This document shows, piece by piece, positions 1 to 64,000 of a DNA stretch of 64,000 nucleotides. Within the stretch, counting starts at the first letter, position 1. Every line of letters begins with the position of its first letter. The translations under genes and the position numbers were made by a program. The notes under the pieces were generated by a model that was not told where the DNA came from, did not search any database, and worked only from the letters and a program-made list of their open reading frames with translations. This DNA is from Maricaulis sp. (GTDB taxonomy: Bacteria; Pseudomonadota; Alphaproteobacteria; Caulobacterales; Maricaulaceae), in contig NZ_JASBRQ010000044.1 in NCBI RefSeq assembly GCF_030149425.1, forward strand, positions 1-64,000, written 5' to 3'.

Positions 1-2
1 TC

Positions 3-371
3 CTCGATGCGGGGATGGGCAATGTGCTGGCCTTTTTCGAACTGCCCAACTCCCCGGAGATGGGCCGCGACGAGCAGACCCCGCAATGGGTGCAGCACAT
101 CGCCTTCGAGGTTGAAGATCTCGATGCGCTGAACAAGGCCAAGAGCCATATCGAAGGCGAAGGCCTCGACGTGCTCGGTCCGGTCAATCACGGCGTCTTC
201 AAGTCGATCTACTTCTTCGACCCGAACGGCCACCGCCTCGAACTGGCGGCCAATACCGGTACGGATGAGCAGATGAAGGAGCTCAACCGCGTCGCGCCGA
301 TGATGATCGAGGAGTGGAGCCAAACCAAGCGCGCCCCGCGCCACGCGGCCTGGCTGCACGAGCAGGACTAG
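3..371 (+). CDS. VOC (glyoxalase/dioxygenase) family protein, C-terminal part, truncated by window start
   Basis: Open frame from window edge; ...VQHIAFEVEDLDAL...GVFKSIYFFDPNGHRLEL typical of a VOC domain. Confidence 0.8.
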   Translation, partial: LDAGMGNVLAFFELPNSPEMGRDEQTPQWVQHIAFEVEDLDALNKAKSHIEGEGLDVLGPVNHGVFKSIYFFDPNGHRLELAANTGTDEQMKELNRVAPMMIEEWSQTKRAPRHAAWLHEQD

Positions 372-442
372 CGGCGGCCACGCCGCAGTCCCGGACCTGC
401 CTGCCCTCGCGCAGGCGAGGGATTCGGGATCCTGAGACGACA

Positions 443-480
443 AACGCCCCGGCCATCTCGCCGGGGCGTTTTCTTTTTTT
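443..480 (+). terminator. Rho-independent terminator
   Basis: Perfect 10-bp stem aacgccccgg/ccggggcgtt (443-452/461-470), 8-nt loop, then T-rich tract ttcttttttt. Confidence 0.9.
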
Positions 481-554
481 GCGGCCCCTATTCCCCGAGC
501 CAGTATTCTGACAGATCATGGAGGTGGAGCATTTGGGGAAAACCGGGGACGCAC

Positions 555-1262
555 ATGATCCTGAGCAGGCTGACACAGGCTTTCCGCGACCAGAACTGGT
601 TCGCCGTCGCGCTGGAATTCGTCATCGTTATTTCCGGCGTCGCCATTGGTTTTCAGATCACGGCCTGGAATGAAGCCCGCCAGGACGAGGTCCGCGAAGC
701 GCTGGTCCTGGCCCGGCTGCAGGCGGACTTCGAGGTGATCCGGGCCAATACTGAAACGACCCTGGAAGATCTCGAACAACGCGCCGGTCACGCCGCGACC
801 CTGGTCAGCGTGATCAAGGATGGCTCCATCGCACCAGCCTCGCCGGAATTCCAGTCGGCCCTGGCGGTGGCCATCGGAACCCCCGTGCCGGCCGGGCGCT
901 CGGCGACCTATATCGAACTCGTGGCCAGTGGTGAGATGCGCCTGGTGCGATCAGAACCCCTGCGCCGGGCTCTGGTGGAATTCGACGAACAGGTGCGCCG
1001 GCACGAGCTGGCCTATGACACACTGGCCCAGCTGGTGATCGATAATAATGCCATCCTGCTCGAGTATCAGTCGCTGCTGGCGGCGATCGAGGGCGATGCC
1101 GGGGCCTATGCGGACGATATCGAACGCATTCGTAATTCGGCTGAATTGCTGGCCAGCGCCCAGCTCATGGGCAGTATCAGCCGATTTAATCTGAGCTGGA
1201 ATACGGGCCGGCTGGAAACGGCCAACACGGTGCTGGAAGCACTGAGCAATGCGGGCGGCTAG
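555..1262 (+). CDS. DUF6090-like membrane-anchored hypothetical protein
   Basis: 235 aa; N-terminal FRDQNWFAVALEFVIVISGVAIGFQITAWNEAR membrane segment typical of this family. Confidence 0.7.
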   Translation: MILSRLTQAFRDQNWFAVALEFVIVISGVAIGFQITAWNEARQDEVREALVLARLQADFEVIRANTETTLEDLEQRAGHAATLVSVIKDGSIAPASPEFQSALAVAIGTPVPAGRSATYIELVASGEMRLVRSEPLRRALVEFDEQVRRHELAYDTLAQLVIDNNAILLEYQSLLAAIEGDAGAYADDIERIRNSAELLASAQLMGSISRFNLSWNTGRLETANTVLEALSNAGG

Positions 1263-1741
1263 TCGGCCAGTTCAGCGAAACGCTCCTTGAGGGATCGCGC
1301 CTTGATATTGATGGCCAGCCGTTCGATCACATCGGCCAGATCAACGCCGAGCTCCTCGTTCAGCGTGCGATACACCTCTTCCATCAGGGGCGAGAGACGG
1401 ACCAGAGTTTCCGCCTGGCGATAGCCGGACTGGGTCAGGACAAAGTCGACGCGCTTGTCTTCCTGCCGCACACTGCGCCGGGCAAAGCGCTGGTCGATCA
1501 GCACCCGGATACGGCGGCCCACCACCGCCGGGCGCTCGCCGACACTTTCGGCCAGCGCATTGAGCGGCATCGGACCATACTTCCACAGCGACAGGATCAA
1601 GGTGCTGCACTCCGGCGGGCTTTCAATCCCGACATCGGCCGCAATGGTCTCTATCTGTCCGTCGAGCTGACGCAGGACCCGGTGAAGCCGGGCGATGAAA
1701 AGGACGCGCCCGAGTTCCGGGTCGTCGAAAATGGAAGACAT
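1259..1741 (-). CDS. MarR family transcriptional regulator
   Basis: Winged-helix: PLNALAESVGERPAVVGRRIRVLIDQRFARRSVRQEDKRVDFVLTQSG; start set at MSSIFDD rather than the longer ORF. Confidence 0.8.
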   Translation of the reverse strand: MSSIFDDPELGRVLFIARLHRVLRQLDGQIETIAADVGIESPPECSTLILSLWKYGPMPLNALAESVGERPAVVGRRIRVLIDQRFARRSVRQEDKRVDFVLTQSGYRQAETLVRLSPLMEEVYRTLNEELGVDLADVIERLAINIKARSLKERFAELAD

Positions 1742-1954
1742 GGCAATGACCTGTTTTTGCGGCCAAACTTGATGAACAGGGTTTGCCGACGCCTTGCGCA
1801 TTGATTGCGGTTTGGTCATGCGACGGACAGATCAGGGCGTTCGGCCCGGCCCCCGGGGCTCAGCGGTCGCGGCGGCGCAATATCGCTGTGTACAGGCGTC
1901 CCTGCGAGGAAGCCGCGCCATCCACAGGCTACACAGCCATGCACCGGATAATGA

Positions 1955-2389
1955 TCATGACCGGCCCTCTCGCAGGGCCTGCGCGGCACCGGCATTGAGC
2001 TCCCAGTCGAGCTGGGTGATGACATCGGGGATCTTGCCGTAGGTTGCGAGGAAACGCGTGCGCGCTGCGCGGCTCTCATGATAGAGCGCCAGCACGGCTG
2101 GCACTGCAGGGTCGAGCCCCTCCGAGCGAGCCCAGCTGGTGAAATCCACCTCGTAGGCCAGCCCGTCAAAGGCGCGCTGAACCAGGACCAGACGCAGGAG
2201 CACCGAGCCCGCCGGCGCATCCTTGTATTCATCACTGACGGGAACGCTGATCGTCTCCGCGCCGGGCGAGCGTACGGCGAGGCGGAGGAAATCTGATCCC
2301 GGCATGGGTGGCGGTGCGGTATCGAGCTCGATGTCCATCGCGTGTGTGCAGCACCAATCGGCCAGGATCGCGATCTCGGAATGGCTCAT
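1955..2389 (-). CDS. hypothetical protein
   Basis: ORF from MSHSEIAIL with upstream GAGGGGG ribosome-binding sequence; no recognised family. Confidence 0.6.
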   Translation of the reverse strand: MSHSEIAILADWCCTHAMDIELDTAPPPMPGSDFLRLAVRSPGAETISVPVSDEYKDAPAGSVLLRLVLVQRAFDGLAYEVDFTSWARSEGLDPAVPAVLALYHESRAARTRFLATYGKIPDVITQLDWELNAGAAQALREGRS

Positions 2390-2399
2390 CCTGCCCCCT

Positions 2400-3092
2400 C
2401 TAGACCAACCTGGCCTGGACGCCATCACCCGGCACGGTCAGCCACTCGCCCTCTTTGCGCACATTGCCGACGGCCGTATTGGCCTCGCTAAAGCGAAGAC
2501 TGTCATCGGGCAATCCGGCCAGAAGCGGGTCGATCGCCTCGCGATCATTGGCCGGGTCGAGCCAGAGATCATAATGATCCGGTCGCAGGATGACCGGCAT
2601 GCGCGAATGCAATTGCGACATTTCCCGGTTCGGCGGCGTTGTCAGAATGGTGAAACTCTCCACCATTTGGCCTTCGATCTCGGCCCGATCCCACAGCCCG
2701 GCAAAGCCGAACCACTCCTGGCCGGCGACGGTGATCCACCAGGGCTGTTTGGCCCCTTTCTCACCCGTCCATTCGTAAAACCCGATTGCCGGAACAATAC
2801 AGCGTCGCTTGCGGAAAGGCTCGCGGAAGCTGGCAGTCGAGGCGGCGGTTTCCGACTTCGCATTGAAAGTCGAATACTTCATCTCCGACAGCGGTTTGGA
2901 CCAGAAATGCGGCACCAGCCCCCAGCGCGCCATGACGGCTTCACGGTGATCTTCGACATGGCGGATGATCGGTGCGTCCTGGGTCGGGGCGATATTCCAG
3001 CGGGGCTGCATATTCAGCGCCGCCTGCTGGAGCTTGAACATCTCCTGCAGGATCCACCATTCCAGCTTTCCCAACGCATACCGTCCGCACAT
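2400..3092 (-). CDS. SOS response-associated peptidase (SRAP/YedK family)
   Basis: MCGRYAL start with catalytic Cys2, PRWNIAPTQ, MARWGLVPHFWSKP, CIVPAIGFYEW motifs. Confidence 0.92.
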   Translation of the reverse strand: MCGRYALGKLEWWILQEMFKLQQAALNMQPRWNIAPTQDAPIIRHVEDHREAVMARWGLVPHFWSKPLSEMKYSTFNAKSETAASTASFREPFRKRRCIVPAIGFYEWTGEKGAKQPWWITVAGQEWFGFAGLWDRAEIEGQMVESFTILTTPPNREMSQLHSRMPVILRPDHYDLWLDPANDREAIDPLLAGLPDDSLRFSEANTAVGNVRKEGEWLTVPGDGVQARLV

Positions 3093-3291
3093 CTGACCAG
3101 ACTAGCGCGCTTGGCGGTCCATCGCGAGCCTTATCAAATCCGGTTTGAGCCAAAACGATAAGGCCCGCGCATCTACGCGGCTGGCCGTACAGCCCCGCTT
3201 CATCGCGCGCTTTCGCTCGTCCCCACAGCAGCTTATACAGGGTTCAGACTTGCGGCTTCAGGGCCGCGCGGCGCCGGAAGGGGGCTTTGGC

Positions 3292-4740
3292 ATGTCGCGT
3301 ACGAGTGATTGGATCGACGCCTTTTCCGGCCGCCGGCTGGCCGTTTTCGGCGATGTCATGCTCGACCGTTTCACCTTCGGCGACACGACCCGGATTTCCC
3401 CGGAAGCCCCGACCCCGGTCTTCCGCGTCGACCGCTATGAGCAAATGGTCGGCGGGGCCGGAAATGTGGCCCGCAATATCGCCTCGCTGGGCGGTGAGGC
3501 TGTTCTGGTCGGCCTGATCGGGACGGACAAGGTGGGCGATGCCCTGCTCGAAGCTGCGGCTGCAACCGAGCGCTTGGAGGCAAAGCTCGCCCGGACCCCG
3601 GATGCCCGCACCTCGGTGAAGACCCGGTTCGTCGCCAAGAGCCAGCAAATGCTGCGGGTCGATGAGGAAGATGTCGGCCCGCCCTCGAGCGCTGGTCTCG
3701 ACGACATGATGGCCGAGCTCGCTAGCGCCCTTGAAGGCGCCAGTGCGCTCGTGCTTTCCGACTATGCCAAGGGCGTACTCAGCGATGACGCCATCGAGCG
3801 CGCCGCTGCTCTCGCCGCCGACCGTTCGATCCCGGTCATCGTCGACCCCAAAGCCCGTGACCTGACACGCTATCGCGGCGCCACCGTCGTCACGCCCAAT
3901 GCCAAGGAAGCGGAAGAAGCGACCGGTATTTCCTGCGCCGATGATGCCGGCGCCGAGCGCGCCGCCGCCGCGATCAGCGCTGCGGTCGGCTGTCCGTTCG
4001 TGGTCATTACGCGCGGCCCCAATGGCATGACCGTGCTCAACAAGGACGGCGCGGTGCGTCACCTGCCGACCGCGGCCCAGGAAGTCTTCGATGTATCCGG
4101 GGCAGGCGATACGGTTGTCGCCGCGCTGGCTCTCGGCCTCGCTTGTGGCGCGCCGATCGAGGCGGCCGCCGAGCTCGCCAATCGCGCCGCGGGCGTGGTT
4201 GTCGGCAAGGTGGGTACGGCCACGGTCTCGGCTGCAGAGCTGCATGTCGCCCTGCATGGCGGTGGCCCGGAAGGCTCCACCATCGTTGACCGGGACGGCG
4301 CCAGGCGCGCGACGGCCGCATGGCAGGCCCAAGGGCTCAAAGTCGTTTTCACTAATGGCTGTTTCGACCTCATCCACCCCGGTCACATCTCCATCCTGAA
4401 CTTCGCCAAGTCCCAAGGCGACAAGCTCATCGTCGCGCTCAATACCGACGCCTCGGTCCAGCGCCTGAAGGGCCCGACCCGCCCGGTCCAAGATGAAGCC
4501 TCGCGCGCCACCGTCATGGCGGCGCTGCGCGATGTCGATCTGGTGGTCCTGTTCGACGAAGACACACCGCTGGAGGCGATCACCGAGATCGGTCCGGACG
4601 TTTTGGTCAAAGGTGCGGACTATACCGCCGACGCTGTCGTAGGCGGCGATGTCGTCAGGGCGCGCGGCGGCGAGGTGGTGCTGGCCCCGCTGGTGCCGGG
4701 GCAGTCGACCACGGCTGCCATCGCCCGGGCCAAGACCTGA
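3292..4740 (+). CDS. hldE: bifunctional heptose-7-phosphate kinase / heptose-1-phosphate adenylyltransferase
   Basis: N-terminal PfkB kinase (VGGAGNVARNIASLGG, DVSGAGDTVVAALAL) plus C-terminal nucleotidyltransferase (VFTNGCFDLIHPGHISIL); start at MSRTSDW. Confidence 0.95.
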   Translation: MSRTSDWIDAFSGRRLAVFGDVMLDRFTFGDTTRISPEAPTPVFRVDRYEQMVGGAGNVARNIASLGGEAVLVGLIGTDKVGDALLEAAAATERLEAKLARTPDARTSVKTRFVAKSQQMLRVDEEDVGPPSSAGLDDMMAELASALEGASALVLSDYAKGVLSDDAIERAAALAADRSIPVIVDPKARDLTRYRGATVVTPNAKEAEEATGISCADDAGAERAAAAISAAVGCPFVVITRGPNGMTVLNKDGAVRHLPTAAQEVFDVSGAGDTVVAALALGLACGAPIEAAAELANRAAGVVVGKVGTATVSAAELHVALHGGGPEGSTIVDRDGARRATAAWQAQGLKVVFTNGCFDLIHPGHISILNFAKSQGDKLIVALNTDASVQRLKGPTRPVQDEASRATVMAALRDVDLVVLFDEDTPLEAITEIGPDVLVKGADYTADAVVGGDVVRARGGEVVLAPLVPGQSTTAAIARAKT

Positions 4741-4745
4741 AGCCG

Positions 4746-5276
4746 ATGGCCGAGCCCTTTCTCGTCCTGCTCGACCGTGACGGTACCATCAATGTCGACA
4801 AGCATTACCTCGCCGATCCGGACGGGCTCGAGCTGCTGCCGCGCGCCGTTGCGGGGCTCAAGGCCATGCAGGATGCAGGTGCGGTGCTGACCATCGTCAC
4901 CAACCAGTCCGGGGTTGGCCGCGGCTATTTCGATCTGGCCACGGCCCATGCCATCAATGACCGCCTGGTCGAGCTGCTGAAGCCGCATGACATCACCATC
5001 CGCCATATCGCCATGTGCCCGCATGCACCGGACGAGGACTGCGACTGCCGTAAACCGAAAACAGGCATGGCCGATCAGATCGCGCGCGAGACCGGTCTCG
5101 ACCTGACCCAGGCCTGGGTCATCGGGGACAAGGCCAGCGACGTCCAACTGGGCCTCAATATCGGCGGCCGCAGCCTCTTGATCGGCCCGGCCAATGCACC
5201 CGATCATGGTCAGGCAGTAACGGTTCCCGATCTTCAGGCTGCAGCAACCCACATTCTTTCCAGAAAAGCGAGCTGA
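4746..5276 (+). CDS. gmhB: D-glycero-beta-D-manno-heptose-1,7-bisphosphate 7-phosphatase
   Basis: HAD motif LLDRDGTIN, CPHAPDEDCDCRKPKTGM zinc/substrate loop; between hldE and hldD. Confidence 0.93.
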   Translation: MAEPFLVLLDRDGTINVDKHYLADPDGLELLPRAVAGLKAMQDAGAVLTIVTNQSGVGRGYFDLATAHAINDRLVELLKPHDITIRHIAMCPHAPDEDCDCRKPKTGMADQIARETGLDLTQAWVIGDKASDVQLGLNIGGRSLLIGPANAPDHGQAVTVPDLQAAATHILSRKAS

Positions 5277-5281
5277 CACCC

Positions 5282-6265
5282 ATGTTCATCGTCACCGGCG
5301 GCGCCGGCTTCATCGGATCGAATATAGTCGCGGACCTGGCAGCCCAGGGCAAAGCCGTCGCCATCATCGACGAGCTGGGCACGGATGCGAAATGGAAGAA
5401 TATCGCCAAGCATACGCTGGAGGACGTGATCCACCCCGATCAGACCTTCGAAGCGTTGGAATACCACGGCGGCCGGGTCGAAGGCATCATCCATATGGGC
5501 GCCATCTCTGCCACGACCGAGCGCGATGCCGACCTGATTGCCCGCACCAATTTCACCTTGTCTCGCGATCTCTGGGATTGGTGCTCGGCGCAGGATGTGC
5601 CCTTCGTTTACGCCTCCTCCGCCGCCACCTATGGCGATGGCGAGCAAGGTTTCGACGATGATGACGACCTGGCTTCGATGTCAAAACTGCGCCCGCTCAA
5701 CGCCTATGGCTGGTCGAAATGGCTGTTTGATTGCTGGGCCCGGCGCCAGGTCAATGAGAACCGGGCCGCGCCGCCGCGCTGGGCAGGACTGAAATTCTTC
5801 AATGTTTATGGCCCCAATGAGCAGCACAAGGGCTCGATGCGCTCGGTCGCCATCCAGGTCTTCGAACAGGTCCAAGAGACCGGCAAGATGAAGCTGTTTG
5901 CCTCCGACCATCCTGATTACGAGGATGGCGGTCAGATGCGTGATTTCGTCTGGGTCGAGGATTGCGCCCGCACCGCGATCTGGTGCGCGACCGGTCTGGA
6001 GGAGAACGGCATCTACAATGTCGGCTCCGGCAAGGCGCGCAGTTTCAAGGACCTTGCCCTTGCCGTCTTCGCCGCCATGGAGCGCGAGCCGCAGATCGAG
6101 TTCATCGACATGCCGGACAAGCTCAAGGGCCAGTATCAGTATTTCACCCAAGCTCGGATGAGCCGCCTGGTTGCGGCCGGCTGCCCGGTCAACGGGACAG
6201 CGCTGGAAGACGGTGTCGGCCAGTATGTCCGCGACTTCCTCGCGACGGACGACCCGTTCCGCTAG
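5282..6265 (+). CDS. hldD: ADP-L-glycero-D-manno-heptose 6-epimerase
   Basis: MFIVTGGAGFIGSNIVADL, SSAATYGDGEQGF, NAYGWSKWLFD; ends the heptose operon. Confidence 0.95.
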   Translation: MFIVTGGAGFIGSNIVADLAAQGKAVAIIDELGTDAKWKNIAKHTLEDVIHPDQTFEALEYHGGRVEGIIHMGAISATTERDADLIARTNFTLSRDLWDWCSAQDVPFVYASSAATYGDGEQGFDDDDDLASMSKLRPLNAYGWSKWLFDCWARRQVNENRAAPPRWAGLKFFNVYGPNEQHKGSMRSVAIQVFEQVQETGKMKLFASDHPDYEDGGQMRDFVWVEDCARTAIWCATGLEENGIYNVGSGKARSFKDLALAVFAAMEREPQIEFIDMPDKLKGQYQYFTQARMSRLVAAGCPVNGTALEDGVGQYVRDFLATDDPFR

Positions 6266-7752
6266 GCCGAGCGCACGCTGGCGACCGCCTTGGCCCAGCC
6301 GGACCGCGCAGTCCGGCGTGCTTCAGCAGCATAGTCGGCCCTGAAACTGCGATCGGCTTTCCACAGCGCGCGGCCATCCTCGAGCGATTTGAACATTCCT
6401 GCCTGCAGACCGGCGAGGAAAGCCGCTCCCCAGGCGGTGGTCTCGGTATTGACCGGCCGCACCACCTCGGCGCCGGACATGTCGGCCATGCGCTGCAGGA
6501 AAGCGTTATTGCGCGCCATGCCGCCATCGACTTTGAGCGCCTTGGTCTGCATCCCGTCTGCCGCCATGGCATCGAGCAGGTCACAGGTCTGCTGCACCGT
6601 GCTGTCGATCGCCGCGGCAGCGATCTCGGCGCGGCCATCGCCGCGGGTCAGCCCGGTAATGGCACCGCGCGCATCGGGATCCCAATAGGGCGCGCCCAGT
6701 CCCGTAAAGGCCGGCACGAGATGCACGGTATGGTCCGGCTTGGCCGCCGCTGCCAGCGCCTCGATCTCGCTCGCCTGGGCGATCAGGCCCAACCCATCCC
6801 TTAACCACTGGATCGTGGCGCCTGCGGAAAGCACCGAACCTTCAAGGGCATAACTCGTTTCGCCGGCGATACGATAGGCGATCGTGGTTAACAGCTTGGC
6901 CTTGGATGTGACTGCATCCGCCCCGGTATTGAGCAACATGAACGCGCCGGTGCCATAGGTGGATTTCATCTCGCCCGGCGCAAAACAGGCTTGGCCGATC
7001 GTGGCCGATTGCTGGTCACCGGCGACACCCAGGATCGGAATTTCCCGGCCAAAATGGGAAGCATCGGCCGCCCCGAAATCATCGGCACAATCCTTGACCG
7101 TAGGCAGCAGGGATGCGGGAACCTGGAACAGGTCCAGCATGGCCGGGTCCCAGGTATTGGTGCCGATATTGTACAGCGAGGTGCGGCTGGCATTGGTAGC
7201 GTCGGTCGCATGCATCTTGCCGCCGGTCAGCCGCCAGATCAGCCAGCTGTCCACCGTACCGAACGCCAGCTCGCCCCGGCCGGCCCGGTCACGGGCACCG
7301 TCGACACGGTCGAGGATCCAGGCGATCTTGGTGGCGGAGAAATAGGGATCGAGCAGCAGGCCCGTCGCCGCCTGCACAGCAGCGCCATTTCCGCCCGCCT
7401 CCAGTCCGGCGCAGGTTTCCGCTGTGCGCCGGTCCTGCCAGACAATCGCATTATGCAGCGGCCTGCCGGTCTCGCGATCCCAGACCAGGGTGGTCTCGCG
7501 CTGGTTGGTGATGCCGATAGCTTCAACGCGCCAGCCCTTTTTCTCCGCCGCGCCCAAGGCCTCTCGCGCCGTTGAAAGCACCGTCGCCCAGATCACTTCG
7601 GGATCATGTTCGACCCAGCCGGGCTGGGGGTAGATCTGCGGGAATTCCGATTGCGCCACGGCAATCGTCTCACCCTTGGGACTGAACACAATGGCCCGAG
7701 AGCTCGTTGTGCCCTGATCAATCGCCAGCAAGGCCTTGCGCTTTTTGAACAT
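6262..7752 (-). CDS. glpK: glycerol kinase
   Basis: MFKKRKALLAIDQGTTSSRAIVF..., GAPYWDPDARGAITGLTRG FGGY-kinase signatures; longer ORF upstream judged spurious. Confidence 0.95.
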   Translation of the reverse strand: MFKKRKALLAIDQGTTSSRAIVFSPKGETIAVAQSEFPQIYPQPGWVEHDPEVIWATVLSTAREALGAAEKKGWRVEAIGITNQRETTLVWDRETGRPLHNAIVWQDRRTAETCAGLEAGGNGAAVQAATGLLLDPYFSATKIAWILDRVDGARDRAGRGELAFGTVDSWLIWRLTGGKMHATDATNASRTSLYNIGTNTWDPAMLDLFQVPASLLPTVKDCADDFGAADASHFGREIPILGVAGDQQSATIGQACFAPGEMKSTYGTGAFMLLNTGADAVTSKAKLLTTIAYRIAGETSYALEGSVLSAGATIQWLRDGLGLIAQASEIEALAAAAKPDHTVHLVPAFTGLGAPYWDPDARGAITGLTRGDGRAEIAAAAIDSTVQQTCDLLDAMAADGMQTKALKVDGGMARNNAFLQRMADMSGAEVVRPVNTETTAWGAAFLAGLQAGMFKSLEDGRALWKADRSFRADYAAEARRTARSGWAKAVASVRSA

Positions 7753-7842
7753 CCTCTCCCCCGAATGATTTATAGCCGAACTATAGCCGTGACGGCGGCA
7801 GACGAAACACGCTAGGTTCAGCGCGGGCAGGGAAAGACTTTT

Positions 7843-8784
7843 ATGACTGATCCAGAATTCCAGCTGTCGCGCCTGAAAAGCCCGACCGGCGCCGATCTTG
7901 CGCTTTACACCTATGACGCGGAAACCACGCCGCGCGGCATCGTGCAGATCAATCACGGCCTGGCGGAATATGCCGGACGCTACGCACCGTTTGCCGCCTA
8001 TCTGGCCTCGCGCGGGTACCACACCATTGGACACGACCATCGAGGCCATGGCCGCACCGAGGCCGAGGACGGCGCGCCGCGTCGCTTTGCCGACAAGGAT
8101 GGCTGGATCAAGGTGATGGATGATGTTGCGGCAGTTCAGGTCGAGGCGCGCCGGCGCTGGCCCGACTTGCCGCTGATCATTTTCGGCCATTCCATGGGCT
8201 CGGTGATCTCGATGAATTTCGTCATGCGCCACCCGGATGCGGTCCAGGGCGCAGCGCTTTGGAACGGCAATATGGCCCTTGGCGCCAACAAGGTCGCCAT
8301 GCGGATTGTCCTGTTCTTCGAAGCGCTGTTTGGCGGCCCCTACACGCCGAGCCTGACCCTGGAAAACCTGACTTTCAAAGGCTGGAACAAGCGTTTCCCG
8401 GAAGGCCGCACCGATGCGGACTGGCTCTCGCGTGACACCGCAGAAGTGGACAAATACGCCGAAGACGAAATCTGCGGCTGGCCCTCTTCGGTCTCGCTCT
8501 GGCGTGATTTCCTGAGTGGTGTCTCCTATGCGGAGAAGGACCAGAACCTGGCCAACATCCCGCGTGCCCTGCCCTTCCACCTGATCGGCGGCTCCATGGA
8601 TCCGGCAACCGATAACGGCAAATCAGTCACGCATTTGGCCAAGCGTTTGAAGCGCGCCCAGTTCAAGGACGTCAGGGCAGAAATCCTGACCGACTTCCGG
8701 CATGAAACGCTGATGGAAATCGGCCGTGAAGAACAGATGGCCGCCTTCGCTGATTGGCTGGACCGGGTCACCGGCCACGCATGA
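7843..8784 (+). CDS. alpha/beta hydrolase (monoacylglycerol lipase-like)
   Basis: HGLAEYAGRY, GHDHRGHGRTE, FGHSMGSVISM nucleophile elbow. Confidence 0.88.
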   Translation: MTDPEFQLSRLKSPTGADLALYTYDAETTPRGIVQINHGLAEYAGRYAPFAAYLASRGYHTIGHDHRGHGRTEAEDGAPRRFADKDGWIKVMDDVAAVQVEARRRWPDLPLIIFGHSMGSVISMNFVMRHPDAVQGAALWNGNMALGANKVAMRIVLFFEALFGGPYTPSLTLENLTFKGWNKRFPEGRTDADWLSRDTAEVDKYAEDEICGWPSSVSLWRDFLSGVSYAEKDQNLANIPRALPFHLIGGSMDPATDNGKSVTHLAKRLKRAQFKDVRAEILTDFRHETLMEIGREEQMAAFADWLDRVTGHA

Positions 8785-9962
8785 GCAGCGCCGATGTCGC
8801 CATTATCGGCGCCGGTGCAGCGGGCATGTTCTGCGCCATCGAGGCTGGACGCCGCGGCCGCAAGGTCGTGGTCATTGATCACGCCAAAGCACCGGGCGAG
8901 AAAATCCGGATCTCCGGCGGCGGGCGCTGCAACTTCACCAACATCCATGCGGCGCCAGAGAATTTCATCAGCGCCAACCGGCACTTCGTCAAATCGGCGC
9001 TGAAGCAATACACCCAGTATGACTTTATTGACTGGGTCGACCGCCATGGCATTGCCTGGCACGAAAAGACGCTGGGCCAGCTCTTCTGCGACAATTCGGC
9101 CAAGGATATCATCGGCGCCCTGCGCGAAGACATGGCGGAAGCCGGTGTCGATCTGCGCTTGCGCGAAACCGTTGAGGATTATGAGCGAACCGCCGATGGC
9201 TTCGCTCTTACACTGGGTTCGGGGGAGCGTATGGAGGTGCAGTCGCTGGTGGTTGCCTGCGGCGGCAAGTCGATCCCGAAAATGGGCGCCACCGGGTTTG
9301 GCTATGAGATCGCCGCGCACCTCGGCCTCGCCGTGACCGAAACGCGCCCAGCCCTGGTGCCGATGACGTTCGATGCGGCAGCGCTGGAAGAATTCTCCGC
9401 CCTCGCGGGTGTCGCGGCCGAGGTTCGTGCTTTCAACGCCAAGGCCAGTTTCGACGAGGCCATGCTGTTCACCCACCGAGGCCTGTCCGGCCCGGCCATC
9501 TTGCAGCTCTCCTCCTATTGGCGTGAAGGGGAGGACATCGAAATCCGTCTGGCACCGGAAACCAATTGGCTGGAAACCCTGCGCGAACGGCGCAAAAGCC
9601 AGGGCGGCCAGTCGCCAGAGACCGTGATCAGCCAGGTTCTGCCCAAGCGTCTCGGCAGCTTCCTGGCCGAAAAAATGGAGGCCAAGGGCAAGCTGGCGGA
9701 ATGGTCGGAGAAACGGCTCAACGGCCTCGTCCATGAGCTGGAACACTGGACTTTGCGTCCGGTCGGATCGGAAGGCTATCGCACCGCCGAAGTCACGCTG
9801 GGCGGGGTCGATACCGCCGGGTTGAACTCCAAGACAATGGAAACCAAGACCATAAAAGGCCTTTATTTTATTGGGGAGGTTGTTGACGTCACCGGGTGGC
9901 TTGGCGGATACAACTTCCAGTGGGCTTGGTCCTCAGGCTGGTGTGCCGGCCAGCACGTCTGA
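8781..9962 (+). CDS. NAD(P)/FAD-dependent oxidoreductase, HI0933/YhiN-like
   Basis: VAIIGAGAAGMFCAIEAGRRG, ISGGGRCNFTN, VTGWLGGYNFQWAWSSGW; ATGA overlap with preceding gene. Confidence 0.92.
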   Translation: MSSADVAIIGAGAAGMFCAIEAGRRGRKVVVIDHAKAPGEKIRISGGGRCNFTNIHAAPENFISANRHFVKSALKQYTQYDFIDWVDRHGIAWHEKTLGQLFCDNSAKDIIGALREDMAEAGVDLRLRETVEDYERTADGFALTLGSGERMEVQSLVVACGGKSIPKMGATGFGYEIAAHLGLAVTETRPALVPMTFDAAALEEFSALAGVAAEVRAFNAKASFDEAMLFTHRGLSGPAILQLSSYWREGEDIEIRLAPETNWLETLRERRKSQGGQSPETVISQVLPKRLGSFLAEKMEAKGKLAEWSEKRLNGLVHELEHWTLRPVGSEGYRTAEVTLGGVDTAGLNSKTMETKTIKGLYFIGEVVDVTGWLGGYNFQWAWSSGWCAGQHV

Positions 9963-10106
9963 TCCCGCGCTGCGGGCAAAGCGTTTGAGTACAGCTGGTT
10001 TCACAAAAAACCTTAGCAATATTGGGCGGGTGCAGGTATCAAGTGTTAGGTAAACACCGTTTGCCAAAAGCCAAGAAATACACGTCTCCAGTCCGGACAC
10101 CTTCGT

Positions 10107-11180
10107 ATGCCGATGAATAAGTCCTATCTGACAGCGCTCATCATCTTCGCCGCCATTGTGCTTCTGTTTGCAGCCGGCACGCTGATGGGGGGCGGCAATG
10201 CATCAACGCGTACGGCTGTAGAAGAAACCGCGCCGCTATTTCAGGTCGTAACGCGCCGGGTCGAGGCGCAGCCACGGCCGGCCATTCTCGCCCTGCGCGG
10301 TCGCACCGAGGCCTTCCGCGAGGTTGTCGTCCGGGCTGAGACCGGCGGCCGGGTGGTCGAAACCCCGGCTCTTGAAGGCGGAATGATCGCTGCGGGTGAT
10401 GTGATGTGCCGCCTCGATGTTGATGCCCGCGCGGCCGCGCTGGATCAGGCCGAGGCCGATTTGCGTGCCCGTCAGCTTGAGTATGACGCGGCCGTCGAAC
10501 TCTCCGCTCGCGGCCACCGCTCAGCCAATCAAGTCGCCGCCCTAGAAGCCGCACGCGATGCCGCCCGGGCCCAGTTGCAGGCAGCCCGGGAAGAGATCGC
10601 CAATATCGAGCTCAAAGCGCCCTTTGACGGGATTTTCGACGGCCGCATTGCCGAGATCGGTGACTATCTGCGTCCCGGCGACCCCTGCGGCACCGTGGTC
10701 CAGCTCGACCCTATCCTCATCGTTGCAGAAGTGGCCGAACGCGATGTCAGCGCCCTGACAGCAGGGATGGCAGGCCGGGCCGAGCTCGTCACCGGCGATA
10801 TCGTTGACGGCCAGGTTCGCTTCGTCGAGCGCCGGGCCGATCCGGCGACGCGCACCTTCCGCGTCGAGCTGGAAGCCCCTAATCCTGAAGGGCGCTATCG
10901 CTCCGGCGTCACGGCCGACATTGCGATCCCGCTCGCTGCAGCCGCCGCCCATCGCGTGCCGACATCGGTCCTGACGCTGAATGCTTCGGGCGATCTTGGC
11001 GTACGCATTGTCACGGGCGGCGATACGGTGCGCTTCCTGCCGGTCGAACTCTTGTCTGACGATGGCGAGGAAGTCTGGGTCTCCGGCCTGCCGGCGATTT
11101 CCGAAGTTATCGTGCTGGGCCAGGAATTCGTCTCTGACGGCACCATCGTGGAGGTCGCTCCCGAGGAGGCCGGCCAGTGA
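10107..11180 (+). CDS. RND efflux periplasmic adaptor (membrane fusion protein)
   Basis: N-terminal TM, HlyD-type lipoyl/hairpin region, ELKAPFDGIFDGRIAEIGDYL; overlaps RND permease gene. Confidence 0.92.
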   Translation: MPMNKSYLTALIIFAAIVLLFAAGTLMGGGNASTRTAVEETAPLFQVVTRRVEAQPRPAILALRGRTEAFREVVVRAETGGRVVETPALEGGMIAAGDVMCRLDVDARAAALDQAEADLRARQLEYDAAVELSARGHRSANQVAALEAARDAARAQLQAAREEIANIELKAPFDGIFDGRIAEIGDYLRPGDPCGTVVQLDPILIVAEVAERDVSALTAGMAGRAELVTGDIVDGQVRFVERRADPATRTFRVELEAPNPEGRYRSGVTADIAIPLAAAAAHRVPTSVLTLNASGDLGVRIVTGGDTVRFLPVELLSDDGEEVWVSGLPAISEVIVLGQEFVSDGTIVEVAPEEAGQ

Positions 11181-14100
11181 CGGGTATCGTCGACTTCGCG
11201 ATCAACCGGTCGCGCATGATCCTGGCCATCTTCCTGTGCGCCCTCGTCGCCGGGATGATTTCCTTTATCACCCTGCCGCGCGAAGCGGATCCGGATATTC
11301 CCTTCCCCTTCGTCATCGTCACGGTGCCGTTGGCGGGTATTTCTCCGGAAGACGCGGAACGCCTGATCGTGCGCCCGACCGAGACCGAGTTGCGGGCGCT
11401 GGACAATATCGAGGAGCTCGACAGTGTCGGTGCGCTCGGCGCCGGAGTGCTGGTCGCCGAGTTCGACGTGCCCTTCGACAGCGAGCAAGCTGTGCTCGAC
11501 GTGCGTGAAGCGGTCGACATGGCGCGGCGCGAATATCCCGACGATGTCCGCGAACCGGTGATTCAGGAGTTCAACTCCGCCCTGGCCCCGACCATTGCAG
11601 TCCAGGTCTTTGGCGAGGCTCCGGAACGTACGCTCTATCGTATCGCCCGCGACCTGCAGGACGAGCTCGAGGCGCTGCCGCAAATACTTGAGGTCAACAT
11701 CCAGGGCATTCGCGAGGAATTGCTTGAGATCGTTGTCGACCCGGCCCTGCTCGAAACCTATGGCGTGACCTACGGCCAGCTCTTCCAAGCGGTGCAGTCC
11801 AATAATCAGCTGATCGCGGCCGGAGCGCTCGATAGCGGCGAGGCGCGCTTCCAGGTCAAGGTTCCCGGCCTGTTTGAAAGCGCCGATGATGCGCTCAACC
11901 TGCCGCTCGCCTCCTCCGGCGATGCGGTTGTGACCCTCGCCGATGTCGCCAATGTGCGCCGCACCTTCAAGGACCCGGACAGCTTCTCGCGCTATAATGG
12001 CGAGACCGCCTTCACCCTGCAGGTGGTCCGCCGCTCCGGCGAGAACATCATGGACACCTCCGCTGCGGTTCGCGCCACAACGGCCGAGATGGCGCAAAGC
12101 TGGCCGGCCACGGTCCGGCATGATTTCAGCCTCGACCTGTCCACCTATGTGCGCGACAGCCTGCAGAGCCTGACCTCGTCAATCATGCTGGCCATTCTGC
12201 TGGTCCTGATCCTGGTCATCGCCGCCCTGGGCGTGCGCTCAGCCCTGCTGGTCGGTCTCGCCATCCCCTCCAGCTTCCTGTTTTCCTTCCTGCTGCTCGA
12301 TGTCTACGGACTGACCATCAATATGATGGTGATGTTCGCCATGGTGCTGGCCGTCGGCCTGCTGGTCGATGGCGCCATCGTCGTGGTCGAATATGCTGAC
12401 CGCAAACTGGCCGAAGGCGACACAAGGCGCGAGGCCTATCTGGCCGCTGGCAAGCGCATGTTCTGGCCCATCGTCTCCTCCACGGCGACGACGCTGGCGG
12501 CCTTCCTGCCCTTCCTGTTCTGGGATTCCATTCCCGGCCAGTACATGGCCTATCTACCGCTGACCCTGATTTTCGTTCTCTCGGCTGCCCTGGTGATGGC
12601 GCTGATCTTCCTGCCCACGCTCGGCTCGGTATTGGGACGCAAGGGCGGCGTGGTGGATGAGAATAGCGCCGTTGCTCACCTCAACGCCCAGGAAGGCGGC
12701 GACCCGCGGCAATTGCCGGGCTTTACCGGCTGGTACGCCAAGATGATCGCAGCCCTGGTGCAGCGCCCGCTGGCGGTCTCTGCCACAGCACTCACGGTCG
12801 TCGTCGTGGTGCTGTTCAGCTTCATTGCCCAGGCCAATTCCATGTTCGGCCTGGAGCCGAAACGCTCCGAATTCTTCCTCGATAGCGAGCCGGAACAGCT
12901 CTACGTCTTTGTCCGCGCGCGCGGCAATCTCTCTCCGACCGAGCAGTACGAGCTCTCCTTGGAAGCCGAACGCCGTATCGCCGGGATTGAAGGCATCAAG
13001 GGCTATTACACCGTCGCCGGCCAGCCGCCGGGTCAAACGCCTTTTGACGGCACGCGGTCGCCGCCGGCGGACAGCGTGGCGCGTATCTTTATCGAGTTCT
13101 ACCCCTATGGCGAACGGCCCAATGGCCGCCTTATCGAGCGCCAGATCCGCGACGCTCTGGTCGGTATCCCCGGGGTTATCATCGAGGTTCGCCCCTTTGA
13201 GCAGGGACCGCCTGTGGGCAAGGATGTTCAGGTCCAGCTGCGCTCGGATGATATGACCGCCCTGGTCGCCGCGACCCGGTTGGTGCGTGGCTATATCGAC
13301 CAGGTCGAAGGCCTGACCGACATTGAAGACACCTTGCCCCTGCCGGGGGTGGAATGGCGGCTGCAGGTCGACCGCGAGGAGGCCGGCCGCTTCGGTGCCG
13401 ATGTCAGCCAGGTCGGCGCCGCGGTACAGCTGGTCACTGCGGGTTCGCTGGTCGGGCGCTACCGTCCCGATGATGCCGATGAGGAAGTCGATATCCGCGT
13501 ACGCTTCCCGGAAGGGGATCGCGATATCAGCCGGCTTGACGATCTGCGGGTGAACACGCCCAACGGGGCTGTGCCGATTTCCAATTTCGTCACCCGCGAG
13601 GCCCGGCCGCGCGTCGATACGATCAACCGCCGCGACGGCAAGCGCTATTTCATGGTCCGCGCCAATGCCGAAGACGGCTATGCCGGCAATGTCCTGCTGA
13701 CCGAAGTCCAGGCCTGGGTGGAAAGCCAGGTCGCTTCCGGCGTTATCCCGCCCCAGGTCGATGTCAGCTATCTCGGGGCTGACGAGGAAAACGCCGAGGC
13801 GGGCCAGTTCTTCGCCGGTGCCATGTTGGCCTCGCTCTTTATGATGGGCGTGATCCTGCTCTGGCAGTTCAACAATTTCTGGCACGTCATCCTGACCCTG
13901 CAGGCAGTGATCCTGTCTGTGGTCGGCGTGCTGCTCGGTGTGATCCTGACCTTCCCCTATATCTCTGTGCTTTTCCTGGGCACCGGCATCGTCACCCTGG
14001 CCGGGATTGTCGTGAACAATAACATCGTCCTGATCGACACCTTCCACCGCCTGCGCGGGCTCGGCATGAGTGTCGACGAGGCCGTGGTCCGCACCGCCTC

Positions 14101-14398
14101 CCAGCGCCTGCGCCCGGTCATGCTGACGACGATCACGACGATTTTCGGCCTGTTGCCGATGGTGTTCCAGATCAACGCCAATTTCGCCAGCGCCCAGCTC
14201 TCCATTGGCGGGCCGGCAAGTGAATGGTGGGTGCAACTCTCCTCGGCGGTCGTCTGGGGGCTGGGCTTTTCCACCCTGCTCACATTGCTGCTCACCCCGG
14301 TCCTGCTCGCTGCACCAAGCCGGATGGGCAATTGGCGGCGCAAGATGATCGGCCGCGTGCTGGGCCGCCCGGACGCTCAGCCCGAACCGGCTGAATAA
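11177..14398 (+). CDS. RND efflux permease (AcrB/hydrophobe-amphiphile family)
   Basis: 1073 aa with duplicated TM/porter architecture; VGLLVDGAIVVVEY, GIVVNNNIVLIDT. Confidence 0.95.
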   Translation: MTGIVDFAINRSRMILAIFLCALVAGMISFITLPREADPDIPFPFVIVTVPLAGISPEDAERLIVRPTETELRALDNIEELDSVGALGAGVLVAEFDVPFDSEQAVLDVREAVDMARREYPDDVREPVIQEFNSALAPTIAVQVFGEAPERTLYRIARDLQDELEALPQILEVNIQGIREELLEIVVDPALLETYGVTYGQLFQAVQSNNQLIAAGALDSGEARFQVKVPGLFESADDALNLPLASSGDAVVTLADVANVRRTFKDPDSFSRYNGETAFTLQVVRRSGENIMDTSAAVRATTAEMAQSWPATVRHDFSLDLSTYVRDSLQSLTSSIMLAILLVLILVIAALGVRSALLVGLAIPSSFLFSFLLLDVYGLTINMMVMFAMVLAVGLLVDGAIVVVEYADRKLAEGDTRREAYLAAGKRMFWPIVSSTATTLAAFLPFLFWDSIPGQYMAYLPLTLIFVLSAALVMALIFLPTLGSVLGRKGGVVDENSAVAHLNAQEGGDPRQLPGFTGWYAKMIAALVQRPLAVSATALTVVVVVLFSFIAQANSMFGLEPKRSEFFLDSEPEQLYVFVRARGNLSPTEQYELSLEAERRIAGIEGIKGYYTVAGQPPGQTPFDGTRSPPADSVARIFIEFYPYGERPNGRLIERQIRDALVGIPGVIIEVRPFEQGPPVGKDVQVQLRSDDMTALVAATRLVRGYIDQVEGLTDIEDTLPLPGVEWRLQVDREEAGRFGADVSQVGAAVQLVTAGSLVGRYRPDDADEEVDIRVRFPEGDRDISRLDDLRVNTPNGAVPISNFVTREARPRVDTINRRDGKRYFMVRANAEDGYAGNVLLTEVQAWVESQVASGVIPPQVDVSYLGADEENAEAGQFFAGAMLASLFMMGVILLWQFNNFWHVILTLQAVILSVVGVLLGVILTFPYISVLFLGTGIVTLAGIVVNNNIVLIDTFHRLRGLGMSVDEAVVRTASQRLRPVMLTTITTIFGLLPMVFQINANFASAQLSIGGPASEWWVQLSSAVVWGLGFSTLLTLLLTPVLLAAPSRMGNWRRKMIGRVLGRPDAQPEPAE

Positions 14399-14410
14399 AG
14401 GATATCAAAG

Positions 14411-14827
14411 ATGAGCCATATCGATCCGACGCGTGACGCCTTTCAAATCTTCAAGGATCTCGACCGGTCCCAGCCGATCGAAATGCTCAATCTGATCCGC
14501 TTGCGCGAGCGCGCCGCCTATGCCGATGGCCGGCCGTCAACCGGGGCCGAGGCCTACGCCAATTACGGCAAGTTCTCAGGGCCCATCTTCCAGAGTGTCG
14601 GTGGCAAGATCATCTGGCGCGGTCAGCCGCAATGCATGCTGATCGGACCGGCCGAAGAAACCTGGGATATCGCCTTCATCGCCGCCTATCCGACCGCGGG
14701 CGCATTCCTGGAAATGGTCACCAACAAGACCTATCAGAGCGAAGCCGTACCACACCGCCAGGCCGCCGTGCTCGACAGCCGCCTGATCCGGCACCAGCCG
14801 CTCGGCGGCGGCGATCAGTTCGGCTAG
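14411..14827 (+). CDS. DUF1330 family protein
   Basis: Small alpha/beta barrel pattern EMLNLIRLRERAAYADG...GGKIIWRG...AYPTAGAFLEMVTNKTYQ. Confidence 0.75.
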   Translation: MSHIDPTRDAFQIFKDLDRSQPIEMLNLIRLRERAAYADGRPSTGAEAYANYGKFSGPIFQSVGGKIIWRGQPQCMLIGPAEETWDIAFIAAYPTAGAFLEMVTNKTYQSEAVPHRQAAVLDSRLIRHQPLGGGDQFG

Positions 14828-15924
14828 TCGCGATAGACACGGATCAAGCGTCCGTCCGGCGCGTCTTCCAGCACCAGAAGCGAACCGTCCGGTGCCACAC
14901 GGACATCGCGCAGCCGCGCTTCCAGCTCACCGAGGATAATGGTCTCGCCGACGACGGCACCATCTTGCAGATCAACGATCCGCAAATGCCCGCCGGGCGT
15001 TCCGGCATCCCCGGCAATCAGCGCTGAGACGATCAGGTCGCCCTGCCATTCCGGGAACATCGCACCATCATAGAAAGCCATCCCCGCCGGCGCGATGGAC
15101 GGCGTCCAGTGATGGAGCGGGTCAGTCATGCCCGGATAGGTCTCAAACGGTGTGACAATGGCGCCAGTATAGTCCAGGCCAAAGCTGGCAATCGGCCAGC
15201 CATAATTGGCGCCCGGCACGAGGATGTTGATCTCGTCGCCGCCACGCGGACCATGTTCGTGGGAATAGATGATGCCGGTTTCCGGATCGCGCACCACGGC
15301 CTGCGGATTGCGGTGCCCGTAGGAATAGACCCCCGGTGCGCCATTCTCGACCTCGGCCGGGAAAGGCGTGCCGTCATCGGCGAGGCGGATATAGGTGCCG
15401 AGATGGTTTTCCGGCACCTGGGCTTGTTCGCGGAAATCAAACCCGTCGCCAGAACCGAGCAGAATGGAGTTGTCCTCAAGGAAAACGAGGCGCGCGCCGT
15501 AATGCACATCCGTACGCCGGCGCGGCTGGTCGGCGAAGATCTCCTCAAACCCGACCAGCGCCCCATTCTCGAACCGTCCGCGGCCGAGCTTGAGGGCGTT
15601 ATCGCGAGGTGTGCCTTCCGACCAGGTCAGATAGACCCAGCCATTGCTTTCAAATTCGGGATGAAGAGCGATGTCCATCAACCCGCCCTGGCCCGAATAG
15701 AGCGAAGCGGGCACGCCGGAGACCGGTTCGGAGCGCATCTCCCCGTCATCCATCCAGCGCAAGGCGCCGGTTTTCTCGGTGATCAGGATATCTCCGTCCG
15801 GAAGCACAGCCAGCGCCCAAGGCGTATCAAGCGCGCCATAGAGAACTTCATGGGAGTAATTATCCTGCGCCGCTGCGGCACCGGTCAGTCCTGCGGCCAG
15901 GATCAAGCTCGTCAAAACACGCAC
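14824..15924 (-). CDS. PQQ-dependent sugar dehydrogenase (soluble aldose dehydrogenase-like)
   Basis: Signal peptide; LDTPWALAVLPDGDILITEKTG, GQGGLMDIALHPEF, YSYGHRNPQ, EHGPRGGDEINI. Confidence 0.93.
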   Translation of the reverse strand: MRVLTSLILAAGLTGAAAAQDNYSHEVLYGALDTPWALAVLPDGDILITEKTGALRWMDDGEMRSEPVSGVPASLYSGQGGLMDIALHPEFESNGWVYLTWSEGTPRDNALKLGRGRFENGALVGFEEIFADQPRRRTDVHYGARLVFLEDNSILLGSGDGFDFREQAQVPENHLGTYIRLADDGTPFPAEVENGAPGVYSYGHRNPQAVVRDPETGIIYSHEHGPRGGDEINILVPGANYGWPIASFGLDYTGAIVTPFETYPGMTDPLHHWTPSIAPAGMAFYDGAMFPEWQGDLIVSALIAGDAGTPGGHLRIVDLQDGAVVGETIILGELEARLRDVRVAPDGSLLVLEDAPDGRLIRVYRD

Positions 15925-16052
15925 GGTCAGCCCCTTCGCTCCATTTCTGCCAATCTAGCACCGAAGACGCCGGCGTCGACGCCTAAAGCCGCGATGCGCT
16001 TGACGCGAACTGCGCAGCATGGCTCGCTAGCGGCGAGAGAGGGAGAAGATAC

Positions 16053-16511
16053 ATGCTTCGCACGATCGCGGTTTTTCTGCTGGCCCTGATCACGGGCACG
16101 GTGCTGGTCTCAATCGCCAACACCCACGTCGTGCTGGAAGGGCTGACCGGTGTCGGCGCAGAAATTCCCACCACAGTCCGTGCCGGAGCCATCTTTGACG
16201 ACCTCGCCGGCTTCGGCCCGGTGCTGGCCATCCTTCTGCTGATCGGATTTCTGATCGCTTTCCCGGTCGCCGGCTTTATTGCGCGCCTGCTCGGGCCGGG
16301 CTGGCGTAATATCGGATACACGCTGGCCGGTGCTGTCGCCGTTTTCACCATCATCAGCGGCATCACGCTTTACTATAATCAGATGTTGGATTCGACGATC
16401 ACGCCCGTGGCGTCAGGCCGCAACTGGCCGGGATTGCTGGTACTTTCCCTTGGCGGTGCAGCCGCGGGACTACTCTTCGCCCTGCTCAAACCCCCGGCCC
16501 AGACTGATTAA
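16053..16511 (+). CDS. small integral membrane protein, unknown function
   Basis: 152 aa with about four hydrophobic segments. Confidence 0.65.
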   Translation: MLRTIAVFLLALITGTVLVSIANTHVVLEGLTGVGAEIPTTVRAGAIFDDLAGFGPVLAILLLIGFLIAFPVAGFIARLLGPGWRNIGYTLAGAVAVFTIISGITLYYNQMLDSTITPVASGRNWPGLLVLSLGGAAAGLLFALLKPPAQTD

Positions 16512-16615
16512 GGTCAACACGGGCGACATAATCTGTCTCAAATCCACGTCGAAATACGGACGTCTCCTTAAAAGCCCACTCCTATCCTTCTTTCCCGGAT
16601 GGAAGGAGCGGCGGC

Positions 16616-17824
16616 ATGCATCAATTGAGGCAGACGGCTCGCGCGGATTTACGCCGCGTGGTCAAGGGCGGGGCGACGACCCGAATTCTCGACCTCCACT
16701 CCATCGCTCGCAAATACGGCCAAACCGACGAGCATGGCGAGGAGCCGTTCTTTCACAATTCCCGGCTCAATCGCTGCTTCATCATCAAGCATACCGTGCG
16801 GGCGCATGAGCGTTCCTATGTGATGTCGAACCAGCCGGTGGTCACGAAGATACTCATACCTCTGGCGGAAGAAGATCTGGCCCTCGGCGGGCATGCGGTC
16901 TTCGTTGAAGAGATCGGATTTGCCAACAAGATCCGCAGCCATTTCGAGATTGCCGACGATCCGCACCTGACCGACCTGGATCTCCTGCGCCTGCGCGAGC
17001 TGGCATCGATCCCGTCCTTTGACCCGTTCTTGCTATCCGAGCGTTTCCGCAATCATCCTCGCCCGGTCGCCGAATGCTATTTCGACATCACCGAGGATGA
17101 GTCCCGGCGCATGATCGACAGCGTCGCCGGACAAATACTCGGTGTCGTCGCCCTCGCCTTCGGCGACGAGAAAAAAAGCGCCAAGGATGATGCAAGGGCG
17201 ATGAATTTTGCCCGCCAACTCTTGTCGAGCGAGGACAATGGCAAGCTGGAATTCCTGCGTCTGTCGCTGGATATGAGTCCATCCGAATTCAAGTCCGGCA
17301 TCTTCGGCTGGAAGGGTATTCTCTACTATCGCTGGTGCATGACCGAGACGCTGAATGCGGTGAAGGACTTCCTGCGCCAGATATCTGATCTGACCATCGT
17401 CAATGCCAACCAGACCGAAATGGTCGAACTGGAGCATATGCGCCGCACCATTATCGCAGAGACCAGAGCACGCTGGTCCAATCTGACGATGATCATGCAG
17501 GAGTACGAGACCGTCTTTGCCCGCTTCTGTGCTGGCGAGGATGCTCGCGGCTTCCAGGACTTCCTCCTGAAAGCGCCCAACCTGTTCTACGATATTGGCA
17601 GCGATCTCTCAGTGGTCAGCCACATCCCGGGCTATTGGCGTTACTGGGATGATCAGAACACCAAAGGCTATTTCCAGGCCCGGGAGGCCATGCCGCTTTT
17701 TGCCAGCTTCGTCGCCAGCGTGACGCGGGAACGCATCACGGAAAGCGGCCAGGACGCACCGCGCACGCACCGTTCCACCTCCGTTATCCCGCGCCCGGAG
17801 GTCTTCGTGCCGCCCGCCGCCTGA
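16616..17824 (+). CDS. uncharacterised protein, paralog A of tandem pair
   Basis: 402 aa, plausible RBS; strong similarity by eye to 17940-19088; no recognised domain. Confidence 0.8.
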   Translation: MHQLRQTARADLRRVVKGGATTRILDLHSIARKYGQTDEHGEEPFFHNSRLNRCFIIKHTVRAHERSYVMSNQPVVTKILIPLAEEDLALGGHAVFVEEIGFANKIRSHFEIADDPHLTDLDLLRLRELASIPSFDPFLLSERFRNHPRPVAECYFDITEDESRRMIDSVAGQILGVVALAFGDEKKSAKDDARAMNFARQLLSSEDNGKLEFLRLSLDMSPSEFKSGIFGWKGILYYRWCMTETLNAVKDFLRQISDLTIVNANQTEMVELEHMRRTIIAETRARWSNLTMIMQEYETVFARFCAGEDARGFQDFLLKAPNLFYDIGSDLSVVSHIPGYWRYWDDQNTKGYFQAREAMPLFASFVASVTRERITESGQDAPRTHRSTSVIPRPEVFVPPAA

Positions 17825-17840
17825 CCCCTTCGGCGCTATG

Positions 17841-17856
17841 CATTGGTTAACCAATG
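17841..17856. promoter_or_regulatory. 16-bp perfect palindrome between tandem paralogs
   Basis: cattggttaaccaatg in the 115-bp gap. Confidence 0.5.
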
Positions 17857-17939
17857 AGACAGAAAGCCCGGCCGGTCCTGTGCCGTATTAACCGGTTTGT
17901 TGCGCCACCCGAGGATACTGCCAAGCCAGAACCAGCGGG

Positions 17940-19088
17940 GTGGGCGTGGCTCGAGCACAAGATGCAGGCAATCTAAGGCGAATGGTCCAGGGCGGGGCAA
18001 CCCCGCGCATCCTGGATCTGTATTCGATCGCCCGGCGGTTCAGCCGTTATGATGCGCACGGCGACCGGCCGCTGTTCAACGATAGCCGTCTCAATACCGG
18101 CTTTCTGGTCAAGCATACCGTCAGACCGCACGAACGGCCCTATCTGATCTCGGACAACCCGGTGGCGACCAAGATCATTGTGCCTGTCACCGTATCCAAC
18201 CTGAATATGGGCGGGCATGCCTTCTTCGTGGAAGAGCGCGGCTTCGAACCCCGCTTCCGGGAATTCTTCGGCGTCGATAATGACACCTCGGTTTACTCCG
18301 AGGACCTGGCCCGGGTGCGTGAGCTGGCTGACATGCCCTCCTTCGACCCGTTCCTGCTGTCCCACCGCTTCCGCCAGCACGAGCGCCCGGTCGCCGAATG
18401 CTATTTCGACATTTCCGAAGATGAACTCCAGCGCATGGAGAAATATGTCGCCGAACAGATCACTGACATGGTGACACTGGCCTTTGGCCAAACCGGCGGC
18501 ATTGGAGATGCGGAACGAGCGCAGACCTTTGCCCGTCATATCCTGGCCGGCGAGGAAGCGGAGAAATTCGAGCGCCTGCGCCACGCCCTGTCCATGACGG
18601 CGGAGCAATACCATGAAGCGATCTTCGGCTGGAAAGGTCTCTTGTATTATCGCTGGCGGATCGATCAGGTCCGCGATTCCCTGAAGCGCTTCATTATCGA
18701 GATCAACGACGTCATCGTTCTCGGCGTCGCCCAGCACGAGCGCATCGCGATTGATGATATCCGGCGTCATATTCTCGCTGAAACCCGCAAGCGCTGGACC
18801 TCGCTCATGGGCATAATGGCAGATTATGAAAGCGAGTTCGCCGCCTTCACCCAGCGCGGTGATGCCGGCGCCGTTCGCCGTTTCCTGCTCAAGGCTCCGG
18901 GGTATTTCGCTCAACTCGGCTACGACCTCGCCGCAGTCAGTCATATCACCTCCTACTGGGCCTATTGGTGGCGTGATCGCGAGCCAGGCAAGCTTTCTGC
19001 CCGTGATGCGATGGAGATCTTCCCGGGCTTCCTGCGCAGCCTGATCCGCGACAAACATGATGATGAGGAAGAGCGCATGGCGAGCTGA
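17940..19088 (+). CDS. uncharacterised protein, paralog B of tandem pair
   Basis: GTG start; shares GGATxRILDLxSIAR, FDPFLLSxRFRxHxRPVAECYFDIxEDE, FGWKGxLYYRW with paralog A. Confidence 0.78.
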   Translation: MGVARAQDAGNLRRMVQGGATPRILDLYSIARRFSRYDAHGDRPLFNDSRLNTGFLVKHTVRPHERPYLISDNPVATKIIVPVTVSNLNMGGHAFFVEERGFEPRFREFFGVDNDTSVYSEDLARVRELADMPSFDPFLLSHRFRQHERPVAECYFDISEDELQRMEKYVAEQITDMVTLAFGQTGGIGDAERAQTFARHILAGEEAEKFERLRHALSMTAEQYHEAIFGWKGLLYYRWRIDQVRDSLKRFIIEINDVIVLGVAQHERIAIDDIRRHILAETRKRWTSLMGIMADYESEFAAFTQRGDAGAVRRFLLKAPGYFAQLGYDLAAVSHITSYWAYWWRDREPGKLSARDAMEIFPGFLRSLIRDKHDDEEERMAS

Positions 19089-19141
19089 CCGCTCTGTCGC
19101 GCAAGGGTGACCCCCGGCGCTGCACGGCGTATGTCAGACCC

Positions 19142-20953
19142 ATGTCTCCGCCGCTCCTCACGCTCCAGAACGTCCATCTCACATTTGGCGTCACCCCATT
19201 GCTCGACGGGGCAGACCTCACCGTGTCCGAGGGTGAGCGCCTGTGTCTGGTCGGACGCAACGGTTCAGGGAAGTCCACTTTGATGAAGGTGGCGGCCGGA
19301 CTGATGGAGGCTGATAGCGGCGATCACTTCGTCCAACCCGGCACCACGATGCGCTATCTGGAACAGGACCCCGATGTCAGCGCCTACAAGACCATCATGG
19401 ACTATGTCCGCTCCGGCCTGGCGCCCGGTGATGAAGACTATCGCGCACCCTATCTGCTGGAACATCTCGGCCTGACGGGCGAGGAGGATCCGGCCCGGAT
19501 GTCGGGCGGTGAAATCCGCCGCGCGGCCCTGGCCCGGGCCTTGGCGCCGGACCCTGACATCCTGCTTCTGGATGAGCCCACAAACCATCTCGACCTGCCT
19601 GTCATCGAATGGCTCGAAGAGGAGTTGCGCTCGATCCGTTCAGCCCTCGTGCTGATCTCTCACGACCGCCGCTTCCTGAGCCATTTGTCGCGCTCGACGC
19701 TATGGCTTGATCGTGGCCGTACCCGGCTGCTGAACAAGAGCTTTGCCCATTTCGAGAGCTGGTGCGACGAATTGCTGGAGCAGGAACAGCTCGACCTGCA
19801 TAAGCTCGACCGCAAGATTGTGCGCGAAGAACACTGGCTTCGCTATGGTGTGACAGCCCGGCGCAAACGCAATGTACGGCGGCTCTCTGAGCTGCAGGAC
19901 CTGCGCAAGCAGCGCGCTGATCATCGCGGACCACAGGGCAATGTGAAGCTGGAGGCGACGTCAGCGTCGGAGACCGGCAAGCTGATCTGTGAAGCGGAGG
20001 GCATCTCCAAGCGCTTTGGCGACAAAGTCATCGCGGACGACTTCTCGATCAAGATCGCCCGCGGCGCCCGGATCGGCCTGATCGGTCCCAATGGTGCCGG
20101 CAAAACGACCTTGCTCAACATGCTCACCGGCGCGTTCGAACCCGATAGCGGCCGGATCAAGCTCGGCCTACGACTGGAAATGGCGACGCTGGATCAAAAG
20201 CGCACTGTCTTGAAGCCTGACTGGACTGTATCAGAAGCCCTGACCCAGGGCGGCGGAGACATGGTCGAGGTCAATAATTCCCGCAAACATGTCATCGCCT
20301 ACATGAAGGATTTCCTGTTCGCGCCGGAGCAGGCAAACACACCTGTCGAGGTCCTGTCAGGCGGTGAAAAGGCGCGGCTGATGCTGGCGCGGGCACTGGC
20401 CCTGCCCTCCAATGTGCTGATCCTCGACGAACCGACCAATGATCTCGACCTGGAAACGCTCGACCTGTTGCAGGACATGGTCAGTCACTATCAGGGCACG
20501 GTTTTCCTCGTGTCCCACGACCGCGATTTCATCGACCGCACCTGCACCAGCGTTCTGATCACCGATGGCGATGGGCGGTGGACCGAATATGCGGGCGGCT
20601 ATAGCGACATGGTCAATCTGCGCGGCTATGGCGTGCGCAAACCCGAGCAAGCGACCTCCAAGTCTGCGGCTGCACCGGCAAAGCCTGCTACGGCCAGGCC
20701 TGCCGCTGCACCGCAGCGCCGCCGCATGGCCAATAAGGACAAATACGAGCTCAAGCTTCTGCCGGACGAGATCGACAGGCTGGGCGAAACTATTGCCACC
20801 CTCGAAGCCCGCCTAGCTGACCCGAAGCTGGCCGCTGATCCGGCCGCGTTTGCCAAGGCCAGTGCCGAGCTCGGCGCAGCCGTTGAGGCTCTCGCGCAAA
20901 AGGAAGATCGCTGGCTGGAACTGGAGGCGTTGCGCGAAGAGCTCGAAGGCTAG
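19142..20953 (+). CDS. ABC-F family ATPase (Uup-like)
   Basis: Two ABC domains (GRNGSGKST, GPNGAGKTT, MSGGE, LSGGE) with C-terminal coiled coil. Confidence 0.93.
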   Translation: MSPPLLTLQNVHLTFGVTPLLDGADLTVSEGERLCLVGRNGSGKSTLMKVAAGLMEADSGDHFVQPGTTMRYLEQDPDVSAYKTIMDYVRSGLAPGDEDYRAPYLLEHLGLTGEEDPARMSGGEIRRAALARALAPDPDILLLDEPTNHLDLPVIEWLEEELRSIRSALVLISHDRRFLSHLSRSTLWLDRGRTRLLNKSFAHFESWCDELLEQEQLDLHKLDRKIVREEHWLRYGVTARRKRNVRRLSELQDLRKQRADHRGPQGNVKLEATSASETGKLICEAEGISKRFGDKVIADDFSIKIARGARIGLIGPNGAGKTTLLNMLTGAFEPDSGRIKLGLRLEMATLDQKRTVLKPDWTVSEALTQGGGDMVEVNNSRKHVIAYMKDFLFAPEQANTPVEVLSGGEKARLMLARALALPSNVLILDEPTNDLDLETLDLLQDMVSHYQGTVFLVSHDRDFIDRTCTSVLITDGDGRWTEYAGGYSDMVNLRGYGVRKPEQATSKSAAAPAKPATARPAAAPQRRRMANKDKYELKLLPDEIDRLGETIATLEARLADPKLAADPAAFAKASAELGAAVEALAQKEDRWLELEALREELEG

Positions 20954-21834
20954 CTGCGTTGCTTCACCACATCGCTGGGTGAACAGCCAAAGGCGCGTTT
21001 GAACGCTTTGGAAAAGGTCGGGTAGTCGGTGAACCCGCCCCGCTCGGCCGCCTCACGCGGTGTCAGCTCCGTCACGGTCAGGACCGAGCGCAGCCAGCCG
21101 AGCCGGATCGCGCGGTGATAGACCGCCGGAGTGCACTGATAGGCATCGCGGAAATAGCGTGCGAACTGGGCCGAGGACAAACCGCAATGGCGGGCGGCCT
21201 CATCAACGGAGACAGCCTCCGACGCCTTGCTGCTGAGAAAATACCGAGCCGCTTCGAGGCGCGAAATAATATCCTCGCGCTTGGCCTGGCCGGCCACGCT
21301 GAGCCGTTTGGCGCACATGCTCAAGCGCCGCAATGTGCGGTAGGTCCGCGCTTGGAGCTTCAGGAATAGCTCGTCGGTCATGGTCACGGTGCCATCGAGC
21401 AGCGCGTCTGGCAGACCACCAAGAATAGCCGCGCGCGGCATGCGGAAGACCACATCGCGCGGCAACGCATGGCGCTCGATCTTGAACTGCTCCATGAGTG
21501 TTTGCGGCGCGAATTGGAGGCAGACACCTTCCACAGTATCGCCCTCGCGTACGGACAGGCGGAACGGCGTGTCGATGCCTACAAGAAGCACCGTATCGGG
21601 GGTAAGGACGAAATCGCGGCCGTGAATTCGAAAGTGCTCAACACCGCTCTTAATGGTCTTGAGACTGATCGAGTGAGAGACGTTTTCCGTTTCAATGTCG
21701 CTCAGGCGCAACTGCAGATAGCGGCTGGTGGATGGCGGTTGATAATCTTCACCATCCGTTGCGATGCGCTGGAAAATTCCCTGATCCAATTCCGTAGACG
21801 CCTCTTGCATCGATATTTGCGCAGTTTCTGACAT
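20950..21834 (-). CDS. AraC family transcriptional regulator
   Basis: C-terminal HTH: SVDEAARHCGLSSAQFARYFRDAYQCTPAVYHRAIRL...ERGGFTDYPTFSKAFKRAFGCSPSD. Confidence 0.92.
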   Translation of the reverse strand: MSETAQISMQEASTELDQGIFQRIATDGEDYQPPSTSRYLQLRLSDIETENVSHSISLKTIKSGVEHFRIHGRDFVLTPDTVLLVGIDTPFRLSVREGDTVEGVCLQFAPQTLMEQFKIERHALPRDVVFRMPRAAILGGLPDALLDGTVTMTDELFLKLQARTYRTLRRLSMCAKRLSVAGQAKREDIISRLEAARYFLSSKASEAVSVDEAARHCGLSSAQFARYFRDAYQCTPAVYHRAIRLGWLRSVLTVTELTPREAAERGGFTDYPTFSKAFKRAFGCSPSDVVKQRS

Positions 21835-21966
21835 GCCCCACCCGGTCTCGCTAGGATACCGTCAGATCATCGCGTTGCAAGTTTCTCGCAACAAGATGCG
21901 TATCAACGGGTTTCGATCCGTGCGCGCCGGGTTTTTATTCTGTGCGATAGATGCCGGGCTATCAGG

Positions 21967-22007
21967 CCGCAGCGGCTCCACCTTCCGCACAAGGTGGACC
22001 GCTGCGG
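21967..22007. other. long stem-loop in intergenic region
   Basis: ccgcagcggctccacctt/aaggtggaccgctgcgg, near-perfect with one bulge, ~6-nt loop; no U-tract. Confidence 0.6.
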
Positions 22008-22031
22008 TTCCTAATCCGGCCGTTTGCGTCC

Positions 22032-24680
22032 CTAGCGCAGACGGTCGGATCTAGCCGGTCCCAAGATCACAGCATTAAGCAGCAGTAGATCCAGACCATT
22101 GAGATAGGCCCGTGTCGTCGGAGACTGGGTAAAGGCAATGACCTGGCCAGCCCCCATATCGCGTGCGATCAGGAAAGGCTTCTGGGCCAGCTGCTCAGCG
22201 TAGTCATCCCACAGATACCCGCCCGCGAGCAGTTCATCTGCGGCCGCGTAGCGCATTACCGTATCCGCATTATCCATCGCCACCGGAGCATAGATATCCG
22301 ACCCGGTGACCAGAGCGGCAGCGCCACCATCATAACCGGCCGAGAGCCAGCTATTGGGATTGGCCACGATATTAACCAGAGCACCGGGGGAGCTGTCCGG
22401 CATCGCGCCGGATTCCGCCTCTGCCGCTTCGCGTTCCGCTTCTGTCGTCAGAACGACGCCATCAGTCGTCGCCGACGGCGTTGCCGCGGCATCCCGCGGC
22501 GTATCGGCGGCTCGCTCACGCTGGGCGGGAATGAAGCCATTGTCCGGATCGGCCAGCCAACGCGTCGCCGAACCGAGACCAATCAGGGTTCCACCTTCGC
22601 GGGCAAACTCCTGCAGCGGCGCAGCGCGCAGCGTGCTGGAATATCCCGGGAAACCCTGATCCGGCAGGATGATGACGTCATAGCGCGACAGGTCCGCACG
22701 GGTCAGGGTGGACGGACGGATCACCGTAACGGGCAATCCGAAACGGCGCTCAAGAACATAACGCGTCGCACCGGTCGAGGTCGCGCTGGTGCCCTCACCC
22801 CAGGCCAGCGCAATGCGCGGCGCGCGGATCGGCTGGAACTCATCGGAACCCGGATTGGGACCATCATCGACCCAGCTGGAGGACAGGCCGGCATAACGCG
22901 CGCCGCTGTCAGCCGCGAGACGGGCCAGGGTAAAATCCAGCTCCGCCGGAGCATCAGTCCGAGGGATCACCACCGAGCCGCGCGGATAGGTCGTCGAGCC
23001 AATACGGAAGGCGCTGTCGGCACTGCGCATCGGGATACCTTCTCGCGCCAGCTGCGCCACCAGGCGTGCCTGCCCGGCGTCATCCCAGGGGATGACATAA
23101 CCCCAGCGCGCTTCCCCCCCGAGCGAGCCGCTCGGCATCTCGTCGTCAGCATTGACCTGCTCCCCGGCCAGGGATGGCAGACGGCGGCAGGAGGCCGCCT
23201 CCACATTGTGCATCAATGGCAGCGACCAGGCAGTCACGTCATAGAGCTGTGCGCTCAGACCGGCTTCACGGCGGCGCTCCTGCTCTGCCATGAAGTCAGC
23301 TGGCAATTCCGTCGTCGGCTCAAGCAGCGTCCGGGCGAGATGGCCCGACGGCTGGTCATACCGCACCAGGAACGCACCATCAGAGAAGGTGGAACCACAG
23401 GCGCTGACACGGCCGCTCACCCGCTCGACCTCGATCCCCTGAGCGGCGAGCTGACGCGCCAGGTTCTCCGCATTCCAGCGATTGGTCGAAGCATCGAAGA
23501 TCGTGCCGTCGGCACCGTCGCCGGCAGCCCCGCTGCGGGCCTCAACCCAGCTGTCGAGAAAGGCGCGACGGTTACGTGCGGTCGCTTCCGCGGTGGACAG
23601 GCTGGCCACGAAATTATGATGCACGCCGTCTTCATAGGTCAGCAAATCGCCGTCGCGTTGACGCCATAACAGGCCGCGCGGAGACGCCTGCTCATAGGTC
23701 ATGGCGACGCCACCCTGCATAGTCGGCCACATATCGCCATAGCCGGGATAGAAGGCGTCATAGACTTCACGGGTGAAATACTCATAGCCGAGCAGGTCGA
23801 AATAATCGCCATTATTGCGGCCGATCGTGACCTGCCCCTGGCGCTGGGCCTGGGAGATATAGGGATTGAAGGGTTCAGCCGACGGCGCGAAGAAATACGT
23901 GCTGTCGCCGCTCATCTCATGGGAGTCGACCACGACCTGGGGATACCATTCCTGCATCGCAGCAACGCGCCCCTGGGTCTCCGGCTGGCTCATGGTGAAC
24001 CAGTCGCGGTTGAGGTCGAAAAGATAGTGGTTGAAACGTCCGCGCGGCCAGGGTTGGTCGTGCTCGGCGGAGAAACGATCTTCATCCGCTTCCAGGCCCC
24101 GGGCCGAGGAGAAGCTGGCGATGAAACGGGCCCGGCCATCAGGGTTCTGGGTTGGGTCGATAATGACGATGGTGTTCGCCAGGATGGTCTCGACCACCGC
24201 GTCATTCTCGGCTGCCAGCAGATGGTAGGCCGTCATCAGACCGCTATCCGGCGGCGTCACCTCGTCGCCATGCACACCATATCCAAGCCATACGATCGCC
24301 GGTACACGGTCGAGCAGGGTTTCACGCGTGGCTGCGTCGAGCGCGTCGGGATCAGCCAGCTGCTGGATATCCGCCTGGATGGCATCAAGCCGCGCCATGT
24401 TTTCGCGTGATGCGATAATGCCATAGACCAGATCACGGCCCTGCCAGCTCTGAGCATAGGTCACCACACGCATCCGGTCCGGCGCTGCCGCCGCGAGAGT
24501 GCGGATATAGTCGACCGCATTTTCCGGGGTGGTGATTTCGGCGCCGAAATCATAGCCCTGAACTTCCAGCAGTGACGGAATGCTCTCGTCATAGCTCACC
24601 TCGAAAGGTGAGGTTTGCGCCGGAGCGGCTGCGGCTAACGTCAAACTGCTCGCCAGAGCGAAGAGTGCGGTACGGATCAT
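22032..24680 (-). CDS. M14 family zinc carboxypeptidase, secreted
   Basis: Signal peptide; GYGVHGDEVTPPDSGLM zinc motif, IIDPTQNPDGRARF, VDSHEMSGDSTYFF. Confidence 0.88.
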   Translation of the reverse strand: MIRTALFALASSLTLAAAAPAQTSPFEVSYDESIPSLLEVQGYDFGAEITTPENAVDYIRTLAAAAPDRMRVVTYAQSWQGRDLVYGIIASRENMARLDAIQADIQQLADPDALDAATRETLLDRVPAIVWLGYGVHGDEVTPPDSGLMTAYHLLAAENDAVVETILANTIVIIDPTQNPDGRARFIASFSSARGLEADEDRFSAEHDQPWPRGRFNHYLFDLNRDWFTMSQPETQGRVAAMQEWYPQVVVDSHEMSGDSTYFFAPSAEPFNPYISQAQRQGQVTIGRNNGDYFDLLGYEYFTREVYDAFYPGYGDMWPTMQGGVAMTYEQASPRGLLWRQRDGDLLTYEDGVHHNFVASLSTAEATARNRRAFLDSWVEARSGAAGDGADGTIFDASTNRWNAENLARQLAAQGIEVERVSGRVSACGSTFSDGAFLVRYDQPSGHLARTLLEPTTELPADFMAEQERRREAGLSAQLYDVTAWSLPLMHNVEAASCRRLPSLAGEQVNADDEMPSGSLGGEARWGYVIPWDDAGQARLVAQLAREGIPMRSADSAFRIGSTTYPRGSVVIPRTDAPAELDFTLARLAADSGARYAGLSSSWVDDGPNPGSDEFQPIRAPRIALAWGEGTSATSTGATRYVLERRFGLPVTVIRPSTLTRADLSRYDVIILPDQGFPGYSSTLRAAPLQEFAREGGTLIGLGSATRWLADPDNGFIPAQRERAADTPRDAAATPSATTDGVVLTTEAEREAAEAESGAMPDSSPGALVNIVANPNSWLSAGYDGGAAALVTGSDIYAPVAMDNADTVMRYAAADELLAGGYLWDDYAEQLAQKPFLIARDMGAGQVIAFTQSPTTRAYLNGLDLLLLNAVILGPARSDRLR

Positions 24681-24748
24681 GGGAGCCCCCCAGGGGTTGA
24701 GAATTCCAACCAGTTAAGCAGGTTTTTTCGCTAACGCCAAAACGGATA

Positions 24749-26764
24749 TCAGGGCGTGACAATCGGGAAATCAGTCTGCGGGTCCTGCAATAATGTAAAG
24801 AACCCAAGCAGCGCTGCCCGGTCGCCTTCAACGGCAAATTCCTGCGATGCAATCATGTCAACTAGGCCCGCATCATCGCTGATCAAGCGCATCCAGAAAG
24901 CGCGGGTCAGTGTCACGGTGGCATCCGGCTGCTCGGCCTGCCTATCCTCGTAGTGACGCATCACGCCATTTGAGATTTCAATCAGATAGGTCTCATCCAC
25001 ATCCGTGAAGCGGAAATTGAAGGCCAGCTCACGATCACCCGCGGCTACACCGTCTAGCCGGGTCGCCATGGCGGAGAAGAACATGTCGAGCGGAATGGAG
25101 TTGAGAATGTCATCGGCCGCACTTTCCGCGTCGACCGCCTCGACCCCATGGCGCAATTCGTGCGCCCCGCTGAGATAATTATCGCGCCAGGGTCCGGACT
25201 CGGCCTGATACCCCATCTGCTCATAACTGCGTGCCAGGGCCTCGCGCGCGACAGCGCTGCCCGGTTCGGCAAACACGGCATGTTGCTGCAATTCCGCGGC
25301 CCAGCGAAAATCGCCTGCATCAAAAGCCGTCTGAGCCAGCGCCAATGTCGCCTCGAGACCGCCAAATCCGTCGACATACCGCGCGGCTGCTTCGCTACGG
25401 GGCACCGGATTGAGATGGGCCGGAACACCGTCATACCAGCCGAAATAGCGCTGATATACAGCCCGGGCATTATGCCTGAGCGTGCCGTAATAGCCGCGGA
25501 TGGAGAAGACATTCTCGAGCTCGGGTGGCAACGCAATTGTCTCGGCAATCTCGTCCGGCGTCAGACCCTGGCTGGCAAGACGCAGGGTCTGGTCGTGGAT
25601 GTATTTATAGATATCGCGCTGAGCCTCCAGATAGGTGCGGGACTCCTCCCGCCCCCAGACCGGCCAATGATGGCTGTTGAAGATCACATCAGTCTGATCA
25701 CCGAACAGGTGCAGCGCATCATCGATCGCCGCAGACCAGGCCACGGCATCGCGCACCTGGGCGCCTCGCAGCGTGTAGAGATTATGCATACTGCGCGAGA
25801 CAATCTCGGCGCCGCACCAGGCGTTGAACTGGGGCAGGAAAATCGTCAGCTCGGCCGGCGCCTCGGTATGGGGGGCGTATTGGAAGACCAGCTCCACCCC
25901 ATCGATTGTCATGCGCTCTCCCGTCCGGGTAATCGTGCGGGTCGGCGCAGCGATTGAATGGGTTCCGATGGCCGGGTGTTTGCCCAAACCACTGCCAATA
26001 TGGCCACGTGGAGATCGCGGCAGCGGCATGCCATACATGAAACCGGCCCGGCGACTCATCACCGCGCCGGCGAGGACATTCTCGCTAACCGCTTCCTCAA
26101 GAAAGTGATCCGGCGCGATAATTTCGATCTCACCGCTATCGAGTTCTTCACGCGATGCAATGGCGGCAATGCCGCCAAAATGATCGATATGGCTATGCGT
26201 CAGGACGATGGCGACGATCTCACGCGCGCCGAGCTCGCGCTCAACAAGATCCAGTGCGGCACGGGCTGTCTCCACCGAGGTCAGCGGATCGATAATGATC
26301 CGCCCGCTCTCGGTCTCGATGATTGACATATTGGACAGGTCATAACCGCGCACCTGGTAAATCCCGGGCACGACCTCGAACAGGCCATGGATATTGTTGA
26401 GCCGCGCCTGCCGCCACAGGCTTGGATTAGCGGTTGCCGGCGGCTCGACATCAAGAAAGGCATAATCGGCGGGTCGCCAGACCACCTCGCCGTTAGGCCC
26501 CCGAATGTCGAGCTCTGTCTCAGTCGCCAAAAGACCGCGCCGCGCAAGGTCGAAATCCCGTTCATCCGTCATGAAGTCCGACGACGCCACGGCCTGCTGG
26601 GCAGCAATGGTCGCCGGCTCAGCCGCACGGAAGCCCGCCGTATCAACCTCAACGCCCAGGTCATATTGAACAGCATCGGGCGCCGGAGCGGGCTGGCCGC
26701 AGGCGGCAAGCAGCGCCAAAGCGGAACACGGCACTACAATGCACCGGAAGCAATGAGACAGCAT
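24749..26764 (-). CDS. alkyl sulfatase / MBL-fold hydrolase (SdsA1/YjcS-like)
   Basis: LTHSHIDHFGG metal motif; dimerisation domain and C-terminal SCP2-like region. Confidence 0.92.
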   Translation of the reverse strand: MLSHCFRCIVVPCSALALLAACGQPAPAPDAVQYDLGVEVDTAGFRAAEPATIAAQQAVASSDFMTDERDFDLARRGLLATETELDIRGPNGEVVWRPADYAFLDVEPPATANPSLWRQARLNNIHGLFEVVPGIYQVRGYDLSNMSIIETESGRIIIDPLTSVETARAALDLVERELGAREIVAIVLTHSHIDHFGGIAAIASREELDSGEIEIIAPDHFLEEAVSENVLAGAVMSRRAGFMYGMPLPRSPRGHIGSGLGKHPAIGTHSIAAPTRTITRTGERMTIDGVELVFQYAPHTEAPAELTIFLPQFNAWCGAEIVSRSMHNLYTLRGAQVRDAVAWSAAIDDALHLFGDQTDVIFNSHHWPVWGREESRTYLEAQRDIYKYIHDQTLRLASQGLTPDEIAETIALPPELENVFSIRGYYGTLRHNARAVYQRYFGWYDGVPAHLNPVPRSEAAARYVDGFGGLEATLALAQTAFDAGDFRWAAELQQHAVFAEPGSAVAREALARSYEQMGYQAESGPWRDNYLSGAHELRHGVEAVDAESAADDILNSIPLDMFFSAMATRLDGVAAGDRELAFNFRFTDVDETYLIEISNGVMRHYEDRQAEQPDATVTLTRAFWMRLISDDAGLVDMIASQEFAVEGDRAALLGFFTLLQDPQTDFPIVTP

Positions 26765-26870
26765 TGAGAGGATTTCCTGTTATATATCGACCGCGCGCCA
26801 TGCTGGCGGCGGGATAGGCAAAGCGCAAGACCTGCTCGACTGACTGGCCTCGCCAGGGAACACCCATGCT

Positions 26871-27608
26871 ATGACTATCAAAGATCGAATCCCGCAGCCC
26901 CGCTCGACATCCTGGAGGTCCGACTTGGATTCCCGCCCCTTCTGGCCCACCGCTTTTGAACGGCTGGGCATACATGACGCACAAGCCGAGGCCGCGTTGA
27001 TCGCCGCCGCCGAAATCCGCAGCGTCGCCAGCGGGTCGGTGATCATTGCGCAGGATGATGATGACGACATGGTCTTCATCATTCTTGACGGCGAAGCCCG
27101 GGTGGTCCTGCTGTCCGCCAGCGGTCAGGAAATCTGGATTGATGCCCTGCAAGCGGGCGCCGTGATCGGCGAATTGGCGGTCCTGACCGAACAACGCCGC
27201 ACCTCTGAGATCATCGCCGAGCAAGACTGCATGCTTGCCTGTTTTCCAGCCCGGGACTTTCTCGCCCTCTCAGCAGACCACGGCGCCCTCGGGCTTGCGC
27301 TGGCGCGGGTGCTCGCCCAGCGGGTTCATCATACCACCCAGCGCATGTTTGAACTCTCGGCACTGTCTGCGACCGGTCGGGTCTATGCCGAATTGCTGCG
27401 GATCTCGGAGCCATCAGAGAGCGGCGAAACGCGCTATATCCGCCCCAAACCGACCTGGACCGTGCTGGCACAAAAGGTCAATACCAGCCGCGAGACGGCC
27501 TCCCGCACGATCAGCGACCTGGAAAAGCGCGGCTTGCTACGGCGCCTCGATGACGGATTTGAACTCGTCGATCCGGATCAGCTCAGCCGACTCAGCTCGA
27601 CCAACTGA
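26871..27608 (+). CDS. Crp/Fnr family transcriptional regulator with cyclic-nucleotide-binding domain
   Basis: GELAVLTEQRRTSEI phosphate-binding cassette-like segment and WTVLAQKVNTSRETASRTISDLEKRGLLRR HTH. Confidence 0.9.
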   Translation: MTIKDRIPQPRSTSWRSDLDSRPFWPTAFERLGIHDAQAEAALIAAAEIRSVASGSVIIAQDDDDDMVFIILDGEARVVLLSASGQEIWIDALQAGAVIGELAVLTEQRRTSEIIAEQDCMLACFPARDFLALSADHGALGLALARVLAQRVHHTTQRMFELSALSATGRVYAELLRISEPSESGETRYIRPKPTWTVLAQKVNTSRETASRTISDLEKRGLLRRLDDGFELVDPDQLSRLSSTN

Positions 27609-29417
27609 GCAGCGATACATCTGGGCGATCAAAGAATCTGGCGCCACCGCCCGCAATGCGAAGAGCGGCAGTTTGGGTAAAGCCGTGTCGACCTCGGTGC
27701 GGCCGATATACTCACAGCGGAACTCGCCAGCCTGCTCCATAGCCAGGACCGCGGCGAACGCCTCGCTGACACAGATCGACCCCGGTACTGCGCAGGGTTC
27801 AATCCTCGCGGCAATTGCGACCTGGGCCCCGAACAGGGTGGGCCGTTTCTGCAACGGATCCTCGCCTTCATGAACCGGTCCATAATGCCCACCGATACGA
27901 ATATCGAGGCTGTCCGGAAGTTCGGCTGCGGCCAGATCAATCGCAGCAAAGGCCTCCCTCAACCGTGTCGCTGCCCTCGCCGCAGGCGCCGTCTGCTCGA
28001 AGGCGAGAAACAGACCATCACCCCAACTATCAGTATAGACCGGGCTGTCCTCAAGCTGGTCCACCTCGTCCACCAGACGCCGAAGAACTGTGTCGACAAA
28101 TGCAGGCACCCGGTCCTCGGCCACGCGGGAGGAGCCACTGATATCGATGAAGAGCATAGCCCGCATCACCGGACGAAACCCGTGCCCTATATCGGCATCA
28201 GAGCGCTTTGGCAGGTTTGATGAGGACTTCTGTCGCTTAAAGGGGATGACGGTCTGGTCCAGGCCGGCGCGGTGCCATTGGCCAGCATCATGCACCGTCC
28301 CAAACCCGCGCGCCGGATTGGCCCCAGGGTCGCTGACCAGGATTTGGTGCGGTTCCGTCGCCAACACTTCAGCCCGCATTCGCGCCAGCCCCATGGCCAC
28401 CCGGCTTGAGAAATTGAGCGTTTCACCGGAAATGATACGCCGGTCCGAGGTGACTTCAATAATCTGGGAGGCGGCATTCAGACAGGCTTCGCAGCGCTTG
28501 ATCCAGGGGCTGCCAAAGGGCCTGACCGAGCTCTCGATAAAGACACCAACCGGGACGGGAAGAACCACATTGAGCGAGCCGCCGCGGCGCAGGATGGCTT
28601 CGGCAATCAAGATATCTGCGCCGGCCGCAACCGCGCCGAACGCGGGACCGGCCGAAACCGCTTCCAGGGCCAAATCGATCTGCCGCACAAGCCGGGTCTC
28701 GGCCGCTTGGGATACCTCCCCCGGGGCCGAACCCAAAGGGAAGATATTCCCGGCAAAATGCACCGGCCGACCCGGCTGCACACCCGAAAAAATCTCCTGC
28801 TTGACGCCCAGCGCGTCGGCGATCAGGCGCAATTGCTGAAGGCTTGTTGCCAGAGCGATGGTATTCGAGGGATCGCAATCGCGCGCCGCACTTAGGGCCA
28901 GTCGCATGGCCCGCGTATCACCCAGCAGGAGATGCGCTTCGGCTTGGGTTGCACCGCGATAATAGGCCTCCTCAGGATCCGTCGCGGTACCGCCCAGGCT
29001 TTCATGCAGGACCCGGCGAGCCAACCTCTCGGAGCGAGGCTTGTCACCGGCGAGCAGATACATGCTGGCCGCGTTTATTCCCGGATAGTGACCACCGGTG
29101 ATCTCAAAAACGTCTTCATAGCGTTTGGCCGCCCGGCGGGCCTGGGCGGGAAAGGCGCTCGCCTCCGTCTCGAACGCTGAGGCCTTTTCAAGCCGCGCGC
29201 CCAGAGCGAGGCAGTCTTCGTCAAAATCAGCGCGATCCAGCTGGTATCGGCTGTACAGGCTTCGCGCACGCTCCAGGGCACCGGATTTCACGAGACACAG
29301 CACGGCTCTGTGGCGTAGCCAAAGATCGTCCGGCGCCCTGTCCAGCTGATCGAGACACTGGTCAAAGGCGGCGGCGAGATCACCCCGCTTGAAACTGTCT
29401 TCAATAAATTGCCGCAA
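27537..29417 (-). CDS. multidomain protein: TPR/DUF4071-like N-terminus, SLOG-like centre, class III nucleotide cyclase-like C-terminus
   Basis: KRYEDVFEITGGHYPGINAASMYLLAGD (DUF4071-like); FAGNI...AGADILIAEAILRRGGSLNVVLPVPVGVFIESSV (SLOG-like); LFIDISGSS and WGDGLFLAF (cyclase homology domain). Confidence 0.8.
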   Translation of the reverse strand: MRQFIEDSFKRGDLAAAFDQCLDQLDRAPDDLWLRHRAVLCLVKSGALERARSLYSRYQLDRADFDEDCLALGARLEKASAFETEASAFPAQARRAAKRYEDVFEITGGHYPGINAASMYLLAGDKPRSERLARRVLHESLGGTATDPEEAYYRGATQAEAHLLLGDTRAMRLALSAARDCDPSNTIALATSLQQLRLIADALGVKQEIFSGVQPGRPVHFAGNIFPLGSAPGEVSQAAETRLVRQIDLALEAVSAGPAFGAVAAGADILIAEAILRRGGSLNVVLPVPVGVFIESSVRPFGSPWIKRCEACLNAASQIIEVTSDRRIISGETLNFSSRVAMGLARMRAEVLATEPHQILVSDPGANPARGFGTVHDAGQWHRAGLDQTVIPFKRQKSSSNLPKRSDADIGHGFRPVMRAMLFIDISGSSRVAEDRVPAFVDTVLRRLVDEVDQLEDSPVYTDSWGDGLFLAFEQTAPAARAATRLREAFAAIDLAAAELPDSLDIRIGGHYGPVHEGEDPLQKRPTLFGAQVAIAARIEPCAVPGSICVSEAFAAVLAMEQAGEFRCEYIGRTEVDTALPKLPLFALRAVAPDSLIAQMYRCSVGRAESAELIRIDEFKSVIEAP

Positions 29418-29432
29418 ACTGGTCGAGTCCTT

Positions 29433-29460
29433 CTTCCGGGAGCTGGCGCGCTCCCGGAAG
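29433..29460 (-). other. hairpin in gap between unknown gene and cyclase gene
   Basis: Perfect 10-bp stem cttccgggag/ctcccggaag with 8-nt loop. Confidence 0.6.
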
Positions 29461-29475
29461 ACAGTCTAGCCCGAT

Positions 29476-30084
29476 TTACATCGGCGGGATGACATGGATT
29501 TTCGGATCGATGATCAAACGCGTCACCTGGTTGCCCGCATCCTGAGATGCCTGGACGAAGAGCGCGAACTCGTACTCGGCCGGTGCTGTGGCGGCGGCCG
29601 CATTGATCTGGAAGCTGTAGGGCTGGCGGCTCTCGCCATTCAGCGTCAGCCAGGAGAGCCCACAGAAGATTTCACCCGCATTGTCCGACTTGAACTTGAT
29701 GCGCGCCTCTTCAAACCCCCAGCCCGGCACGTGCATGTTGAAAATCATGCGCGTGGCGCCGCGAACATGCTGGTCGAAGGGACAGGGGTCGACTGCGCCA
29801 CAGGGCGTCCACATCCCGGCGAGGGCCGCGCCAACCGCGAGGCGGAGCGTGGCGGCATCGACGGCGCGGTATTCGTCAACGGTTTCGGCAAATATCATAA
29901 ATATCTGCGAGATCTGGGCATCGTCGAACGGATCGCGATTCATATCGCTGCCATTGATGACAACAAAACCATCAACGCCGCGAGCCACAAGGCTGATATG
30001 GGTGTGGTCCGGAGTGAAAGAACAGGCATCCGCCAGCCCCTCTTGCACCTTGGAACCGTCAAATGCATCACGAATGGAAGACAT
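29476..30084 (-). CDS. uncharacterised protein between TIR and cyclase genes
   Basis: 203 aa from MSSIRDAFDG; C-terminal half looks beta-rich; no confident family. Confidence 0.7.
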   Translation of the reverse strand: MSSIRDAFDGSKVQEGLADACSFTPDHTHISLVARGVDGFVVINGSDMNRDPFDDAQISQIFMIFAETVDEYRAVDAATLRLAVGAALAGMWTPCGAVDPCPFDQHVRGATRMIFNMHVPGWGFEEARIKFKSDNAGEIFCGLSWLTLNGESRQPYSFQINAAAATAPAEYEFALFVQASQDAGNQVTRLIIDPKIHVIPPM

Positions 30085-30117
30085 GGCAAAACCCCTCTTG
30101 CTTGCCCAAGTGATAGA

Positions 30118-30172
30118 GCCGGCCCGGCGGGCCGGCCCTGCGAAGACGGCTGCCATGGAGCCATGGCAGCCG
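30118..30172 (-). other. two tandem hairpins between TIR gene and uncharacterised gene
   Basis: gccggccc-ggc-gggccggc (30118-30136) and cggctgccatgg-ag-ccatggcagccg (30147-30172). Confidence 0.6.
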
Positions 30173-30182
30173 GAAGGAAGGA

Positions 30183-32228
30183 TTACTCGGCCGTGAGGTA
30201 GCCGGTTTCGGTCAGGGCACGGGCGCGCTCCAGCTCCGCTGCCGTATCGAGGCGGAGCTGGTCCTGCGAGGCATCGAGTGTATCGATCAGGACACGCCGA
30301 ACCTGTTGCGCGTCGGCGGCTTCCCCATTGCTCTCCAACAATTCGGCCAGAATGTTGGATGCCACCGCGAACATATAGGGCCCGCGCTCGATCTGGGTTG
30401 GCCAATCATCAGCGAGGCGTAGGGCGGAGAGCAGATTCTCCACCGCTTCCCGCGCGGATTCGACATCGCCCAGCGCGCGGAAAAGCTTTGCCTCGACCAG
30501 CGTCGCATAGAGACGCGTCGACTCAAAACTGGCCCCCTCGGCCGCCAACCAGGACGGATGCGCCATGAAGCGCGTTGCATCGAGATAGGCTGCGCGCGCA
30601 TCCTCCGGCCGCTCTGCAAGCAACAGCGCCCGGGTCAGGCGTAGTCGCTGCCGCACCGAAATCAAGCGCCAGAGCTGATTGTCCGGGTCATGGCCGACGA
30701 GAGCATCGGCCTCCATTGCTCCCGCTTCCAGAATCTGCACCGCCTGGGCGATATCCTCGGGCGAAGAACTTGTCTCATCCAGGATCAATAGCCGCGCCAC
30801 GGCATAGTCCGCCAGCATTGCATCACGCCGCATACGCCAGTCGCTGTCGAGCGCTTCGGCACTTTCATAAACGGCGATCTGCTGGCGCAGGGCGGCCATT
30901 GCCGCCTCGCGTCCATCGACGAACTCAGACACGCTGGCGAGCCAGCCCCAAGCGTCAGCGAGCTCATAGAGCGCCTGGCTTGAATCGGGCTGGGCATCGA
31001 GCAGAGCCTGAAACAATTGCAGGGAGGACCGGACGGATCGATGCGCCTCCTCGTAGCGGCGCTGCTGCAGGTACAGCGTGCCGAGATTGGAATAGGCGTA
31101 AGCAGCCTCGGCCTGGTATTCGAGATTGTCCTGATCGCTCTCAACCAGGGCCCCGGTCAGGTCGCGGTATTCCAGGAAACGGGCCTCTGCGACATCGAGC
31201 TCGCGCTGCCGCCAAGCAAAAAAGCCGACCCAATATGCGCTTTGGGAGTGCTCATAGATACGCGCTGGCTCATCGGGATCGACCGCGAGTATTCGCTGCG
31301 TTGCCGCATAGGCCGTCTGGAAGTGCTGGTATGCACTTTCAAGATTGCCCTGGGCTTCGTCTATTCGCCCGAGCAAATGGAAGGCTTGCGCCCTGCGCCC
31401 AAGCGAATCCGGAGACATTTCATTAGGCGGTTGAGCCGCGTAATAGTCGATAACCTTTGCCCCAACAGCGTCGAGAACTTCGAGCCGTCCCACGGGCGCC
31501 AGCCTGTCTGTCAGATCTTCCAGCATGAATTCAATCAAATCCTCTGCCTCGGCTTTGCGACGTTCGGCTTCGGACCGCGCGGTCGTCGCTAGAAACGTCA
31601 AGCCGCCCATTATTAGGGCCAGAGAAACCGAAATGACTGTGACGGCCGTCACGCGCTGCTGACGTCTTTGCAGGTCACGCTGGATAATTTGGTCGAGACG
31701 CAGATCGAGCAAACCACCGACGAGTTTGACGAGCGCCACCCGGCGGCCATCGCCTTTACGGCGGAAATCGGCACCAGCAGGCTCTGTCTCGCGCCCGTCG
31801 CGCATCGGCTCGAGGATGGCGGCAGGGTAGCATTCCCGGGTCGCAGGAAACCCGTTGCGCTCGGCATCCGGTTCGCCCTCGAGAATAGCGGTGATGATTT
31901 CGCCCTCGGGGTTGAGGTCACGAAACACCTCGATCTCGCGATTGACCCACTGCGAAGCGGCAGCGGCCGGAGAGCACAACACGATAAGGGTCTCGCTCGC
32001 CTGCAGGGCATCGCGCACGGAGGCCGACAAATCACCGCCCGCCGACAATTCGTCGCGATCGCGGAATATCCGGCCGACCTTGCGTGGTACTGGGCCCCGG
32101 CGACTGCCCTGGCCGACCAAGTGACGGGGAACCCGGTAGGTCTCAAGCCGGTTGTGAATCCAGCGCGCCCAGCGCTCATCGCTATGACTATAGGAAATGA
32201 ATGCGCGATAGTGTTTGGCCCCAGCCAT
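30183..32228 (-). CDS. TIR domain protein with transmembrane helix and TPR region
   Basis: AKHYRAFISYSHSDERWARWIHNRLE, RIFRDRDEL, SQWVNREIEVF; TM VTAVTVISVSLALIMGGLTFLATTA; TPR-like repeats after. Confidence 0.88.
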   Translation of the reverse strand: MAGAKHYRAFISYSHSDERWARWIHNRLETYRVPRHLVGQGSRRGPVPRKVGRIFRDRDELSAGGDLSASVRDALQASETLIVLCSPAAAASQWVNREIEVFRDLNPEGEIITAILEGEPDAERNGFPATRECYPAAILEPMRDGRETEPAGADFRRKGDGRRVALVKLVGGLLDLRLDQIIQRDLQRRQQRVTAVTVISVSLALIMGGLTFLATTARSEAERRKAEAEDLIEFMLEDLTDRLAPVGRLEVLDAVGAKVIDYYAAQPPNEMSPDSLGRRAQAFHLLGRIDEAQGNLESAYQHFQTAYAATQRILAVDPDEPARIYEHSQSAYWVGFFAWRQRELDVAEARFLEYRDLTGALVESDQDNLEYQAEAAYAYSNLGTLYLQQRRYEEAHRSVRSSLQLFQALLDAQPDSSQALYELADAWGWLASVSEFVDGREAAMAALRQQIAVYESAEALDSDWRMRRDAMLADYAVARLLILDETSSSPEDIAQAVQILEAGAMEADALVGHDPDNQLWRLISVRQRLRLTRALLLAERPEDARAAYLDATRFMAHPSWLAAEGASFESTRLYATLVEAKLFRALGDVESAREAVENLLSALRLADDWPTQIERGPYMFAVASNILAELLESNGEAADAQQVRRVLIDTLDASQDQLRLDTAAELERARALTETGYLTAE

Positions 32229-32479
32229 GACATGCCCCTCTTGCCCAAGGACATTCATATTCGGGCACACGCAGAGCGCGCGCAAGCTGCGGGTCGAAAG
32301 AAACCGCATGCCATCTCAGCTAGCACCGACAGGTTGGCCGGAGGCACACCAGGCAACAGAAGCGGGAGCGGCGGGACACGACACGGAGTTGGGGCTCCGC
32401 CTTGGGCAAGCTCGTATCCCGCCTGACCCCGCAGTCCAGTTGGATGTCTTGGGGCCACCCCGGATGCGGTAATAGGATA

Positions 32480-32520
32480 TTAGCTCAGCTAAGCCGGAGC
32501 GCGCGTGATCGCGATCACGC
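32480..32520. promoter_or_regulatory. two adjacent dyad-symmetric motifs, candidate operator (Crp/Fnr-like)
   Basis: ttagct-c-agctaa (32480-32492) and gcgtgatcgcgatcacgc (32503-32520), 18-bp perfect palindrome matching cGTGA-N6-TCACg. Confidence 0.4.
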
Positions 32521-32524
32521 AGCC

Positions 32525-33373
32525 CTAATTTGTCGCGGGCCCGAGCCGGATTTCCCGCGCTTCAATCGTCACCCCGCCAAAACCGGCGCGGGTATGCAGC
32601 CTGACAGGAAGGTGGAAGGCACCATCGTCGAAGGATGCAAGCCAGATTTCCAGCGGTAATCGCGTATCCCGCTCAGACGGGTAGTCCTCCGGATCATATC
32701 CGGAAATCGGCTCATAATAAGCGTGGCAGACCAGAGCTTCACCGCTCCAGGCCCGGGTCCGGACCTGTTCACGGCCCGCGGGTTCCAGGTTGAGATTATA
32801 CCGCGCCTTGCCGTCGAACACCGGAATCTGACCGTGACAGCCGGCACCCGCGCCCCGGCCAGTCAGCGTCTCAGACAGGGTGAAGAAGGCCGACATAGGG
32901 TCGATCACACCGCTCCGGTCTGTTGCAGAGGCGGGCGGCACACCCCAGGAGCCGAATGGCGGTTCGACATCCGATACAGCCACCGCGTCACGGAAACTGA
33001 CATCGACGGCCCTGATCTTGTCGCCGGTGCGCTCGACATGTGCATAGCGCAACGGCGTTGCACTATCCCCCTCGATATGGCCCTCCACCTCCGAACGGAT
33101 ATCGAAGTCGGTGAACAGGGCGGCAAGCCCGGCCGCCCGTACGAAGCTGTCTGCAGCGTACGCATTTGCGTCAAAGCGGGCATTCAGCTCGATCTCACCA
33201 ACCTTGAAAACCAGCACCCAGCCATCATAGCGGGCGGAGATCACCGTTTGCTCCTCTACCGGCGCCACTTCGGAATCCGGTGCCGCATAAGTAGCGTAAT
33301 CAGCCCCGCCCTCCAGCGGCGATGAAGCGAGAAGAGTAAGGACGAGAAGACTGGCACCGGGGAGAGTAGACAT
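32525..33373 (-). CDS. DUF3108 family protein, secreted
   Basis: Signal peptide; FDGKARYNLNL, CHAYYEPISGY, PLEIWLASFDDGAFHLPVRL pattern. Confidence 0.78.
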   Translation of the reverse strand: MSTLPGASLLVLTLLASSPLEGGADYATYAAPDSEVAPVEEQTVISARYDGWVLVFKVGEIELNARFDANAYAADSFVRAAGLAALFTDFDIRSEVEGHIEGDSATPLRYAHVERTGDKIRAVDVSFRDAVAVSDVEPPFGSWGVPPASATDRSGVIDPMSAFFTLSETLTGRGAGAGCHGQIPVFDGKARYNLNLEPAGREQVRTRAWSGEALVCHAYYEPISGYDPEDYPSERDTRLPLEIWLASFDDGAFHLPVRLHTRAGFGGVTIEAREIRLGPATN

Positions 33374-33510
33374 GGGCGGTATCGGGCCTCGTTAAAGCGC
33401 GGGAGATGTTGGTCACCGGGATCGGATCGGTTCAGCCTAATCTTATCGCTGAGTGGGGCCGGAAAATGGCCTCCGTGATGTGGATCAGCAATCGCATTGT
33501 CGTGACCGCC

Positions 33511-33546
33511 AAGAAAAGGGCGCCGCTGATCAATCAGCGGCGCCCT
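33511..33546 (-). terminator. Rho-independent terminator for the minus-strand gene 33579-34739
   Basis: 14-bp perfect stem agggcgccgctgat/atcagcggcgccct, followed on minus strand by TTTTCTT. Confidence 0.9.
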
Positions 33547-33578
33547 CTATTTCTCTCGCTTGAAGCGCGAAACGTCGA

Positions 33579-34739
33579 CTAGCGCGTCTCATTCTCCAGA
33601 GCGGTGATGCGTTCATTCAGTTGCTCGATATAGATGTGAGCAACTTCCAGCTCGTGCAGAATGCCCGCCGTTTTCTCGGTGAGGTTGATCGGCTCACCCG
33701 GACGGGTCGGACCAACGCCCCAGAGGTGCTGGTTGTCCCACATGTACTGGGCGTGCTCTTCAATCGACGGCACTTCGAAGATTGAGGGATCAAATGTGCC
33801 ATCGCACGGACCCGGATTACAGGTCGGACCCGCGGTAACCAGACCGGCGGACGTGAAGGTGCCATAGACATCGCCTGCCGTCGGGCCGAGGATCTGGACT
33901 TCGCTGTTTCCGAAAACGATCTGGCTTTGCGGCGTACCGGCCGTATTCAAAGCAACGATGCGGCGGTTAGCGCTGTCCGTCTGCATGCGATACTGGACCG
34001 CACCGTTATCCGTCGACTGCAGGTCCACCACTTTGGTGCTGGTACCCGAGAACTGGGCCACGGTCAGGTTCGTATTGTCGACCACGTCCAGACCGGCAGA
34101 CGGCGAACTCGTGCCCAAACCGACGTCACCGTCCGCGGCGATATCGACCGAGCTTTCCGGAGCACCCGGGCGGATGCGGAAGGACAGCCGGCTCGAATTG
34201 GTCACGTCCCGGATGAAGAAGTTCGCTTCGTTGGCCGCGACGTCGAAGGTCTGGGAGGCAAAGCCGGACGTGCCGTTCTGCTCCAGGCGCAGGGTCGGCG
34301 TATTGCCCGAGGTGACGTGAAGATCAACAACCGGGGTTTGCTGGCCGATACCGACATCACCGGCCGAGTCGACCCAGAGCGCGCCAGTGGGTGCGCCGGC
34401 TTCAACACGGAAAGGCGTGCGGCCACCGCTGACATCATCGATAGCGAAATAGTTAGCGCCGCCATTCTGGGACGAGTTCACCTCGATCTCCCAGTCATTG
34501 GTCGGGAAGCTGGCCGAAACGGACGTATCGTTGAAACCGATACGCAGATTGTTTTCCTTGAGTCGGATGGTGTCGAAGCCGAAGCTTTCGCCATTGACGC
34601 AGTCATTACCGACGCAGAGCGAGAAGGTGATGATCACATCATCGTTGAAAACCTGGTCAGCCGTCGCCGCCGTGGAGAGCCCCAGCATCATGGAGCCCGC
34701 AATCGCAACGGCGCTGGCCGTGGAAAGAAGTGTTTTCAT
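33579..34739 (-). CDS. secreted tail-fibre-like/adhesin-like repeat protein
   Basis: Signal peptide MKTLLSTASAVAIAGSMMLGLSTAATA; repeated GDVGIGQQTPVVDLHV / GDVGLGTSSPSAGLDV motifs; C-terminal coiled coil. Confidence 0.7.
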   Translation of the reverse strand: MKTLLSTASAVAIAGSMMLGLSTAATADQVFNDDVIITFSLCVGNDCVNGESFGFDTIRLKENNLRIGFNDTSVSASFPTNDWEIEVNSSQNGGANYFAIDDVSGGRTPFRVEAGAPTGALWVDSAGDVGIGQQTPVVDLHVTSGNTPTLRLEQNGTSGFASQTFDVAANEANFFIRDVTNSSRLSFRIRPGAPESSVDIAADGDVGLGTSSPSAGLDVVDNTNLTVAQFSGTSTKVVDLQSTDNGAVQYRMQTDSANRRIVALNTAGTPQSQIVFGNSEVQILGPTAGDVYGTFTSAGLVTAGPTCNPGPCDGTFDPSIFEVPSIEEHAQYMWDNQHLWGVGPTRPGEPINLTEKTAGILHELEVAHIYIEQLNERITALENETR

Positions 34740-34767
34740 GGTCATTCCCCCAGAATGATGTTGGAGC

Positions 34768-35235
34768 TTAGTTTTCGGTCGCGTTCGGGTCGAACTGAAC
34801 GATCTGCCCGTTGCGAACTTGGAAACTGCCGGACATTTGGCGTCCGACATAAAGATTGGCCGAGGTGCCGGAACGGCCATTACGCGCCAATTCTTCCGCA
34901 CCGACCCGGCGCTCGACTTCCGAGGTCGCAGCGGAGATTGACCAGTGATAAAGGCCATCCTCGAGCGCGCCGAAATCGGCCAGGCGCAGTGACGGTGCGC
35001 GGCGTTCCGAGAAACGCTCGGCAGAATAATTGCCCGGCCCGGTCACACGCAGGGTGTAATTGGACAGGCCCGGCATGGTCGCGAACGCAACCCGGCCGCC
35101 GGACAGCTGAGGCTCGAAAGCCGGTTGGGCCGTCTCAACAGGGCCAGAGCGGAAGCTTTGGGCTGAGACGGGGCCTGAAAATACGATAAATGCAGACGCG
35201 GCCAAAACAGCCGCAAGACGAGGTCTCGCCCCCAT
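34768..35235 (-). CDS. secreted hypothetical protein
   Basis: Signal peptide MGARPRLAAVLAASAFIVFSGPVSAQS; directly upstream of the tail-fibre-like gene. Confidence 0.65.
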   Translation of the reverse strand: MGARPRLAAVLAASAFIVFSGPVSAQSFRSGPVETAQPAFEPQLSGGRVAFATMPGLSNYTLRVTGPGNYSAERFSERRAPSLRLADFGALEDGLYHWSISAATSEVERRVGAEELARNGRSGTSANLYVGRQMSGSFQVRNGQIVQFDPNATEN

Positions 35236-35411
35236 TTGCTCCCTCCCCGAGATCATGGATTCGCGATGCATAAGCGAACCGGATATCATTATTAATACAC
35301 AATTCCTGAGCGTATTACAGTCTTAATTTGCAATTTTCTACTGCAAGGCACCCGCTTAGGTCGAACACCAAGAACTTAAACACAATCAGCATGCAAGACG
35401 AGTGCCCTCGT

Positions 35412-36674
35412 TCAATTTCCCTGCTGTTGCACAAAATTCTGCACATCAAGCTGGGCTTGCGCCAAGCTTTCTTGAGACATTTCCAGCGCCAGAGCATCGC
35501 GCAACCCGGAGGCTCCAACCACCCCTAGTTGAGCTGCACGAGAAAGCCATAAATATGAAGTCCGGTAGTTTTGCGGAACAAACTGACCGCGAGCGTAAAG
35601 CAGACCCAGATTGAGCGCGGCGCTGCCGAGCCCGCCACGTGCTGCCAGCTCAAGCCGGCGCGCCCCTTCCTGCGGGTCACGACGGACACCATAACCGCCC
35701 AAGTATCGCAGCCCAGTTAGATACAAGGCAACAACGTCGCCGGCCTGTGCGGCCTGTAATTCGGCCGGGGTCGCCGGCTGACTCCAATCTGGCTCGACCA
35801 GACGCGCATCGACTGGAAAGCCCGTTCGATCGAGTAAATCCCTGAATGATTCGCCCTCGAGAGCCCGCGCCTGGCGCAACAATTCGATGGAGAAGGCCTC
35901 ATCGACCTCCACGCCGAAGCCATTTTCATAAAGCACTGAAAGATTTCGCATCGCCTGCGGCAAACCTTGCTCAGCGGCACGCTCGAACCATAGCGCGGCG
36001 GCCTCATAGTCCCGCTCGACACCGGTCCCCCGCGAGTACATCAGGCCAATATTGTTCTGCGCCCGACCGTCACCGGCCTCTGCTGCTCGCCGGAACAGGT
36101 TAAGCGCGCGTGCGGGATCTGCCTCAACTCCACGGCCATCCAGATAGAGCACGCCAAGGCTGGTTACAGACGGCAGGAAATCCTGCTCCGCTGCTCGCCG
36201 GTACCAATCGAGCGCCTCAGCCAGCTGCTCGGCCCCGGCAAAGCTCTCCAGGGCGACGGCATAGTCATGCGCCATTGAGGCCGTACCGGACGCGGCAGCC
36301 CGGCCAAGCCAGTCCAGCCCGGCATCCGGATTTGCCGGACGCCCCCGTCCAATCATCAGGCCCCGGCCATATTCATTCATCGCCGCGGGCAGCCCCTGCT
36401 CAGCCGCGGCCAGGAATTGATCCATGGCGCCCGCGTCGTCCTGGGGCGCACCGACGCCATTGAGCAGCAAGCGACCATAGATCAGCTGCGCCTCCGCCTC
36501 GCCTGCAGCGGCCCGCGGTTGCACCATGGCGATCGCGGACGCGGCGTCGCCGCGCTCAATCGCGAGGGAGACCTGATCCTGCAGCTCCGGCTGGGCCAGG
36601 CTTGCACCGGTCAATGTCAGACAAGCCGTTGCGGCCAGCGCCGCCGCCAACGGTCTCCAGACAGAACTAGTCAT
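35412..36674 (-). CDS. Sel1-like repeat protein, secreted
   Basis: Signal peptide and repeated AL..YRRAAEQ.....A...LG.LY..G.GV pattern. Confidence 0.9.
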   Translation of the reverse strand: MTSSVWRPLAAALAATACLTLTGASLAQPELQDQVSLAIERGDAASAIAMVQPRAAAGEAEAQLIYGRLLLNGVGAPQDDAGAMDQFLAAAEQGLPAAMNEYGRGLMIGRGRPANPDAGLDWLGRAAASGTASMAHDYAVALESFAGAEQLAEALDWYRRAAEQDFLPSVTSLGVLYLDGRGVEADPARALNLFRRAAEAGDGRAQNNIGLMYSRGTGVERDYEAAALWFERAAEQGLPQAMRNLSVLYENGFGVEVDEAFSIELLRQARALEGESFRDLLDRTGFPVDARLVEPDWSQPATPAELQAAQAGDVVALYLTGLRYLGGYGVRRDPQEGARRLELAARGGLGSAALNLGLLYARGQFVPQNYRTSYLWLSRAAQLGVVGASGLRDALALEMSQESLAQAQLDVQNFVQQQGN

Positions 36675-37872
36675 TGCCGGCCTGCTCCAGCCATTCGGTC
36701 GCCATTTGCTGCGCCTGTTCTAACTGTTCGGGGCTTAGCAGGCGCGCCACCGCATCACGCTGTTCGGCAGCCCCGGCCTCGCCGGCAGCAGCCGCAAGGT
36801 TGGACCAGATGTGGGCTTGAACATAGTCCTGCTCGACCCCGTCTCCGGTGGCGTAGCGCTGCGCCATGGCAAGCTGTGCGCCGGCCGATCCGGCCTCGGC
36901 GGCACGGGTTTGGTAGTCCAGCCCGCGGCTCGCATTTTGCGGCAGGACCTGTCCGGCTATGTAGAATTCGCCCAGCATAGCCAGAGCGTCCGCATTACCG
37001 GCTTCGGCTTGCCCTTCCAGCCAGGCCGCGGCCGGCGCATGGCCACCGCGAGCGGCGGCACCAACCCAGGCGACAGCATCAAACTCGTCCTGGACCGGCA
37101 CTTCACCGTTCGCGATCAGGGCACCGAGCCGGGCATCAACGCCGGGCGCACCGGCGCTGAGCGCGTTCAGATACCAACGCGTGGCCTCCGGGACGTTGCG
37201 CTCCGTACCGCGGCCACTCTCATACAGCATGCCGAGGATCGGCTGTGCGCGGACGAGGCCGGTCTGCGAGGCCGCCAGATACCAGCGGAAGGCGTCGGCA
37301 TCGCTTTGCGGCACGCCGGTTCCAGTCAGATAGGCATAACCGAGATTGGACTGGGCGCGCACATCACCGGCTTCTGCCGGACCGGCCAAAAGCTCGATTG
37401 CGCGCTCCGGGTCCGCCTCAACCCCGGTGCCGGACAGGTAGTAGGAGCCCAGCACGGTCATAGCTTCCATGCTCCCGACATCGGCCGCGCGCTGATACCA
37501 TTCCACACCAGCCTCGACGCTGTCCGCATTCTCGGCCCGGTCGACATAGATACCTGCCAGCGCCTCGCCGGCGGGGGCATATTCAGAGGCGTAAGCGCGG
37601 GCCAGGTATTGTGCCGCCCGGTCAGCGTCAGCCTCTACACCCCGGCCATCGAGATACATCATGCCGAGACGATACTGGGCCAGGAGATTATTCTCTTCGG
37701 CGAGCTCGGAGAGGATTTCGGCTGTCCGAACATAATCGGTGCTGGCAAAGGCCTCCTCGGCATCTGCCATGGTGTACCCGCTTGAACCGCCGCCACGCAT
37801 CACAAGCCACACAACGAGAACCAGCAACACCGCAAACCCGCCGGCGCCGGCGAAGATATATTCGCGTTTCAT
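36667..37872 (-). CDS. Sel1-like repeat protein with N-terminal membrane anchor
   Basis: TM YIFAGAGGFAVLLVLVVWLVM then Sel1 repeats; overlaps next gene by 8 bp. Confidence 0.9.
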   Translation of the reverse strand: MKREYIFAGAGGFAVLLVLVVWLVMRGGGSSGYTMADAEEAFASTDYVRTAEILSELAEENNLLAQYRLGMMYLDGRGVEADADRAAQYLARAYASEYAPAGEALAGIYVDRAENADSVEAGVEWYQRAADVGSMEAMTVLGSYYLSGTGVEADPERAIELLAGPAEAGDVRAQSNLGYAYLTGTGVPQSDADAFRWYLAASQTGLVRAQPILGMLYESGRGTERNVPEATRWYLNALSAGAPGVDARLGALIANGEVPVQDEFDAVAWVGAAARGGHAPAAAWLEGQAEAGNADALAMLGEFYIAGQVLPQNASRGLDYQTRAAEAGSAGAQLAMAQRYATGDGVEQDYVQAHIWSNLAAAAGEAGAAEQRDAVARLLSPEQLEQAQQMATEWLEQAGND

Positions 37873-40800
37873 TCGTTTATCTCCCCGTCCGGCGCGTCCC
37901 GGCGCCGGGTAATCGTGTAGGTCGCGCCCGCGGTGAGCGGTTCGTTCAGCTCGGTCAAAGCGCCGTCGGGCCAGCGAATGGTCAGCCGCGTGGCCGCGCT
38001 CGCATCGCCCAGTCCGAAATGCGCTACCGGCGCATCGAAAGACATGAAACCGCCGCCCAGCTGCAATTCGCGCATCTGAGCCCCGGTCTCGGTGCTCAGC
38101 TCGATGCGTGCCCCGATTGCATCGCGATTACCGGTCTCATCGACAAGTCGGATCGCCACAGCATTGGCATCCTGGAGGTTATTGCGGAAATGCACGGGCG
38201 GACCGTTGACCGGCACGGTGACAATGTCGAGATCGCCATCGCCGTCAAGGTCTGCCAGTGATGCCGCCGCCGTCATCAAATAGTCTTCCAACCCCCATTG
38301 CGGTGTGAGCTCTTCGAAATCCCCATTCCCGCGATTGCGTAGAAAAATATTGGACGGGGTGACTTCGTTGGGCACCCAGGTGCCGTTGACAATGTAGACG
38401 TCCTGCCAGCCATCGAGATCGAAATCCCCGGTCGAGACATCCCAGCTCCAGCCGCCGATCTCGAGGCCGCGGGCCTCGGCGGTTTCCTCGTAACGCCCGT
38501 CATCACCGCGCTCCAGGAGAACATTGCGGGCCAGAATTTGACGCACGGCCTCATCCTGTTCACGCGCTGTCATCGCCCGGGTCGGCCAGAAATGGATGTC
38601 GCAATAGGAGCGGATGCGCGATTGGTCAGCCGCGATCAGGCGGCACAGACTGGGATCATTACTCTGAATGGCCAGGTCCTTGATCATCATCGCCCGACAT
38701 TCCGCCTGCATCACTCCAGAGAGTTCGCTACACCGCCGTGCATTCGCCGGGTCAAGGCTGTTTCCGGCCCGGTACCAGCTCTTGATATCGATATTCTGCT
38801 GGCAGGTGGCCCGATCCTCGGCGCGTTCAATGTCGAGGCAATAATTCTCGATCGGCTGCATGCGCAGGCGGCTGGAAATGCCTGATGCCCGCCCGGCAAT
38901 CTGCGCCGCGTAGAGCTCCATCTCACCGTCATTGGTCAAATCCACCGCGCTGAGCGACATGGTGGTGGTCGTCGTCATCGGGATGACGCCGTCCTGATAG
39001 GTTATGGCGTCAAACCCGCCGCTCCCGTCACCAATGTAGAAATAATCCGGCACCTCGAAATCATTTCCGACGATGAGGTCGAGATCGGCGTCATTGTCGA
39101 TATCGCTCAACAGGATGGACAGGGTCTCACCGGGAATGCCGGGCAGATCGCGATACACCTCGCCGCTCATGCGCCCGCCATCATTGAAGACAATGCGATT
39201 GCGCGATTCCTCGCCTGGTACGCGGCGATACCAGCCCGCCGCCCAATTCCCCAGAGCCGCATCGATATAGCCGTCGCGATCAACATCGCCGAAGCTTGCA
39301 GCCAGAACCAGCGGCGCATTCTCGCGATTGGCCACGCGGCGCATTTGCGAGGCGTCAAACCGGCCGCCTGCATTGGGCAGAATATAGAGGCCTTCTCGAT
39401 AAGTGGTCAGGAACAGGTCGGGGAAGCCGGAATTGTCGATATCGACCAGCACGGCGTTGAAAACCGGCATATCCGCAACCTGGCCCAGTTCGAGCGGCAT
39501 GCGGGAAAACTGGCCGCTACCGTCATTGGCGTAGAGATACAGCCCGCCACGCGTCGAAGCGAAGACCAGATCGACATCGCCGTCGCCATCTATATCGCCC
39601 GAGGAGACGCTACGCCCCTCCCAATAGGGCGGCCACATATCGCCAAAGGAAAACTCGACGCCGTGATCAATGCCGATATGCCAGGCCTCCTGGCGGGTGA
39701 ATACGGTGTCGGCTGCGGGCGACGCCGGATTAAAGGGTGTGCTGGACAGCTCGATCCGGCTGGCCGCCGGCGCACCCGCCGCGGGCAAGGCCGCAACTGG
39801 CTCGCTGATGGTTACGCGCTGCAACGCTTCGGTCTCGACCTGCTCAATGGGCGCACTCAACAGATCGAGAGCCTGGGCCGTCTGGTAACGGTGCCAGGCA
39901 TCCGCGCCGAACCCCGCGATCAGGCCGAGCGCCGCCACCATGGCGGCCAGCAACCAGGCCGCACGCCAGCCAATCACGCCGCCGACAATGAGGAAGGAGT
40001 AGACAGAGAACGTGCCCAGGGTGAAGACCAGGGTCATGACATAGCCATGGCCGACGCCGGAATTCATCAGCGCTCCGGAGACCACCACGTCAAAACCGAT
40101 CGGCACCGGGAAGAAAGTCCCGGCCAGCGCGGCTATGATCAGCAGTAGCGGGCTCGACTCGCGTCCGGCCAGAGCATCGGGCGGTAACAGATTGGCCACC
40201 AGCGCACCAAGCACACCGGCCAGGATCATCAGCGGTACGGCCGTGCGGATGATGAACCAGAGATTTCGCGCATAATCCCGGGCGAAAGCCGACAGGGCCG
40301 AGGTCAGATCTTCCTCAAGAAGGAGTGCGTCCTCGTTGTCTTCTTGCGCTGCCGGTGCGGCCGGCGCCTCCCGCCCGTCATCAACTGTCCTGAGGAGTTT
40401 TTCCGGCGGGATGAAGCGGCAGAGGATAGGTACACCGATCAGGATCACCAGCAGGCTGAGCGCCACCTTGGTCGCCGCGATGTAGAAGGGCAGGATCGAG
40501 AAGGCCATCGTCAGGACGACGAAATTCAAGGTCGGTGATGCAACCATGGCCGACAGGGTCGTTTCGGCCCGGGACCCGCCCTGGTACAGCCCCTTGGCGA
40601 TCGGCGCGGCGCAGTTGACGCAGACACCGAGCGGGGCCCCTAAAACCATGCCGTAGAGCGAATTGGCAAAGGGACCGGAGAAACTCCGCCGCCGCAAATA
40701 GCCGAGCAAGGTTAGGAAAGCGGCCCCCATGAGCAGGCCGAACGTCATGCCCTTCTTATTGGTATCGATCCAGTTGACCGAGGAATAGGACCAACGTTGC

Positions 40801-41009
40801 AGGAAGGGCTGGTCCGGGGTCACCGGAATAACCGCCTCGAAGCTGAGCGGGTCCTCCAGCGTGATCGCACCGGACATCATCGCCTTTTCATCCAGCGACG
40901 GATAGCGCGAACCAGTCCAGAACATGACCGCCAAGACGATGACCAGTAGGCCGGCCAATGCCAGGCGGACATACCGGCCCTGATCGGATCGCAGTGTCAG
41001 CGTCGTCAT
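37869..41009 (-). CDS. fusion: DUF318/ArsP-like permease + FG-GAP/VCBS repeats + ASPIC/UnbV C-terminus
   Basis: Polytopic N-terminus with GVCVNCAAPIAKG; D-x-D-x-D-G FG-GAP motifs (DIDGDGDVDLVFAS, DFDLDGWQDVYIVN); C-terminal LGDASAATRLTIRWPDGALTEL. Confidence 0.85.
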   Translation of the reverse strand: MTTLTLRSDQGRYVRLALAGLLVIVLAVMFWTGSRYPSLDEKAMMSGAITLEDPLSFEAVIPVTPDQPFLQRWSYSSVNWIDTNKKGMTFGLLMGAAFLTLLGYLRRRSFSGPFANSLYGMVLGAPLGVCVNCAAPIAKGLYQGGSRAETTLSAMVASPTLNFVVLTMAFSILPFYIAATKVALSLLVILIGVPILCRFIPPEKLLRTVDDGREAPAAPAAQEDNEDALLLEEDLTSALSAFARDYARNLWFIIRTAVPLMILAGVLGALVANLLPPDALAGRESSPLLLIIAALAGTFFPVPIGFDVVVSGALMNSGVGHGYVMTLVFTLGTFSVYSFLIVGGVIGWRAAWLLAAMVAALGLIAGFGADAWHRYQTAQALDLLSAPIEQVETEALQRVTISEPVAALPAAGAPAASRIELSSTPFNPASPAADTVFTRQEAWHIGIDHGVEFSFGDMWPPYWEGRSVSSGDIDGDGDVDLVFASTRGGLYLYANDGSGQFSRMPLELGQVADMPVFNAVLVDIDNSGFPDLFLTTYREGLYILPNAGGRFDASQMRRVANRENAPLVLAASFGDVDRDGYIDAALGNWAAGWYRRVPGEESRNRIVFNDGGRMSGEVYRDLPGIPGETLSILLSDIDNDADLDLIVGNDFEVPDYFYIGDGSGGFDAITYQDGVIPMTTTTTMSLSAVDLTNDGEMELYAAQIAGRASGISSRLRMQPIENYCLDIERAEDRATCQQNIDIKSWYRAGNSLDPANARRCSELSGVMQAECRAMMIKDLAIQSNDPSLCRLIAADQSRIRSYCDIHFWPTRAMTAREQDEAVRQILARNVLLERGDDGRYEETAEARGLEIGGWSWDVSTGDFDLDGWQDVYIVNGTWVPNEVTPSNIFLRNRGNGDFEELTPQWGLEDYLMTAAASLADLDGDGDLDIVTVPVNGPPVHFRNNLQDANAVAIRLVDETGNRDAIGARIELSTETGAQMRELQLGGGFMSFDAPVAHFGLGDASAATRLTIRWPDGALTELNEPLTAGATYTITRRRDAPDGEINE

Positions 41010-41803
41010 GCTGCCCCCTCCGAGTTACAGGCCAGACCGGCAAACGTCTCCGGTGCAGCAACCACCCACTCGAACGGCCGCGTCTCGCTGGCACCGAAAT
41101 GCGCCAAGGCGAAGCGCTCACGGCTCCGGCCACCCTCGCTGTCCACGCGTGCCGTAAGGGCAACCCGCACACCGGTGAGATCGTTGAGATCTCCACTCAG
41201 GCCGGTCTGGTCCTGTGGCAATGGCGTGCCGCCAAACACGGTCAGGGCCGGGGCCAGACAGGACCACAGACCGGGCCCCATACCGCGCACCGCCAGCAAT
41301 TCCTCGACCGAAACAAAGGGACGGTTGGCCGGCTTGCGCGGCCAAGTTTCCGGATAGATCTCCGCTTCTCCGCCTGCGCTACGAGGCCGGGTGTCATTAT
41401 CGCGCCAGTCGAGAATGCGTTGGGCCAGCTGGCGCGCCCTGTCAGGCTCCAATCCGGCCCGCAGCAAGAGTGCGGTCCAGCGCGCCTCATCCGCCATATT
41501 GATATCCATCAGCCCCTGCTGCCGAGCCAGGTCCACGGTGACCACCGCGTCATCGACCGGGAAGCTGCGCGGCAGATCGCGTACCGCTGCGCGTCCGGCC
41601 AGGGCCAGATCGAACGCCACCAGGTCGAGCGCCGAGCTCAATTGAGCGTCCAGCCGGCTGTCGAGGCGCTGGGCGGCGGTCGACCGGGCCTGTTGCTGCA
41701 CCATCGCCGTTGCGCCGGCCAGCAGCACCGCGACAAGCAGCGAGGTCCACAGCACGAAGAGTAAGGCGCTGCCTGTGTCTTTGCGGGTCCGGTCGCGGGT
41801 CAT
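41006..41803 (-). CDS. gspK: type II secretion minor pseudopilin GspK
   Basis: GSALLFVLWTSLLVAVLLA N-terminus, NMADEARWTALLLRAGLEPDRARQLAQRILDWRDND, SVEELLAVRGM. Confidence 0.85.
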   Translation of the reverse strand: MTRDRTRKDTGSALLFVLWTSLLVAVLLAGATAMVQQQARSTAAQRLDSRLDAQLSSALDLVAFDLALAGRAAVRDLPRSFPVDDAVVTVDLARQQGLMDINMADEARWTALLLRAGLEPDRARQLAQRILDWRDNDTRPRSAGGEAEIYPETWPRKPANRPFVSVEELLAVRGMGPGLWSCLAPALTVFGGTPLPQDQTGLSGDLNDLTGVRVALTARVDSEGGRSRERFALAHFGASETRPFEWVVAAPETFAGLACNSEGAA

Positions 41804-41808
41804 GGCTC

Positions 41809-43851
41809 TTAATCGAACAGGTCGGGCTGGCGGGCTTCCAGGGCTTCAAGTTCGCGCCGCATATGCGACAGCGCGTCTTCGGCATCTTGATCGTTTTCGA
41901 TAATCCTCGGCGTGAGGAAGATCACAAGTTCGCTGCGTTCACTGCTCAAGGCGCGGTCCTTGAACGCATTACCGACGCCGGGGATCCGGCTCAGAAGCGG
42001 GATACCGCTTTCATTGTCGGAATGGCTTTCGCGGATCAGCCCGCCCAGAGCGATCGTGCGCTCGGAGCGCACCGCGACCGTCGAGGTGAACTCAAGGGTC
42101 TGAATGGTCGGACTGTCGATCCCGGACGTGGTGGTCGGGCGCACGCTGGAGACTTCCTGGTCCACTTCCAGCACGACAACACCGGACGCATTGATCCGCG
42201 GGGTTACTTCGAGGATCACGCCGGTATCCCGCATCTCAATGGTCGAGATCAAAGGCGCATTGGGGTCGGTCACCGCCGAAGCCGTCTGCGTCACGATCGG
42301 CACTTCATCGCCAACGCGAAGATTAGCGGTCTGGTTGTTCTGCACCATGATCGAGGGGGCAGAGAGAACGGTCACATCGGTCAGTGAATTCAGCGCCGAC
42401 AGCGTCGCCGTGAGATCGGCGCCGGTGAAGGCATAGTTGAAACCCGGGAAGGTCGGACTGGTCGAACCGGTCGCGCTATCAGTGAAGGAGATGTTGGACG
42501 TGCCGTCACCGCTCTGGCTCTCGAAGAACCAGCGCACTCCGAAATTCAAGCCGTCAACCAGGCGGACCTCGGCAATCGTCGCCTCGATCAGAACCTGTGG
42601 CGGCATCACGTCCATGCGGTCGAGCAGTTCGAGGATTTCCCGGTACTCCTGATCCGTCGCGCGGATGATCAGCGCATTGTTGAGCTGATCGGGAATGATC
42701 GCGAGCCGGCCTTCCGGCCCCTCATCCTCGACCTCGCCGGCACTGGCGCTGCGTTCGGAGGCCAGAGTGCTCTGGAATACCGCACCATCGCCCGCCGCTC
42801 CGCCGGCAAAAGCCGCCGTGATCTGAGACGCCAGGGTGGCAGCCGGCGCATTGCGGGCCGTGTAATAGCGCAGCCGGCGTTCATCGCCGCCGGACGGTGT
42901 GTCAAAACGTTCAACCAGCTCGCGCACCTGTTCAAAGGCGCTGCGGTCACGGGCGGCCACAAAGAGGAGGTTGGGGCGCGGCAGTGCAATTGTACGCACA
43001 GCGCCCGATGCCATGCCCATGCCGGTCAGCACGGCATCGACCTCGGTCTTGGCCGCCGACGCGTTGACGAAACGCAGCTCATACATGCCGAAGACGCGAT
43101 CGGTCAGGAAAGGCCGATCGAAAGTGCGCACGGCATCCTGCGCGGCGCGGACTTCGGACGCCGGCCCGGCAAGCACCAGCACGCCTTCTTCATCACGCGG
43201 CACCGCCTGGATGCGCGTCGACAGGAAAGGGTCGATCAGGGTCAGGATGGCGCTCGGATCTGTATGCTCAATCGGTAGAACCAAACCGCCATAGCCGATC
43301 TGACCGCTACCGCTCAGATTGGCCCGCACCTCACCCGATTGCGTCAGGAGAAATCCGGATTCACGCTCGACCAGGGCATAACCGCTCTCTGACAAAACCG
43401 TTTCCAGTGCTGTCAGCGCCGTGCGGACAGAGGTCGGCTCGGCGGCGGTCAGCGTGATACGGCCTTCAACGCCCGTCGCCACCATAACCGGCTGCCCCAG
43501 GGCCTCTTCGATAATCGCGCGCACGGCATCAACGACCGGGGCATCGACGAATTCCAGGCGCATCGTGCGCTCATCCAGGGCCGATCCGCCGCGGCGCGAC
43601 AGTGCGTTTCGCGCATTACGCTCCTGGTAGAAGACCAGACGCTCAGGATCGACAACAGGCTCCGCCTCCGGCTGGGCCGCTGCCGGCACCGGGCTGGCAG
43701 GCTCGGGCGCAGGCGCCGACGCCGCCGGTCGCGTTGGCATCGGGGTAACCGCCTGCTGGGTTCCCGGCAGGCTCAGGCCCGTCGCACAGCCCGAAAGAGC
43801 GAGCGCCGACAAGGCTGCGGCAAGCCCCCTGTAATAGCGGTAAATTTTCAT
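41809..43851 (-). CDS. gspD: type II secretion secretin GspD
   Basis: Lipoprotein-like N-terminus, N-domains, secretin core QVLIEATIAEVRLVDGLNFGVRW, VTPRINASGVVVLEVDQEVSSV, IALGGLIRE. Confidence 0.95.
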   Translation of the reverse strand: MKIYRYYRGLAAALSALALSGCATGLSLPGTQQAVTPMPTRPAASAPAPEPASPVPAAAQPEAEPVVDPERLVFYQERNARNALSRRGGSALDERTMRLEFVDAPVVDAVRAIIEEALGQPVMVATGVEGRITLTAAEPTSVRTALTALETVLSESGYALVERESGFLLTQSGEVRANLSGSGQIGYGGLVLPIEHTDPSAILTLIDPFLSTRIQAVPRDEEGVLVLAGPASEVRAAQDAVRTFDRPFLTDRVFGMYELRFVNASAAKTEVDAVLTGMGMASGAVRTIALPRPNLLFVAARDRSAFEQVRELVERFDTPSGGDERRLRYYTARNAPAATLASQITAAFAGGAAGDGAVFQSTLASERSASAGEVEDEGPEGRLAIIPDQLNNALIIRATDQEYREILELLDRMDVMPPQVLIEATIAEVRLVDGLNFGVRWFFESQSGDGTSNISFTDSATGSTSPTFPGFNYAFTGADLTATLSALNSLTDVTVLSAPSIMVQNNQTANLRVGDEVPIVTQTASAVTDPNAPLISTIEMRDTGVILEVTPRINASGVVVLEVDQEVSSVRPTTTSGIDSPTIQTLEFTSTVAVRSERTIALGGLIRESHSDNESGIPLLSRIPGVGNAFKDRALSSERSELVIFLTPRIIENDQDAEDALSHMRRELEALEARQPDLFD

Positions 43852-43913
43852 ACGCTCCCCCTGCACAGCGTGCAGCTTAGACGCAATCTGTAAGCGTCTC
43901 CAGCGAATTAACC

Positions 43914-44336
43914 TTACTGATCCAGCTGCAGCAAGACCGTTTCAGGACCACGCGCGAAACGGGCTCCGCGTGCGGTTATCTCAACCAGATCAAAGCCGTC
44001 CAACTGCTCACCCAGACGCAAGGACACCACACCGTCAAACCCCGAGACCAACACCACGGTTTGATCGTCTGTCTCCACCAATCCGATCAGCCGGTAATCG
44101 GCCAGCGGCGAGGCCTGAATGATGGCTTGAGACCGGGCCTGGGTGCGCCCCGGCCGTAGCCATTGCGCCAAGGGCTCCAGTGATGCGGTTTCGGACGCAT
44201 GCCGCCCATGCTCACCATGATCGTCGGCCGTGCTCAGGCCTGGACCGGACAGGCCGGGCCAATACGCTCCGACCGCCCCGATCATGAGCACGAGTGTGAT
44301 GCCGATAGCGGCAAGATCAGCCCGTTCACGCAGCAT
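43914..44336 (-). CDS. gspC: GspC-like inner-membrane protein, short (HR domain only)
   Basis: TM then ASPLADYRLIGLVETDDQTVVLVSGFDGVVSLRLGEQLDGFDLVEIT; position in T2SS operon. Confidence 0.7.
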   Translation of the reverse strand: MLRERADLAAIGITLVLMIGAVGAYWPGLSGPGLSTADDHGEHGRHASETASLEPLAQWLRPGRTQARSQAIIQASPLADYRLIGLVETDDQTVVLVSGFDGVVSLRLGEQLDGFDLVEITARGARFARGPETVLLQLDQ

Positions 44337-44886
44337 TGCCGGCCTCCAGCTGATATCGGCAGGCAATGGTCAGGCTGACCCGGATCCGGCCATCGGCCAG
44401 GGCCAGCAATTCCAGCTCCATGACATCAAGATCAATCAGCGCCGGCCCGGACAGCAAGCCCAGAGCCGTATCGGCATCGGCGATAAAGACGATATCAGCC
44501 GCCAGGCTCGCCGCCTCGGTGGTCAATGGCAGCTCGTAGATCTCGCTCTGCCCCAGGGCATTGGCCGGGGCGCCGGCGAGCGCCTCGGCGAACACGGTCA
44601 ACCCGGATGCCAGCTCTCGCTCGGCGACAGACCGGGACAGGCGCATATCCAGCGCGCTATGTTCAAGCCGCGCCGCGGCGAGGGTCGCTTCAAGCGCTTC
44701 GGCAAGGCGTGTCTCGGCCGCTCCAAGCCGCTCGATTTCCGTTTTGAGGCTGGCCCGGGCTTCCAGGCCTTCACCCAGCTCGCGTGCCGCCAGCGCCAGC
44801 GGCAAGGCCAGCAGTATCATGAACACTGGCAGAAGCAGCGCACCGGCAAAACGCATCATGCCCGGCTGCGGACTAGTCGGCATCAT
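44326..44886 (-). CDS. gspM: GspM-like protein
   Basis: Single TM plus coiled coil and ferredoxin-like domain; directly after gspL. Confidence 0.65.
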   Translation of the reverse strand: MMPTSPQPGMMRFAGALLLPVFMILLALPLALAARELGEGLEARASLKTEIERLGAAETRLAEALEATLAAARLEHSALDMRLSRSVAERELASGLTVFAEALAGAPANALGQSEIYELPLTTEAASLAADIVFIADADTALGLLSGPALIDLDVMELELLALADGRIRVSLTIACRYQLEAGNAA

Positions 44887-45826
44887 CGACCTCCGGGTAA
44901 AGCGGCACCACCAGCCGGGTCTGGCGGAAATCCACCGGACCATCATGGAACTGACCGTCGAGCACGATCTGATCGCCACCGTCATAGCGCAGACGGTGCA
45001 CACTATCGGGCCGCTCCGGGTCGAGGGCTGCTATTGCAGCCACGTCCAATACATGGGCCAGAACCGGCGCCGGCGCGCTGGCGATGGCCTCAAGCGCTTC
45101 AGCGCGCGCGCGCAATTGGCGGATATCAGCGATGGCAGCGGCTCGGGCGCTGTCCGCTTCGCTATTGGCGATTTCGACCTGACTGCTCCAGCTGACCAGG
45201 CAAACCAGCAAGGCGGCATAAACAAGTCCGGCCCGACGCAGGAATTTGAGCGCACCATCCCAGGGCCGGTGGGCGCCGAAAACGAAACGCGGCGCGCCAT
45301 CCGCGCCGGTTTCCCCAGCAATCCGGCCGCTGGAAAACCCATCCAGCGCCTCCAGCGCGGCGTCGTAATCGGCACGCCGCACCAGGGCCAACTCGATCTC
45401 GGCCATGCCGTCGGCCTCACTCACCACCTCATAGGCAAATGCGACTTCGGCCGGCGGCAGGGGGGAAAGCTCTGCCAGCCGCAAGGCCACAGCTCGGCGA
45501 CCGCGACGTAACGCTGCCGCAGAAATCCGGTCCCGGCGCCGAAATTGCCGCCCGGGAGCGATCAGGACGAGGCGTGCAGGGGCATCGGCAGCAGGCAGGC
45601 CGTCTCGATAAACCGGCGCCCCGAGCCAGGAATGTTCGAGCAAACCGCGGGCACGTTCAACGCAGTCACCGCTGATCTCGACGACCTCGCTTCGGTCACG
45701 GCGCCCCCAACGGGTCAGCCCGGCCGGCAGCACAGCACGCAGATCCGCGAGGCGGGCCGATACAAACCCGGCCAGCGCGGTCAGCCCTTCCTGGAAGGCG
45801 GTCTGGGACATTCTCAGCTCAGCCAT
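44873..45826 (-). CDS. gspL: GspL-like protein
   Basis: Actin-like cytoplasmic region, TM LVYAALLVCLVSWS, periplasmic domain; operon position. Confidence 0.7.
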   Translation of the reverse strand: MAELRMSQTAFQEGLTALAGFVSARLADLRAVLPAGLTRWGRRDRSEVVEISGDCVERARGLLEHSWLGAPVYRDGLPAADAPARLVLIAPGRQFRRRDRISAAALRRGRRAVALRLAELSPLPPAEVAFAYEVVSEADGMAEIELALVRRADYDAALEALDGFSSGRIAGETGADGAPRFVFGAHRPWDGALKFLRRAGLVYAALLVCLVSWSSQVEIANSEADSARAAAIADIRQLRARAEALEAIASAPAPVLAHVLDVAAIAALDPERPDSVHRLRYDGGDQIVLDGQFHDGPVDFRQTRLVVPLYPEVDDAD

Positions 45827-46421
45827 TCAGGCAAGCCCCCGCATCACTGTCGAAATCGCACTCAAAACTGGCGCCGCCGCCGACCAAGGCTTCAATACGC
45901 CAGACGCCACGCCCCGGCTCCTCCATCTCAAGCCTGACCAGGCGCGGCAGGCCGGGGCCGGTCCAGCTCGGATACCAGGCCGCACGATCCGTGTTCTCCA
46001 ATTTACCGTAATAGGCCAGCCGGGCCCGCGATAGGCCGTCAATCAGCACGACGTCATCGCTATTGGCATTGATCGCCCCCAGAGGAGTGAGCGTCATTGT
46101 CACGACACCGCCCTCCGCACGCAGTTGAATCCGGGCCGGCGTCATACGTCCCGGCAATTGCGCCAGGGTGCGCAGCCCGTCCGGCGTTCCCTCGAACTGG
46201 TCGCCAGCCAGGTCGGGCCCACGATAAGTATAAGTCAGGGCATCGCGCAGCGTCTCATTCAGCAGCAATCGGCTCTCCTGCCCGCCGGCAAGACGCACCA
46301 CCCCGGCCTGGGCGTCAGCGATACCGCGCAATACCAGGACCAGGCCGACCGAGATCGAGGCCATCAGAGCCAGACCCACAAGCGCTTCAATCAGAGTAAA
46401 TCCGGCCTGACGCGCGGTCAT
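45819..46421 (-). CDS. gspJ: GspJ minor pseudopilin
   Basis: MTARQAGFTLIEALVGLALMASISVGLVLVLRG prepilin signal. Confidence 0.82.
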   Translation of the reverse strand: MTARQAGFTLIEALVGLALMASISVGLVLVLRGIADAQAGVVRLAGGQESRLLLNETLRDALTYTYRGPDLAGDQFEGTPDGLRTLAQLPGRMTPARIQLRAEGGVVTMTLTPLGAINANSDDVVLIDGLSRARLAYYGKLENTDRAAWYPSWTGPGLPRLVRLEMEEPGRGVWRIEALVGGGASFECDFDSDAGACLNG

Positions 46422-46795
46422 CACCCGCCCTCCGGAACAAGCTGTCCCGCCTCGAGATAAATGATCTCGAAGGTGAGGCCGGACACGCCGGTATGCGTAA
46501 GACTGGCCCGGCTCAGAACCGCGCCCGTACGAGGGTCGACCGGACGGTCGACAGGGGAAATGGCAATTTGCCATTCCGGGTAAAGTTCTGCCGTCGTATC
46601 AGGCGCCAGTCCGGCGCGCAGGCGCGCCGCGATATTCTGGGCTTCAATGGTCGCGCTTTGCACCTCCGCCGCACGCTGACCGGCCCGCAGAGATCCGGTC
46701 ATGCCGCTCATCGCCGTCGCAATCACCGCAGCCGCGATGGCGCTGGCGACCAGCACCTCGGTCAGCACATATCCGCTCTCGCCCGGCCTAGCCAT
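46421..46795 (-). CDS. gspI: GspI minor pseudopilin
   Basis: GESGYVLTEVLVASAIAAAVIATAMSG prepilin-like N-terminus; operon position. Confidence 0.75.
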   Translation of the reverse strand: MARPGESGYVLTEVLVASAIAAAVIATAMSGMTGSLRAGQRAAEVQSATIEAQNIAARLRAGLAPDTTAELYPEWQIAISPVDRPVDPRTGAVLSRASLTHTGVSGLTFEIIYLEAGQLVPEGG

Positions 46796-47258
46796 CCCGC
46801 ACCCGCCCTGTAATGGCATCAACTTCGAGGCGCCTGCTGCCGGCGGCATTGCGCAGTTCAATCTCCAGCGCTGGCCAGGCCAGGCGCTCCGGCGGCAGGA
46901 ATATCTCCTCGGCCGGCTTGAAACCATCGCCATCATCGCGCTGCCAGTGTGCACTCAGCCCGCTTGGCCAGCTGCGCTCCACCTCAAGTATCTCGATCCG
47001 GTAACCGCGGTCATGGATGACGATGACCGCCGCTTCGCCTCGGCCTCGAACCGCCAGGCGCACACGCCGAAGATCATCGGCCAGCACATCGGATTGACGC
47101 TGCAGAGCCCACTCCTGGGAGCGGCCGGACAATGACACGCCGACCAGGGACAGGGCTGTTGCCATGATGGTCAACGCAATCAGCAACTCGAACAGGGTGA
47201 AACCTGCCCGGCGATCATCCAGCCCGGTTGGAGCGTTAGCTGCGTGAGAGATCCGCAT
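46788..47258 (-). CDS. gspH: GspH minor pseudopilin
   Basis: RRAGFTLFELLIALTIMATALSLVGVSLSG prepilin signal. Confidence 0.8.
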   Translation of the reverse strand: MRISHAANAPTGLDDRRAGFTLFELLIALTIMATALSLVGVSLSGRSQEWALQRQSDVLADDLRRVRLAVRGRGEAAVIVIHDRGYRIEILEVERSWPSGLSAHWQRDDGDGFKPAEEIFLPPERLAWPALEIELRNAAGSRRLEVDAITGRVRDG

Positions 47259-47682
47259 TATCGCCCTCGCCACCTTCTTCGCCATCACTGCCCAGCGTAC
47301 GGATAGTGAACTGGTCGCCGGTCTCGCCCAGTTCATAGAGATAGGGCCGGCCCCACGGATCGGTCAGACCAGAGGCCTCGCGGAAGTACGGCCCCTGCCA
47401 CACCGGGTCATTTTCCGGCGCCTCGACCAGGACGATCAGACCATCCTCTTCGCCCGGATAGCGGCCCATATCGATGTAGTAGAGCTCCAGCGCGGTGGCG
47501 ATAGAGGCCATTTGTGCCTCGGCGACCTGGCTGCGTGATTGGCCGAGATAGCGGATCACATTGGGTGCGACGAGAGCCGCCAGAAGGGCCACGATCAGGA
47601 GAACGACGAGAATTTCCAGCAGGGTGATCCCGGCTTCCTTATCACCTCGGACAGCCGGGGTTATCGAAGAATTTTCGGTCAT
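47236..47682 (-). CDS. gspG: GspG major pseudopilin
   Basis: AGITLLEILVVLLIVALLAALVAPNVIRYLGQSRSQVAEAQMASIATALELYYIDMGRYP...DPWGRPYLY. Confidence 0.93.
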   Translation of the reverse strand: MTENSSITPAVRGDKEAGITLLEILVVLLIVALLAALVAPNVIRYLGQSRSQVAEAQMASIATALELYYIDMGRYPGEEDGLIVLVEAPENDPVWQGPYFREASGLTDPWGRPYLYELGETGDQFTIRTLGSDGEEGGEGDNADLSRS

Positions 47683-48893
47683 CAGAACACCACTTCATTG
47701 AGGCTGAGAACACCGGACATAACCGACAGGATCACGGCACCGACCGCCAGGCCGAGAAGCGCTGTCAGCGCCGGACCGATGAGATCGAGAGCACGGCTGG
47801 CGAAACGCTCCTGCGCCGACTGGCTGAGTTGAGCGGCCCGGCTGAGCATGGCGGCGAGTTCACCGCTCTTTTCGCCCAAGACGATCAGGCGCACGGTTTC
47901 CGGCTCGAACAACTGCGTCCCGTCCAAGGCGACCGACAGAGCCGTTCCGGCCCGCAATCGGGCCGCGGCCGCATCCAGGCGTGTGCGAGCAAGGGCACTG
48001 TCCAGCGTTGCCCGGGCAACACTTTCCGCCCGCGCCATGGGCGCACCGGAGGCGAGCAGGAAGCCAAGCGCACCACAATAGCGCGCCGACAGTCCATTGC
48101 GGGTGAGCGAACCGAGGACCGGCAGGTTGAGCCGGACCCGGTCGAGCACTTGCGGATAGGTCTGCGCCAGTGCCTGCACGGCGATCGCGATGGCGATCAG
48201 AACGGCGGGAAGCCAGATACCGAAATCGCGCAGGAAACCGCCCGCGGCAAAGACGAAAGCGGTCTGGGCCGGCGGAATTGCATTGGCGTTGGTGAACACC
48301 GTCTCGAATTGCGGCAGGACGAAATAGGCGAGGAATAACAGCGTCGCGAAGATGAACCCGACCAGTGCACCTGGATAGACCAATTGCCCGATCAGATTCT
48401 GGCGCATCTCGTTTTCCGCCTCGATCTGCTCGGCATAACGGCGCAGGACGGCGCCGAGATCGCCAGTCTCCTCGCCCGCGCGCGCCAGGCCGATGAGCAG
48501 GTTGGGCGGTTGGGCCGGATCGCTCGACAGCGCAGCGGTCAGGCTTTCACCGGCCATGATACGCGCCGAAATCCTTTCCAGGAAACGGCGCAACACCCGG
48601 CGCTTCTCACCCTGGGCCAGATTATTGACCGCCTCGGCAAGGCCGATCCCGGCTTCCAGAAGATCGGCGAGACCGCGGACAAAGGCCTCGGTCTCGGCAA
48701 AGCTGAGCCGGGCCCGGGCACCACTGAACGCGGCCAGGCTGACCCGCGCCGGAGAAACATCGATCGGCGTGACGCCGAGCTGGCGCACCTGGTTCAGGGC
48801 ATCAGCCTCATCGCGACCGGCCAGCTCGCCGCGCACGGTCTCGCCGTCACGGGTTTCGCCAAGATAGCGCCAGATGCGAGCCGGCTCACTCAT
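47682..48893 (-). CDS. gspF: GspF inner-membrane platform protein
   Basis: GspF repeats: LADLLEAGIGLAEAVNNLA...GFLLASGAPMARAESVARATL; TM segments. Confidence 0.92.
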   Translation of the reverse strand: MSEPARIWRYLGETRDGETVRGELAGRDEADALNQVRQLGVTPIDVSPARVSLAAFSGARARLSFAETEAFVRGLADLLEAGIGLAEAVNNLAQGEKRRVLRRFLERISARIMAGESLTAALSSDPAQPPNLLIGLARAGEETGDLGAVLRRYAEQIEAENEMRQNLIGQLVYPGALVGFIFATLLFLAYFVLPQFETVFTNANAIPPAQTAFVFAAGGFLRDFGIWLPAVLIAIAIAVQALAQTYPQVLDRVRLNLPVLGSLTRNGLSARYCGALGFLLASGAPMARAESVARATLDSALARTRLDAAAARLRAGTALSVALDGTQLFEPETVRLIVLGEKSGELAAMLSRAAQLSQSAQERFASRALDLIGPALTALLGLAVGAVILSVMSGVLSLNEVVF

Positions 48894-50491
48894 CAGGCGC
48901 CACCCAGGCCAATGGCACGGCGCACCTCTTCCGAGGAGGTCAGGCTGGCTTTCAACTTGGTCTCGGCGTCCTCGGCCATGGAGACAAAACCCTGGGCCTC
49001 GAGCGCCGGTTTGAACTCATGCTCAAAGCGAGCGCCACGAATGGCCGCGCGCAATTCATCATCGACCTCGAACGCCTCGGCCAGGGCGAGCCGGCCTTTA
49101 TAGCCACTGCCTTCACAGGCTTCGCAGCCCGTGCCCTGACAGGTCTGGCAGGTCCGCCGCACCAGGCGCTGTCCGATCACGCCGACCAAGGTCGAGGCCA
49201 GGAGGTAGTCCTCCACCCCCATGTCGATCAGACGCAGGATCGCCGAGGGTGCATCATTGGTGTGCAGGGTGGAGAGAACGAGGTGCCCGGTCATCGCCGC
49301 TTGCACAGCGGTCTGCGCGGTTTCTCTATCGCGGATCTCGCCGACCATGACCACGTCCGGGTCATGGCGCAGGAAGGAGCGCAAAGCGCTGGCAAAGGTG
49401 ACACCGATAGCCGGATTGGTCTGCGACTGGGCAATCCCGGCGAGGCGATACTCGATCGGATCTTCAATCGTGAGAATCTTGCGCTCACCATCGGCCAGGC
49501 GGCGCAAAAAGGCGTAGAGCGAGGTCGTCTTGCCGCTCCCGGTCGGGCCGGTGACCAGGATCAGGCCATGCGGCTTGGACAGGGCGCGTCGAGCCACGCT
49601 GGTGACCTGATCGGAAAAGCCGAGCTCGGCCAGCTCATGCAGGCTGGCATCGGGGTCGAGCAGGCGAATAACCACGCCCTCGCCGAACTGGCCCGGGACC
49701 ACGGACACACGCAGATCAATCGAACGCCCCTCCACCGGAAGAGACAGACGGCCATCCTGGGCTCGGCGGCGTTCGGCGATGTCAAGATCGGCCAAGACCT
49801 TGATACGGGAGATCAGAGCCAGGGCCTGTGCGGCCGGCAAGGAACGCTCATCGCGCAGCACACCATCGACACGGAAACGCACGCCGGCATCGCGCGCGCC
49901 CGGCTCGATATGGATATCACTGGCCCGCGCTTTTACTGCCGCCGTGATCAGTACATTGACCAGGCGGACCGTCGGCGCAGCTCCGGCAAGATCGCGCAGG
50001 CGTTCGGCATCGGCGCTGACATCGACCGCATCCATCCCGTCCTCGTTGGTGACCTGGCCGAAGCGGTCCTCAAAGGCGGTATTGAACTGGGAAATCGTCA
50101 CGACCATTGGCCGGATTTCCTTGCCCAGGGCAAAGCCCAGCCCGTCGATAGCGGTCTGGTGGGCCGGGTCGACAATGGCTGCGGTCACGCGACCGTTAGT
50201 CTCGCCAAGCGGCAAAATGCGCTCTCGGCGCAGGAATTCGGCATTGAGCTGAGCTTGCCAGTCGGCGTCGCCCGTCTGGGCCTGCAGATCGGCATCGGTA
50301 GCGAGGGTCAATCCGGCAGCGGCCGCAAAGCTTTCCGCCAGCATCGCTTCCGACATCAGACCAAGCTGGGAGATGATCTGGTCGACCGGCTCCCCGGTCC
50401 GCTCGGCCAGCTCGAGCGCATGGGCCGCATCGGCCGTCGAAAGACGTCCCTGGCTCTGCAATTGATCGAGGCGGTCGCGGATCGTGCTCAT
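48893..50491 (-). CDS. gspE: GspE secretion ATPase
   Basis: Walker A GPTGSGKTTSLYAFL, GEIRDRETAQTAVQAAMTGHLVLSTLHTNDA, tetracysteine CQTCQGTGCEAC. Confidence 0.95.
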   Translation of the reverse strand: MSTIRDRLDQLQSQGRLSTADAAHALELAERTGEPVDQIISQLGLMSEAMLAESFAAAAGLTLATDADLQAQTGDADWQAQLNAEFLRRERILPLGETNGRVTAAIVDPAHQTAIDGLGFALGKEIRPMVVTISQFNTAFEDRFGQVTNEDGMDAVDVSADAERLRDLAGAAPTVRLVNVLITAAVKARASDIHIEPGARDAGVRFRVDGVLRDERSLPAAQALALISRIKVLADLDIAERRRAQDGRLSLPVEGRSIDLRVSVVPGQFGEGVVIRLLDPDASLHELAELGFSDQVTSVARRALSKPHGLILVTGPTGSGKTTSLYAFLRRLADGERKILTIEDPIEYRLAGIAQSQTNPAIGVTFASALRSFLRHDPDVVMVGEIRDRETAQTAVQAAMTGHLVLSTLHTNDAPSAILRLIDMGVEDYLLASTLVGVIGQRLVRRTCQTCQGTGCEACEGSGYKGRLALAEAFEVDDELRAAIRGARFEHEFKPALEAQGFVSMAEDAETKLKASLTSSEEVRRAIGLGGA

Positions 50492-50564
50492 GGTCAAAGT
50501 CTACGGCAGGCAAGGCGCCGGGGCCAGCACCGGACCCTGTCGGCCGGCTGCGGCCCGGAATGCG

Positions 50565-50594
50565 AAAGCCGCGGCGAGGAAACGCCGCGGCTTT
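50565..50594 (-). terminator. GC-rich stem-loop, possible terminator after 50617-57771
   Basis: 12-bp perfect stem aaagccgcggcg/cgccgcggcttt; no extended U-tract. Confidence 0.5.
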
Positions 50595-50616
50595 GCAACC
50601 GGTATGGCCGGTCGTC

Positions 50617-53600
50617 CTACTGCATGCTCAGCGGCAGGCGGACGCGGATCATGGCGCTATTGGCGTCGAGATCGCTCTCACCGACACCCTGCACCGACAC
50701 CTCGCCGGACAGGATACCGCCATTGCTCAGCTCCGCATTGAAGCCGAAGCGGGCATCGGCGCGGAAATCGCCGAGGCTCGTGAGCACGCCATTGGCGTTG
50801 TAGACGTCGGCATCGTCATAGTCCCAGACACCGTTGAAACGGATGAAGGGCTCGAAATACCCGCCGTTCGGATTGTCCATCCGGTAGGCGAATTCCGGAC
50901 CGAAGTTCAACCGGCCAATGGTGATGTCTTGCGACGGGATGGTGAAGCCGAGGCTGTCGGTATAGGCGCTCTGCTCCTCGGTGAAGTAGGCCAGGCCGAT
51001 CTCCGGCGAGATACGCCAGCCGCCAGCGAAGTAATCACCGGTCAGATTGGCTTCGAGCAACCAGCGGTCCGTCTCGAAATCATCCCAATACGTACCGATC
51101 GGATTGACCTGGTTGTCGGACTGGCCGTAAGCGCCACGCGCGTCGAAATACATGTTTTCCGACAGGCGTGCGACGACATAGGGGCCTGCCATCCAGCCGT
51201 CACCCTCGACCCGCGAGCGCAGGGCACCGGTGACGGTTTCCGCCGTATCCCACTGGACCAGGGCACCGACCAGGACGTTCTCGGACACCATCATGTCGGC
51301 GCCGAGATAATAGATGCCGAAATCGCTTTCCGCATCGAGGCCGGCGCGGTTGTCGTCAACCGAGCTATAGGTCGCCTGGAACCAGATATCGGTCGAGCCG
51401 ACACCACCCTGATTAGCCGCGGCGAAGCTGTCGCTGGTCGGCGAGGACTTCTGGTTTGCCGCACGGATGGCATTCAGGCTGGTCGAGAAGTTGGCCTGGA
51501 AGCGACCATCGCGGAAGTCAGCCGAGAAATGGTTCGGCGTCGTCGCTTCATCACCGGACCGCATGCGCTGCGCCAGGCGCGGCGAGTTGGTCAGGATCTG
51601 GTCAGCACGGGCCGCCATGAAGGAACGGATCGCCGACAGGGTGACTTCCTGGATGTAGGCCTCGTTACGGACATTGGCGAAGGTACAGACCATCGTCTCT
51701 TCAGGATCGAGGTCGATCGTGATGGTGCCATTGGCCAGGTCCACGACATTGCCACCATCGGTATCACCGGTACAGGTGATGGCCGACAGGTCCCATTCCG
51801 CATTCGCCGCCTGGCTGATGGCATAGGTGCCGCGCAGGACGGTGAAGCCGGCCGAGCTGGCCGTACCGTTGGAGGTGTTCAGCGTCAGCCCATTCACCGC
51901 CGTGATATCGGAGGCATAGGAGAAGCTGCCCTCACCGGCAATCGACGGAGCCGTCGTTGCCACGATGGTCAGACTACCCTCACGCGGTTCCAGCGTGATG
52001 GTGACCGGGATGACGATGGTGTCGAGCGTATTGGCCTTGGCCAAGCCGCCGTCCTGACCGGACGGAACGACCTCGGTGATGGTGATATTCGCCGAATAGG
52101 TCCCCGGAGCCAGATCCAGAACCGCAGCCGTGAAGCTGACGGTGAACTCGAGCGAACCTGCCGCCGGAATGGAACCGGAGGTCGGGTCGATCGTCAGCCA
52201 GGGCTGGTCCGTGGCAGCGGTGAAGAAGAAGGCCGCACCACCGGTATTGTCCAGGCTGAAGGTCGTGCTCTCAGTCGTCGGATCATCGGTCAGGGACGCG
52301 AAGGTGATCTCGACATCCGGGATCGCGGCTTCATCGATTTTCGGATCCGCGGTGAACTCGAAGTCACAGCTGACATTGTCCGCCGGGGACAGGGTGATAT
52401 TCGCCGTTCCCGTGCCGGTATCAACGGTCGTGGAACCGCCGGTACACATGATGGCATCAAGCGTGAAGTCACCGAAATCATCGAGCACGACGGCATAGCT
52501 GCCCTCGGCCAGATCGTTGAAGATCGAGGAGCCGGCCTGGGCCACGGTGGTCATTGAGAAGTCACCAAGATCGCCGGTGTAATCGAACGTACCGTCCGCT
52601 GCACCGGTGATGGAGGTGGCGATGGTGACCGTGCCGCGACGCATGTCGACGGAGAAGATATCGGTCTCGGTACCATCCGTCTGGGCATTGCCATTGGCAT
52701 CCGCACCACCGGTCACGGTGACGTCGATATCGCTGATATTGTCGCCATTATCCGCCACCGCATAGGTCGCCGTGTAGACCGTGTCGCCGCTGGAGAAGGC
52801 CCCAGTAGTGAAGGTCAGCGTGCCGGACAGATCATCCGAACCGAAATCAATCGCCGGAACGGTGGTCGGGTCCATCGCTTCGGAGAAGGTCACCGCCAGG
52901 GTGAAGGGCGTGCCGACATCGGCGACACCCAGCAGGGCGTCAGACGCGACGACGCTTTCAACCGTCGGCGCTGAGACATCGGCGTCGAGCGAGAACTGGG
53001 TCGCGGCGGTATTGCCATTACCCGGGCCATCGGTCGCCACATCGGCGGCAACATCCACCGTCACAGCGCCGTCAGCGGCCGGCGTGATCGTAGCACCATA
53101 GGTCGTGCCCGAACCGGTGAAGGCCGAAGCCGCACCATTCCCGACAGTGATGTCAGAGAGCTCGAAGCCGGTGACGGCTTCCGAGAAGGTGAAGCTCACA
53201 TCAAACGGACCGGTCTGCACCCCCGTTGCCACAGACGCGATGATCACGTCCGGCGGGGTCAGGTCGGTGTCGACGCTGAACTGCGGAGCGGCCGTATTGC
53301 CATTACCGGCAATATCGGTCAGGCGACCGGCCGGAATGTCGACAGTCAGCGTGCCTTCCGCAGTCGGCGTCACTTCAGCCGTCCAGCTGTCACCGGAACC
53401 GGAGAAAGCGGAGAGCACACCATTGACGACGTCGACATCGATAGCGGCAAAGCCGGTCACATCTTCAGAGAAGTCAATGGTGAGGTTGAACGGACCGGAC
53501 TGGATCGCCGTCGGGCCGGTGAAGGCCACGGTCGGCGGGGTGATGTCCGCATCGACGGAGAACTGGGTCGCCGCCTCGCTCGGGTTGGACACCGCATCCT

Positions 53601-56600
53601 GGCCAGCGCCCAGAGCGATATCGACTGTCACGGCGCCATCGGCCGCCGGGGTGATGGTCGCCTGGTAGGTCGTGCCGGAACCGGTGAAGCCGGACGCCGC
53701 ACCATTGCCCACGTTCAAATCGGAGACATCAAAACCGGTGACGGCTTCAGAGAAGACGACATCGATCGTGAAGGCCCCGGTCTGGGTTGCGGTCGGACCG
53801 GTAATGGTCACGGACGGACCGTCCTGATCCAGCGTCGCCGTCGCCGTATCCGGCGTGGAGACATTGCCGGCCGCGTCGGTCAGGGTCACCGACAGGGTCA
53901 GCGTACCGTCCGGCAGGCCGGACAGGTCGATCGGCGAGATGTTCTGGCCGGCCGAAGTGATGCTTCCCGACCCCGTGACCGGGCTGCCGCCCGCATCAGA
54001 GGTGAAGCTGTAGTCATAGGTGGTCCCTACTTCAGCACCGGTGAAATCGAAGAAACCGTTCGGCGCCGAGGTGGCGTTGAAGGAGCCGGTATCAAAGCCC
54101 GCAAATCCGACGGTGAAGCCGGTCGGAGCCGTGATATCGACATCAATGCCGAACTGGGTGGCCGCGGTATTGCCATTACCAGCCGCATCGGATGCGACAC
54201 CGGCGTTGACGTCGACCGTGGCCGAGCCGTCTGCAATTGGCGTCGCCGTCACCGAGTAGGTCGTGCCGGAGCCGCTGAAGCCGGACAGGCTCAGCTCGGC
54301 ACTGGCATTGATGTCACCAACCACGAAATCCGCCACGGATTCCGAGAAGACGATATCGACGGTGAAAGCCGCATTGGTCGGGCCGGTTGTGGTCGAGGAC
54401 ACGGTCACAGTCGGCGGGGTTTGGTCATTGGTGACGGAGAACTGGGTCGCTGCGGTATTGGTATTACCAACTTGGTCGGCGGCGACACCGGCTGCGACAT
54501 CGAGCGTCACAGCACCGTCCGAGGACGGCGTCACAGTGGCCGTATAGGTGTCACCGGAACCGGAGAAACCGGACAGGGCCGCGTTGCCAGGGGTGATATC
54601 ACCGACGACGAAACCCGTGACGCTTTCCGAGAAGGTGAAGGTCGCGGTGAAGGCACCGGAGACCGGATCGACACTGCCATTGGTAATGGTCACGGTCGGC
54701 TGGGTCAGATCCAGCGGCGCGGTATCGGTGGCCGCAGTGCCGGCATTCCCGGACGGGTCGGTCAGGGTCACAGACACGGTGACCGTTCCTTCCGAGAGGC
54801 CGGAGAGATTGAGACCGGTGATCTGGAACTCGTTCGGAGACCCCGCGCCCGGGGTCGGAACCGTACCGGAACCTGTGAGCGGCGTGCCGCCACCGGAAGA
54901 CGAGACAGAATAGCTGTAATCCGCCAGCAGTTCCGGATCGGAGACCGTGAAGGAGGCGCTGGTATTGTTCGACGGGCCATAACCGGTCTGGTCGAAGGCC
55001 ACCGTGTAGCCGGACGGCGCGGCATTATCGAAACCAGAGCCGGTCAAGCCGAAGGTGTAGGGATTCTCGTCGCCATCATTATTGGCGATCGAGACCGAGG
55101 CATTGATCTCGCCCACCTCGCTCGGGTCGAACGTGACGACAAAGGTGGACGAACCGGCCGCCGCAATGGTCGAGGCGGGTTGGGTCGTTACCGTGAAATC
55201 GCTGCTACCGGTAATGCTGACCGGATTGGAGCCCAGGGTCAGATCGGCGGAGCCGAGATTCTGGATGGTGAAGGTCGCCGTCGGCGTGGCGCTGTCGATA
55301 TTGACCGTGCCGAAATCGGTACCGTCAGCAACGGCCGGCGTGACATCTCCGTTGAGAATGTTGATCGTCGCGCCGCTGTCGGCGACGTTGATCTCCGGGC
55401 TGCTCACACCAGAGCCGGATACTGCAAACGTGTAGGGGTTCTCGTCCGCATCATTGGTCGCGAAGGACAGCGTGTCGGAGGAGCTGCCCAGCGCCGCCGG
55501 GTCGAAAGTCACCTCAAACGTGGTCGAGTTACCGGCCGCAACCGGGCTGGACGGCTGGCTGGTGATGGAGAAATCCGTACCCGTCACCAGAGAGACCGTA
55601 CCGACCGTCAGATCGGTCGTACCGTCATTGCGGATCGTAAAGGTCCGGGTCGCCGTACCGCCGGCCACATCAGCCGTGCCGATGAAGGTGCCGTCGCCGG
55701 CGCCGGGCGTGGTATCGCCATTGACGATCTCAACACCCACACCGAGCGTTGTCGCTTCCGGCGCAGCCGTGGCAATCGCGACGGTGAAATTATTGGACGC
55801 GGTGTTATCCGCACCACCGCCATTCTGGGCGCCCGCCGCATTGTACTGGATCTCGGCCGTACCAACGCCGGTCGGCGTGAATTCAACGGTATAGTTGGCC
55901 GCATCCACAGGCGTGATGCCAATAAGGGTCACGCCGGTCAGGGTGAAATCGCTGGCATCAACACCGGTGACGTCTTCATTGAAGATCAGGTCAACGGTGA
56001 AGTTGGACGCCACAGAGAGCGGGCCGTTCGGACCTTCGATCCGCGAGGTCGGAGCAGGCACGTCAATGTCGAGCGTGTCGGTGGCGGCTGCAATCGTGAC
56101 AGCACCCACATCAGAGCGCGTCGCGGCGAGGGTCGAGGTCGTGTTGACGTAATCGCCTGCGGTCGCGCCACCGGGCACGTCTACGGTCACGGTGAAGGTA
56201 CAGCTCTCATCCTGTCCCAGATTGCCGCCGGTCAGGGTCAGCAGGCTGGTTCCGCTCAAGCTGGAGCCCGTACCGCAAACATCCGTCTGAGTGCCGCTCG
56301 ACGAGACCAGGCCGCTCAGGGTCGCATCGAGATCATCGGTGAAGCTCAGCCCCGTGGTGGTGAAGCTACCGGCCGCCGTAATGGTGAACTCCAGCGTCAC
56401 CTGATCGCCCGGGCCAGCCGGATCATTGGTGAACTCCTTGGAGAAATCGATCGTGCCCGTGCCTTCAGCACCGGCCACTTCGAAATTGGAAACAGCCGGG
56501 TCAATGACAACGGGGCCCGTCGTAGCCAGCGAGACGCTCAGCGAACTGGTCGCAACTGGATAAATGCCACCGGCAGCGCCAATCGGGGCCGTTACCGGCA

Positions 56601-57771
56601 CCTCGATGACACAGCTTTGGCCGGCCAGAACGCTGCCGCCAGTATAGATCAGGAAAGTCGTCCCCGAGAGGGTGCCGCCACAGGTGTCCGAAGACACCGG
56701 ACCGCTGGCCGCCAGACCTGTCAGACTGGCCTGGATGTTCTCGGTGAAGAAGGTGATCGTCAGATCTTCAGCCGAGGTGTTGTTGATCGTGAAACGATGG
56801 GTCGCCGTGCCGCCGGGCGCGACCGGGTCACCGATGAAATCTGACGTGAACAGAACCTGATCGGCCGGATCAACGGGCGGCGAGGCGTCATAGGCGACCG
56901 TATACAGGTTCGAGATGACGTTATCATTGCTGGCATTGTCGGTGACGGTCGTCGCCGGGAGCTGTACCGTGATCGGCGTACCGCCGGTCGGGGTCACCTC
57001 GACCTGGGCGCTGAAAATCGCGCCGCCGCCATCGCCGCCACCGCCACTGGCCAGGGCCACTGTAGCATTGGTCACATCCAGGTCGCTGACGTCAAAGCCA
57101 TTCACCTGCTCGGGGGTCAGCGACACAGCATCCGTGAAGCCGATGCTGACATTGAAGGGCGCACTGACCGGGCCGCCCGGACCCGTGATCTCCGGGGTCG
57201 GCGCACCGGTGTCAGCGGACACGATGACATCCACATCAGGAATGGCCAGCGAAAACGGGGTCGCCGCGCCGTCCGGGTCGGCAATACCGGTCAGGTCAGA
57301 GTGGGTAATCGTGTAGGTGCCGGCAGACGTCGACAGGGGAACCTGGAAATTGAAGTTGATGACGCAGGACTGGAAGGCCGGCAAGCTCTCGGCAAGCCCG
57401 GTAAATCCGACCGTCCCGCCGCCATTGGCAGCCGCGACACCGTCATCATCACAACCCACGCTGAACGTACCGGCCTGCGCAGCTGCAAGGGGGATTGCAG
57501 AGTCGAGGAAGACCGTGAACTCACCGTTGTCGAAATCCATCGGGTCGGTAGAGAAGAACTGATAGGAGAGGCGAACAGATTCACCCGGCCGGATATCGAG
57601 CACAAAGGGGTTTGGGCTCGGAAACTCCTGCGCTGACACGGAGATAAAGGTCGGCGCCTGCGCCTGGGCGCCGCTGGCCATCGCCATTGCCCCTGCACCG
57701 GCCAGTGCGAATGAACGCATCACCTTGCCGGTAGAGTTAACGACAGCCTTGAATTGATCGAGCGACAGCAT
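50617..57771 (-). CDS. giant secreted protein with choice-of-anchor and bacterial Ig-like repeats and C-terminal autotransporter-type beta-barrel
   Basis: 2384 aa; signal peptide region; DUF7933-like and HYDIN-like repeats; at least five GNGNTAATQFSVDxDxTPPTV Ig-like units; C-terminal barrel strands. Confidence 0.85.
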   Translation of the reverse strand: MLSLDQFKAVVNSTGKVMRSFALAGAGAMAMASGAQAQAPTFISVSAQEFPSPNPFVLDIRPGESVRLSYQFFSTDPMDFDNGEFTVFLDSAIPLAAAQAGTFSVGCDDDGVAAANGGGTVGFTGLAESLPAFQSCVINFNFQVPLSTSAGTYTITHSDLTGIADPDGAATPFSLAIPDVDVIVSADTGAPTPEITGPGGPVSAPFNVSIGFTDAVSLTPEQVNGFDVSDLDVTNATVALASGGGGDGGGAIFSAQVEVTPTGGTPITVQLPATTVTDNASNDNVISNLYTVAYDASPPVDPADQVLFTSDFIGDPVAPGGTATHRFTINNTSAEDLTITFFTENIQASLTGLAASGPVSSDTCGGTLSGTTFLIYTGGSVLAGQSCVIEVPVTAPIGAAGGIYPVATSSLSVSLATTGPVVIDPAVSNFEVAGAEGTGTIDFSKEFTNDPAGPGDQVTLEFTITAAGSFTTTGLSFTDDLDATLSGLVSSSGTQTDVCGTGSSLSGTSLLTLTGGNLGQDESCTFTVTVDVPGGATAGDYVNTTSTLAATRSDVGAVTIAAATDTLDIDVPAPTSRIEGPNGPLSVASNFTVDLIFNEDVTGVDASDFTLTGVTLIGITPVDAANYTVEFTPTGVGTAEIQYNAAGAQNGGGADNTASNNFTVAIATAAPEATTLGVGVEIVNGDTTPGAGDGTFIGTADVAGGTATRTFTIRNDGTTDLTVGTVSLVTGTDFSITSQPSSPVAAGNSTTFEVTFDPAALGSSSDTLSFATNDADENPYTFAVSGSGVSSPEINVADSGATINILNGDVTPAVADGTDFGTVNIDSATPTATFTIQNLGSADLTLGSNPVSITGSSDFTVTTQPASTIAAAGSSTFVVTFDPSEVGEINASVSIANNDGDENPYTFGLTGSGFDNAAPSGYTVAFDQTGYGPSNNTSASFTVSDPELLADYSYSVSSSGGGTPLTGSGTVPTPGAGSPNEFQITGLNLSGLSEGTVTVSVTLTDPSGNAGTAATDTAPLDLTQPTVTITNGSVDPVSGAFTATFTFSESVTGFVVGDITPGNAALSGFSGSGDTYTATVTPSSDGAVTLDVAAGVAADQVGNTNTAATQFSVTNDQTPPTVTVSSTTTGPTNAAFTVDIVFSESVADFVVGDINASAELSLSGFSGSGTTYSVTATPIADGSATVDVNAGVASDAAGNGNTAATQFGIDVDITAPTGFTVGFAGFDTGSFNATSAPNGFFDFTGAEVGTTYDYSFTSDAGGSPVTGSGSITSAGQNISPIDLSGLPDGTLTLSVTLTDAAGNVSTPDTATATLDQDGPSVTITGPTATQTGAFTIDVVFSEAVTGFDVSDLNVGNGAASGFTGSGTTYQATITPAADGAVTVDIALGAGQDAVSNPSEAATQFSVDADITPPTVAFTGPTAIQSGPFNLTIDFSEDVTGFAAIDVDVVNGVLSAFSGSGDSWTAEVTPTAEGTLTVDIPAGRLTDIAGNGNTAAPQFSVDTDLTPPDVIIASVATGVQTGPFDVSFTFSEAVTGFELSDITVGNGAASAFTGSGTTYGATITPAADGAVTVDVAADVATDGPGNGNTAATQFSLDADVSAPTVESVVASDALLGVADVGTPFTLAVTFSEAMDPTTVPAIDFGSDDLSGTLTFTTGAFSSGDTVYTATYAVADNGDNISDIDVTVTGGADANGNAQTDGTETDIFSVDMRRGTVTIATSITGAADGTFDYTGDLGDFSMTTVAQAGSSIFNDLAEGSYAVVLDDFGDFTLDAIMCTGGSTTVDTGTGTANITLSPADNVSCDFEFTADPKIDEAAIPDVEITFASLTDDPTTESTTFSLDNTGGAAFFFTAATDQPWLTIDPTSGSIPAAGSLEFTVSFTAAVLDLAPGTYSANITITEVVPSGQDGGLAKANTLDTIVIPVTITLEPREGSLTIVATTAPSIAGEGSFSYASDITAVNGLTLNTSNGTASSAGFTVLRGTYAISQAANAEWDLSAITCTGDTDGGNVVDLANGTITIDLDPEETMVCTFANVRNEAYIQEVTLSAIRSFMAARADQILTNSPRLAQRMRSGDEATTPNHFSADFRDGRFQANFSTSLNAIRAANQKSSPTSDSFAAANQGGVGSTDIWFQATYSSVDDNRAGLDAESDFGIYYLGADMMVSENVLVGALVQWDTAETVTGALRSRVEGDGWMAGPYVVARLSENMYFDARGAYGQSDNQVNPIGTYWDDFETDRWLLEANLTGDYFAGGWRISPEIGLAYFTEEQSAYTDSLGFTIPSQDITIGRLNFGPEFAYRMDNPNGGYFEPFIRFNGVWDYDDADVYNANGVLTSLGDFRADARFGFNAELSNGGILSGEVSVQGVGESDLDANSAMIRVRLPLSMQ
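52900..54650. repeat. DNA region of degenerate tandem repeats encoding Ig-like domains
   Basis: Recurring gaactgggtcgccgcggtattgccattacc-like and accggaaccggtgaagccgga-like blocks. Confidence 0.7.
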
Positions 57772-58077
57772 TGTCTATTCCCCCCATAGGCGAAGCGCGC
57801 TCCCATTGTGAATTACGTCCGCGAATCAGCGGATTGGTCGTAATGCAAAGCAACAGAACGCGTTTCTCGCGAGTCCCCCTCATAGGAACGCACTCACACC
57901 CTATACTAGCAAAATAGCAGGCAAAAGAGGTTTCGTGCCCGAAACAAGTGTTTTTTCCGAAAACCTAATTTGCACGCAGCCTTAGAGCGAAAATTCCGCA
58001 GCTGCGAAGTTAGCCCTTTCGAAAATCAGGGAAATGCGCATGCTCGGGCCGGCAAACCGCAAGCGGGAGGAGAAGAG

Positions 58078-59187
58078 ATGAAAACACGCGCCGCCGTGGC
58101 CTTTGAGGCCGGCAAACCGCTGGAAGTGGTCGAGGTCGACCTGGAAGGGCCGAAGGCGGGCGAGGTCCTGGTCGAAATCAAGGCGACCGGCATCTGCCAT
58201 ACCGATGAGTTCACCCTCTCCGGCGCCGATCCGGAAGGCGCTTTCCCGGCCATTTTAGGTCATGAAGGCGCGGGCGTGGTGGTCGAGACCGGCCCGGGCG
58301 TCACCTCGCTCCAGCCCGGCGATCATGTCATCCCGCTCTACACGCCGGAATGCCGCGAGTGCGACTATTGCCTGCACCCGAAAACCAATCTCTGCCAGAA
58401 AGTCCGCGCCACCCAGGGCCAGGGCCTGATGCCGGACGGCACCTCGCGTTTCTCCTACAAGGGCGAGAAGATCCTGCATTATATGGGCTGTTCGACCTTT
58501 TCGAACTACACCGTCCTGCCCGAGATCGCGCTGGCGAAAGTGCGCAAGGACGCGCCCTTCGACAAGATTTGCTATATCGGCTGCGGCGTTACCACCGGCA
58601 TAGGCGCGGTCATGTTCACCGCCAAGGTCGAGCCCAATACAAGTTGCGTCGTCTTCGGGCTCGGCGGGATCGGCCTCAACGTGATCCACGGCCTCAAACT
58701 GATCGGTGCCCGCCAGATCGTCGGCGTCGACACCAATCCCGCCAAGGCGGAGATGGCGCGCCAGTTCGGCATGACCGATTTCGTCAATCCCAATGAGATC
58801 AAGGGCGATCTGGTCGGTCACCTCGTCGAGCTGACCGGCGGCGGCGCGGATTATTCCTTTGAATGCATTGGCAATGTCGAGGTGATGCGCGCGGCGCTGG
58901 AATGCTGCCACAAGGGCTGGGGCGAGAGCGTCATCATCGGCGTCGCACCGGCCGGCGCGGAAATCCAGACCCGCCCCTTCCAGCTCGTCACCGGCCGCGT
59001 CTGGCGCGGCTCCGCCTTCGGCGGCGCAAGAGGCCGCACCGACGTGCCCAAGATCGTCGACATGTATATGGACGGCCGCATCAATATCGACGACCTCATC
59101 ACCCACACCATGCCGCTGGAAGAGATCAACACGGCCTTTGATCTCATGCATGCGGGCAAGAGCATCCGGAGCGTGGTGGAGTTTTAG
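58078..59187 (+). CDS. adhC: S-(hydroxymethyl)glutathione dehydrogenase / class III alcohol dehydrogenase
   Basis: [70 protein letters not shown]. Confidence 0.95.
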
Positions 59188-59196
59188 GGGTCGTTC

Positions 59197-59448
59197 ATGA
59201 TTTTCAATATCGTCGACAACCGAAAACGGAAATACCGCTGGAAGGACATCAACGCGGTTATCGAAGCCACAGCGCACGACAACTCCTGCCGAGATTCTGA
59301 CCAGATCGACCAAGACGAGCATTACGGCCTTTGCCAAGACAAGAAACACCTGACCTGGCACGAAGCGATCGTGTGGGCCGAGCAACACCCAGCGCAGGTC
59401 ACCCTCTTTCTCTATGACAAAGGCGATGGCATTGAAGGCGGTGAATAG
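59197..59448 (+). CDS. hypothetical protein
   Basis: 83-aa ORF just after adhC. Confidence 0.5.
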   Translation: MIFNIVDNRKRKYRWKDINAVIEATAHDNSCRDSDQIDQDEHYGLCQDKKHLTWHEAIVWAEQHPAQVTLFLYDKGDGIEGGE

Positions 59449-59461
59449 AGGCTAGTTTTCA

Positions 59462-59710
59462 TTGTATCGTGGGGCTCAAATGGCGAAATCCTTGTTCAAC
59501 CCGGGTTTTGAGTGCTGCTTCTGCCAAGAAGCCATTGGCGCAGAGGATGAAGCCCAAGCAGTTGTGCTCTCCGCGACCAATCTGTCTGACTGGCGCATCG
59601 AACTGGAAGAAGCGCGCGAACAACAGCTCTTCGCTCACATGGCTTGCTTGATGGAGAATTGGAAAGGGCGGATGAGTTTCGAGGCCGGTGCGCTCGTAAA
59701 TTCGGGATAA
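59462..59710 (+). CDS. hypothetical protein
   Basis: 82-aa ORF; CCFCQEAI motif near N-terminus. Confidence 0.5.
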   Translation: MYRGAQMAKSLFNPGFECCFCQEAIGAEDEAQAVVLSATNLSDWRIELEEAREQQLFAHMACLMENWKGRMSFEAGALVNSG

Positions 59711-59772
59711 ATTGCGTCTGGAAAGCACCCAGTGTCCACGCTATGCTATCGCTGTGATATCAGGAGGCTGAA

Positions 59773-60000
59773 ATGGGTCAGGTGATTATCCGAAACCTCG
59801 AGGACAGCGTGCTGGCTGACTTGAAGCGGATGGCGTCCAATGAGGGCAAATCGCTGGAGCAATATCTGCGCGACTTGCTGGCCGAACGGGCCCGTTCGGA
59901 CAAACAGTCTTTTTTCGAGTTCGCCAAGGGCATGCGCGAGCGATCGAAACCGGCCTGGCGCGATGCGACGGAACTGATACGCGAAGACCGAGAGCGATGA
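59773..60000 (+). CDS. FitA-like ribbon-helix-helix antitoxin
   Basis: MGQVIIRNLEDSVLADLKRMASNEGKSLEQYLRDLLAERA; overlaps PIN toxin gene. Confidence 0.88.
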   Translation: MGQVIIRNLEDSVLADLKRMASNEGKSLEQYLRDLLAERARSDKQSFFEFAKGMRERSKPAWRDATELIREDRER

Positions 60001-60428
60001 GTGCCTGCATCCTCGACGCCAGTGTTGCGGTGAAGTGGTTCATCGACGATGTTCTGACCCCGCAAGCGCTGCGGGCAGGGCATGTTTTCAACTGCTCGGC
60101 ACCGACACTGATCGTGTCGGAGGTCGCGAACGGGCTCTGGAAATATGCGCGGCGGGGCGATGTAAGCGTTGCCGATTGCCGTGCGGCTCTGACCAATCTG
60201 CCTACTCTCACGGTGCTCCATTCCTCCGTCGGCCTTGTTGGCGATGCGATCGATCTTGCCGTCGAGCTCGATCACCCGGTCTATGATTGCCAATACCTGG
60301 CTCTGGCGAGGCAACAGTCGGTGCCCGTTCTTTCCGCCGACAAGCGTCTGTTGTCCCTGGCCCGCGATCGTCTCGGGCTCGAGACGATTGACCTTGCGGA
60401 CATCCCGCCGGAGATACCCGCACCATGA
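59997..60428 (+). CDS. VapC-like PIN domain toxin
   Basis: [15 protein letters not shown] ... [27 protein letters not shown]. Confidence 0.9.
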
Positions 60429-60874
60429 TCCTCTATGTCGACGCAGATGCCTGCCCCGTCAAAGACGAGGTGATCCGGGTCGGGGAGCGGCACCGGTCGG
60501 AAATCCTGCTGGTCTGCGATGGCGGGCTGATGCGGCCGCGCTCGCAATGGGCGAAACTGGTGATCGTCGAGGGCAAGCTGGACGCCGCCGATGACTGGAT
60601 CGCCGAGCGTATCGGGCCGGGCGATATCTGTGTCACCGCCGACATCCCGCTCGCCGATCGCTGCCTCAAGGCCGGCGCCCGCGCCATCGATCCGCGCGGC
60701 AAGGCGTTTACCCCGGACACGATCGGCTCGGCTGTGGCGACGCGCAATCTGATGACCGATCTGCGCGAGACCGGGGTGATCACTTCGGGCGCAAAACCCT
60801 TCTCGCAGAAGGACCGGTCGGCCTTTCTCAACGGGCTGGAAGCCCTGATCCAGAAGGTGAAGAAGGGGCTTTGA
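60425..60874 (+). CDS. YaiI/YqxD family (DUF188) protein
   Basis: [45 protein letters not shown]. Confidence 0.93.
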
Positions 60875-61038
60875 CCCTCTGTTTTTCGTCGTCACGTATG
60901 TCGTTCTTAAGGGCGTAGGACCATGCCGCGAAGAGCATGGAGGCGGCGCTGCGCGCCCTTGACCGCCCGGCTTCAACACGGCCCTATCGCCAGCATGAAG
61001 TTTAAGGGCGGTTCTGGCCCGGACTGGGATATCGACCG

Positions 61039-61665
61039 ATGCGCCCCAGCGACATCATCGCCAATTACGGCCGCGCGGCCGACGAGCTTACGGCGCTCTA
61101 TGAAGGTGTCAGCACCGAGCTCGTCTATGGCGAAGCCCTCGATCACTGGCCGCCTGCTCCGGCGCGCGCCATCGATATCGGCGCCGGCACGGGCCGTGAT
61201 GCGGCCTGGCTGGCGCAGCGCGGCTATGAAGTCACCGCGGTCGAGCCGTCGCAATTGAGACAGGCCGGCCAGCACCTGCACAGCCCCAACGCCATTGAAT
61301 GGATCGACGACCAACTCCCGGCCCTGACCCGGCTCGACGCGCGTGCGGGCCGCCATGATCTCGTCCTGTGCAATGCGGTCTGGCAGCACCTCGCTCCGGG
61401 CGACCGGCCCCGGGCCATGCAGGCCCTCGCCCGCCTCATCGCCCCGGGCGGCCGTCTTTGCCTGTCGCTGCGCTCCGGCCCGGCTCACCCGGACCGCCCG
61501 GCCCATCCGACCAATCCGGAGGAAAGCCTGGCCCAGGCCGAGGCACTGGGTTTGCGGCTGATCTGGCGCGGCGAGCGCGATGCGATCAAGCCCCAGGACA
61601 AGGGTGCGGGGGTGACATGGATCTGGCTGGTGCTGGAGTGCAGCTCACCCCCTCCTCGCCCTTGA
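61039..61665 (+). CDS. class I SAM-dependent methyltransferase
   Basis: AIDIGAGTGRDAAWLAQRGYEVTAVEPS motif I; stop codon lies inside inverted-repeat element. Confidence 0.85.
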   Translation: MRPSDIIANYGRAADELTALYEGVSTELVYGEALDHWPPAPARAIDIGAGTGRDAAWLAQRGYEVTAVEPSQLRQAGQHLHSPNAIEWIDDQLPALTRLDARAGRHDLVLCNAVWQHLAPGDRPRAMQALARLIAPGGRLCLSLRSGPAHPDRPAHPTNPEESLAQAEALGLRLIWRGERDAIKPQDKGAGVTWIWLVLECSSPPPRP

Positions 61666-61820
61666 TGGGCGAGGTGGATTGCGGCGCAGCCGCAAGACGG
61701 AGTGGGTGCGCGCCGCAGGCGCCAAGAGAACTCACGACAGTAGCGATGATTTTAGCAGCGGCTTCGCCGCGCCACCCACTCCCCCGCTGCGCGGGACCTC
61801 GCCCATCAAGGGCGAGGAGG
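61651..61820. repeat. intergenic inverted-repeat element (REP/MITE-like)
   Basis: Perfect 25-bp terminal inverted repeat cctcctcgcccttgatgggcgaggt (61651-61675) / acctcgcccatcaagggcgaggagg (61796-61820); imperfect inner pairing. Confidence 0.75.
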
Positions 61821-61895
61821 GCGTTGAGACGGGCTGGCGACACCTCTATGTCCAGCTGCTAGACAGTCGAAGCAGGCAATAGAGGACGGATCGCG

Positions 61896-62726
61896 ATGGA
61901 CCGCATCAACCAATGGGCTTCTTTTGGCGGCGAGCTGGCCGTGTTCGATCATGACAGTGCGGTCTGTGGCGTTCCGATGCGCTTTGCCGTCTTCACCCCG
62001 CCGCAGGCCAAGTCAGGCCCGGTGCCGGTCCTCTGGTATCTCTCCGGCCTGACCTGCAACTGGTCCAATGTGATGGAGAAGTCCGGCCTGCAGCGAGCGG
62101 CCAGCGAGCACGGCGTCATGGTCATCGCACCGGACACCAGCCCGCGCGGTGAAGAGGTCGCCGATGACGCGGCCTATGATCTCGGCCAGGGCGCCGGCTT
62201 CTACCTGACGGCGACGCAGGCGCCCTGGGCGCCGCACTTCCAGATGGATCGCTATATCACCGAGGAATTGCCGGCCCTGATCGCGGAAAACTTCCCCGCT
62301 GATGTGAGCCGCCAGGGCGTTTTCGGCCATTCCATGGGCGGGCATGGAGCTTTGACCCTGCACCTGAAACACCCGGAGACCTATCGCTCGGTCTCGGCCT
62401 TCTCGCCCATTGTGGCACCCAGCCAGGTGCCGTGGGGGCGCAAGGCCTTCACTGCCTATCTCGGTGCGGATGAGACCGCCTGGGCACACTATGATGCTTG
62501 TGAACTGGTCCGTACCCGCCCCAGCGCAGCGCATATTCTCATCGATCAGGGCGAGGCGGATCAGTTTCTGGAAGAGCAACTCAAGCCGGAACTGTTCGAG
62601 GCCGCCTGCCGCCTGGCCGGACAAAGTCTCACCGTGCGCCGCCAGCCCGGCTATGATCACTCATACTATTTCATCGCCAGCTTCATCGAGGACCATATCG
62701 CCCATCATGCCCGGGTGCTGACCTAG
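61896..62726 (+). CDS. fghA: S-formylglutathione hydrolase
   Basis: YLSGLTCNWSNVMEKSGLQRAASEHGVMVIAPDTSPRG, FGHSMGGHGALTLHLKHPETYRSVSAFSPI. Confidence 0.95.
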   Translation: MDRINQWASFGGELAVFDHDSAVCGVPMRFAVFTPPQAKSGPVPVLWYLSGLTCNWSNVMEKSGLQRAASEHGVMVIAPDTSPRGEEVADDAAYDLGQGAGFYLTATQAPWAPHFQMDRYITEELPALIAENFPADVSRQGVFGHSMGGHGALTLHLKHPETYRSVSAFSPIVAPSQVPWGRKAFTAYLGADETAWAHYDACELVRTRPSAAHILIDQGEADQFLEEQLKPELFEAACRLAGQSLTVRRQPGYDHSYYFIASFIEDHIAHHARVLT

Positions 62727-62820
62727 ACCTGCCCCTGCGACGGAATATCCAATAGCGCCCTTCCCGTTTAAAAAGTAAGGTTTTCGCGTTCGATTAACGC
62801 CATACTTTTCAAGCAGGTAG

Positions 62821-63549
62821 ATGCCACCCTCTCTTGTCGCCTACGGACGATTGCTGCTCGACAGCCTGCGCGATCTGGCGCCGATCATCCTCGTGGTGGC
62901 GTTTTTCCAGATCGCCGTCCTGCAACAACCCTTCCCCGATCTGCCCCGGATTATTTTCGGGCTGGTCGCCGTCCTCATGGGGCTGGCGCTGTTTATCCGC
63001 GGCCTGGAGATCGGCCTCTTCCCGATCGGTGAAAGCATGGCCGGAGCCTTCGCCCGCAAGGGTAATGTCTGGTGGCTGATGGGATTTGCCTTCGCCCTTG
63101 GATTTGGCACCACCGTCGCCGAGCCGGCGCTGATCGCCGTCGCCGCCGAAGCCGCCAGCGTCAAAGCCACCGAAGGCGCGCTGGCGGAAGCCGATCAGGC
63201 CTCCTATGCGCTGGGCCTGCGCTATACCGTCGCCGTATCCGTCGGCGCCGCGCTGGTTCTGGGGGTGATCCGCATCCTCAAGGGCTGGCCGATCCAGTTC
63301 CTGATCATTGGCGGCTATATCCTCATCGTATTGCTGACCCAGTTCGCACCACGCGAGATCATCGGCATTGCCTATGACAGCGGCGGGGTGACGACCTCCA
63401 CCATTACCGTGCCGCTGGTCACCGCCCTGGGCATCGGCCTCTCAACGGTAATCAAGGGGCGCAATCCGCTGATCGACGGTTTCGGCCTGATCGCCTTTGC
63501 CAGCCTGACCCCCATCCTCTTCGTCCTGCTCTACGGCATGGTGGTCTAG
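62821..63549 (+). CDS. DUF1538 family membrane protein
   Basis: 242 aa; [24 protein letters not shown] signature. Confidence 0.85.
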
Positions 63550-64000
63550 ATGCTCGACGCGCTGATCCAGATCCTCACCACCCTGGTGACGACTTTGCGC
63601 GACGTTGCGCCGATCGCCCTGATCCTCGGCTTTTTCCAGATCGTGGTGCTGCGCCAGCGGGTGCCGCATCTGAAACAGGTTCTGATCGGTTTCGTTTATG
63701 TGATCCTCGGCCTGGCGCTGTTCCTGGTCGGGCTGCAAGAGGCGCTCTTCCCGCTGGGCGAGACCATGGCCCGGCAATTGACCGACCCGGCCTTTATCTA
63801 TGGCGGCGAGGCCATCCCCGAGGACCGCGACTGGACCAAATACTACTGGATCTACCTCTTCGCCTTCACCATCGGCTTTTCCACCACCATCGCCGAACCT
63901 TCGCTGATCGCCGTCTCGCTGAAAGCCGATGAAGCCTCCGGCGGCGCCATCTCGTCCTGGCCGCTGCGCATTGCCGTCGCCGTCGGGGTGGCCTTGTCGA
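63550..64000 (+). CDS. DUF1538 family membrane protein, truncated by window end
   Basis: Translated by eye from ATG 63550: MLDALIQILTTLVTTLRDVAPIALILGFFQ...FAFTIGFSTTIAEPSLIAVSLKA; same signature as preceding gene. Confidence 0.85.
   Translation, partial: MLDALIQILTTLVTTLRDVAPIALILGFFQIVVLRQRVPHLKQVLIGFVYVILGLALFLVGLQEALFPLGETMARQLTDPAFIYGGEAIPEDRDWTKYYWIYLFAFTIGFSTTIAEPSLIAVSLKADEASGGAISSWPLRIAVAVGVALS

Follow-up and report, generated by a model that had tools for sequence, protein, structure and literature searches.

The locus described here raises the question of whether a TIR protein, a protein in which sensor domains are joined to a nucleotide cyclase, and a Crp-type regulator, all encoded side by side, are the parts of one signalling relay. 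The window, by which we mean the whole stretch of 64,000 nucleotides of Maricaulis sp. DNA that was analysed, had been read in a first-pass annotation as holding a relay in which a TIR product or TIR-gated state is sensed by a SLOG domain, the cyclase is controlled by that event and its output reaches the Crp protein. The genes and domains of such a relay, among them a likely SLOG-like domain, are present at the locus, and we regard the proposal as a good working model. As to whether a relay from the TIR protein through the sensor-cyclase to Crp, with a transcription switch of its own, is indeed what the locus encodes, we judge the chances to be about even. Its best supported parts are the link from the cyclase to Crp and the control by Crp of its own operon, and its least supported part is the step from the TIR protein to the sensor.

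Gene content, sensor domains and the middle protein

The four open reading frames of the locus matched the first-pass annotation in all coordinates and strands. A three-gene operon encoding a TIR-TM-TPR protein of 681 amino acids (30183..32228, minus strand), a middle protein of 202 amino acids (29476..30084, minus strand) and a TPR-S/SLOG-like/class III nucleotide cyclase protein of 626 amino acids (27537..29417, minus strand; the sensor-cyclase) is convergent with the gene for a Crp/Fnr-family regulator (26871..27608, plus strand). The domain calls made earlier were also borne out, the SLOG-like one at the level of the predicted fold, but the earlier reading had overlooked the TPR-S domain, the candidate operators for Crp and what kind of protein the middle gene encodes. 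The cyclase and Crp coding sequences overlap tail to tail by 72 bp (27537..27608), and across Maricaulis (the window and its equivalents in loci L097-L116) this overlap is 12-72 bp; such a conserved arrangement may possibly provide antisense coupling.

That these genes would be conserved together in relatives was confirmed, since the TIR gene, middle gene and sensor-cyclase gene occur together in 17 of the 18 other Maricaulis genomes sampled and the set recurs across Alphaproteobacteria. Scanning GTDB genomes yielded 80 loci (L numbers), nearly all of them from Alphaproteobacteria, and in most of these, which belong mostly to other genera, a TIR and/or Crp gene adjoins the same sensor-cyclase gene, a co-occurrence that is far above chance. 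TIR genes were identified with our own TIR profile in 68 of the 80 loci, the 12 misses including several contig ends and at least two loci (L126 and L131) that carry other, Pfam-recognised TIR genes.

The N-terminal part of the sensor-cyclase contains a TPR-S sensor domain (residues 18-119; 29061..29366, minus strand), which matched PF20308 at 43.1 bits relative to a cut-off of 27.6. The part between TPR-S and the cyclase (residues 205-405; 28203..28805, minus strand) matched no Pfam family, even at E 5. An AF2 model made from an alignment of 50 sequences had a mean pLDDT of 93.3, and its best Foldseek match was DprA (E 4.2e-4, probability 1.0), with further matches that include Moco-carrier protein, LOG-type and TRPM N-terminal domains, all of which are SLOG members. 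The loop motif G-A-x-A-A-G-[AS]-D shows little or no variation among the 50 aligned members. The earlier SLOG call thus has support at the level of the predicted fold, although the TM scores to these structures are 0.40-0.48 and so below 0.5, and we consider the domain likely to be a SLOG-like Rossmannoid domain.

On its own, the window's middle protein had no family match; its relatives match PF20301 (pNTSase1), the one in L110 above the cut-off. Both PF20308 and PF20301 presumably owe their names to a survey of immune systems in prokaryotes published in 2020. The AF2 model of the middle protein (pLDDT 88) is a beta-sandwich for which the Foldseek match at rank 1 was SO1698 of Shewanella (E 1e-5, target-normalised TM 0.67); searches at the level of sequence found neither a PDB relative nor a match to SO1698/DUF1888. 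SO1698 cleaves itself at its Asp-Pro, and the solved mutants of SO1698 include D116A and P117A. In 18 very divergent middle proteins an Asp-Pro pair forms the only invariant columns, and in the window this pair is Asp193-Pro194, nine residues from the end. The middle protein therefore resembles SO1698 in its modelled fold and in having Asp-Pro near its C-terminus, but differs from it in lacking a sequence-level match, in having some 100 additional residues at its N-terminus and in that its cleavage is a prediction. The middle protein is probably self-cleaving. The predicted SO1698/PixA-like fold does not suggest a nucleotide synthetase; the name of PF20301, "predicted novel nucleotide synthetase", appears unfit for such a fold and renaming may be needed. 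In three Kordiimonas-type loci (L114 9250-9897, L118 426-1091 and L119 9322-9975) the place of the middle gene is taken by a gene for a His-rich protein, apparently unrelated and without the Asp-Pro motif.

Pairing of the cyclase with Crp and candidate operators

The class III cyclase domain (27687..28160, minus strand) was identified by Pfam (Guanylate_cyc, PF00211, 1.6e-11), by alignments and by PDB matches, which were to guanylyl cyclases and Ma1120. It keeps the metal-type residues Asp425 and Asp467 and the catalytic Arg538, which makes cyclase activity plausible, and the concern that the cyclase and the TIR domain might both be inactive is answered by the catalytic residues, which are kept in the alignments of both. 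Since the positions of the Lys and Asp typical of adenylate cyclases and of the transition-state Asn are replaced, cAMP should not be assumed to be the product. The Crp protein consists of a cyclic-nucleotide-binding domain (cNMP_binding, PF00027, 4.1e-19) and a DNA-binding domain (HTH_Crp_2, PF13545, 2.9e-11), and its phosphate-binding-cassette stretch, GELAVLTEQRRTSE, includes Glu101 and Arg110; a Thr-Thr pair is present in the C-helix and RETxSR in the recognition helix. In the genome of the window there was no other Crp-like regulator at E<=1e-5, only a frame of 592 amino acids with a weakly similar cNMP-binding region.

To relate the two proteins, we compared the 50 loci in which a Crp or cNMP-binding protein is encoded next to the cyclase, 28 of them with an intact cyclase and 22 with a broken one, the latter including L146 and L172, which an automatic alignment called intact and which were scored as broken because Asp-like remnants stay and the WGD motif and Arg are gone. 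Both the Glu and the Arg of the Crp cassette are kept in 28/28 loci with an intact cyclase versus 0/22 with a broken one, a contrast that represents one or two evolutionary events, because on the tree the loci with a broken cyclase fall into one group (support 70/91) or at most two, such that the independence assumed by an exact test is overstated. Many independent co-losses of cyclase and Crp pocket were ruled out by the same tree. Three further loci with an intact cyclase (L185-L187) have a cassette that agrees, and one with a broken cyclase (L189) has a Crp without the cassette Glu. Taken with its basis in one or two events, this match makes the passage of the cyclase output to Crp the most strongly upheld step of the relay as first proposed; that the cyclase product would be the ligand of the adjacent Crp is strongly supported by the sequence comparison.

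A reading in which these genes are conserved neighbours without a relay, with Crp answering to another ligand and the cyclase product acting elsewhere, would account for the active-looking cyclases of Crp-less loci, of which there are about 20 of the Phenylobacterium/Sphingomonas type, and for the Crps without a binding cassette that are still found beside system genes with Crp-type sites. However, it does not sit well with the 28/28 versus 0/22 agreement between cyclase and pocket integrity, with the cNMP-binding partner being kept in L117 and L128 even as a lone domain, without an HTH, beside the cyclase, or with the replacement of the system in one Maricaulis by another Crp-cyclase pair (see below). 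We consider this reading very improbable.

Sites to which Crp might bind were sought with the Crp-type palindrome YGTGA-N6-TCACR, and the window has two of them at the operon. The first, the perfect palindrome CGTGATCGCGATCACG (32504..32519), precedes the start of the TIR gene by about 280 bp, and a palindrome is present upstream of the operon in 13/13 Maricaulis loci, at 168-432 bp from the TIR ORF in the 12 besides the window. The second, TGTGACGGCCGTCACG (31638..31653), lies inside the coding sequence of the TIR gene, where the TM helix begins, and an equivalent is present in all 27 TIR genes, from several orders, whose peptide reads V-[TM]-x-[VI]-T at this position. All 27 of these genes spell the peptide as GTG-A..-...-.TC-AC[AG], the last Thr codon always being ACA or ACG, as opposed to 3.9 genes expected from each gene's own codon usage; the possibility that the palindrome is a by-product of a V-T-x-V-T peptide was rejected by this test. 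An intragenic operator that is kept at the level of codons across several orders would be unusual in itself.

Supporting a connection of these sites with Crp was that 28/46 loci with a Crp have a site <=500 bp ahead of a system gene, versus 2/34 loci without one (p=3e-7). The whole genome of the window contains 13 such palindromes, two of which are in this operon; the other 11 are mostly within ORFs, with no obvious regulon among them. Given the palindromes upstream of and within the TIR gene, Crp is probably a dedicated autoregulator of its operon, acting via these candidate sites, the conservation of which strongly supports such control. The persistence of sites where Crp has lost the ligand pocket suggests that such Crps have retained DNA binding. 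Ten loci (L122, L149, L153, L157, L158, L160, L162, L170, L174 and L176) have a gene for a trypsin-like peptidase that adjoins the middle gene and is divergent from the sensor-cyclase gene. In the trypsin-gene loci the intragenic site is absent, and all of those in which the region of the middle gene is complete (9/9) carry a site 60-77 bp ahead of that gene.

The TIR protein and the direction of signalling

The TIR protein has its TIR domain at residues 10-119 (Pfam TIR_2, 2.4e-14, and ThsB_TIR, 1.6e-9; the latter, PF08937, at 38.5 bits with a cut-off of 21.2), one TM helix at about residues 193-216 as judged by hydropathy, and TPRs recognised by Pfam C-terminal to this helix. The catalytic-type, NADase-type Glu (Glu98 in the window) is kept in 65/65 alignable TIRs. 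The TIR partners of the same sensor-cyclase vary and include TIR-TPR proteins, short TIRs (L120), which occur in Novosphingobium-type loci, a TIR-LprI protein and a TIR-CHASE2 protein; the last two are encoded beside the sensor-cyclase gene in L126 (8718-9875) and L131 (7679-9691), respectively.

In the proposed relay, a membrane-anchored TIR enzyme, gated by a TPR region that is probably outside the membrane, would cleave NAD+ and its product would be an ADP-ribose-type signal. TIR-made ADP-ribose signals have been proposed to act in conflict systems (PMC8195603, PMC7159879). The TPR-S/SLOG-like part would sense the signal and switch on the class III cyclase, and the cyclic nucleotide would be bound by the Crp encoded tail to tail beside it, which in turn would bind the palindromes that lie upstream of the TIR gene and within it, and would thereby control the operon, including the probably self-cleaving middle protein. 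We infer the reading of a TIR product by the TPR-S or SLOG-like part because the TIR linkage is near-universal and several different TIRs pair with the same sensor-cyclase; the TPR-S domain is as good a candidate for the receptor of this product as the SLOG-like one. A more specific form of the relay is a two-messenger cascade, in which an NAD-derived signal of the TIR acts on the cyclase by allostery and a possibly non-cAMP cyclic nucleotide acts on a dedicated Crp with paired operators, one of them fixed in the TIR coding sequence, the self-cleaving Asp-Pro protein being one output. We put this fuller version forward tentatively, as possible but somewhat doubtful.

The flow could also be reversed, with the TPR-S/SLOG-cyclase as the primary sensor, the cyclic nucleotide and Crp controlling the operon, and the TIR as an NAD-depleting effector that stays restrained until its induction. 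TIR NADases often act as toxic effectors, as in Thoeris and the TIRs of CBASS, and the Crp-type sites upstream of and within the TIR gene itself, together with the invariant active-site Glu, are in keeping with such a role. However, the TIR is N-terminal to a TM helix and a large, sensor-like C-terminal region that is swapped for CHASE2 or LprI elsewhere, which is the layout of a receptor, and TPR-S has been proposed as a sensor of NAD-derived signals; as such, we regard a reversed flow as unlikely.

Finally, the TIR protein and the sensor-cyclase might communicate by direct TPR-TPR contact at the membrane, with no diffusible NAD-derived messenger and with the rest of the relay unchanged. TPR-type helical repeats are indeed present in both proteins, but a contact of this kind would leave the catalytic Glu in 65/65 TIRs and the G-A-x-AAG-[AS]-D loop of the 50 aligned SLOG-like members to be explained, and the same sensor-cyclase is paired in L120 and L131 with TIRs that have no recognised TPRs. 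This alternative therefore seems quite improbable to us, and the diffusible signal of the relay remains our preferred reading of the step.

Relation to known systems and distribution

PADLOC called no system at the locus and gave only partial domain matches: its whole-protein ThsB model matched the TIR protein at only 0.038, its PycC model matched the cyclase domain alone (1.7e-8, 32 bits), and its PycTIR model matched only via the cNMP-binding part. The locus is like Thoeris in pairing a TIR enzyme with a domain that is likely of the SLOG fold and in a ThsB_TIR match above the cut-off, but here the partners of the SLOG-like domain in its protein are TPR-S and a cyclase, and neither the SIR2 domain nor the membrane effector of a ThsA was recognised there by Pfam or PADLOC; in addition, there is an extra Crp and the TIR is membrane-anchored with TPRs. 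As in Pycsar, a cyclase is encoded beside a cyclic-nucleotide-binding protein; unlike in Pycsar, that receptor is a Crp transcription factor with an HTH and not an effector whose cNMP-binding domain is joined to TIR or TM, the cyclase carries a sensor of its own at the N-terminus, and the TIR is separate and apparently upstream. With the TPR-S systems (PF20308; PF20301) the locus shares the TPR-S domain and a middle protein whose relatives match PF20301, but here TPR-S is part of one protein with a SLOG-like domain and a cyclase, and the locus adds a dedicated Crp together with Crp-type sites that are conserved. The cNMP-binding Crp, the RETxSR helix and the TGTGA-N6-TCACA-type sites resemble CRP/cAMP with a class III adenylate cyclase, whereas the regulator here appears dedicated and local, with few genomic sites, one of them intragenic, and the substrate and transition-state positions of the cyclase are atypical. 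By analogy, its upstream half would operate in the manner of Thoeris and its downstream half in that of Pycsar or cAMP-CRP, but the system belongs to neither Thoeris nor Pycsar. In the literature searched, nothing specific was found on TPR-S, on Maricaulis and TIR, or on TIR with SLOG and cyclase; the set may already be listed in the 2020 J. Bacteriol. survey, and the first-pass view of it as undescribed is tentative.

TIR/SLOG and cyclase/cNMP-binding modules are known as separate branches of immune signalling, and here they are apparently in series, in a relay that would end in a transcription factor and not in a killing effector. The system lends itself to a direct test of the sensing of TIR products by TPR-S and SLOG-like domains, and bears on the ways in which gene regulation can be driven by nucleotide signals of the immune type. 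In Maricaulis the locus is on the chromosome at a syntenic place, and cultured strains such as M. maris DSM 4734 have it.

Whether the locus is dedicated to anti-phage defence rather than to general signalling is a separate matter, since under such a role the signal could flow in either direction. Parts of the TIR, SLOG, cyclase and trypsin-like kinds are typical of conflict systems (PMC7159879), and the distribution is patchy at the family level and above: in a class-wide sample, 37 of 385 genomes had a match at E<=1e-10, of which about two dozen look like clear relatives. Two distant relatives (L178 and L184) adjoin STAND-WD40 genes. Against an anti-phage role, PADLOC calls no system and 17 of 18 species of the genus keep the locus at one syntenic place, which in the Maricaulis loci inspected has a DUF3108 gene on one side and an alkyl-sulfatase/M14-peptidase pair on the other. 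Moreover, the sole Maricaulis without the system among the 18 sampled (G010) has at this place (L214, G010:C17, 1966-5625) an AsnC/Lrp-type gene, OsmC, a canonical Crp and a membrane class III cyclase, that is, OsmC and an ordinary Crp-cyclase pair. We therefore think a dedicated anti-phage function rather unlikely. The membrane cyclase of G010, which was not found in 12 other Maricaulis genomes searched, is encoded on the same strand as its Crp and downstream of it, and both are unrelated to those of the window system. Among the Phenylobacterium/Sphingomonas-type loci, L147 (13704-14954) and 17 similar loci are without a Crp and have a PEP-CTERM protein encoded near the TIR.
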